Shown here piece after piece: positions 1 through 39,598 of a stretch of DNA of 39,598 bases. A program made the translations under genes and the position numbers. How positions within the stretch are numbered: position 1 is the stretch's first letter; every line of letters starts with the position of its first letter. Under the pieces are notes generated by a model. It made no database searches, had not been told where the DNA came from, and worked only from the letters and a program-made list of their open reading frames with translations. The DNA comes from Candidatus Aenigmatarchaeota archaeon (GTDB lineage Archaea; Aenigmatarchaeota; Aenigmatarchaeia; QMZP01), in assembly GCA_015520105.1 (NCBI GenBank), contig WAQT01000033.1, positions 1-39,598 on the forward strand, given 5' to 3'.

Positions 1-308
1 ATCACAAATCTCGCAGGCCTGCCTGGAGAATAGAGTTTCCATGTCCTTGGGTGTGGTCCGATAGGCGGGACGCTCTCAAAGACGTCAACCACCCTGAATC
101 CAGAGTCCGCAAACACAACGTCAATCGGAAACCGCATGAACGGCATCCATATGCCGTGCCTTCCCTCCTTCTCGAATTCCATGAGGAGGGACGCTCCTTT
201 TGGGAGGGATTTCCTGAACATGAGGCCCAGAGCCCTCCTGAACGGCGTGTCCGCAACCTCAACCGAATCGGAAAGCACGGACTTTCTTGTCTTGTTGAAT
301 ATAATCAT
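1..308 (-). CDS. DUF192 family protein, truncated at the window edge
   Basis: Reverse-strand reading from ATG at 308: MIIFNKTRKSVLSDSVEVADTPFRRALGLMFRKSLPKGASLLMEFEKEGRHGIWMPFMRFPIDVVFADSGFRVVDVFES..., with the DUF192-like GLMFR...GIWMPFMRFPIDVVF pattern. Open to position 1, so absent from the ORF track. Confidence 0.8.
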   Translation of the reverse strand, partial: MIIFNKTRKSVLSDSVEVADTPFRRALGLMFRKSLPKGASLLMEFEKEGRHGIWMPFMRFPIDVVFADSGFRVVDVFESVPPIGPHPRTWKLYSPGRPARFV

Positions 309-349
309 GGAAATAATTTGGCATGTGCGGTTTTTATTTCCTTCCGGGG

Positions 350-2353
350 CTACACCTTCTGGACATAGCCCGGGCTCGGCTCGAAAAGCAGGCCCTGCGT
401 CTTCAGCCTCTCCACTATCTCGTCCACCTCCTCGATGCCTTCCTGCTGGGCCATCTTCCTTATGTCGTCTATGTGTATCTCCTTCTTCTTCAGGGAAAGC
501 TCGTTGACTATGTCAAGCACCACTCTTATCTTCGACCTTTCTGAGGAGGATGTTCCTCCCTCGCTCCTGTCCACGTCTATCTGTCCTGTCTCCGGGTCGA
601 AACCGAGCTGGCGGAGGGAGAAGCGCATGAGCTTTATCGCCCTCTGGGCATCCTCCTTTCTAACCTTGTCCTGAAGCTGGACCTTTGCCGAGGCTTCGGA
701 AAGCCTTATCAGAGCCTCAAACTGCCTGAGTGTTATGGGTATCGCGCCGCCTCCTTCCGCTCCCTTCCTCATCTTCAGGTAGAAGTTCTTGAGTATCCTT
801 CCTGCCTCCTCGGTGAGTTGCGGAACGCATCTCTCCTTTGCATACGCTATGTACTTCCTTATGAGCTGGGCGTCAAGCTTGGGTCTCGAGCCTTCAAAAT
901 CCGGTTCCTGCCTTGTTCTCAGCATGTGGTCCACGACAAGCTTGTCGGTCTCGTGCTTCGGCTCGTCCTTGAGGGCGAACTTGAGGTCGAAACGGGAGAG
1001 AAGGGTGTCCGGTATCGTTATCTGCTTGGCTATCGGAAGATAGGGGTCGAATCTGGAGAATTTGGGATTGCCTCCGGCAAGGACAGATGTTTTTGCCGGA
1101 AGCGTTGCGACTATGGAAGCCTTTGCGATGGATATGGTTCCCTGCTCGAGCGCCTCGTGCATCGCGACCTGGTCCTCCTGGCTCATCTTCTCAAACTCAT
1201 CGACTGAAAGAAGGCCTTTGTTCGCCAGCACGAGAGCCCCTGCCTCGAGCACCCAGCCTCCCATGAACTGCTCGTCCTTGGAGACCGTGGCGGTGAGGCC
1301 CGCTCCGGTCACTCCCTTTCCTGACACGTACCTTCCTCGGGGAACTATCTCCGGTACGAGCTTTAGGAGCTGCGACTTTCCTGCCGAGGGGTCTCCTATC
1401 AGGAGGATGTGGATGTCGCCCCTCACGTAAGTGCCGTCGTTCAGAGACCTGGGGACGCCTCCGAACAGCTGGAGGATTATGGACTCCTTTATCTCCCTCA
1501 TTCCGTAGAGGGACGGCGCAAGCGAGTCCACGAAATACTCGTAAATCTTCGGGTCCTTCGCGAGCATTCTTATGGTCTCCTCGTCCTCCTTGGTTATCTC
1601 TATGCTCTGCCATTCCGTTTCAGTAGGCTCGACGTGGTTCGCCTCCACATAGAAATCGAGCTTGGCTGAGTATATCTTTCCTCTCGGAACGTCCTTGAGA
1701 ATGCCTGTTATCTTCAGCCTGTTTCCCGGGTCGGTCATCCTCCTTCCCTCGGGAGAGACAAGGTCTTCTGTGAGGAGGACGTTGACCTGGGACGGCCTGT
1801 CGCCCTCCGTGAGCTCGAAAGGCTCCTCCACAGTAATCCATCTCGTGTCTATGAGCTTTCTCTCTGCTTCAACGAAACCCTTCCTGTTCCCGCAGTCGCA
1901 CATGAACGGCCTGCTGATGTTCGTGCCCTGTTTTTCTTTCTCTATATACACTCCGCACTCCGGGCACTTCCATATCACCTTCTCTATCTCAGGCCTTATT
2001 TCGGAAGCCTTCCTGACAATGCCTTCTATATATACCAGCCTTCCTATATGGCTGGAACGCAAGTCCCTTATGTTCGTGAGTTCCGGGAGGTTGAAGAACC
2101 TTATCCTTACCTCTGATGGAAGGTCTATCTGGGACGAGGCCTCATTAGCGACGTCCATGAGAAACTCGGGCTCGTTCAGGAGGGTCTCTCCAAGCTCCCA
2201 GCTGAACTTCTCCATCACCTGAAAGTCCACAGCAAGAGACCTCTCCTCGTTGGCGGCCTTCACAAGCTCCTTGTAATACTTCTTTCTGAGAAACTCCTTG
2301 AACCTTGACACAAGCTCGTTCTTCCTCTCCTCAGGGTTCTGCTTCTTCTCCAT
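350..2353 (-). CDS. mcm: Replicative DNA helicase MCM
   Basis: 667 aa; zinc-binding CPEC...CDC, Walker A GDPSAGKSQLLK, VSGKGVTGAGLTA, Walker B LLSVDEFEKM, arginine finger LLSRFDL. No intein seen. Confidence 0.96.
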   Translation of the reverse strand: MEKKQNPEERKNELVSRFKEFLRKKYYKELVKAANEERSLAVDFQVMEKFSWELGETLLNEPEFLMDVANEASSQIDLPSEVRIRFFNLPELTNIRDLRSSHIGRLVYIEGIVRKASEIRPEIEKVIWKCPECGVYIEKEKQGTNISRPFMCDCGNRKGFVEAERKLIDTRWITVEEPFELTEGDRPSQVNVLLTEDLVSPEGRRMTDPGNRLKITGILKDVPRGKIYSAKLDFYVEANHVEPTETEWQSIEITKEDEETIRMLAKDPKIYEYFVDSLAPSLYGMREIKESIILQLFGGVPRSLNDGTYVRGDIHILLIGDPSAGKSQLLKLVPEIVPRGRYVSGKGVTGAGLTATVSKDEQFMGGWVLEAGALVLANKGLLSVDEFEKMSQEDQVAMHEALEQGTISIAKASIVATLPAKTSVLAGGNPKFSRFDPYLPIAKQITIPDTLLSRFDLKFALKDEPKHETDKLVVDHMLRTRQEPDFEGSRPKLDAQLIRKYIAYAKERCVPQLTEEAGRILKNFYLKMRKGAEGGGAIPITLRQFEALIRLSEASAKVQLQDKVRKEDAQRAIKLMRFSLRQLGFDPETGQIDVDRSEGGTSSSERSKIRVVLDIVNELSLKKKEIHIDDIRKMAQQEGIEEVDEIVERLKTQGLLFEPSPGYVQKV

Positions 2354-2399
2354 GGACGCTCCTCCGGCGGGATATTAAATTGGAAGCGTGTTTTAAATA

Positions 2400-3389
2400 T
2401 TACTTGCCCGGCTCTCGGATGCAGGAGTCGTACAATTCTTTGATAATTTCTTCGGTGTCGCAAAAACCTAACACTATTCTTTTCCTGTTCTTCATTAGTT
2501 TCTCAAAAAGCTTCTGCGTAAACTCCTTCTTCTTATTATAGTGTTTTTTGCCATGCTTGTACGCCTCTGCTACAGGCTTTATCACACTCTCTTTTTCCCT
2601 TTCCTTTATAGCGTCTGACAAAAGAACATTCTTTTTGAGATAGTTTGCTATATATCCGGCAGCGTGAGCATCAGAGAGTTCCTTGCCTGTCTTTATGAAC
2701 CTGTACGGCAGGTTGAAAGCTTCCAGTATCGCATCAGACACTATGTCATCTGAACCGATGCCGTATTTCTTCAGAATTGAAGCCACCTGAGGGTCGGTCT
2801 TTTTTGCTACTGTCTTCGTGATATCGCGCACGCTGTAGATGTTGTTTTTCTTGAGAGCCTTGCAGAACGGGTGCTCTTCCGCAGGGAAAATTCCGTGTCT
2901 GCTTATGGCAGTTTTTATTCTCTCAAGGCTTCTTTTTGGAAGCCGGAAAGCGTCTTTGAACTCGCTGTAGAAATACTCGTCGATATCCTCATAGAAAAGT
3001 TCGAGGGGCTTAACGTTTTCTGCGGAAGGTTCTGTGTGCAGCTCTCTATCTGGCGCGGTTTCATCCAGCTTCCGCGTTCTTCTCCTTTGTCTGCGGCCAT
3101 GAGCATGTCCATGAACCCTGTCGCATATTCTCCCCTCTTTTATAATTCCCGCGGCTTCCATTGCTTTGTAGAGCTCCGGGTTTGTCTCGAGCAGTTCATC
3201 AGCTGTCGCGATTCCGGATTCCTCGAATTCCATGAGCATGTCATGGGGAGACCAGCCCCTGTAATAGTTTCTCTCAAATTCTTCAATCTCATAAATGTCA
3301 GGCACTGTAGCAGGCATGTAAGAAATAGAAATGCCTCTCGCCCTCTCCGGAAAGACGAGAATGCTTTCCGCAATTGTTTTAGGGAGCAT
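2400..3389 (-). CDS. Hypothetical protein (329 aa)
   Basis: Long ORF, same strand as and just upstream of mcm; no recognisable domain. Confidence 0.7.
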   Translation of the reverse strand: MLPKTIAESILVFPERARGISISYMPATVPDIYEIEEFERNYYRGWSPHDMLMEFEESGIATADELLETNPELYKAMEAAGIIKEGRICDRVHGHAHGRRQRRRTRKLDETAPDRELHTEPSAENVKPLELFYEDIDEYFYSEFKDAFRLPKRSLERIKTAISRHGIFPAEEHPFCKALKKNNIYSVRDITKTVAKKTDPQVASILKKYGIGSDDIVSDAILEAFNLPYRFIKTGKELSDAHAAGYIANYLKKNVLLSDAIKEREKESVIKPVAEAYKHGKKHYNKKKEFTQKLFEKLMKNRKRIVLGFCDTEEIIKELYDSCIREPGK

Positions 3390-3398
3390 GATTTACCT

Positions 3399-4271
3399 TC
3401 ATATATCGTGATTATACAACTCGAGGTTTTTCCTGATTCTATTGAGTCTGTTGAGGGAGGGCTCAAGAACGTCTGCCACAACCCCAAGGGATATGTGCTT
3501 TGCTGCCTCAAGGGCGCCTCTCTTTGCGGGGTCATTGCCGCCCAACTCCCTGACAAGGGATTCGAGAGAGTCCCTGTATTCCTTCGTAGACCTTCCAGTG
3601 ATATTCAGTGCTTCGGCGTATATCCGTATTATATCATTTCTGTAACCCGGATAAGCGGAGATGAGAGATTCCATAGGTTCTGGTATACCGTTTTTTCTTG
3701 CCGGCGCAGTGCGTCCGGCATTCTGCCTGTCGGATAACGCAGCGCCCTGGCCTGCCGAATCTTCCATGAGGTATTCAGGCTCTTTCAGAGCCAATATGAA
3801 ATTTCTTATTTCTTCATATTTCATCGTTCTCCCGTGCACAATCATGACATTAAAAAATTTTTCGAGTGAGACGTTTCCATCTTCTGTGAGCACCGAAGGG
3901 TTTTTTCTGATGAGCCTGTGCACAATAAAATAGTAAGATTTCTCTTTCGCAGCAGCCTCCATGACCCGCTTCTTTGGTACGGATGAGTTAGTTATTTCGC
4001 TTTTGGTGCGCAGATAGTCGCTAATCACGGAAAGCGCGTCTTCTCGCTTTTTTGGTCCGCTGACATACTCCGCATACTTTCCGATATCAACCATTCCGCT
4101 GCTGTCAATCGCATTCTCGGTGACATATCTGGTGTGATTATTCGCTGTGGAAGGAGAAACCGATGATTTTCTGAGGAGCGCCCGGAACACGTCCTCTTCG
4201 ATTCTGATGTTGCTGTCAATCATCTGTCTGTAATCATCTACCTGACCAGCTGTCCAGAAAGAATGGGTCAT
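3399..4271 (-). CDS. Hypothetical protein (290 aa)
   Basis: Long ORF 9 nt upstream of the preceding hypothetical gene, same strand; no recognisable domain. Confidence 0.7.
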   Translation of the reverse strand: MTHSFWTAGQVDDYRQMIDSNIRIEEDVFRALLRKSSVSPSTANNHTRYVTENAIDSSGMVDIGKYAEYVSGPKKREDALSVISDYLRTKSEITNSSVPKKRVMEAAAKEKSYYFIVHRLIRKNPSVLTEDGNVSLEKFFNVMIVHGRTMKYEEIRNFILALKEPEYLMEDSAGQGAALSDRQNAGRTAPARKNGIPEPMESLISAYPGYRNDIIRIYAEALNITGRSTKEYRDSLESLVRELGGNDPAKRGALEAAKHISLGVVADVLEPSLNRLNRIRKNLELYNHDI

Positions 4272-4352
4272 GGTTTATTGTATAGAAAAAGTTTTAAATT
4301 GCTTCATCGCTCTGTTCTCTGCTATTCAAAGCAATGAGAGCGGCAGCCGCAG

Positions 4353-4775
4353 TTACTTTATCCTCTCGTTCAGTATGGCCGGGCACACCCTGGTGACGCC
4401 CTCCACAGATTCGAGCTTCCTTATGAACCCGGAAAGTCTTCCTGAATCCGCGAGCCAGCATTCTGCAAGTATCATGTGGTCTCCGCTCGAGGAGTAGAGC
4501 GAAACAACCTCCTTCATGCTCCTGAGACTCTCAATCACGAATATGTATCTCTCGGGAAGCGTGTCTATTCCCACAACAGCCTGCGCGCCGAAACCGAGCT
4601 TCTTGGGGTCGGCGTCTATGGTGTATCTCTTTATAGCCCCGGACCTCTCCAGCGCTTTCATCCTCTTTCTCACAGCTGTCTCGCTCACCCCGAGAGCAGA
4701 AGCAAGCTCCACATAGGGGGTTCTGGAATTCCTCATTAGAAGCTCTATGAGTTTTTGGTTTGATATTCGAACCAT
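4353..4775 (-). CDS. Lrp/AsnC family transcriptional regulator
   Basis: MVRISNQKLIELLMRNSRTPYVELASALGVSETAVRKRMKALERSGAIKRYTIDADPKKLGFGAQAVVGID: HTH plus RAM-like domain. Start placed at the internal Met (4775), not the ORF-track Met at 4832, which overlaps the divergent gene. Confidence 0.88.
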   Translation of the reverse strand: MVRISNQKLIELLMRNSRTPYVELASALGVSETAVRKRMKALERSGAIKRYTIDADPKKLGFGAQAVVGIDTLPERYIFVIESLRSMKEVVSLYSSSGDHMILAECWLADSGRLSGFIRKLESVEGVTRVCPAILNERIK

Positions 4776-4810
4776 AACTTTATATATTCGGATATAACTT
4801 ATAAAGTTAT
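4774..4810. promoter_or_regulatory. Candidate operator: 11-bp perfect inverted repeat ATAACTTTATA-N15-TATAAAGTTAT
   Basis: Arms 4774-4784 and 4800-4810 lie between the divergent Lrp-like and rubrerythrin genes; the Lrp start codon overlaps the left arm. Confidence 0.55.
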
Positions 4811-4830
4811 CGAAATAGGAGGTGATTTTC

Positions 4831-5412
4831 ATGGAAAAGACAATAGAGAATCTTGCAAAGGCTTTCGTCGGAGAGAGTCAGGCAAGGAACCGCTACACGT
4901 TTTACGCAAAGATAGCGCAGAAGGAGGGATTTGAACAGATAGCGGAGATATTCCTCGCCACAGCGGACAACGAGAGGGAGCACGCAAAGTGGCTCATGAG
5001 ACTGATAAATGAGCTGAAGAAGAAATCGGGGAACGATATCGAGATAAGTGTTGACGCTCCTGTTCCCACAGTGCTTGGAGACACAAGAGAAAACCTGAAA
5101 GCGGCAATCGAGGGAGAGAATTACGAGAACACGAAGATGTATCCCGAATTCGCTGATATCGCTGAAAAGGAAGGGTTTCCCGAAATAGCGAAGAGGCTCA
5201 GGGCGATAGCTGTTGCCGAAAAGCATCACGAGGAGAGGTATCAGAAGCTTCTTAATGAGGTTGAAGGGAACACGGTGTTCAAGAAGGGAGAGAAAACCGT
5301 ATGGGTGTGCAGGAAGTGCGGATATGCGCACGAGGGCGAGGAGCCTCCGGAGAACTGTCCGTCCTGCAGCCATCCGAAGAACTACTTTGAAGTGAAGTGC
5401 GAGATGTACTGA
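4831..5412 (+). CDS. Rubrerythrin
   Basis: [54 protein letters not shown]...; C-terminal rubredoxin-like [29 protein letters not shown]. Preceded by the Shine-Dalgarno sequence AGGAGGTGAT. Confidence 0.96.
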
Positions 5413-5422
5413 GGCGATAAGA

Positions 5423-5797
5423 ATGGCCGAGGTAAAAGAGGTGTACAGGTGCAACATATGCGGGAACGTGGTTGAACTCATGCATGCCGGCGGAGGCCAG
5501 CTCGTGTGCTGCGGCCAGCCCATGGAGCTTCTCGAGGAGAAGAAAGAAGAAGAGGGGAAAGAGAAGCACGTTCCTGTAATAGAGAGGAACGGAAATATCG
5601 TAAAGGTGAAGGTCGGTTCAGTTCCCCATCCCATGGAGGAGAAGCATTACATAGCATGGATAGAGCTGGTCGCTGACGGGGTTTCCATGAGAAGCTTCTT
5701 GAGGCCGGGAGAAAAACCGGAAGCGGAGTTCGAGACAGGCGCAAAGAGTCTATCAGCGAGGGAGTACTGCAATCTCCACGGCCTCTGGAAGTCATAG
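5423..5797 (+). CDS. Desulfoferrodoxin / superoxide reductase
   Basis: N-terminal desulforedoxin [47 protein letters not shown] and CNLHGLWK iron-site motifs. Confidence 0.95.
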
Positions 5798-5838
5798 CCT
5801 GCGCGATACCCATTTAAGAAGGCTCGGACATAATTAAA

Positions 5839-6651
5839 ATGATGTTCGAGTCCTTTGTTGATTTTTCCGAGATAAAAAGGAAACCGTGGCTCATGCTTGT
5901 CTGGGCAGTCGTGATTTCAAGCATTGCTATTCTCGTGAGCGCCCAGATATCGTACAGAATGGCCGCGGGGTCATACATCATAAACCTTTCCGGAATATTT
6001 GCTGTGCTCTTCACCATAATACCGGCATCATACTTTCTGACACTCATAATAAAGAAGGAGGAGAAGCTTGAGGAGAAGGAGATTGTAGAGTATCATAAAA
6101 AGAGCTTCTGGGACAAGCACGAGCTTTACGTAAAGTGGACCGGCCTGTTCTTCATCGGGCTCACGCTCAGCTTCTCGGTATGGTCATTCCTCCTTCCACA
6201 GGACTTCTTTCAGGTCCAGAACCACAAGATAGACCAGATACAGGGAAGGTTCGTGACAGGGAACTATGTGAGAGGCGACTTCGGAAGTTTTGTGAAGATA
6301 GTCCAGAACAACCTTCAGGTGATGCTCTTTGCCTTTGTGTTCTCCCTGGTGTTCGGCGCAGGCGCTGTCTTCATAATAACATGGAATGCATCCATACTCG
6401 GGGTCGCGATAGCCAGAGTGGCAGGCCACCCCCTGAATATACCGGTCACGGCCCTGCGTTATGTGCCTCACGGCGTTCCTGAAATAGCTGCTTATCTTCT
6501 GGCCGGGCTTGCCGGAGGCATACTCTCCGCGGCAGTGATAAGGGAGCACGACAGCAGAGTTCTCAGGGTCATCGCGATGGACAGCGCAAAGGTAATGCTT
6601 CTCGCTCTGGCGCTGGTCATAGTTGCGGGCGCGATAGAGGTTTACCTCTGA
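5839..6651 (+). CDS. SpoIIM-like (stage II sporulation protein M family) membrane protein
   Basis: Multi-TM protein ending GVAIARVAGHPLNIPVTALRYVPHGVPEIAAYLLAGLAGGILSAA, characteristic of the SpoIIM/DUF95 family. Confidence 0.8.
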   Translation: MMFESFVDFSEIKRKPWLMLVWAVVISSIAILVSAQISYRMAAGSYIINLSGIFAVLFTIIPASYFLTLIIKKEEKLEEKEIVEYHKKSFWDKHELYVKWTGLFFIGLTLSFSVWSFLLPQDFFQVQNHKIDQIQGRFVTGNYVRGDFGSFVKIVQNNLQVMLFAFVFSLVFGAGAVFIITWNASILGVAIARVAGHPLNIPVTALRYVPHGVPEIAAYLLAGLAGGILSAAVIREHDSRVLRVIAMDSAKVMLLALALVIVAGAIEVYL

Positions 6652-6662
6652 CTCAGCCGGCT

Positions 6663-7226
6663 CTATTTGTTCGGGATTATAGGAACCATCGCTGTAACGT
6701 TCCGGCCCGCATAGGACGGTTCGAATATTCCGAGCATCCAGGCCATGCCGTAGTAGCCGGCCCAGGCGAGCGCCCAGCCCGCTATTATCTTTCCTATGAG
6801 CGTCGCGAGAAAGAACCTTCTGAAGTCGTACTTTATCATCCCGGCAAGCACTCCTATAATATCAAAGGGAAGGGGCGTCGCCGCGAAGAGAATAATCACC
6901 GGAAACACTCCGTGTTTCTCTGCCCATTCATGCGCCCTTCTGAGATTCCTGCCGTATTTCCTTTTCACAGCCTCCCTTCCGCCTCTTCCCAGAGCATAGG
7001 AGGTCATCTCCCCTATGGCCGAACCCGCTCCGGCAACAACCCCCACAATCCAGGGATTGAATCCGGGCGTTCCTCCGAGAATGAAGTTTATTATAAACGC
7101 GGGCGCTGGAAAGATTATGCTCATAGAGCCAACAATCTCGACGAGGAAGAGACCGAGGTATCCCCATGCGACAATCATGCTGTTGGCCCATTCAAAGAAA
7201 CCAAACAGGATGTAAGAGGGTTCCAT
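6663..7226 (-). CDS. DedA/VTT-domain (SNARE-associated) membrane protein
   Basis: FLVEIVGSMSIIFPAPAFIINFILGG...GSAIGEMTSYALGRGG...FPVIILFAATPLPFDIIGVLAGMIKYDFRRFFLATLIGK. Confidence 0.85.
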   Translation of the reverse strand: MEPSYILFGFFEWANSMIVAWGYLGLFLVEIVGSMSIIFPAPAFIINFILGGTPGFNPWIVGVVAGAGSAIGEMTSYALGRGGREAVKRKYGRNLRRAHEWAEKHGVFPVIILFAATPLPFDIIGVLAGMIKYDFRRFFLATLIGKIIAGWALAWAGYYGMAWMLGIFEPSYAGRNVTAMVPIIPNK

Positions 7227-7259
7227 GCTAATTATTAAAACAGCCGGATAAATAATGTT

Positions 7260-7679
7260 ATGGTCGTGGAGACAAGATTCATAGAGGTTCAGTCCGGCCC
7301 TGACATTGACATAATAGACATAACGGGCATGGTTTCAGAGGAGGTGAAGAAGTCTTCTGCCTCCTCAGGCATCGTGACGGTGTTTGTTTCAGGCTCAACC
7401 GCCTCTGTCACCACCACGGAGTTCGAGCCTAACCTGAACTCCGACCTTAAGGATGCGATTGAGAGGCTGGTTCCTTCGGATATACGGTATAAGCACAAGG
7501 AGACCTGGGGGGACGACAACGGAAAGAGCCATGTGAGGGCAAGCCTTTTCAAGCCGGAACTAACGATTCCCTTCAAAGACAGGGAGCTTCTGCTCGGAAC
7601 GTGGCAGCAGATTGTTCTCATAGACTTCGATGTTCCTGCGAGGACGCGAAGGATTGTTCTTCAGATTATGGGGGAATAG
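7260..7679 (+). CDS. YjbQ/UPF0047 family protein
   Basis: GIVTVFVSGSTASVTTTEFEPNLNSDLKDAIERLVP...WGDDNGKSHVRASLFKPELTIPFKDRELLLGTWQQIVLIDFDVPARTRRIVLQIMGE. Confidence 0.92.
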   Translation: MVVETRFIEVQSGPDIDIIDITGMVSEEVKKSSASSGIVTVFVSGSTASVTTTEFEPNLNSDLKDAIERLVPSDIRYKHKETWGDDNGKSHVRASLFKPELTIPFKDRELLLGTWQQIVLIDFDVPARTRRIVLQIMGE

Positions 7680-7682
7680 ACA

Positions 7683-9335
7683 ATGAGAGACAGGATTCTC
7701 AAGTACGTCCTTCAGAACGCTGTCTTTTACGGAGGCAGGGCAAGCGTAAAGGCTGTTATGGGAAAGGTTATGTCCTCGGAGCCTGAACTCAGAAGGAAGC
7801 CGGAGCAGGTGAGGATAGAGGTGGAGAACCTTGTCAGGAGCATAAACGAGATGGGTCTGGAGAAGCAGAGGGAGATGCTGGAGAGCATCGCTCCAGAGCT
7901 TCTTGAGAGGAAGGAGAAGAAGCAGGAAGGCCTTCCTGAGCTTCCGAACGCGGTCGAAGGGAAGGTCGTGACGCGCTTCGCCCCGGCGCCGACCGGGCCT
8001 CTCAACATCAGCCAGGTTCTGAGGGCCGCTATGCTCAGCTACCTTTATGCGGAGAAGTACAGAGGGAAGTTCATACTGAGATTCGAGGACACGGACGCAA
8101 GGAGGATTGAAAAGAGGTTCTACAGGATGATAGAGGAGGACCTGAAGGCCTGCGGCATCACGTGGAACAGGAAGTTTATAGAGTCTGAGGACATGGAATC
8201 CTTCTACAGTCATGCCAAGAAGCTCCTGAAGGAAGGCAAGGCGTACATGTGCTCGTGCAACCAGGACGAGTTCAGGAAACTCAAGCTCAAGAAGCTTCCC
8301 TGCCCGTGCAGGGACAGGAGCCCAGGAGAGAATCTTGCGATGTGGGAGAGGGCGCTGAACAGGGAGTGCAGGGAAGGTGAAGTGGTGATGAGGTTCAAAA
8401 CCTCCATGAGCGACCCGAACCCCGCGCTGAGGGACCCTCCTATAATGAGGATATTGAAGGCAAGGCACCCCCTCCAGGGAAGGAAATACGATGTCTGGCC
8501 CCTCTATAATTTCGCTAACGTGATAGAGGACCATTCTCAGGGAGTGACCCACGTGTTCAGGGGAAAGGAGCATGAGCACAACACAGAGATTCAGAGAAGG
8601 ATTTACGAGGCGTTCGGCTGGAAAGCCCCAGAGGCCGTGAACTTCGGAATGATATACCTGCCGGGAGAGAAGCTCCACACGAGGGATATAAAGGAGGGGA
8701 TACGGAAAGGCCTTTATTCCGGCTGGGACGACCCGAGGCTTCACACTGTCAGGGCGCTGATGAGAAGGGGGTTCGTGGCCGAGGCTTTCAGGAAATACGC
8801 GGAACACTGCAGCCTGACGAAGACCGATATACGCCTCGACTGGGAGATATTCGAATCCTACAACAGGAAGGCGATAGACCGCATAGCGGACAGGTGCATG
8901 GTGGTCATGAATCCTGTCAGGATAGACATAAGGAAGACAGGCCTCGCGGGCAGGAGCGTGAGGCTCAGGAACCATCCGGAAAGGATAGACACGAGGGAGA
9001 TAAGGCTCGGCACGCACGTACTTGTTTCAGGGGACGATTTCAGAGAGTTTGAAGGGAAGGAAGTGAGGCTCAAGGGAATCTCTGCAGGAACTCTCAAGAA
9101 AAGATTTGAGCCGGACAAGGGAGAGCCGGAGCATGCTCAGATAATACAGTGGGTGCCGGCAGAGAGCGCTGTCGATGTTGAGATTGTGAAACCGGAAGGG
9201 AAACTGAAAGGTTTCGGCGAGCCGCTCATGAAGAAGCTTTCTATCGGAAAGATAATACAGATGGAAAGGATAGGTTTCGGAAGGGTGGACAGAAGAACAA
9301 GGGACGGCGTTGTGATTTTCTTCGCCCACAGATAG
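7683..9335 (+). CDS. gltX: Archaeal-type glutamyl-tRNA synthetase with divergent HIGH and KMSKS motifs
   Basis: VVTRFAPAPTGPLNISQVLRAAMLSYLYAEKYRGKFILRFEDTDARRIEKRFYRMIEEDLKACGITW...GVTHVFRGKEHEHNTEIQRRIYEAFGW...GWDDPRLHTVRALMRRG. Confidence 0.92.
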   Translation: MRDRILKYVLQNAVFYGGRASVKAVMGKVMSSEPELRRKPEQVRIEVENLVRSINEMGLEKQREMLESIAPELLERKEKKQEGLPELPNAVEGKVVTRFAPAPTGPLNISQVLRAAMLSYLYAEKYRGKFILRFEDTDARRIEKRFYRMIEEDLKACGITWNRKFIESEDMESFYSHAKKLLKEGKAYMCSCNQDEFRKLKLKKLPCPCRDRSPGENLAMWERALNRECREGEVVMRFKTSMSDPNPALRDPPIMRILKARHPLQGRKYDVWPLYNFANVIEDHSQGVTHVFRGKEHEHNTEIQRRIYEAFGWKAPEAVNFGMIYLPGEKLHTRDIKEGIRKGLYSGWDDPRLHTVRALMRRGFVAEAFRKYAEHCSLTKTDIRLDWEIFESYNRKAIDRIADRCMVVMNPVRIDIRKTGLAGRSVRLRNHPERIDTREIRLGTHVLVSGDDFREFEGKEVRLKGISAGTLKKRFEPDKGEPEHAQIIQWVPAESAVDVEIVKPEGKLKGFGEPLMKKLSIGKIIQMERIGFGRVDRRTRDGVVIFFAHR

Positions 9336-9346
9336 ATGTAATCCGG

Positions 9347-11839
9347 TTATTTTACAACGCCTTTTATCCTTAACAAGACGAATGCAGACAAGAGGAACAG
9401 CACACCGAAAGATATGAGAACCCATCCCGTTATATCAGGCTCGCAACTCACAGGGCACTCCGGTCCGCAATCAATTCCGTTCTCGTTGAGGTCAAGCATT
9501 CCGTTGCTGCAGGTTATTGACGGGTTGCATTCATCCTCCTCGTCTGCCTGGCCGTCGCAGTCATTGTCAAGCTTGTCGTAGCATATCTCCTTTACAGGCT
9601 CAATTCCGCCTTTGCATTCGGACCATCTTCCTTCCACGCACCTCTGAACGCCCTTTCTGCACACCCCCACATCGGTTCCGCAGTATCTCGTGTCTCCGCT
9701 GCTGCAACACGATATCCCGTCGTCAATCTTTCCGTTGCAGTCATCGTCTATTTCATTGCATACCTCTGATGAAGCGCCAGCACCATTGTAACATGCGCAT
9801 CCTGTCTCCTCGACGGATTCTCCGCCTCCTATATTGTCTACAACACCGTCGCAGTCGTCATCCTTCCCGTTGCACACCTCTTCTCGCGGATAAACTGCGT
9901 TTTTGCATTCTCCCCATGTGCCATTTACGCATACCGAATAGCCCTGCCTGCATATTCCTGTCCTGTTTCCAGGGCCGCATGGCCTGTTATCTCCGTTTCT
10001 GCAGAACTTCCCCGGAGGAGGTTCTTTTACGCATTCGTCTCCGGGATAGTTCTCATCCCAGTCGCCATCGCAATCATCATCTATATGATTGCCGCATATC
10101 TCCTTCAGTTCTCCCGGATACACTCCGGAAGAGCATGTGACATTCAGTCCATCCTTTGAGCACACCCATGTACCGCTGCACGCGTTCTTCCATCCCTTTG
10201 AGTTTGTGAACGAGAAGCAGCCTTCCCCAAGAATTCCGGGAATCTTTCCGGAAATGCGGTTCTCTCGGTCTTTGAAATCCTCGTCTATCTCCCCGTCGCA
10301 GTCGTCATCCCTGCCGTTGCACAACTCTTGTTTCCCGGGATGCTGCTCTGGGTCAAGGTCGCTGCATGTTCCAGACTCCTCGCAATATCCGTCTTTATCC
10401 CTGTCCTTGCATACGCGAAACCCGGATTCTGTGAAGTTCAGGACGACGCCTGAGGGGCCAAGAAGCTCCACCCTGAGCACATGGCTCTCATTGGGGTCTA
10501 GATAGGAGAGAGGTATGTTCATGTCAGCAAGATTGACTTCATCCTCCATGAATGAGTTGAAAATGAGTTCCGTAACCACAGCCTCGACCGCCATGCCTTG
10601 CGCATCGAACGAAAGGCTGACCACTCCGTCAGGGTCGCTGGTCTTCTCCACTCCCATGTTCAGGAGAGTTATATTGCATATATCGCCGGAAGGGCAAGCC
10701 GGAGCAAGCGACTCGAAATCATCCGTTGACAGTTTTCTTGTATATTTCTCCCCGAATTTTATGCTGGCGTGCGTCTCTCCTCCGCTCGAGGACCACTGAT
10801 TCTCTTTATGAACAGATTTGCTGGTGTACGCGCAGAAATGGGTGCTGGATTCGTGTTCGCTGCCGTTGGGAGGAAGCGCGAATATCACGTACGTATTGTC
10901 AAAGTCGAAATAACGGAAGTTTATTATTCCGTTCTTTCCGTCCACAGAACTTATTTCGTCATTAAGCGCATCTCCTCCTATACTCTGATATATATACTCT
11001 CCGTTTTCCCTGCCCACAATATAGACACCGCCTGAATTCACTTCTCCGTTCGGGCCGCCCAAAGGACCTCCGTATCTTGAATATCCCTTAGAGACGCTTT
11101 CCTCATCAAACGGGTCCACAAGGCACGTCGCCCCTGTGCCTGCCTGTGTGCACCGGCTCTTGTTTATAATCCTTCCAAGAGACCCGTACCAGCCGTTTCT
11201 GTCAAGCGGAGTGCCCATATAGCTCTCCCCGCCGCATGCAGGACGCATAGTCCCCTCAACATCGCTGTTCCCGAGAATATCGACTGACCATTTAGTAGTT
11301 ATTGCATCAGGAGGCGGGGATATGAGAGAGGTCGCGTCTTTTATAAAAAGAAGACCGTCGGAAGCAGAGACGCTCGACTCATACAACTGGGACTGGATTT
11401 CGTATGGGCAGCCGTTCGCGGAGTCGCAAAGCCCGGGCTGAGTGGAATATTCCACGCAGACCTGTGAAGGGCTCGAAGAGCCTCCGCAGAATCCGTATGC
11501 AACTATTCTGTAGGAGAAGGTTTGAACAGGATGTTCCTCCCACTCAATGGTTCCTGAGGCTGTGAGGTTGTAGGAGAATGCATGAGTCTTCGGTTCATAA
11601 CTCTGGTTCTGAACCATGTAGTCAAGAGCTTTCGCGGCTTCCTTTTTTCCATCGATATATACAACAAGCTTCGAACCCGATGTTATGTTCTCGTCATGGA
11701 ATATCCTGACCACCGCATCCAATGGATAATACACGGAGTAGTTCTTGGTGGTCACATTAAGATATACCATCCCTGATGCAAACGAAGAGGAAAGAACCAC
11801 CAGAGAGAGCGTCAGCAATGCTGCAATAAACGAGCGCAT
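9347..11839 (-). CDS. Predicted secreted, membrane-anchored protein with MopE-type Asp/Cys-rich repeats
   Basis: N-terminal signal peptide (MRSFIAALLTLSLVVLSSSFASG), C-terminal TM (ITGWVLISFGVLFLLSAFVLLRIKGVVK), and repeats CNGRDDDCDGEIDE, CGNHIDDDCDGDWDE, CNGKDDDCDGVVDN, CNEIDDDCNGKIDD, CYDKLDNDCDGQADE. Confidence 0.85.
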   Translation of the reverse strand: MRSFIAALLTLSLVVLSSSFASGMVYLNVTTKNYSVYYPLDAVVRIFHDENITSGSKLVVYIDGKKEAAKALDYMVQNQSYEPKTHAFSYNLTASGTIEWEEHPVQTFSYRIVAYGFCGGSSSPSQVCVEYSTQPGLCDSANGCPYEIQSQLYESSVSASDGLLFIKDATSLISPPPDAITTKWSVDILGNSDVEGTMRPACGGESYMGTPLDRNGWYGSLGRIINKSRCTQAGTGATCLVDPFDEESVSKGYSRYGGPLGGPNGEVNSGGVYIVGRENGEYIYQSIGGDALNDEISSVDGKNGIINFRYFDFDNTYVIFALPPNGSEHESSTHFCAYTSKSVHKENQWSSSGGETHASIKFGEKYTRKLSTDDFESLAPACPSGDICNITLLNMGVEKTSDPDGVVSLSFDAQGMAVEAVVTELIFNSFMEDEVNLADMNIPLSYLDPNESHVLRVELLGPSGVVLNFTESGFRVCKDRDKDGYCEESGTCSDLDPEQHPGKQELCNGRDDDCDGEIDEDFKDRENRISGKIPGILGEGCFSFTNSKGWKNACSGTWVCSKDGLNVTCSSGVYPGELKEICGNHIDDDCDGDWDENYPGDECVKEPPPGKFCRNGDNRPCGPGNRTGICRQGYSVCVNGTWGECKNAVYPREEVCNGKDDDCDGVVDNIGGGESVEETGCACYNGAGASSEVCNEIDDDCNGKIDDGISCCSSGDTRYCGTDVGVCRKGVQRCVEGRWSECKGGIEPVKEICYDKLDNDCDGQADEEDECNPSITCSNGMLDLNENGIDCGPECPVSCEPDITGWVLISFGVLFLLSAFVLLRIKGVVK

Positions 11840-11886
11840 ATAAATATTTATGCCGCATGCCTATATATTTCACCCCCAACTCTGGC

Positions 11887-14739
11887 ATGCTTATGACTCG
11901 GAACGTCTTTGACCTGCTGGAAGGAGAGTTAAGGAAAGCGGTAGCCGAAAGGTTCTCGAAACCCACGCCTATACAGGAGGGCGTCATACCCGAGATTCTC
12001 AGGGGCCACAACATTCTGACCATATCCGAGACAGGTTCGGGAAAAACAGAGGCCGCGATGCTTCCTGTCTTTGACATGTGGGTCAGGGAGAAGCCCGAGC
12101 CCGTGTCCATCCTTTATATAACTCCTCTGAGGAGCCTCAACAGGGACCTTCTGAAAAGGATAGAGTGGTGGTCAGAGAGGCTGGGATTCTCTGTCGGAGT
12201 GAGGCACGGAGACACCACGCAGTCCGAAAGGGCGAAGCAGGCAAGGAAGCCCCCTGACATGCTGATATCCACCCCGGAGACGCTTCAGGCAATGCTGACA
12301 GGAAGCCAGATGAGAAAGGCCCTGAAGGGCGTAAGATACGTCGCGATAGACGAGGTGCACGAGCTTGTCCCGAGCAAGAGAGGCCTCCAGCTCACCGTCG
12401 GGCTTGAAAGGCTCAGGGAGGTTACGGGAAAGGATTTCCAGATTCTCTGCATGTCAGCCACTGTCGGGACTCCTGAGGAGATTGTGAAGTTCTTTTCGAT
12501 AGACAGGAAGAGGCACAGGATAGTGAATGTCTCCTCTCTCAAGAGCAGGAAGATAAGGGTGGAGTCGCCAAGACCGGGGAAGGAGGATTCCCTCTCATCT
12601 GACAAGCTTTCGGTGAGCATGGAGGTGGCAGCGAGGCTGAGAAGGATAAGGGACCTTATAAGGGAGAGGAACTCGGTTCTTGTGTTCACCAACACCAGGG
12701 AGTTTTCAGAGATTCTCTCTTCAAGGCTCAAGTCTCTCGACAAAGGCCTTTGGATTGAGACGCACCATTCCTCCCTGTCCAAGGAGGTCAGGACTGATGC
12801 AGAGAAGGACTTCAGGGAAGGAAGGATAAAGGCCCTGGTGTGCACATCAAGCCTTGAGTTGGGAATAGACATAGGCTCGATAGACCTTGTGATACAGTAC
12901 ATGTCTCCGAGGCAGGTCTCCAAGCTTCTTCAGAGGATAGGCAGGTCAGGCCACTCTCTTGAGAGGGTTTCAGAGGGCGTGATAATCGCTTCCGACCCGG
13001 ACGACTGCTTCGAGTCCGCTGCTATCGCGTCCCTTGCTGAAAAGGGATGGACCGAGCCGACGAAGCCCTACAACGGAGCGCTCGATGTTCTCGGCCACCA
13101 GATTCTCGGGCTGAGTCTTGACGAGTACAGGATACCGGCGAAGAAGGCCTTCTCCATAGTGAAGAGAGCGCATCCATACAGGAACCTCTCCTTTGAGGAG
13201 TTCATGGAGGTCGGCAGGATTCTCCAGAAGCTCGGCCTTATATGGACGGATTCCAAGTTCGACAAGGAGCCGGCGCTCCGGAGAAGGAGAAGGACGTTCC
13301 TCCATTATTACGGCAACCTTTCTACCATACCCGACACAAAAACGTACAGGGTGCACGATGTTGTATCTGACAGGCCGGTCGGAACCCTCGATGCGGAATT
13401 CATAGCCCTGCACGGGAATCCCGGCACGTCGTTTATAGTGAAGGGCCAGGCATGGAGGATACTTGATGTCCGCAGGGACAAGGTTCTTGTGGAGCCTCTC
13501 AGCGGCATAGAGGCGGCGATACCTGCATGGGAGGGAGAGCTCATACCCGTTCCCTTCGAGGTCGCTCAGGAGGTCGGCAGGATGAGAAGAAGGATAAAGG
13601 GAATGCTTGCGAAGAAGAAAAGAAAGGACGCTGTGAGGGAGCTTATGAAAGAGCTTCCTGTTTCAAGGGATGTTGCGGAAAAGATGGTTGGTCTGGTCAG
13701 GAGGCAGATGGAATGGGGTTTCGTTCCTGACGACAGGAACGTTCTTCTTGAATACTACAGCGACGGCGACGAGTCATGGGTTGTCATCCACACCTGCTGG
13801 GGTTCGCTTGTGAACGATACCATAGGAAGGGTTCTTTCCGCAGTGGTTATGAGAAGGGTTGGTTCCGTGGGCCTTCAGACAGACCCCTGCAGGATAATGA
13901 TGAAGCTTCAGCACATGTCTGACTGGAAGAGCGTGGAGGAGGCGTTCCGAAACCTCAGGGCAAAGGACATCAAAAGCGTCCTGGAGGACGTTGTTCCGGA
14001 CACAGAGCTTTTCGCGTGGAGGTTCATACACGTGGCGAAGAGGTTCGGGATAATATCGAGGGATGCGGAGTTCGGGAAGGGATATATAAGGAAGATAATA
14101 GAGGTTTACAGGAACACCCCTCCATACAGGGAAGCCCTTAACGAAGTGTTCCAGGAGAAGCTGGACGTGGAGGCGTCCGAGAGAATCGCGGAAAGGCTTG
14201 GTTCCGGAAGAATCAGGATAGAGGCGAGGCCGGGCATATCGCCTATGGGAACGTCTGGGATACAGAAGAAATACGAGATAGTCGCTCCGGAGAGGCCTGA
14301 AAGGGAGATATTCCAGACCTTCAAAAAAAGGATTCTCGACACCAAGGTCGGTCTCGTGTGCATGCAGTGCTGCGACTACGCGACCATAAGCAGCGTCCGG
14401 GAGCTTCCGGAGGAGATAGGCTGTCCGCTCTGTTCCGCAAGGCTTGTTGCGGTCGTGCCTGCCAGATACCTCCTCGAGGCGCAGGAACTTGCGAGAAAGG
14501 CAAAGGCCGGAAAGAAGCTCAGCGCTGAGGAGCGTAAATACCACAACCAGATGGCGGACAGCGCAAGCCTTGTGATGTCATCCGGAAAGAATGCCGCAAT
14601 CGCTCTCGCAGGAAGAGGGGTGGGGGTTAGAACTGCTTCGCGCATACTCTCCAGACTTGTTTCCGGAGATGATATTTTCAGGCTTGTTCTCGAAGCGGAG
14701 AAACAGTATGCAAAGACCAAAAGGTTCTGGAAATCGTGA
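11887..14739 (+). CDS. Lhr-like superfamily 2 helicase
   Basis: KPTPIQEGVIPEILRGHNILTISETGSGKTEAAMLPVFDMW, ITPLRSLNRDLLKR, YVAIDEVHEL, CMSATVGTPEE, LLQRIGRSGHS; C-terminal CMQCCDY...CPLCSARL. Start at internal ATG 11887 is likely. Confidence 0.92.
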   Translation: MLMTRNVFDLLEGELRKAVAERFSKPTPIQEGVIPEILRGHNILTISETGSGKTEAAMLPVFDMWVREKPEPVSILYITPLRSLNRDLLKRIEWWSERLGFSVGVRHGDTTQSERAKQARKPPDMLISTPETLQAMLTGSQMRKALKGVRYVAIDEVHELVPSKRGLQLTVGLERLREVTGKDFQILCMSATVGTPEEIVKFFSIDRKRHRIVNVSSLKSRKIRVESPRPGKEDSLSSDKLSVSMEVAARLRRIRDLIRERNSVLVFTNTREFSEILSSRLKSLDKGLWIETHHSSLSKEVRTDAEKDFREGRIKALVCTSSLELGIDIGSIDLVIQYMSPRQVSKLLQRIGRSGHSLERVSEGVIIASDPDDCFESAAIASLAEKGWTEPTKPYNGALDVLGHQILGLSLDEYRIPAKKAFSIVKRAHPYRNLSFEEFMEVGRILQKLGLIWTDSKFDKEPALRRRRRTFLHYYGNLSTIPDTKTYRVHDVVSDRPVGTLDAEFIALHGNPGTSFIVKGQAWRILDVRRDKVLVEPLSGIEAAIPAWEGELIPVPFEVAQEVGRMRRRIKGMLAKKKRKDAVRELMKELPVSRDVAEKMVGLVRRQMEWGFVPDDRNVLLEYYSDGDESWVVIHTCWGSLVNDTIGRVLSAVVMRRVGSVGLQTDPCRIMMKLQHMSDWKSVEEAFRNLRAKDIKSVLEDVVPDTELFAWRFIHVAKRFGIISRDAEFGKGYIRKIIEVYRNTPPYREALNEVFQEKLDVEASERIAERLGSGRIRIEARPGISPMGTSGIQKKYEIVAPERPEREIFQTFKKRILDTKVGLVCMQCCDYATISSVRELPEEIGCPLCSARLVAVVPARYLLEAQELARKAKAGKKLSAEERKYHNQMADSASLVMSSGKNAAIALAGRGVGVRTASRILSRLVSGDDIFRLVLEAEKQYAKTKRFWKS

Positions 14740-14776
14740 CGATCCGTTTTTTAATATAGTGCGAAAATTATAAACA

Positions 14777-15130
14777 ATGAAAGAATGCATCTACGGAGTG
14801 GACACAAGCAAGAAGGTCACGCCCATAATGGTGAGGGATGCAATTATAGATTGTTTCAAGCAGGCGCATGATGAGATACTTCAGACCATGAAGGAATACT
14901 ACGAGTTCAAATCCGAAAAGGAGTTTGAAGAGCTGAAACACCTGAATGTTAAATTTCTTGTGGAATCGAAATTCGAGGAGGTCGGAGGGGATTTCGAGAA
15001 TCCGAGCAAGAGGGACCTGATAAAGGTCATTGACAAACTCGCTGAATACGCTTCGCATTTCAGAAGACCGGAGATTATAAAGAAACATTATGACGAGATA
15101 ATGAAGCTTATCCGTCTGCTCAAGGACTGA
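14777..15130 (+). CDS. Hypothetical archaeal protein (117 aa)
   Basis: ORF between the Lhr-like helicase and a convergent phosphoesterase; no domain recognised. Confidence 0.75.
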   Translation: MKECIYGVDTSKKVTPIMVRDAIIDCFKQAHDEILQTMKEYYEFKSEKEFEELKHLNVKFLVESKFEEVGGDFENPSKRDLIKVIDKLAEYASHFRRPEIIKKHYDEIMKLIRLLKD

Positions 15131-15133
15131 TAG

Positions 15134-15886
15134 TCATTTCCCGAGATTCCCGAGTTCTCCGAGGAACGTGCCATCGAGGAGGTATATTTTTGCCTTTTTC
15201 ATGTTGCACAGTTTTGTGAGAGGGCTTGCGAACTCCCTCTTTCTGTCCGGCTTCTCTTTCCTGTTGAGCGGAAAACCGCCTGAGAAGCGATTAAACGCCG
15301 GAACTATCACGAGTTCCGAAGGTCCTGAAGAACCGTATTCTTTCCTCAGCATCCTCTCGCTGAACGGAGCAATGCACCACACCCTCTCGGTCCATCTGTA
15401 TCCGAGGGAGTCGCTGAACTCTATCAGCGGTTGCGTATGACCCATCACTACATACCTTGCTTTCAGGAACGATATATCAGGCTTCGCGTGACCGTGGCAG
15501 AAGAAATATTCTCCGTCGAGAAACCCTTTCGGGTTCCTGACAGACACGCTGTCCGGAACGAGTCTCCCTATTCCCGGGTCGTGATTTCCCGGAACTATCT
15601 CAACATCATAGCTTGAGAGTCCGGAGAAGAATTCGGGAATCTCCCTCTCCTCCTGGAAACTCGTTCCCGGAACCCTGTGTTTTACATCCCCAAGGATTAT
15701 TATCCTCTTCACGTTGTTGTCTTTCGCTATCCTCTCTATCCTTGCCAGCATCTCCCCGGACTGCGAGGGAAGGTTTATTCCCGAGACCCTCGCTTCATGC
15801 TCTATGCCTATATGGAGGTCCGAGACCACAAGAGTTCTCCCGGAGAGCATCGCCGCCTCGCCTGTTACGAAAACATGGCCTGCCAT
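15134..15886 (-). CDS. Metallophosphoesterase (calcineurin-like)
   Basis: LVVSDLHIGIE, IILGDVKHR, IVPGNHD, YFFCHGHAKPD, YVVMGHTQP motifs. Confidence 0.92.
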   Translation of the reverse strand: MAGHVFVTGEAAMLSGRTLVVSDLHIGIEHEARVSGINLPSQSGEMLARIERIAKDNNVKRIIILGDVKHRVPGTSFQEEREIPEFFSGLSSYDVEIVPGNHDPGIGRLVPDSVSVRNPKGFLDGEYFFCHGHAKPDISFLKARYVVMGHTQPLIEFSDSLGYRWTERVWCIAPFSERMLRKEYGSSGPSELVIVPAFNRFSGGFPLNRKEKPDRKREFASPLTKLCNMKKAKIYLLDGTFLGELGNLGK

Positions 15887-15940
15887 GTTGAGAATGAGCG
15901 CCGGGGATTAAATGTTTTGTCTTATTATCAGGCTGATATT

Positions 15941-16102
15941 TCACTGCGGACCGAGCGAGTGCTTCGTTATCTCGATGTTGCAACTGTGTTTCTCCCTGCA
16001 CCACTTCTCGCACTTCTCTGCCCACTCCCTTTCGGCGTACCTGAACCCGCACTCCTCGCACACAAAGAGCGTCCGTTCCCCTTCCTGAATCTCCCTGACC
16101 AT
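15941..16102 (-). CDS. Small zinc-ribbon-like protein (53 aa)
   Basis: Reverse strand reads MVREIQEGERTLFVCEECGFRYAEREWAEKCEKWCREKHSCNIEITKHSLGPQ*, with CxxC...C...C spacing. Below the ORF-track size cutoff. Confidence 0.7.
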   Translation of the reverse strand: MVREIQEGERTLFVCEECGFRYAEREWAEKCEKWCREKHSCNIEITKHSLGPQ

Positions 16103-16221
16103 GAGAATGGTTCGCGAGAGGGTTTAAATTCATTCCGTTGTGAGCGACGATGCATCTGGCCCGCTGTGGGCATGGCCCAAGCGTTTATAAGAATTGAAAA
16201 CAACTCTTATCCGGTGTTCTG

Positions 16222-17712
16222 ATGAAGATGGGAGTTGTGGTGTCCACGATGGACGGGCCCTCCACGAGGAAGTTCTCCTTCGTGATAGACAAGGGAAGGA
16301 GCGTTAAGAGGGGACAGTTCGTGGAGCTGAAGGGAGAGCAGGGAAAGGTGATAGCGCGGGTGGACGACGTGATAAAGACCAACCGCTACTTCACGAGGCC
16401 GGAGTCTGTCAAGGAATACGAGAGTTCGGGAAAGCAGATGAGGGAGATATTCCCTGTGCATGACTGGGAGTACTTGGTCGCAGAGGCAAGCATACTCGGC
16501 ATCTATCGTGCTGGCGGGTTCGCGGACTCCCTCGTTCCTCCCTCTCCGGGAGAGGGCGTGTTCGAACCCTCCGAAGAGGTTCTCGTGAAGTTCTTCGGCC
16601 TCGACAAGGACGGCATAAACATAGGAAAGCTGAGCCATCATGATATAGACGTGAAGCTGAACGCGACCCGGCTTCTCCAGAAGCACCTCGCAATCCTCGC
16701 GATAAGCGGAGCCGGGAAATCGTTCCTGACTTCTGTCATGATAGAGGAGCTTCTTTCTAGGAAACCCGAACAGGGACAGCTTGCTGTGATAGTGATAGAC
16801 ACCCACGGGGAGTATACATCATTCGCTGACGACCCGAAGTTCTCGGAGAGGACGAGCGTGTTCCCTGTGTCTGAGATTCAGATAGGCCTCTCCAACCTCT
16901 CTCCAAGGGAACTCACCCGCTTCCTTGGAAAGCCGTCTGACGCTCAGGTGAGGGAGCTGGTGAAGATAATGAGGAGGATGGGCGGAAAGGGGTACGGAGT
17001 GAAGGACCTCATTGAGAAGGTCGAGGCGAGCGAGATGCCGGCCAAGACCAAGGAGGTTCTGGTATCCAGCCTTGAGGACCTTCTCTACACAGGAGTGTTC
17101 GGCGCGGCGGACTACCCCTCTCTTGATGATGTCGCGAAACAGGGAAAGCTCTCTGTGATAGACCTCTCCGAGACCACGAGTTTGAGGAAGAAGCAGATGA
17201 TAGTCTCCTATCTGGCAGCGAAGCTCTTTCACGCGAGGAGGCATGGCATGATACCGCCCTTCGTCCTCGTCCTCGAGGAGGCGCACCAGTACATTCCCGA
17301 GGGATCGAAGAAAGAGGAGGCCCTCGCAAGGGGGATAATGCAGACCATAGCGAGGGAGGGAAGGAAGTTCGGAGCGTCGTTATGTCTTGTCTCGCAAAGG
17401 CCGATACAGCTTTCCACCACTGTCCTCTCCCAGTGCAACACCCACATAATCCTGAGGATAACAAACCCCTACGACCTCGACCACATAGGAAGGTCTTCGG
17501 AGGGGCTGAACAGGGCAGTTCTGGACCAGATATCCTCCCTGCGCGTGGGGACTGCTCTCATAGTCGGCGAGGCGGTGAACCATCCCCTCTTCGTGAGCAT
17601 AAGAAAGAGGAAGTCAAAGGAGAGCGACAAGAACCTTCCTCTCGAGAAGGCCGCGGTGGAGTATTACAGGAAGATAACGCAGAAGCAGAAGGACGCCAAG
17701 GAGTTTATGTAG
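16222..17712 (+). CDS. herA: HerA-type DNA translocase/helicase
   Basis: N-terminal HAS-barrel, HLAILAISGAGKSFLTSVMIEELLSR, VIVIDTHGEY, PFVLVLEEAHQYIPE, LCLVSQRPIQLSTTVLSQCNTHIILRITNPYD. Confidence 0.9.
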   Translation: MKMGVVVSTMDGPSTRKFSFVIDKGRSVKRGQFVELKGEQGKVIARVDDVIKTNRYFTRPESVKEYESSGKQMREIFPVHDWEYLVAEASILGIYRAGGFADSLVPPSPGEGVFEPSEEVLVKFFGLDKDGINIGKLSHHDIDVKLNATRLLQKHLAILAISGAGKSFLTSVMIEELLSRKPEQGQLAVIVIDTHGEYTSFADDPKFSERTSVFPVSEIQIGLSNLSPRELTRFLGKPSDAQVRELVKIMRRMGGKGYGVKDLIEKVEASEMPAKTKEVLVSSLEDLLYTGVFGAADYPSLDDVAKQGKLSVIDLSETTSLRKKQMIVSYLAAKLFHARRHGMIPPFVLVLEEAHQYIPEGSKKEEALARGIMQTIAREGRKFGASLCLVSQRPIQLSTTVLSQCNTHIILRITNPYDLDHIGRSSEGLNRAVLDQISSLRVGTALIVGEAVNHPLFVSIRKRKSKESDKNLPLEKAAVEYYRKITQKQKDAKEFM

Positions 17713-18597
17713 CTATCTTATCCTCTTTCTCGGGACGCCAGTCTTCAGTTCTGCTATAATGTTGGCGAGGAGTATCAGACCGCCGCCGAGGAATATCCCT
17801 GAAGGGACGCTCTCTCCCAGTATCAGAAAAGCGAGGAGGATTGAGGAAGCCGGCTCCACAAGCGTATCCAATATAGCGGCCCTTCCGGCGAAAACTGACT
17901 TCAGGCCCTTCGCATAGAACAGATAGCCGCCGAAGGTGAAGAGAACCACGCCGGAGACTCCTGCAAGCGTCCGGGCGTCCGGAGAGAGGCTCGCGCCCTC
18001 ATAGAGCAGGAAGGGAACAAGCATTAATGAGCCAAGGGCTAGCGGCCAGAACACGACATCCCAGAAATCCCTTCCATTTCTCTCAAAATGCCTCATGGAG
18101 ACAACGAATACCGAGTATCCCGCGGCCGAGAGAAGCGCGAACATGCTTCCCAGCGCCGCGTTCGGACCGAGGCCGGTTCCGGCTCCATATATGACATAGA
18201 CTCCGCACACAGCGAGAACAAGGGACAGCGCTCCGGCAGGACGAAGATTTTCCTTCAGGAAGACGTGCGCGAGAACTGCTGTGAACATCGAGTATGTGAA
18301 CACGAGGAATATCGCGGCGCCCACCGGCATCATGGCCATCGCCTTGATAAAGAAGCCCATTCCCACCGCAACCCCGAAGAATCCGGAAAGCGCGAGCAGG
18401 ATGAAGTCCCTCTTTCCGTGGGAAAGAATGCTCTCCTTTCCCCTTGCAGAGAGAACAAGAAGTATGAGAAGGGAGGATGCGCCTGTCCTTATCAGAGCGA
18501 GAAGAAACGGAGACGCCCCAGGAGTCGCGAATTTCACGGACACCGAAACAGCGCTCAGAAGAACATCCGCGATGACAAGAAGAACAAGGCCTCTCAT
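17713..18597 (-). CDS. EamA/DMT-superfamily permease
   Basis: About 10 predicted TM segments; VKFATPGASPFLLALIRTGASSLLILL...; duplicated EamA arrangement. Confidence 0.88.
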   Translation of the reverse strand: MRGLVLLVIADVLLSAVSVSVKFATPGASPFLLALIRTGASSLLILLVLSARGKESILSHGKRDFILLALSGFFGVAVGMGFFIKAMAMMPVGAAIFLVFTYSMFTAVLAHVFLKENLRPAGALSLVLAVCGVYVIYGAGTGLGPNAALGSMFALLSAAGYSVFVVSMRHFERNGRDFWDVVFWPLALGSLMLVPFLLYEGASLSPDARTLAGVSGVVLFTFGGYLFYAKGLKSVFAGRAAILDTLVEPASSILLAFLILGESVPSGIFLGGGLILLANIIAELKTGVPRKRIR

Positions 18598-18633
18598 GCA
18601 CTTTTATTAGTTGAGGAAATTAATAATCCTATC

Positions 18634-18746
18634 GGGCCCGTAGCTCAATCGGATGCCTGCCGGCGTATTTGGCGGTGCCGGTTTTCCGGGAATAGAGCGC
18701 TCGGCTTCGGACCGAGAGGTTGGGGGTTCGAGTCCTCCCGGGCTCA
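18634..18746 (+). tRNA. tRNA-Arg(UCG) with a ~35-39 nt insertion/intron in the D-loop
   Basis: GGGCCCG TA GCTC AATCGGAT-[insert]-A GAGC G CTCGG CTTCGGA CCGAG AGGTT GGGGG TTCGAGT CCTCC CGGGCTC A; all arms pair, anticodon TCG. Confidence 0.9.
18656..18690 (+). other. Candidate D-loop intron of tRNA-Arg (exact boundaries uncertain)
   Basis: CGGA (18650-18653) pairs with TCCG (18685-18688), flanked by 3-nt bulges TGC and GGA: BHB-like. Internal CCGGC/GCCGG stem. Removing exactly 39 nt would restore a standard 9-nt D-loop, so boundaries need RNA data. Confidence 0.55.
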
Positions 18747-18972
18747 TGAAGTTACTTCGAGGACTTGAGGTTAATTAGAGAGGAAAGGAGCGTGAAGGCA
18801 AAAATATACAGGATGGAAGAAGGCGATGAAGTTTCGATTGTGAGATTCAGGTTTTCATAGGTTTCAAGGGTTCCGAGGCATGTCTCGTCGAGAAGGTATA
18901 TTTTACACAAGACAAGGGACCTTATGAACTTATATTGAAAGGTTTTAATTTTTGCTGTCTAACATTTTGTTT

Positions 18973-19683
18973 ATGAAATATGTAGGAAGTATAGAAAAAT
19001 TCAGGGAAGAGCTAAAACAGAGAATTGGAGATAAATTAACAGCTTTGATAGTTTATGGTTCATGTGCAAATGGAACACCAGACGAATTCAGTGATATTGA
19101 TCTATGTGTTATTGTTAAAGATAAGAATGCAAAAACACTTGATGAAATAAGAAAATCATCCAAGACTGTGGAAAAGAGACCTTTCGTGGTTGTAATCGAC
19201 GAGAAGGAATTCGAGAGGAATATAAGAGCGGGAGACGTCTTCTACAAACACGAAGTTCTGCAAAAAGGAAAAATATCTTATGAAAGGGATGAGTATGTGT
19301 CACGGTTGCAAGATTGTATGAAATCAATGGAAGCTGATTTTGAATTGAACCAAGAGATTCAAAAAGAGCGGTACAATTATGAGAAGATTGGTTTTATGTG
19401 CGAGATGGAAAACGCTTTGGAAAGGCTTGTGTGGTGTTTCAGCGACCTTGTATACTTTAGACTTGCACAGACTCAAAAGGAACCTCAAGGGGTGGAAGAG
19501 GTGCCTTTCCTTATGGAGAGTGACGAAATTCTCATGGAATATGCCACGGACTTCATAAGAATTCGGGATCTATATAAAACATTTCGACACAGAAGAGGTG
19601 AATTTCCTTTCGAGGAATTAGGACGTTTCGTTAAACGGTTGCAGCAAATGGAAGACGAGATATTCAGGAGCGTGTCTAATTAA
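18973..19683 (+). CDS. Nucleotidyltransferase-domain protein with C-terminal helical (HEPN-like?) region
   Basis: LTALIVYGSCANGTPDEFSDIDLCVIVKD is the MNT GSxxxG...DxD motif. The helical C-terminus is only tentatively HEPN-like. Confidence 0.8.
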   Translation: MKYVGSIEKFREELKQRIGDKLTALIVYGSCANGTPDEFSDIDLCVIVKDKNAKTLDEIRKSSKTVEKRPFVVVIDEKEFERNIRAGDVFYKHEVLQKGKISYERDEYVSRLQDCMKSMEADFELNQEIQKERYNYEKIGFMCEMENALERLVWCFSDLVYFRLAQTQKEPQGVEEVPFLMESDEILMEYATDFIRIRDLYKTFRHRRGEFPFEELGRFVKRLQQMEDEIFRSVSN

Positions 19684-19779
19684 TCTCTCCAAACCCATAT
19701 TATAAAGAGGGGTGATGCGAATCCGTACGGGCTGGATACCCACTTGTTTTGTTGAAAAATCTTTGTAAGGAGGTCAGCC

Positions 19780-19992
19780 ATGAGTGTACCTGTAAAACCA
19801 TTTGAACGTATTAACGGTCCTCTCAACGGCCCTGGCTACTCTTACGAATCTTGTGATGGGTATATGATTGATCGTTTCCGTTTCGATCCCGGACACCCAG
19901 GTTACCCAGATCCGCACATCAATTTTGAGCAGTTTGTCCAGAGCGGTGGCAGGTTCGATAGGATTGTGAACAGGCACATCCCTCACAAGTAA
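19780..19992 (+). CDS. Small hypothetical protein (70 aa)
   Basis: Near-consensus Shine-Dalgarno AAGGAGGT just before ATG, hairpin plus T-run after the stop; RFDPGHPGYPDPHINFEQF composition. Confidence 0.6.
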   Translation: MSVPVKPFERINGPLNGPGYSYESCDGYMIDRFRFDPGHPGYPDPHINFEQFVQSGGRFDRIVNRHIPHK

Positions 19993-19998
19993 TGCCCA

Positions 19999-20028
19999 GG
20001 GGTGGGGTGTTTCGTCATCCCCACCCCC
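19999..20028 (+). terminator. Terminator-like hairpin
   Basis: GGGGTGGGG...CCCCACCCC stem followed by AAATTTTTAAG. Confidence 0.5.
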
Positions 20029-20061
20029 AAATTTTTAAGTTTTAAGTTTTCAATTTGAAAC

Positions 20062-20409
20062 ATGGAAAAGATGGTTGCAGAGTCTCTGATTAAGAAGGGT
20101 GGTGCTGTTAGAATCAGGGTAAGGATGATGGATGGCGTACATCGATATCTCATAGGTTTTCTCTATGATATGGAGAAATGGGATGAAAAAAATCTAGAGA
20201 TTATTAGAAACGATCTGGACATGGATTTTGAGAATATCGAACCCTTCGAGGATTACTATCATATAAAAGGAAAGAAATACGATATACATATCATAGTGAT
20301 TGGGGGTAAGCGGGGTGATATTGAGATGGTAATATCTCCTCTGGACTCAGAGGCAATGTCTTCTTTGCTTGAACGAATTAAAGAGTATTTTGTGGTAAAA
20401 TCATATTAA
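20062..20409 (+). CDS. Hypothetical protein (115 aa)
   Basis: ORF inside the tRNA-Arg islet; no recognised domain. Confidence 0.6.
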   Translation: MEKMVAESLIKKGGAVRIRVRMMDGVHRYLIGFLYDMEKWDEKNLEIIRNDLDMDFENIEPFEDYYHIKGKKYDIHIIVIGGKRGDIEMVISPLDSEAMSSLLERIKEYFVVKSY

Positions 20410-20458
20410 GAAAGTTCATTTTATTTTGTTTTGTCAAATTTACGGGATACAAGGCTCA

Positions 20459-20475
20459 AGTCCTCCCGGGCTCAT
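20459..20475 (+). repeat. Duplicated tRNA-Arg 3' end (putative att site)
   Basis: AGTCCTCCCGGGCTCAT identical to 18731-18747. Confidence 0.8.
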
Positions 20476-20548
20476 TGCAGTCTCACAAGAGAGGCCTGCA
20501 GACGTAACGTTTTTTATATCTGCCGGACAACAGATAACCGGTGCTGGC

Positions 20549-22015
20549 ATGAGCGAGCAGAGAGAGGACATAGGCATTTCCCACAGCAAGAGCGAGTTCT
20601 CGGAATGGTTTTCGGAGGTGATAGCGAAGGCCGAGCTTTCGGACCTGCGCTACAACGTCAAGGGATTCGTGGTGTTCAGGCCGTGGTCAGTCCTCGCGAT
20701 GGAGGAGATGTACAGGCTCCTTGAGAAGGAGCTTAGAAGGAAAGGACATCTCCCGGTCTGGTTCCCTGCGGTTATACCCGAGGAGAACTTCGAGAAGGAG
20801 GCGGAGCACGTGGAGGGTTTCACCCCGGAGGTGTTCTGGGTCACGCATGCCGGAAACAAAAAACTGGAGAAGCGCCTTGCTCTTAGGCCGACCTCAGAGA
20901 CTGCGATGTACAGCATGTATTCTATATGGATAAGGTCGTGGAGGGATCTTCCCCTCAAACTATATCAAAGGGCTCAGGTGTGGAGGTACGAAACCAAGGC
21001 GACGAGGCCTTTCATACGCTCCAGGGAGTTTCACTGGATAGAGGCGCACGACGCTTTCGCGACTCTCGAGGAGGCCGAGGCGCAGGTCAGGGAGGACATG
21101 GACACCACCGAAAAGGTGATGCACCAGCAGTTCGGAGTGCCGTTCATATTCATGAAGAGGCCGGAATGGGACAAGTTCGCAGGAGCTGTTTATACCTACG
21201 CTGCTGACAGCCTGATGCCGGACGGAAGAATAATACAGCAGCCTTCTACGCACCTTCTTGGCCAGAACTTCTCCAAGCCCTTCGGAGTGAAGTTCAGGGA
21301 CAAGGAGGGAAAAGAAAGGTTTGCGTGGCAGACCTGCTACGGCCCCGCTGTCTCCAGGATATTCGCTTCGGTGATAGCGCTGCACGGAGACGACCGGGGT
21401 TTGAGGTTCCCGTTCTCCATAGCTCCCGTGCAGGTTGTGATAGTTCCTATAGCTTCCGACAGAAGCAAGGAGGTTATGAAGGCTTGCAGGAAGGTCATGG
21501 AACTCCTTCTTGAGAAGGATGTGAGGGTTCTCCTTGACGACTCCGAGAACACACCGGGCTGGAAGTTCAACCAGTGGGAGATGAAGGGAGTCCCGATACG
21601 CTTGGAGATAGGCCCGAAGGAGGCTGAAGGAGGATTCGCCACGCTGGTCAGGAGGGATAGCGGAGAAAAAAAGAAGGTTTCTCTGGAGAAGCTGGTTGAA
21701 ACGGTTAAGAAAGAGGGAGAGAGCATCACATCGAACCTTGTCAATGAGGCCGATGCGTTCTTCAGGAGGAACATGAGGAAGGCGTCAAACTGGGAGGAGC
21801 TTGAGAAGGAGATATCGAAAGGCGGGTTTGTGCGCGCGCCGTTCTGCTCAACAGGAATAGAGGGCGTGCCCTGCGCAGAAAAAATAAAGGAGAAGCTTCA
21901 CGGAGACGTGAGGGGCGAGAGGGCCGACAGGAAGGAAAGGCCCTCAAAAGGAGAGAGATGCGTCTCCTGCGGAAAGCCTGCCGGAGCGATAGTCTACATC
22001 GGAAGGCAGTATTGA
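20549..22015 (+). CDS. proS: Prolyl-tRNA synthetase (archaeal type)
   Basis: LALRPTSETAMYSMYSIWIRSWRDLPLKLYQRAQVWRYETKATRPFIRSREFHWIEAHDAFAT class II motifs; likely start MSEQREDIG at 20549, since the upstream ORF extension runs into the att repeat. Confidence 0.95.
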   Translation: MSEQREDIGISHSKSEFSEWFSEVIAKAELSDLRYNVKGFVVFRPWSVLAMEEMYRLLEKELRRKGHLPVWFPAVIPEENFEKEAEHVEGFTPEVFWVTHAGNKKLEKRLALRPTSETAMYSMYSIWIRSWRDLPLKLYQRAQVWRYETKATRPFIRSREFHWIEAHDAFATLEEAEAQVREDMDTTEKVMHQQFGVPFIFMKRPEWDKFAGAVYTYAADSLMPDGRIIQQPSTHLLGQNFSKPFGVKFRDKEGKERFAWQTCYGPAVSRIFASVIALHGDDRGLRFPFSIAPVQVVIVPIASDRSKEVMKACRKVMELLLEKDVRVLLDDSENTPGWKFNQWEMKGVPIRLEIGPKEAEGGFATLVRRDSGEKKKVSLEKLVETVKKEGESITSNLVNEADAFFRRNMRKASNWEELEKEISKGGFVRAPFCSTGIEGVPCAEKIKEKLHGDVRGERADRKERPSKGERCVSCGKPAGAIVYIGRQY

Positions 22016-22381
22016 TTCATCCTTTGTTTCTACATACTCTATGGGAATGCCCCATTCATCGGCTATCCGGGACAGCATCTCCGAGACGTCATGCACATTA
22101 TGGCAGCACTCAAGCTTTCCTGTGGTTATCATCCTGGCCGGGACGCTCCTTTTCCTCGACAGGACAAGCGTGCCCACGGATTCCGCAGACTCAAGCCTTG
22201 AATAGTCGGTTGTCCCGAAGAACTTCTCCCAGAAACCGTAAACGCTCCTGCAGTGGACAGTCCCGGTTCCCGGCAGTATGTCCTTTAAGCTCTCGTAATC
22301 CTCCCGGGTGCCGACAAAAAGCACCCTGTCGGAAGTGTAGGCGCTTCCAACGTCCGGGTCTTCGTATATGCTCTTTCTCAT
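21944..22381 (-). CDS. Hypothetical protein (145 aa)
   Basis: ORF convergent with, and overlapping, the proS 3' end. Confidence 0.6.
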   Translation of the reverse strand: MRKSIYEDPDVGSAYTSDRVLFVGTREDYESLKDILPGTGTVHCRSVYGFWEKFFGTTDYSRLESAESVGTLVLSRKRSVPARMITTGKLECCHNVHDVSEMLSRIADEWGIPIEYVETKDESILPSDVDYRSGRLSAGDASLSF

Positions 22382-22502
22382 GAAATCACCTCATAAATAG
22401 TGGCATTAAACTTTTAAGTGTATATCTCTCCGGAATCGCACTGCGGGAGATTTATAAATACAGCCTTCACAATATACTAAAACCGTTTCAAGAGGGTTTC
22501 TG

Positions 22503-23144
22503 ATGGTAGTGAGGCATTTCAGGGTGATGAAGAACAGGATAGGTTCTTTGATACGCTCCCTGTTCAGGAAGAGGAAGGAGATAAAGATAGGCCTCTACGG
22601 CCCTGTGAACTCAGGGAAGACCACGCTCGCGAACAGGATATGCATGGACTGGCTCGGGGAGGAGCTTGGAGTCGCTTCCGTCGTTCCCCATGAGACCAGG
22701 GAGATACAGATGAAGGAGAGCGTGACCATAGAGGAGGACGGAAAGAAGCTCACGTTCAACCTCGTGGACACTCCCGGAATAGCGACGAAGATAGACTTCG
22801 AGGACTTCGTAAAGGCCGGCCTCAAGAAGAAAGAGGCAAAGGAGAGAGCGAGAGAAGCGACAAAGGGCGTGATAGAGGCCATAAAGTGGCTGGACAAGAT
22901 GGACCTCGTGCTTGTCGTGCTAGACTCCACCAAGGACCCGGTCAATCAGGTTAACATAACCATTCTAGGAAACCTGGATGCAAGGGACATACCAGTCATA
23001 ATCGTCGGGAACAAGATAGACCTGAAAAACTCCAACCTTGCGCTGATAAGGAACGCATTCCCGAAGTACAAGATAGTCGGCATAAGCGCGAAGACAGGAG
23101 AGAACATAAAGGAATTGTATAAAGCTCTGCTGAGGGAACTATGA
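22503..23144 (+). CDS. Era-like GTP-binding protein
   Basis: IKIGLYGPVNSGKTTLANRI (G1), LVDTPGIATK (G3), VGNKIDL (G4), ISAKTGE (G5). Confidence 0.9.
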   Translation: MVVRHFRVMKNRIGSLIRSLFRKRKEIKIGLYGPVNSGKTTLANRICMDWLGEELGVASVVPHETREIQMKESVTIEEDGKKLTFNLVDTPGIATKIDFEDFVKAGLKKKEAKERAREATKGVIEAIKWLDKMDLVLVVLDSTKDPVNQVNITILGNLDARDIPVIIVGNKIDLKNSNLALIRNAFPKYKIVGISAKTGENIKELYKALLREL

Positions 23145-23503
23145 AGGAGAAGAACCTTAGGATAAAGTTCGTGCCGTACGAGAAGCTCAAGGAGCAGAAG
23201 TTCAACGGCATAATAAGGGACCTGAAACACAACACGATAATAATGGTGGATGCCAAGCTCAATGCCAAGGAGGAGGCGCAGATAATAGCCGAGACCATGA
23301 GGAACGTCTCCGAGGACTTCTCGGGAATAGAGTTCGGCTCCATAGACCTGGGAGCAGAGAGCGGAAAAGGGAACCTCTCGAAGATAAAGGGCGCGCTTAT
23401 AGAGAGGATAATAGGAAGAAAGAGGGGAGTGACGATAATAGGCCCCGCCAACGTGGTCAGAAAGATAAAGAAAAACCCCAAGGAGCTGCTTTTGCATTTG
23501 TAA
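23141..23503 (+). CDS. DUF2073-like archaeal protein
   Basis: 120 aa, overlaps the Era-like GTPase stop by 4 nt; this pairing is common in archaea. Confidence 0.7.
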   Translation: MKEKNLRIKFVPYEKLKEQKFNGIIRDLKHNTIIMVDAKLNAKEEAQIIAETMRNVSEDFSGIEFGSIDLGAESGKGNLSKIKGALIERIIGRKRGVTIIGPANVVRKIKKNPKELLLHL

Positions 23504-23559
23504 CCACAGCGCCCGCCTCAGGGCCAACTAATAAATTCCGCCTTTGAGAATAAGATTAT

Positions 23560-24468
23560 ATGACCATGATTCCGGAGATAGAGAGGATTGTCAGGGACAT
23601 AAAGAACCTCAAGGTTCAGGGCTCCACCGATGTCTCTGCTGCGGGAGTGGAGTGCCTGAGGATAGCCGCATCAAAAAGCAGGGCGAAGAACAAGGGAGAG
23701 TTCATAAACCAGCTGAGGGACCTTGCAGAGAGAATATCTAAAGTGAGGGTCACGGAGCCCGCGCTGAGGAATGCCCTGAAATACGTCATAATGAAGGCAT
23801 CCCTGCATGAAGATTTTGGAAGCATAAAGGAGTACACAGTCCAGGTGTGCAAGAATTACATTCACCAGATAAGGGATTTCATAAAGGAGATATCCGAGAT
23901 AGGGTCGGAGATGATAGAGGACGGCGACGTCATACTCACGCACTGCCACTCAGACAATGTAACCGGAATTCTTATCGAGGCTAAGAGGAAGGGAAAGAGA
24001 TTCAGGGCGATAGTGACAGAGACCAGGCCGATGTATCAGGGATTGATGACTGTCAAAGACCTGATGAATGCCGGGATAGAGGTCACGCTCTGCGTGGACG
24101 CCGCTATAGGGTATGTGATGAAGGAGGTTACGAAAGTCCTTGTGGGAGTGGACGCAATCCTTGCGGACGGCTCGATAGTGAACAAGATCGGAACGTTTCC
24201 GATCGCGGTGATGGCGAAGGAGTTCGGAGTCCCTTTCTACGTTGCCGGCGGGACGTACAAATTCGACCCGGACACAGTGCATGGAAAGAAAGAACCGATA
24301 GAGAACAGGGATCCGTCAGAGGTTGCGGACCCGAAGAAGTTCCCGGGAGTGAAAATAATAAATCCTGCGTTTGATGTCACGCCATCGAAATTCGTGACAG
24401 GCCTCATTACAGAAAGGGGCATGACAAAACCGGAATGGATAAGGGAGATAGCCGAGGACATGGTGTGA
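23560..24468 (+). CDS. Ribose-1,5-bisphosphate isomerase / eIF2B-like
   Basis: VILTHCHSDNVTGILIEAKRKGKRFRAIVTETRPMYQGLMTVKDLMNAGIEVTLCVDAAIGYVM...GVDAILADGSIVNKIGTFPIAVMAKEFGVPFYVAGGTYKFDP. Confidence 0.88.
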   Translation: MTMIPEIERIVRDIKNLKVQGSTDVSAAGVECLRIAASKSRAKNKGEFINQLRDLAERISKVRVTEPALRNALKYVIMKASLHEDFGSIKEYTVQVCKNYIHQIRDFIKEISEIGSEMIEDGDVILTHCHSDNVTGILIEAKRKGKRFRAIVTETRPMYQGLMTVKDLMNAGIEVTLCVDAAIGYVMKEVTKVLVGVDAILADGSIVNKIGTFPIAVMAKEFGVPFYVAGGTYKFDPDTVHGKKEPIENRDPSEVADPKKFPGVKIINPAFDVTPSKFVTGLITERGMTKPEWIREIAEDMV

Positions 24469-24523
24469 GCGTTATACGATCACAACTCCATGGCTTTGGT
24501 TTAGAGATTATTCGTCCATGCAG

Positions 24524-24748
24524 TCACTGTTCTTGCATCCGTCTGCCGCGATATTCCAGAATTCTTTCATGAGCCTTTCTGAATGAGAGAATGGGAACGT
24601 AATCCGTGATTCTGGAGTCCTTAAACAGGTTGGCAACTTCATTATAATATATATCCCTTATCTCGCCTTCCTCTAACACCTCTCCGAACTTCTCTACAAG
24701 CCTTGCTATATTGGCGGTATGATGTCTTTCCAAGCTTTTGTATGACAT
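24524..24748 (-). CDS. Small hypothetical helical protein (74 aa)
   Basis: MSYKSLERHHTANIARLVEKFGEVLEEGEIRDIYYNEVANLFKDSRITDYVPILSFRKAHERILEYRGRRMQEQ. Confidence 0.5.
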   Translation of the reverse strand: MSYKSLERHHTANIARLVEKFGEVLEEGEIRDIYYNEVANLFKDSRITDYVPILSFRKAHERILEYRGRRMQEQ

Positions 24749-24779
24749 CGTATCTGATTATCTTATATCATCAAGATAT

Positions 24780-26015
24780 TTATTTCTTGTTTTCTCCTGC
24801 CTTCTTACCGCTCTCTGATTTGGTCTTTGTTTTCCCCTTCTTTGCGGCTGAGGCTGTTCCGGCCTTCTTCTTCGTCTTCTTCTCTCCGGAAGCCTTCTGG
24901 CCCGCAAGCTCCGGTATCCTTCCGACAAGTTCGAACGCCCCCGTCCCTATAGGAGCGACCTGATTCATCATTATGTTCTCTATCGTACCCCTCAGCTCAT
25001 CCTTCTCGCCCCTTACGGAGGCCCCGACAAGGTGTTTCTTGGTCTCCTCGAAAGACGCCCTGACAAGAACCGAAGCCTTCTGCCCGGATATTCCGTATCT
25101 TCCTATAGCCTTTATCTCACCGTCCACGGTCATCAGGTCCGCAAGAAGCATAATGTAGCGTATGTCTATTCCGAGACCCTGTTCCTCTATAGTGTATTTC
25201 GACTGGTTCATGATGGCGTTTCTCGCTGCCTCAACTCCGAGAACGTCGTATATTTCGAATATGTTGTTGCTCACTGTCCTTGTGTAATCAACCCCCTCTA
25301 TTGCAAACACCTTCGCGAGGTTCGAGCCGAGAGTGGTTATTATCCACTCGTCGCCCTCCTTAGTGACCACGACCTGCGATATGCCCTTTATTCCCTTTAT
25401 GTGGCTCTCAAGAACCGAATACTTGAACTTGTGTATGGTCTTGAGGTCAGCGTTTTTGGGTTTCACTACAAGCTCGTCCCCCTCGAGAGAGGTTTCAACG
25501 TTCCTCAGTTTTATAATCTTGTGCGCCTTCTCTCTCGGTATGCCAAGCTCTTCGAGTTTCTCGAAGTTCAGCCTGCATCTTATGAAGAGGTCTGTGAGGT
25601 CAACCACTGTTGAGAGGATTGCATCCTTTGCCTTGACCTCCCTTATCTGTTCAGCTATCTTCCTGACCTTCTCTATATCCTGATAGTCCTTCTCCAGCCT
25701 TATCGTCATTGTCGGGGTCTTCGGCTCCTTCCTGGCATCGAATATCTCAAGAAGCCGCGGAAGGCCGAGTGTGACCTGGATACCAGCGGTTCCTGCAAAG
25801 TGGTAGGTACGCATGGTCATCTGAGTCGCGGGTTCCGAGAGAGACTGGGCAGCCACCACGCCGACAGGCTCCTCTGCATCATAAAGGGATTTTGAATAGA
25901 GTTCCCTTGCTGTCTCCATAATCTTCTGTCTCTTCTGTTCGCTGAGCTTCTTCCTTTCAGCGTATTCCTCTATCTCCCTGACTATTTTTGGAGGCAGTCC
26001 TGTCATATCAATCAC
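24780..26015 (-). CDS. rpoA2: DNA-directed RNA polymerase subunit A'' (Rpo1C)
   Basis: EPVGVVAAQSLSEPATQMTMRTYHFAGTAGIQVTLGLPRLLEIFDARKEPKTPTMTI; Lys-rich C-terminal tail. Confidence 0.97.
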   Translation of the reverse strand: MIDMTGLPPKIVREIEEYAERKKLSEQKRQKIMETARELYSKSLYDAEEPVGVVAAQSLSEPATQMTMRTYHFAGTAGIQVTLGLPRLLEIFDARKEPKTPTMTIRLEKDYQDIEKVRKIAEQIREVKAKDAILSTVVDLTDLFIRCRLNFEKLEELGIPREKAHKIIKLRNVETSLEGDELVVKPKNADLKTIHKFKYSVLESHIKGIKGISQVVVTKEGDEWIITTLGSNLAKVFAIEGVDYTRTVSNNIFEIYDVLGVEAARNAIMNQSKYTIEEQGLGIDIRYIMLLADLMTVDGEIKAIGRYGISGQKASVLVRASFEETKKHLVGASVRGEKDELRGTIENIMMNQVAPIGTGAFELVGRIPELAGQKASGEKKTKKKAGTASAAKKGKTKTKSESGKKAGENKK

Positions 26016-28521
26016 CCATGTACTCCTTCCATCTTATCTCTCCCCAGTCCGACTTTGTGGGGTCCACCCCGTCCTCTCCTGCAGTGAATTGCACTATCTG
26101 GTTGTAGGCATTCCTGACGCTTCTGTCCTCAAACACCTTGAGGTCCTGAAGAGCGTTAACGAGCCTTCTCTGCATGTATCCTGACTTTCTCGTTCTCAGG
26201 GACTTGTCCATAAGACCTTCCCGGCCGTTCATTATGTTCCAGAACACCTCGAAAGGCGTGAGGCCTTCCTTGAATCCCCTTGAGACGAAACCGTGAGACA
26301 TTGGGGAAAGGTCGTTTCTGGTGAAGTGAGGAAGGGTTCTTCCGAGATATCCTCCCATTATCCTCTTTCCGAGCACTGTCTCCTGCCCGACCACAGCTGT
26401 CATCTGCGTGGTGTTTATGAGCGACCCTTTCGCTCCGGACTCGAACATCACTATTATATCGGAATACTTTATGTTCTCGGAAACTATATCGCTCACTCCG
26501 CTCACTGCAGACGCAAGTGTGTTTAGTATCTGCGCCTCAAGAGACTCCTTCTTCGTCATTCCGGGAAGTATGTTCAGGGTTCCCTCATTGTACTGCTCGA
26601 TAAGGCTGTTGGAATCCTCTTCCGCCTTCTTTATCATCTTCTGGATGTCCTTGTGTATTCCTTCCGGAAGGTCGAGGTCTGAGAGGCCTATGGAGAAGCC
26701 CCTTCTCATGAGATAAGCCACACCAAGCCTTCCGTACTGGTCAATGAGATCCTTCAGTGTTTCGTTGTCCAGCTCCCTTCGCAGCCTGACGAGAAGCTTT
26801 CCCTTGAACGCCCCCACAGCCTTCGTGTCAATCCTTCCTGACACAACCTCTCCGTTCCTTATCCTGACCCAGCCATCGTTTGGGCACTCATGAGGGCCTT
26901 TCTCGTCGCACTTGCAGCAGTTTGCCCTGAACTCGAGGTTGACTGCCTTGGGGAGAAGAAGGCTGAATATCTCCTTTCCTGTGAACCTCTCCTTCTGCGG
27001 AAGTTCTATATCTATCGACGCATCTGCAAGAAGCTGGGCAGCCTCCTCTCTCGAGAAGGAGACATCGTCTCCTGTCAGGAGGTAGATGCCTGATATCTGG
27101 TCAAGGTCGAGTCCTATGATAGGACCTCCGAACTTGGGTGATATTAGGTTGTTCTTCACGTCCATCAGCATCTTCGCCTCAACCCTTGCCTCCTCGGTCT
27201 GCATGACATGCAGGTTCATCTCGTCTCCGTCAAAATCCGCGTTGTAGGGAGGACATACGCTTGGATTGAGCCTGAACGTCTTGTGGGGCATGACTTTCGC
27301 ATAATGCCCCATTATGGATATCCTGTGAAGGGAGGGTTGCCTGTTGAATATAGTTACGTCTCCATCCCTCAGCTGCCTCTCCACCTGCCAGCCCGGGCCT
27401 ATGTTGGCCACTATGTCCTTCTTGTTGTCGGGAGTGACCTTTATCCTCCTGCCGTCCGGCCTCACGACATAGTTCACAAGGTCGTTGTCAAACAGGGATT
27501 TTATGTATTTCCTGTTCATCTCAGTGACATACTCCGGAATCGTGAGTTCCTTCGCAACACTCTCCGGAACCCCGACCTCGTTTATGGAGAGCCTCGGGTC
27601 AGGGGATATCACAGTTCTTGCAGAGAAATTCACCCTCTTTCCGAGGAGGTTTCCCCTTATCCTTCCCTCTTTCGCCTTCAGCCTCTGGACAAGGCCTTTG
27701 AGAGGCCTTCCAGACCTGTGCCTCGCCAGTGGGACGCCTGTGAGCTCATTGTCGAAGTATGTGGAGATGTGGTACTGCACAAGCTCCCAGAGGTCGCTTA
27801 TTATGAAATCCGGAGCGCCTATGTCTATGTTCTCCTTCAGGCTCTGGTTTATCCTGACTATATCAACAAGCTTATGGGTGAGGTCGTCCTCCGATCTCTC
27901 TCCGCTCTCAAGCGTTATGCTCGGCCTCATTGTCACAGGCGGTATGGGGAAGAGCGTGATGAGCAGCCATTCCGGCCTTCCTCCCCGGAACTTCACCTTC
28001 TTCAGGTCTGAATCCGGTATCTTCTCGAACCTCTCCCTTATCTCTATGGGGTCGAGTTCCTTCTTGTCCTCATAATAAACATAGGGCTTCACGAACGTTA
28101 TCTTCTTCTGGTCTGCTCCGCAGTGCGGGCACTTCGACGGGATGGTTATGCTCTTCTCGAGCGACTTCTTCATCCTCTTCTTTGACTTCTCGTCCTTCTC
28201 CTCCGTGACTATCATTATCCTGCTGCATTTCCGGCACGTCATCTTAAGAAGCTGATAGATTGTCTTGGTATAGAGAACGTGAACAACCGGTTTTGCAAGC
28301 TCGAGGTATCCGAAGTGGCCAGTACATTCCCCTATTCCCCCGCCGCATGTCCTGCAGTAGAGACCGGGGTCTATCACTCCCATCCTCGGGTCCATCACTC
28401 CGCCTTCCACGGGATAGCCGTCGGCATCGTAGAGGTCTGATGTCACGACCCTGACCCTCGCTATAGACCTGACCACATCAGGCGAGAGTATCCCGAACAG
28501 TATGCTTTTTATCCTGTACAT
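26008..28521 (-). CDS. rpoA1: DNA-directed RNA polymerase subunit A' (Rpo1N)
   Basis: NADFDGDEMNLH catalytic motif; CRTCGGGIGECTGHFGYLEL; likely start MYRIKSILFGILSPD. Confidence 0.97.
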   Translation of the reverse strand: MYRIKSILFGILSPDVVRSIARVRVVTSDLYDADGYPVEGGVMDPRMGVIDPGLYCRTCGGGIGECTGHFGYLELAKPVVHVLYTKTIYQLLKMTCRKCSRIMIVTEEKDEKSKKRMKKSLEKSITIPSKCPHCGADQKKITFVKPYVYYEDKKELDPIEIRERFEKIPDSDLKKVKFRGGRPEWLLITLFPIPPVTMRPSITLESGERSEDDLTHKLVDIVRINQSLKENIDIGAPDFIISDLWELVQYHISTYFDNELTGVPLARHRSGRPLKGLVQRLKAKEGRIRGNLLGKRVNFSARTVISPDPRLSINEVGVPESVAKELTIPEYVTEMNRKYIKSLFDNDLVNYVVRPDGRRIKVTPDNKKDIVANIGPGWQVERQLRDGDVTIFNRQPSLHRISIMGHYAKVMPHKTFRLNPSVCPPYNADFDGDEMNLHVMQTEEARVEAKMLMDVKNNLISPKFGGPIIGLDLDQISGIYLLTGDDVSFSREEAAQLLADASIDIELPQKERFTGKEIFSLLLPKAVNLEFRANCCKCDEKGPHECPNDGWVRIRNGEVVSGRIDTKAVGAFKGKLLVRLRRELDNETLKDLIDQYGRLGVAYLMRRGFSIGLSDLDLPEGIHKDIQKMIKKAEEDSNSLIEQYNEGTLNILPGMTKKESLEAQILNTLASAVSGVSDIVSENIKYSDIIVMFESGAKGSLINTTQMTAVVGQETVLGKRIMGGYLGRTLPHFTRNDLSPMSHGFVSRGFKEGLTPFEVFWNIMNGREGLMDKSLRTRKSGYMQRRLVNALQDLKVFEDRSVRNAYNQIVQFTAGEDGVDPTKSDWGEIRWKEYMGD

Positions 28522-28522
28522 G

Positions 28523-30352
28523 CTACACTTCCTCCACTTCAAGGTTTGTCATCACTCCCATTGACATCATCTCGTCAAGCGTGAGTTTGAATGCATAAGC
28601 AGTCTCAACCCATGCGACCTCTGTAGACTTGCAGTGAGCGCATGTGCTCTTGTTCTTGACCACGTCGTGTATCGCCATCATCCCGCACTTCTTGCATATC
28701 GGTATCATCGTCTTGTCCGAATCGAACCTCTCCTTGAGAACGAGGGCTGCGCCATGACCAACAAGGCATTGCTGCTCCATCTCTCCAAGACGCAGGCCTC
28801 CCCTCTTCGCGCGCCCCTCTGTCGGCTGCCTCGTGAGGAGGGTAACAGGCCCCCTTGACCTTGCGTGTATCTTGTCAGCGACCATGTGGTCAAGCTTCAT
28901 GTAGTAGGAGAGTCCTGTGAAAATCATAACCTCGTATTTCTTTCCTGTCCTGCCGTCATAGAGCGTTTGCTTCCCGTCGTCTCGGAAACCGAGACTCTTC
29001 ATCAGCTTCCTTATTTCAGGTTCCTTCATGTGATTGAAAGCGGACGCATCAATGTCCTTTCCGGAAAGCGCGCGAGCCTTTCCTGCAAGGAGTTCAAGAA
29101 GCTGGCCCACTGTCATCCTCGAGGGTATGGCGTGCGGATTGAATATCAGGTCCGGTATCACGCCGTCGGATGTGAAGGGCATGTCCTCCTGTGGAACGAG
29201 AAGGCTTATTATTCCCTTCTGGCCGTGGCGGGATGCAAGCTTGTCCCCTATCTCGGGTATCCTCTGGTCCCTTATCCTTATCTTCAGGAGCTGGTAGGCG
29301 TCGGTGGTTTCTGTTATGAAGACCTCGTCCACTATTCCCGACTCTCCGTATCTGACAGTCATGGAAGTCTCTCTCTTGTTCTCTATTCCCGTTGCAAAGT
29401 CCTCTCCCGAAAGGAATCTTAGAGGCGATGTCTTTCCGACAAGAACAGAGTCCGAACTCACTGGAGTCTCGGGGTTTATTATGCCGTCCTCAGCAAGCTC
29501 CCTGTAGGCATCCTCCCCCCTGTGGCCCCTTATTCCCGGCTCGGGTATCGCTATCTCGTCCTCCTGTCCTCCCCAGTATTTCTTCTTCACGGTTTCGTAT
29601 GTCCTGAAGTAGTATGACCTGAACAGGCCCCTGTCCACAGAGGACTTGTTGAGAACTATGGCATCGTTCATATTGTAGCCGTCGTAGCACATCACTGCAA
29701 TAACGATGTTCTGGCCTCCCGGATACTCGTCCATTATCGTGCTTATGTCCGCCTGTATGAGAGGGAGCTGGGGATAAACCATGGCGTTGTATTTGGTGTC
29801 CGTCCGCGCAAGGAAATTCTTCATGGGAATTCCTATCGCCTGACCCACCATCTTGGCCCCGTAGTTTATCCTGTCTCCCCTGTTGTATTCCATGTAAGGT
29901 ATGAGGGACGCGGATATTCCGAGAATCACTACAGGGTCAAGCTCGACATGGGTGTGGTCTTTTGTGATGTCCTCCTCCCTGAGGGCTATGTAAGCGTTCT
30001 CTTCCTCCTCTGCGTCAAGATACTCCACGATGCCCTGCTGTATCAGATAGTTCCAGTTTATCTTTCCTGAAGCAAGCTTGTCCTTGAGTTCCTGGGTGAA
30101 TTTCGACTTTCCGTTCTCAACGATGACAAGGGGCCTTCTGGCCCTTCCGTGCACTGTGTTTATCACAACATCCTCAAATTCCGGGAAGTATGCGATATTG
30201 ACCTCGTGTGATATGAGATTATTTCTTCTCTTCTTTCTAATTGCCTCCACAAACTTCTCAGGCTCCTTTATGCGGGCCACGAGCTTTCCGTTCAGGTAGA
30301 CGCTCGCTTCCCGCGGTTTCTGAACTTCCTTTCTGGTTCTTTTCCCGTTCAT
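28523..30352 (-). CDS. rpoB1: DNA-directed RNA polymerase subunit B' (Rpo2C)
   Basis: GYNMNDAIVLNKSSVDRGLFRS, KLASRHGQKGIISLLVPQEDMPFTSDGVIPDLIFNPHAIPSRMTVGQLLE. Confidence 0.97.
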   Translation of the reverse strand: MNGKRTRKEVQKPREASVYLNGKLVARIKEPEKFVEAIRKKRRNNLISHEVNIAYFPEFEDVVINTVHGRARRPLVIVENGKSKFTQELKDKLASGKINWNYLIQQGIVEYLDAEEEENAYIALREEDITKDHTHVELDPVVILGISASLIPYMEYNRGDRINYGAKMVGQAIGIPMKNFLARTDTKYNAMVYPQLPLIQADISTIMDEYPGGQNIVIAVMCYDGYNMNDAIVLNKSSVDRGLFRSYYFRTYETVKKKYWGGQEDEIAIPEPGIRGHRGEDAYRELAEDGIINPETPVSSDSVLVGKTSPLRFLSGEDFATGIENKRETSMTVRYGESGIVDEVFITETTDAYQLLKIRIRDQRIPEIGDKLASRHGQKGIISLLVPQEDMPFTSDGVIPDLIFNPHAIPSRMTVGQLLELLAGKARALSGKDIDASAFNHMKEPEIRKLMKSLGFRDDGKQTLYDGRTGKKYEVMIFTGLSYYMKLDHMVADKIHARSRGPVTLLTRQPTEGRAKRGGLRLGEMEQQCLVGHGAALVLKERFDSDKTMIPICKKCGMMAIHDVVKNKSTCAHCKSTEVAWVETAYAFKLTLDEMMSMGVMTNLEVEEV

Positions 30353-30353
30353 T

Positions 30354-31814
30354 CTATCCCTTGCTTATCATGGACTCTATCTTGGCGTTCTCGGCCGGGC
30401 TGAGGCCTGTTGTTATCTCAACCATCATTGAGAGATGCTTTCTGAGACCTATGCTTGACCCCTCGGGCGTCTCCGCCGGGCAGAGCCTTCCCCACTCCGT
30501 GGGGTGTATCTGCCTTGCCTTGAAATGCTCCTGCGTCGATGTCAGCGGAGAAACTATCGACCTTAAGTGGGAGACGGTCTTTATGTAAGACGACCTGTCA
30601 AGCCTCTGCGAGACCCCTGACCTCCCTCCTATCCAGTTCCCTGTCGCAAGGCTCGAGACTATCTGCTTTGTGACTGCATTCGCCTCTATTATGCCCTGGA
30701 TTGAGGGCGTCTTTCCCCTCTTCACTATCTTCTGGTAATTGTAGTTCATTTTCGCTATGAGACCCCATCTTCCAAGCAGTATGGACCTGAAAAGCTGTCC
30801 GAGAAGCTCCCCCGACATCAGGAGTCGCTTGTTTCCGTAATGGTCTATGTCGTCCTCTGGTATCATTCCGAGCGAGAGTTTTATAATGTTCCTGACGATT
30901 TTCGCTATCATATCCGCCTTTTCCCTCCTGTCGCTCGTCTCCTGTCCTATGTGAGGAAGAAGGTATTTGTCAAGAATCTGGTTCACCCTTTCTGTCCTGT
31001 AGTCTTCGGAAAGCCTGAGCTTCTTTCCTATGTTCTCTATCGCTTCTTCAGCTGTCAGCACAGTGGACTGGTAGAGGTTTATGTAGAGTTCGTTCAGTAT
31101 TCTGGGATTCTGTGAAATCCTGTCGCATATCTCCTTGTCAGTCTCAAGGCCGAGGGCCTTCATTATCGTTATCACGGAGAGCTTCTTGATGTTCGCAAAG
31201 GATATCGTAATCTCTCCGTCCGGTTTTCTCTCGAACACATGCCTCTGCTTGAATCCTGATCTCTCTGAGTTCAGCCTCACGCTTATGCTGCCGTCCTCCT
31301 GCTTCTCGAATATCGGTTTATTAGATGCAATCTCCTCAACGAGAACAAGAACCCTCTCGGTTCCGTTCACTATGAAATACCCTCCCGGGTCGTCCGGGTC
31401 TTCGCCTTTCTCTATGAGTTCCTTTTTTGAGAGGCCGTACGTGGAGCATATTGATGAACCTACCATCACAGGAAGGTTTCCTATGTGAACGTTCTCGGTC
31501 TTCTCCTCGACTCCGTTCTGTATAGAAGTTGCCTCAATATAGATAGGGGCCGCATAGGTGAGGTTTCTTATTCTTGCCTCATTGGGAAATATCTGCCTCG
31601 TAGAACCGTCCGCTTCCTTTATTATGGGCTTCCCGATGCTCACCTTTCCGAACTTCAGGCGGTAGTCGCCTATCTCCGGATTCATCTCTATGGTCTCTAT
31701 TTCGTTTATAATGTTCTGAAGCCCGTAATCCACGAACTGGTTGAACGAGTTGATCTGGAAGTCAACCCATCCTCTTTCTCTTTCTATTGCCCTGAATACG
31801 GATTTGAACCCCAT
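30354..31814 (-). CDS. rpoB2: DNA-directed RNA polymerase subunit B'' (Rpo2N)
   Basis: GYFIVNGTERVLVLVEEIASN...RQIHPTEWGRLCPAETPEGSSIGLRKHLSM. Confidence 0.97.
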   Translation of the reverse strand: MGFKSVFRAIERERGWVDFQINSFNQFVDYGLQNIINEIETIEMNPEIGDYRLKFGKVSIGKPIIKEADGSTRQIFPNEARIRNLTYAAPIYIEATSIQNGVEEKTENVHIGNLPVMVGSSICSTYGLSKKELIEKGEDPDDPGGYFIVNGTERVLVLVEEIASNKPIFEKQEDGSISVRLNSERSGFKQRHVFERKPDGEITISFANIKKLSVITIMKALGLETDKEICDRISQNPRILNELYINLYQSTVLTAEEAIENIGKKLRLSEDYRTERVNQILDKYLLPHIGQETSDRREKADMIAKIVRNIIKLSLGMIPEDDIDHYGNKRLLMSGELLGQLFRSILLGRWGLIAKMNYNYQKIVKRGKTPSIQGIIEANAVTKQIVSSLATGNWIGGRSGVSQRLDRSSYIKTVSHLRSIVSPLTSTQEHFKARQIHPTEWGRLCPAETPEGSSIGLRKHLSMMVEITTGLSPAENAKIESMISKG

Positions 31815-31827
31815 TCTTCACCTGCAG

Positions 31828-32064
31828 CTATTCCACAACAACCCTGTAGTATACAGATTCCCCGGCTGTCGGGGAGTTTCTTGTTATCTTTATGATATCG
31901 CCCTTCTTTGCATCCAGATGCCTTATCGCCGGGTCGTTAAGAAATATCTTAGGGAGATGTTTTTCAGTGACTCCGAGTCTTTCAAGAAGCTTCTCCTTCT
32001 CCTCCTTTGAGAGAAGTTCGTGTTTCGGAACAAGCTCGTGTTTTGTGATGTCTATATCCTTTAT
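31828..32064 (-). CDS. rpoH: DNA-directed RNA polymerase subunit H (Rpo5); start codon noncanonical or uncertain
   Basis: Reverse strand reads ...IIKDIDITKHELVPKHELLSKEEKEKLLERLGVTEKHLPKIFLNDPAIRHLDAKKGDIIKITRNSPTAGESVYYRVVVE*, at the head of the RNAP operon; not in the ORF track. Confidence 0.9.
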   Translation of the reverse strand: MKDIDITKHELVPKHELLSKEEKEKLLERLGVTEKHLPKIFLNDPAIRHLDAKKGDIIKITRNSPTAGESVYYRVVVE

Positions 32065-32245
32065 GATATCACCCGGGGTGAGTGTTTAACAGATGCCCGC
32101 AGCCGAAGGGCAGGTAAAATGACCATTCAAATATGTTACATGTATTTAAATAATTATCCCAAGACACAAGCATTATTTTGAGTTTCATATATATAAATCT
32201 TACTTTTAACTCGTTCATTAGGGTTAAATTATAATATGTGGAAAC

Positions 32246-33235
32246 ATGGGAGATTCTGCTTACCTTCAAAACGGGAGGCCGAACGGGTTTCCCATATTCT
32301 TCAGCGCCGCAGGAAAAAAAGCAAAGAAGGAGATTCCTGTCTACATGTCCGGTGAGATAGAATCAATCGACCCGGAGTTCTTTGATAAGGCAAGCGAGAT
32401 CAGCAGGAAGGTTATAGAGGACCAGAACTCCAGATGGGAATATGCAGTGAAGAATCCTGCTCACATGTTCGACCACGACGCAAGAAGCTTTGTGAACGGA
32501 GTCGTTGTCTCGCTTGGAAGGAACGGGTTCAGCAGGAACTCTGTCGAGACAGCAAAAAGGGTATCGTACGCTCTTCTGCTCCATGACTGCAGAAAAGGTT
32601 CGTACGATGAGGAAGGAAGGGATGTTCATGGAAAGAAGGCGGCTGAGTTTGCTGATAAGATTCTCTCAGGCTATGCTATTGAAGACGAGATAAGGGATGG
32701 AATAATATCGCTCGTGTCCAGGCACGAGTCGTTCAAGCTAGAGTCCGGGATGTGGAAAAGGCTTCTCATGAGGACAGGCATTCTCAGAAAGGATGAGGAG
32801 CTTTTTGCCACAGCTGACGTCCTTGACAGGATTTACAGGGACAGGATATTCATCGCTGCGTACAATGCAATAAGGAAGAGGAGAGAACGCAACAAAGGCT
32901 ATGGCATAGAAGATTTCATGAAGGAAAAATGGTTCTTCGGTCACGGGCCGGAAGATGATATATTCATCGATAAGGAAGGCGATAAGAGAAGCGAGCTTCT
33001 TACAGTGTTCGATGACGATGTCAGGGAAACAATTCGCATATATAAGAACATGGAAGAGCTGGGAGAAGATGTTCTTGGGAAGGAGGTTGATGAATGCGTC
33101 AACCGCATACTTTCTGAGAACATGAATTACGACCCTGAAGGTTTTGATATGAAAGGGTTCTACGACTCCATGGTATCAGACCATTTCCTGAGGTATCCGC
33201 TGTTCGTCAGGGGCAGGGATCGGAAACAGCCCTGA
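32246..33235 (+). CDS. HD-domain protein (putative phosphohydrolase)
   Basis: PAHMFDHDARSFVNGV...YALLLHDCRKG...VHGKKAAEFADKIL...SRHESF. Confidence 0.7.
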   Translation: MGDSAYLQNGRPNGFPIFFSAAGKKAKKEIPVYMSGEIESIDPEFFDKASEISRKVIEDQNSRWEYAVKNPAHMFDHDARSFVNGVVVSLGRNGFSRNSVETAKRVSYALLLHDCRKGSYDEEGRDVHGKKAAEFADKILSGYAIEDEIRDGIISLVSRHESFKLESGMWKRLLMRTGILRKDEELFATADVLDRIYRDRIFIAAYNAIRKRRERNKGYGIEDFMKEKWFFGHGPEDDIFIDKEGDKRSELLTVFDDDVRETIRIYKNMEELGEDVLGKEVDECVNRILSENMNYDPEGFDMKGFYDSMVSDHFLRYPLFVRGRDRKQP

Positions 33236-33623
33236 ACTTTATGAAGGACTCGTCGTTCCTGAGTTCGTCAAACCCGGAGTCATGCTCCTTAAGATATCTT
33301 TCGGCGCTCCTTATCATAGAGACAAGAGGCTTTATATAATCGCTCTTCAGTTTAGCGTTGAGCCATGCAAGGTTCCTGAATTCATCGCTCTCATAATCAA
33401 GCGAGCATATTTTCTTGTTAACCCTTCCTTTCAGAAGCTCAAAACGGACGCATGCGTTGCTTGCTATGAGGAAGACGTGACCGTAATACTGAGTTGCGCT
33501 GTCATGCACGCCTTCCTTCTCGCTCCTTATGGCCCTGTCAAAAAGGCAGTGGCTCTCGTCATAGAGATTTCTGGCGTCAAGAAATTCCTTCCTGTATTCC
33601 TCGAAATCCGTCAGAATGTCCAT
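33207..33623 (-). CDS. Hypothetical helical protein (138 aa)
   Basis: ORF convergent with the HD protein, overlapping by 29 nt. Confidence 0.6.
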   Translation of the reverse strand: MDILTDFEEYRKEFLDARNLYDESHCLFDRAIRSEKEGVHDSATQYYGHVFLIASNACVRFELLKGRVNKKICSLDYESDEFRNLAWLNAKLKSDYIKPLVSMIRSAERYLKEHDSGFDELRNDESFIKFRAVSDPCP

Positions 33624-33653
33624 TATTAGAATCTCGGAGAAAGGTTTTTATTC

Positions 33654-34475
33654 CTATTTCAGCGTCTTTTCGGGGTTCTCTCCCCTCCACCAGAAGCTGT
33701 CGTAATAAGAGCGGAACATCCTGACGAGTATCGGGTTTCCTGTGACGAGGCACTGATAGGAGAAAAGCTCATCGCTCCCCGGTTTTCCGTAGTAATCCTT
33801 CTCGTTCACTCCCGGCTTCGGTATCTTGGAGACCAGATAGAGGAGCTTTCCGTCTATCATCGCTCCCATCAGCCCTTTCATCTCCCAGCCGCGGACCTTT
33901 ATTCCAGAGGAGAGGGCCTTTTTTGCCGTGTTCATGGTGTGCTCGTTCAGGTTTATCAGTATCTTCACAGTCCTTCCGCTCCTGCATGTGAGCGATTTCT
34001 CTATCCTGTCGTACCAGCTCAGGTCGTCGCTGAACACCAGTATCTCCCTTTTTGCCTTTCTCATGACCTCGTTTATTTTGGCCAGTATGTTCTCCCTTCC
34101 ATTCAGAATCCACACGGTCTCGGTCTCCTCCTCAAGCGGGTTGTCTGGCGGCGCAGGAACGGAATCCTTTATCCTTTTGATTATCTCCGACGACTTCTCG
34201 AGCTCCCTCTCCATCTTCCTTCTCTTCTCATCGAGAATGTTCCTCAGGGAATCAACAGATATTATGCTGTATTTCTTCGGCCTGCTTTTCTGGACTATCA
34301 CGAGACCTCTCTTCTCAAGGCTGTCCAGCGTCTCGTAAACCCGTGTCACGGGTATGCCTGATAACTTGCTCACCGCATCGGCAGTGCTTGTCCCGTTCTT
34401 CAGGAGCGTCAGCCATGCCTTTGCTTCATACTCCTTCATTCCGATTTCCCTGAGAAGCGGCTCTATGTCTTTCAT
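33654..34475 (-). CDS. TrmB-family transcriptional regulator
   Basis: N-terminal wHTH LLREIGMKEYEAKAWLTLLKNGTSTADAVSKLSGIPVTRVYETLDSLEKRGLVIVQKSRPKKYSII plus C-terminal sensor region. Confidence 0.9.
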   Translation of the reverse strand: MKDIEPLLREIGMKEYEAKAWLTLLKNGTSTADAVSKLSGIPVTRVYETLDSLEKRGLVIVQKSRPKKYSIISVDSLRNILDEKRRKMERELEKSSEIIKRIKDSVPAPPDNPLEEETETVWILNGRENILAKINEVMRKAKREILVFSDDLSWYDRIEKSLTCRSGRTVKILINLNEHTMNTAKKALSSGIKVRGWEMKGLMGAMIDGKLLYLVSKIPKPGVNEKDYYGKPGSDELFSYQCLVTGNPILVRMFRSYYDSFWWRGENPEKTLK

Positions 34476-34515
34476 ACAATCCGCCGTTAATCCGTTGGTT
34501 ATGAGCCCGGAGGGA

Positions 34516-34631
34516 TTCCCGTTTCATGGTTTAACCCGTTTATAGGTTAACCATGCCGCATGTCCATTTGCTGCATGTTTTTGCTCCACCGCTTTTTGAA
34601 GAAGGCGGAAGCCTCTCGTAAAAAGCGGTGT
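34516..34631 (-). other. tRNA-Lys intron 3 (116 nt, T-loop, about 59/60)
   Basis: Needed to join GAGGGTTCGAA to TCCCTC; intron contains the 11-bp stem CACCGCTTTTT/AAAAAGCGGTG and a second stem CATGGTTAACC/GGGTTAAACCATG. Confidence 0.8.
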
Positions 34632-34653
34632 TTCGAACCCTCGACACCCGGGT

Positions 34654-34735
34654 TTCTTCTGTCATCGAGCCCTTTGCGGGACTTTCCCTGCGGAAGCGTC
34701 TCTCCGAAAGGCTCTTCACACGCTTTTAATGACAT
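34654..34735 (-). other. tRNA-Lys intron 2 (82 nt, canonical 37/38)
   Basis: Central helix CTTT x GAAG, bulges TA^A and AA^A, intron helix TGTCAT x ATGACA, outer stem CCGGG x CCCGG. Confidence 0.88.
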
Positions 34736-34742
34736 TAAAAGC

Positions 34743-34772
34743 TTCACCCGGCGGCTTCGCTCGAAGCCCTGT
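34743..34772 (-). other. tRNA-Lys intron 1 (30 nt, between positions 30 and 31)
   Basis: BHB: CACC pairs with GGTG; bulges GG^A and AA^G; hairpin GGCTTC-GAGC-GAAGCC inside. Confidence 0.85.
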
Positions 34773-34849
34773 CCGGTGCTCTAACCAGACTGAGCTACGG
34801 GCCCATAAAGACGCATGACCGCGGCACAGCCGGCACGCCCTGGGCGGGA

Positions 34850-34946
34850 TTTCCCTCTACACTATCCGGTAACCGGTGTCCGGTTAACCTCAATTAAAGG
34901 GGATGATAGTGCGGTAAGAAGGGGAAATGTGTTCCCCTTCTTGCGC
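34850..34946 (-). other. tRNA-Asp intron 2 (97 nt, T-loop, about 59/60)
   Basis: Needed to join GCGGGTTCGAA to TCCCGC; internal stems AAGAAGGGGAA/TTCCCCTTCTT and CACTATC/GATAGTG. Confidence 0.75.
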
Positions 34947-34967
34947 TTCGAACCCGCGTCCTGGGAG

Positions 34968-35030
34968 TTCAGCAAACCTTTCGGAAGGCGGAAGCCTCCT
35001 TTTTGATGAAACTTTTTTCCAAAAAGTTTC
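34968..35030 (-). other. tRNA-Asp intron 1 (63 nt, canonical 37/38)
   Basis: BHB-like with one U.U mismatch in the central helix; AAAC/GTTT intron helix; internal hairpin GAAACTTTTT-GGA-AAAAAGTTTC. Confidence 0.75.
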
Positions 35031-35090
35031 TGACAGTCCCAGATGCTAGGCCACTACACTACCAGAGCTTTCGCGGTCCGCGGCCCGCGT

Positions 35091-35106
35091 CGCCTATTAA
35101 TAGGCG
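35091..35106. repeat. 16-bp perfect palindrome CGCCTATTAATAGGCG upstream of tRNA-Asp
   Basis: Lies between the tRNA-Asp 5' end and a TATA-like TATTTAAA at 35113-35120. Confidence 0.6.
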
Positions 35107-35234
35107 TTCCGGTATTTAAAGGTATCCGGCGTATTTATAAAATTAACTGGGCTAACCGGTTACCGGTTAATTCATTCTGCATCAGGTTTGCCTGCCGGAG
35201 CCAAACCATTTATTAACAGGCCCGAATTATATTC

Positions 35235-36089
35235 ATGCTGTTCTGGATTCTTCTCTCCATCGGCATTGCGGGCTTCGGTCTTGCGGCCTACTGGGACCTG
35301 AAGACCACGGAATTCCCGGACTGGCTTCCGTACTCCATGATAGGCCTTGGCCTCGGAGCAAGAGTCGTCTTCTCCCTCCTGACAGGAGAGTGGCGGTTTC
35401 TTGTCAACTCCATGGTGTTCGGCCTCGCGTTCCTGGGAATGGGCCTTGCGATGTATTTCATGAGGCAGTGGGGAGACGGGGACGCGTGGCTTCTCGGAGC
35501 GCTCGGGTTTTTGTTCCCGGACAGCGCCGGCTATTCCATCCCGCACGCCGGGCTGACAGCGCAATTTCCCTTCCCTCTAGTTCTGCTCTTCAACTTCTTC
35601 ATCACAGCGTTCTGCTACCTGATAGCTTATTCCATCGCTCTCGGAGCGAAGAACCGAAAAAAGACAAGAAAATTCCTCTCTGAACTCAGGAGCGGTCTCA
35701 AAGGAATACTATCCATAGTTGCCCTGTTCACAGTCGCCTCCACGGTTGTTGTCCTCTACCTCTCTCTCTTCCTTCGCGCAGGCCTGAATGCAACGCTCCC
35801 CATTCTCCTGTTTCCCGGGCTTGTGTTTTTCATGACAGTGTTCATGCGCTACGGAAGGTTCGTGGAGGCCAACCTGTTCAGAAAGAGGATTCCGGTCGGA
35901 AGGCTCAGGCCCGGCGACGTCCTCGTATCGGACAGGTGGAGGGGAATCACGGAGAAGGAGATCGAGAAGCTCAGGAGGAAGGGAGGCCACGTCTGGATAA
36001 AGGAGGGAGTCCGGTTCGCTCCGGTCTTCCTGATAACGATTCTGGTAACGCTGTTTTACGGAAACCTGATGGGGATGTTTCTGATATAG
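35235..36089 (+). CDS. Archaeal prepilin/preflagellin peptidase-like (A24 family) membrane protein
   Basis: AAYWDLKTTEFPDWL and GDGDAWLLGALG aspartate motifs; multiple TM segments. Confidence 0.85.
   Translation: MLFWILLSIGIAGFGLAAYWDLKTTEFPDWLPYSMIGLGLGARVVFSLLTGEWRFLVNSMVFGLAFLGMGLAMYFMRQWGDGDAWLLGALGFLFPDSAGYSIPHAGLTAQFPFPLVLLFNFFITAFCYLIAYSIALGAKNRKKTRKFLSELRSGLKGILSIVALFTVASTVVVLYLSLFLRAGLNATLPILLFPGLVFFMTVFMRYGRFVEANLFRKRIPVGRLRPGDVLVSDRWRGITEKEIEKLRRKGGHVWIKEGVRFAPVFLITILVTLFYGNLMGMFLI
36025..36074 (+). repeat. 50-bp direct repeat, copy 1 (3' end of the prepilin peptidase gene)
   Basis: TCTTCCTGATAACGATTCTGGTAACGCTGTTTTACGGAAACCTGATGGGG, identical to 36848-36897. Confidence 0.95.
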
Positions 36090-36132
36090 TTGTCATGGTG
36101 TATTGCAGTCTGATTGCATACATGTACCCAGA

Positions 36133-36459
36133 TTACGTCAAAACCAGGCCGTCTTTAAGTGCCTGGCTGACAATTGATACCTGTCTGCTTTTTCTTGAGA
36201 ACTCTTCCGGAGTGAGGCAGATAAAATCTACAGGATAATCCAGATTCCAGTTTTTGTGCAGACCTATACCCCTTTTGAACATTTTCTTTCCCCTAAAGGA
36301 ATCGCTCACCACTATCAGGTCTATATCGCTGTCCTTTCCGAAATCGCCTGAAACAAGGGAGCCGAACACTATTATTTTATCTATTTTCAATTCCTTTGAG
36401 GTTTTTTCTCTGAACTCCTTTATTTTCTCTATTATTTCTCTAGTTTTTTCCTTACCCAT
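36133..36459 (-). CDS. MNT-type minimal nucleotidyltransferase (antitoxin candidate)
   Basis: IIVFGSLVSGDFGKDSDIDLIVVSD; overlaps the upstream HEPN gene. Confidence 0.88.
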   Translation of the reverse strand: MGKEKTREIIEKIKEFREKTSKELKIDKIIVFGSLVSGDFGKDSDIDLIVVSDSFRGKKMFKRGIGLHKNWNLDYPVDFICLTPEEFSRKSRQVSIVSQALKDGLVLT

Positions 36460-36797
36460 TCGATTACCCCTCTGCTGTCAGACACGGCTTCTTTTGCGTC
36501 TTCCTCCGAATATTCATCTTCTACATCTACAGGATATCTTGTTGCAACATAGTGTTGTGTTAATCTGTCGCACATGTCAATAACATTCTTTGGTGCAGAT
36601 AGTTTCTGGGAAAGCTTCACAAGGTCATGGGTTCTCCACAACTCTTTGAATCTGAGAATGTAAAGCGCCTTTAGAGCCTTCTCTGCGGCCTGCTGTGAGA
36701 GGAAAGCAGCAACATCAAATCTTTTTCCCTTAAGATTATAGACCGCCGACTCTATATCGCTTTCAGCCTTCCTCATCCATGCATTGATTTCTTCCAT
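36432..36797 (-). CDS. HEPN-domain protein (toxin candidate)
   Basis: WMRKAESDIESAVYNLKGKRFDVAAFLSQQAAEKALKALYILRFKELWRTHDLVKLSQKL. Confidence 0.9.
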   Translation of the reverse strand: MEEINAWMRKAESDIESAVYNLKGKRFDVAAFLSQQAAEKALKALYILRFKELWRTHDLVKLSQKLSAPKNVIDMCDRLTQHYVATRYPVDVEDEYSEEDAKEAVSDSRGVIEWVRKKLEK

Positions 36798-36847
36798 GCA
36801 GATTAATTCTTTTTTATTTATTAAATATCTAGTCGGGGTTCGCCCGA

Positions 36848-36897
36848 TCTTCCTGATAACGATTCTGGTAACGCTGTTTTACGGAAACCTGATGGGG
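36848..36897 (+). repeat. 50-bp direct repeat, copy 2 (displaced prepilin peptidase 3' end)
   Basis: Identical to 36025-36074; reading frame continues to TGA at 36912. Confidence 0.95.
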
Positions 36898-36956
36898 CTG
36901 TTTGTGGTGTGAAGAGATGGTATATTTTTATATAATATGAGATAAAAATATATCAT

Positions 36957-37502
36957 ATGATACAAAATTATAGCACATGGAGAGTGTTGAGGGTGTTTTT
37001 TGATGACCCTCTTCCAGAAGAGGGGTTCACGGAAAGGTGGATATCCAGACAGGCAGGCCTATCGCTTCCGTCTGTAAGGCTCCACCTTAAGAAACTCTGT
37101 GATGAAGGAAAAGAGGGATTCCCGTTGGTGAAGAAATATCCGGGAATTTCCTATCCTGTGTACAGAGCAAACAGGGACAACGAACTGTTCAGGTTTTATA
37201 AAAAAATGGACATGCTGTTCAGGTTGAAAGAATGCGGACTTGCAGAATTCCTGTGGGAAGAATGTTCCCCTCATGTTGTTGTGCTCTTCGGGTCTGCATC
37301 AAGGGGTGAAGATATAAAAGGAAGCGATGCGGATATCTTTGTTGCTGGAAAGGAGAAAGAACTCGACCTGAAAAGGTTCGAGGATGCGCTGAAGAGAAAA
37401 ATAAATCTGCATTTCTGCAGGGATATAAACAGGCTTCCGAAAGAACTGAGAAATAACATAATCAATGGCATCGTGCTTATGGGATATCTGAAGGTGTTCT
37501 GA
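36957..37502 (+). CDS. wHTH plus nucleotidyltransferase protein (MNT)
   Basis: N-terminal wHTH (ERWISRQAGLSLPSVRLHLKKLCDEG) and VVVLFGSASRGEDIKGSDADIFVAGK. Confidence 0.88.
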   Translation: MIQNYSTWRVLRVFFDDPLPEEGFTERWISRQAGLSLPSVRLHLKKLCDEGKEGFPLVKKYPGISYPVYRANRDNELFRFYKKMDMLFRLKECGLAEFLWEECSPHVVVLFGSASRGEDIKGSDADIFVAGKEKELDLKRFEDALKRKINLHFCRDINRLPKELRNNIINGIVLMGYLKVF

Positions 37503-37915
37503 TGGGTGGGGTTATCTCATGCACGCCGGACAGAGAGAGGGCAAGAAGCCTTCTTGAAATGGCGGATCTGAGAATGGAAACAATAAACCTTATGAAAGAG
37601 AATCCCGACAGGTTTGCCTCAAAGATAGTAGAAGAGTATTATGAAGCGGTTCTTGAATTGATAACCGCGATTATGTGCATGGACGGATTTAAGGTGAAAA
37701 GCGATTCTCCGGGTTCCCATATTGCAAGCATAGAATATATGAGAAGATATCCTGAAATTGGAGAAAGCGAAATCCATCTCATCAATGACCTGAGAAAGAA
37801 GAGAATAGGAATAAAGTACTACGGGCGTCATGTGAGCAGGGACTATCTTGAGGCAAAGGAGAAAATGATAACAGATGTGATAGAGAAGCTGAAAAAGATG
37901 TGCAAGAAGAACTAA
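37502..37915 (+). CDS. HEPN-like helical partner protein
   Basis: Overlaps the MNT stop by one base; helical IVEEYYEAVLELITAIMCMDGFK...HLINDLRKKRIGIKYYGR. Confidence 0.7.
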   Translation: MGGVISCTPDRERARSLLEMADLRMETINLMKENPDRFASKIVEEYYEAVLELITAIMCMDGFKVKSDSPGSHIASIEYMRRYPEIGESEIHLINDLRKKRIGIKYYGRHVSRDYLEAKEKMITDVIEKLKKMCKKN

Positions 37916-37947
37916 GTTGGATTGTTGTGGCGTGAGTGCTGTGTCAA

Positions 37948-38310
37948 TCAGAGCTTCCGGGTTTCCGTCTCTTTCTCGGAGGCGCTCTCCTTCTCAGGAT
38001 ATAACCATACACCCTCCCTCTGCAGGTTGAGCAGTATTCCTCGGCTGTTTCTCAGCCTTTCCCATTCCGCGGGTGTGTAGCACAGAACATCGAGGCCTTC
38101 CGGCCTGTCCCACCACTCAAGGACCCTCGATGCTCTTGCAGGAAACCTGACTCCAGAAAACTCTTCTGAGACAATAACAAAGTCGAAATCGCTTGCGACG
38201 AAGTTATCGCCTCTCGCCCGGCTGCCGAAGAGTATGATGTTTTTTGCATTTATTCTTCTTCTCACTTTCTCCGCGAATCGTTTCGCAATCACAGATGTTT
38301 GCCTATCCAT
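37948..38310 (-). CDS. Nucleotidyltransferase-domain protein
   Basis: NIILFGSRARGDNFVASDFDFVIVSEEF. Confidence 0.85.
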   Translation of the reverse strand: MDRQTSVIAKRFAEKVRRRINAKNIILFGSRARGDNFVASDFDFVIVSEEFSGVRFPARASRVLEWWDRPEGLDVLCYTPAEWERLRNSRGILLNLQREGVWLYPEKESASEKETETRKL

Positions 38311-38436
38311 TCTATCATTGAGCTCCGCCTTTGCCTATCTCTTGGTTCAGATGCTTAAAAAACATTGCGCAACGCTCATGCGGCATCCCTCGTGATGTTC
38401 CTGCGTTGCTCAATTATACGCGATCTTTCGTTTATG

Positions 38437-39171
38437 TCAGATTCTTCCTGTAAGCGAGCGGTAAAGGTCCTTTCTTCGCGGGCCGAACGGGTCGTGGCAC
38501 AGCTCGTATCGAACCCAGAACGTGTCCACAGATTCGGCCACCTTTCCGTATCCGTCCCTTATGGCATCAAGTACAGGATCTGTTTCTCCCTTTCCCAGCT
38601 CTCTCGCCAGCGAGAAGACAGAAAGCCATTCCAGGTCCCAGAGGTCGAGCTTCTGTTTCTCCCGCTTTTCGTTCTCCTTGAAATCGTGCTCAAGGTCGAA
38701 CACATAAATATCGCCGCTGTATGAGAGTCCGAAGTTCTGGGGCCCCGGGCATCCGTGAGAGTCTATCTCCTCATGGACTGCTCTCAGCACATAGGCGCAG
38801 TCCCTCACGAGGCCAAGCTTTTCTTCTCTGTCTCTAGAAGGGTCCTCGAGAATATCCCTTACGTTCTCCATATCGATTCTCTCAAATATGTTGTATCTTG
38901 AGTGCTCGTCATGAACGAGTATTCTTGGCGTTCTGACCGAACCGGAGCTGTAAAGCACGTCAGATTTTTCTTTCTCCCTTCTGCATCTCTCGGAGACAGA
39001 GGCAAGATCGTTTGTATGAAGAAGGTACGTTATTGCCGGAGACCACAACACTCTGTTTCTCGGGTCTATCTTAAGCTGTTTGTATCTCTTGGTCACGATG
39101 CCCTTTCCAAACTCTATGCTGTTCGTGTAAGAGTGTCTCGGGACAGCGTCATCCGGAATTTCATTATTCAT
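38437..39171 (-). CDS. Kinase-like (RIO/Bud32/APH-like fold) protein, tentative
   Basis: VLRAVHEEIDSHGCPGPQNFGLSYSGDIYVFDLEHDFKE resembles an HxxxxxHGxPxxxNhh...DFE catalytic region; likely start at the internal Met. Confidence 0.5.
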   Translation of the reverse strand: MNNEIPDDAVPRHSYTNSIEFGKGIVTKRYKQLKIDPRNRVLWSPAITYLLHTNDLASVSERCRREKEKSDVLYSSGSVRTPRILVHDEHSRYNIFERIDMENVRDILEDPSRDREEKLGLVRDCAYVLRAVHEEIDSHGCPGPQNFGLSYSGDIYVFDLEHDFKENEKREKQKLDLWDLEWLSVFSLARELGKGETDPVLDAIRDGYGKVAESVDTFWVRYELCHDPFGPRRKDLYRSLTGRI

Positions 39172-39303
39172 ATTCACTAATTGGTAGTCATATATAAATA
39201 CTTTTAACTGTTCCAGATTCGGTAATTTCGCATCACAAACAACGCGCGGCCGCAAGCGGCAAGATGTTATTTATTTGGCCGGGAATAATTATAAACGGTG
39301 AGA

Positions 39304-39598
39304 ATGGCTGATGCGGATTTTAACGACTCTATTGGTATCATTGACGAGGAACACGATTATAAAGCAACTGTTGAGAAGCGTTTCAGATTCTCTCCAAGAA
39401 AGAATACTCTGAGAATACTACTGCTCACTATACCACTGAGCATTCCGGCAGGCGCAGCGATAATGCCACAGAGACTGTTTTTTGGGCTCTTAAGAAAGGG
39501 GTTTGATGTAAAAGTGATAACGCATTGGTGGGATTGTGGTTTTGAGCCACTTGTCCGTTATTCTGTAATCGGCAAGGAAGGGTATAAAACATTCTTTG
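39304..39598 (+). CDS. Unidentified protein, truncated by the window end
   Basis: MADADFNDSIGIIDEEHDYKATVEKRFRFSPRKNTLRILLLTIPLSIPAGAAIMPQRLFFGLLRKGFDVKVITHWWDCGFEPL..., open to the end. Confidence 0.6.
   Translation, partial: MADADFNDSIGIIDEEHDYKATVEKRFRFSPRKNTLRILLLTIPLSIPAGAAIMPQRLFFGLLRKGFDVKVITHWWDCGFEPLVRYSVIGKEGYKTFF

Follow-up and report, generated by a model that had tools for sequence, protein, structure and literature searches.

The window analysed here, a 39,598-nt contig of an Aenigmatarchaeota genome, contains a tRNA-Lys(UUU) gene interrupted three times. Does such a gene yield a working tRNA, how would its introns be removed, and what is the conserved element inside the second intron for?

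A tRNA-Lys(UUU) gene with three introns

The gene is encoded on the minus strand (the strand was unstated in the preliminary description) and is organized as follows:

34502..34804, minus strand: tRNA-Lys(UUU) gene, three introns, 303 nt (ARAGORN on the spliced product; splice-aware alignment)
34773..34804, minus strand: exon 1, tRNA positions 1-30
34743..34772, minus strand: intron 1 at 30/31, 30 nt; central helix CACC/GGTG; bulges GG-A and AA-G
34736..34742, minus strand: exon 2, tRNA positions 31-37, GCUUUUA, anticodon UUU
34654..34735, minus strand: intron 2 at 37/38, 82 nt; central helix CTTT/GAAG; inner helix TGTCAT/ATGACA
34632..34653, minus strand: exon 3, tRNA positions 38-59
34516..34631, minus strand: intron 3 at 59/60 (T loop), 116 nt; central helix TTCG/CGGG
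within 34516..34631, minus strand: intron 3 hairpins CACCGCTTTTT/AAAAAGCGGTG and CATGGTTAACC/GGTTAAACCATG
34502..34515, minus strand: exon 4, tRNA positions 60-73

Joining the exons (32, 7, 22 and 14 nt) gives a 75-nt tRNA that ARAGORN calls as tRNA-Lys(ttt), with all stems paired, a UUU anticodon and the consensus features of the T and D arms. The preliminary description had proposed a 303-nt gene reduced to a 75-nt tRNA in which all four stems pair, and both the ARAGORN call and the tRNA of a relative bear this out. Splice-aware alignment of the mature tRNA-Lys of that relative (G020) to the window recovered the same three introns, with the previously given lengths of 30, 82 and 116 nt and the positions 30/31 and 37/38. 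Its score was 43; shuffled DNA reached 7.1 ± 2.0 (at most 12), and the best other place in the window 29. The third intron, earlier placed at about 59/60, lies at exactly 59/60, the only helix-forming register among the four that give the same product. As had been anticipated, default scans miss the gene: in its unspliced form it is called neither by ARAGORN (with or without introns) nor by Rfam RF00005. It is flanked by a TrmB-type regulator on one side and a type IV leader peptidase gene on the other. The three-intron tRNA-Lys(UUU) gene in the window is thus real; tRNA genes with three introns are an already known kind, for which this lineage is new. The preliminary description made no mention of the antisense element in intron 2, the adjoining interrupted tRNA-Asp gene or the copied family of T-loop introns.

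BHB junctions and the splicing endonuclease

All three junctions form a bulge-helix-bulge (BHB) core with a 4-bp central helix and 3-nt bulges, the predicted cuts falling after the second bulge nucleotide, in agreement with the earlier claim of three BHB introns in a DPANN archaeon. Exon-intron registers were picked by BHB fit; plain BLAST-style splice alignment shifts the junctions by a few bases. Equivalent central helices arise in 0.6% of shuffled introns for intron 1, 6.8% for intron 2 and 3.4% for intron 3, the helix of which includes two G-U pairs. Intron 2 has the full hBHBh' form, with outer and inner helices both present, whereas intron 3 is without an inner helix and is nearer to a bulge-helix-loop. 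Introns 1 and 2 had both been described as textbook BHB motifs; this stands fully for intron 2 and, for intron 1, stands for the central helix but not for the inner helix, which is weak.

The splicing endonuclease of this genome (EndA; G000:C42) is of the three-unit epsilon2 type. It is 420 aa long, matches the ARMAN-2 structure 4fz2 with 331 bits (E 8e-98) and retains, in the alignment, the catalytic Tyr, His and Lys and the loop Tyr-Lys, which in a three-unit chain of about 400 aa identify the epsilon2 form. The loop of epsilon2 endonuclease has been tied to broad substrate use (PMC12397907), and an enzyme bearing such a loop fits introns 1 and 3, whose motifs are relaxed. This EndA, tolerant of relaxed motifs, would excise all three introns. 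Exon joining after BHB cleavage is performed by RtcB, which would then ligate the four exons. Unlike the exons, BHB helices and enzyme type, the splicing, the order of events and the ligation are what we infer from sequence.

The enzyme type was not used as evidence for the cause of intron number. Within the order to which the window belongs, epsilon2 EndA is near universal, and one genome without it (G001) has many intact tRNAs. Against a link, G001 is 88% complete, still has introns and carries a short EndA relative without the catalytic Lys; outside the order, both intron-poor genomes with epsilon2 EndA and intron-rich genomes without it occur. Short EndA relatives in two genomes (G001:C3, L203; G017:C97, L204) are without the catalytic Lys and the loop, and similar short paralogues stand alongside epsilon2 EndA in several relatives.

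An antisense element in intron 2

Intron 2 contains an element that can pair with the anticodon loop of its own precursor:

34722..34730, minus strand: antisense segment ATTAAAAGC, 9 bp with exon 2 and the first two intron nucleotides
34707..34714, minus strand: hairpin stem, 5' strand GAGCCTTT, preceded by a degenerate D-like TGAA
34667..34674, minus strand: hairpin stem, 3' strand AAGGGCTC
34659..34666, minus strand: C-like element GATGACAG, a 3-nt bulge GAT followed by GACAG; overlaps the BHB inner helix

In 22 of 22 parsed members of the order, exon nucleotides 31-37 and the first one to four intron nucleotides form 8-11 bp with an antisense segment (N)TTAAAAGC. Behind it, in the members parsed, come RTG, a D-like NNRA, the hairpin, a 3-nt bulge and usually GACAG. 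At fixed geometry 79 of 84 hairpin cells pair, compared with a shuffled mean of 42 and with none of 20,000 shuffles reaching 79 (shared ancestry is uncorrected in this test), and sliding the partners by 1-3 columns abolishes the pairing. Across the element 99.1% of pairs are standard (83.2% when shuffled), with 31 double changes (8.6 when shuffled), and RNAalifold returned the same fold unaided. A compensatory change is seen at exon position 31, where two relatives (G030 and G034) have A31 facing U, so that their antisense ends in T, not C.

A covariance model of the element (R1) matches the window at 34654-34742 with 62 bits and finds matches in 49 of 160 genomes of the phylum. Two of its 52 matches are in tRNA-Leu(UAA) and nearly all the rest in tRNA-Lys(UUU); the two weakest, in neither tRNA, are read as spurious. 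Conservation merely as a BHB inner helix was ruled out, because the element is kept where the helix bases differ (G001 and G008). An H/ACA reading of the ACA within GACAG was dropped, there being no two-sided pocket. We found no description of this class of antisense intron in the literature searched.

The same layout in other tRNAs

The antisense layout recurs, refitted each time to the tRNA's own loop, in tRNA-Arg(UCU), tRNA-Gln(UUG) and tRNA-Glu(UUC) of this genome and in the Glu, Arg and Leu(UAA) tRNAs of relatives. ARAGORN agrees with the spliced Gln and Glu tRNAs. The tRNA-Leu(CAA) gene beside tRNA-Glu probably has it as well, as judged by eye with one G-U pair. On composition-shuffled loci, the strict scan gave 0 matches in 1.3 Mb and the relaxed scan 8 in 3.5 Mb. 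Restriction of the layout to Lys, Arg, Gln, Glu and Leu tRNAs is a lead, drawn from loci that are not a random sample of tRNAs. A single model for all tRNA types was abandoned: MAFFT misaligned the differing antisense segments, and the fitted alignment (A2) contained spurious matches. In nearly every verified case, 5 or 7 nt separate the antisense from the D-like box. By the N+5 rule, 5 nt points to position 34 in the Arg, Gln, Glu and some Lys introns, and 7 nt, found in the window copy and in Leu(UAA), points to position 32.

A possible guide or timing fold

These features suggest an intron that would fold back on the unspliced anticodon loop, its antisense lying ahead of a kink-turn-like hairpin, and that would aim 2'-O-methylation at that loop before splicing in the manner of box C/D RNAs. 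Comparative analysis leaves evenly balanced the proposal that the intron 2 class consists of intron-encoded C/D-like guides for such methylation. Its wider form we put forward tentatively: across the phylum, the 37/38 introns of several tRNAs, chiefly those whose U34 reads a two-codon set (Lys, Glu, Gln, Arg(UCU) and Leu(UAA), and probably Leu(CAA) as well), may be cis-acting C/D-like guides by which the wobble nucleotide or nucleotide 32 is ribose-methylated before splicing, coupling modification to intron removal.

The genome has a fibrillarin gene (E 1.5e-81), and of the kink-turn features the stem and the 3-nt bulge are conserved with strong covariation, the GA partner needed for tandem sheared G-A pairs being lost in the window's group. 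A CUGA D box is present in some relatives (G001, G008, G061 and G030), and the C box is degenerate throughout. In the window copy both boxes depart from consensus (AUGACAG against RUGAUGA for C, UGAA against CUGA for D), and for this reason we do not file that copy as a box C/D RNA; its N+5 target is C32, not U34.

The main rival holds that the element is no methylation guide but masks the anticodon or times splicing, its fold keeping the pre-tRNA inactive until intron 1 has gone; we regard it as possible, if rather doubtful. When forced, the antisense hairpin and the BHB fold come to -37.8 and -38.5 kcal/mol, and with energies so nearly equal the role of the element may instead lie in folding or timing. 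The global fold with intron 1 present contains the antisense hairpin, and removal of intron 1 leaves the two folds near equal. The element pairs with the unspliced form, intron nucleotides 1-2 covarying with it, and A38 and C39 of the mature tRNA would mismatch the antisense in several species; loss of the GA of the D-like box in the window's group also suits a mask. However, a mask does not need the conserved kink-turn-like hairpin with its fixed 3-nt bulge. Also against the mask, the D-box spacing is 5 or 7 nt nearly throughout, and the 5-nt form, seen in the introns of Arg, Gln, Glu and some Lys tRNAs, sets N+5 at position 34.

Separate histories of the three introns

The introns differ in age and origin. 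Intron 2 is old and shared across the phylum; intron 1 is common to related species, and in three of them (G037, G031 and G002) the stretch spanning exon 1 and intron 1 shows 82-86% DNA identity. The tRNA-Lys(UUU) genes of G037, G031 and G038 have the same three intron positions, and that of G029 has introns at 30/31 and 37/38. In two relatives (G033, L283; G035, L289) the gene has four introns, at 22/23, 30/31, 37/38 and 59/60, and the spliced products are called as tRNA-Lys(ttt). A 2014 review gave three as the maximum number of introns per tRNA gene, which these genes exceed.

Intron 3 shows no conservation between species and is a member of a T-loop intron family copied among the tRNA genes of this genome. 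T-loop introns of other tRNAs, tRNA-Ile among them (E 4e-14), repeat its hairpin. A second interrupted gene adjoins the tRNA-Lys gene and is likewise overlooked by ARAGORN and Rfam:

34836..35068, minus strand: tRNA-Asp(GUC), introns of 63 nt (37/38) and 97 nt (59/60); spliced product called as tRNA-Asp(gtc)

Many introns related to the T-loop intron of tRNA-Asp sit in the T loops of tRNAs for Ser, Leu, Arg, Thr and Glu (E down to 1e-27), and such introns, a family copied at 59/60, are found on contigs C39, C6, C58, C10, C32, C27, C19 and C55. Two copies of the intron 3 hairpin also occur outside any recognized tRNA (L264; G000:C47, about 9600-9910), in an insert with a direct repeat of some 30 nt at its borders; this is possibly the mobile form of the intron sequence. 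The same copying pattern has been reported as intron transposition in Thermoproteales (PMC4033280).

It is very unlikely that, with the exon boundaries right, intron 3 leaves in two steps or at another register of the T arm. Its two strong hairpins, its want of an inner helix and the presence of T-arm introns at 53/54 as well as 59/60 in two relatives (G008 and G004) would suit this, but of the four equivalent registers 59/60 alone yields a central helix, and many tRNA genes of the genome are interrupted at that position.

Genome context

The assembly comprises 797 kb in 66 contigs and is 88% complete; its RpoB relatives are labelled as Aenigmatarchaeota or Nanoarchaeota metagenome-assembled genomes (best identity 72%). 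The preliminary description had called for a genome search for an uninterrupted tRNA-Lys(UUU). None was found in the assembly, although at 88% completeness a copy could be absent from it. The sole other tRNA-Lys found has anticodon CUU (contig C22) and introns at 30/31 and about 53/54. In a partial census, about four fifths of some 34 roughly parsed tRNA genes are interrupted, several by two or three introns. That the gene is a decayed pseudogene, its intact counterpart lying in the missing part of an incomplete, fragmented assembly, is highly improbable, given that all stems pair, that architecture and BHB motifs are repeated in related species and that most tRNA genes parsed in the genome are likewise interrupted. 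We put at roughly 0.9 the probability of the explanation as a whole: a working tRNA-Lys(UUU) gene with three BHB introns of differing history, cut by epsilon2 EndA, the second carrying the antisense element.

Two further features of the window were recorded. A tRNA-Arg(UCG) gene with a D-arm intron of roughly 38 nt occupies 18634-18746 (plus strand), where ARAGORN reports a truncated gene at 18675-18746, and 9347-11839 (minus strand) encodes an 830-aa protein that looks secreted and has four metal-binding motifs of the MopE type.

Relation to known systems

Among Thermoproteales, tRNA-Glu(UUC) and tRNA-Pro(UGG) of Pyrobaculum likewise have three BHB introns at canonical and non-canonical positions (PMC4390854, PMC4033280), and similar introns are copied among tRNA genes. 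They differ in phylum and in their (alpha-beta)2 endonuclease, against epsilon2, many T-loop introns and, in two relatives, four introns here. In the Asgard Atabeyarchaeia and Freyarchaeia, most tRNA genes are interrupted, over half of them by several introns, often at non-canonical positions, and that report, as searched, describes no antisense intron element (PMC11291895).

The antisense class would work most like the archaeal tRNA-Trp intron, which guides methylation of nucleotides 34 and 39 (PMC4090602, PMC7994747). The two share a 37/38 intron complementary to its own anticodon region, a kink-turn (a kink-turn-like hairpin here) and a genome encoding fibrillarin. In contrast to pre-tRNA-Trp, the introns here sit in other tRNAs, have a single kink-turn-like hairpin and degenerate boxes in permuted order (antisense, D-like, hairpin, C-like), and pair with the precursor beside the splice site. 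Pyrococcus C/D sRNAs directed at the wobble base of tRNA-Leu(CAA), Leu(UAA), Met and Trp target anticodon loops of an overlapping set of tRNAs (PMC7994747), but, apart from Trp, from separate sRNA genes and not from introns of the target tRNA.

Because most tRNAs in such genomes escape gene finders, the apparent tRNA sets of DPANN genomes are biased. According to reviews, the intron of tRNA-Trp is the one case in archaea where a tRNA is served by a guide encoded in its own intron (PMC4090602). Should the guide reading hold, guide introns would be widespread in a DPANN phylum and would serve several tRNAs; this would offer an explanation of why such introns are kept and would tie splicing to wobble modification in a way that can be tested.
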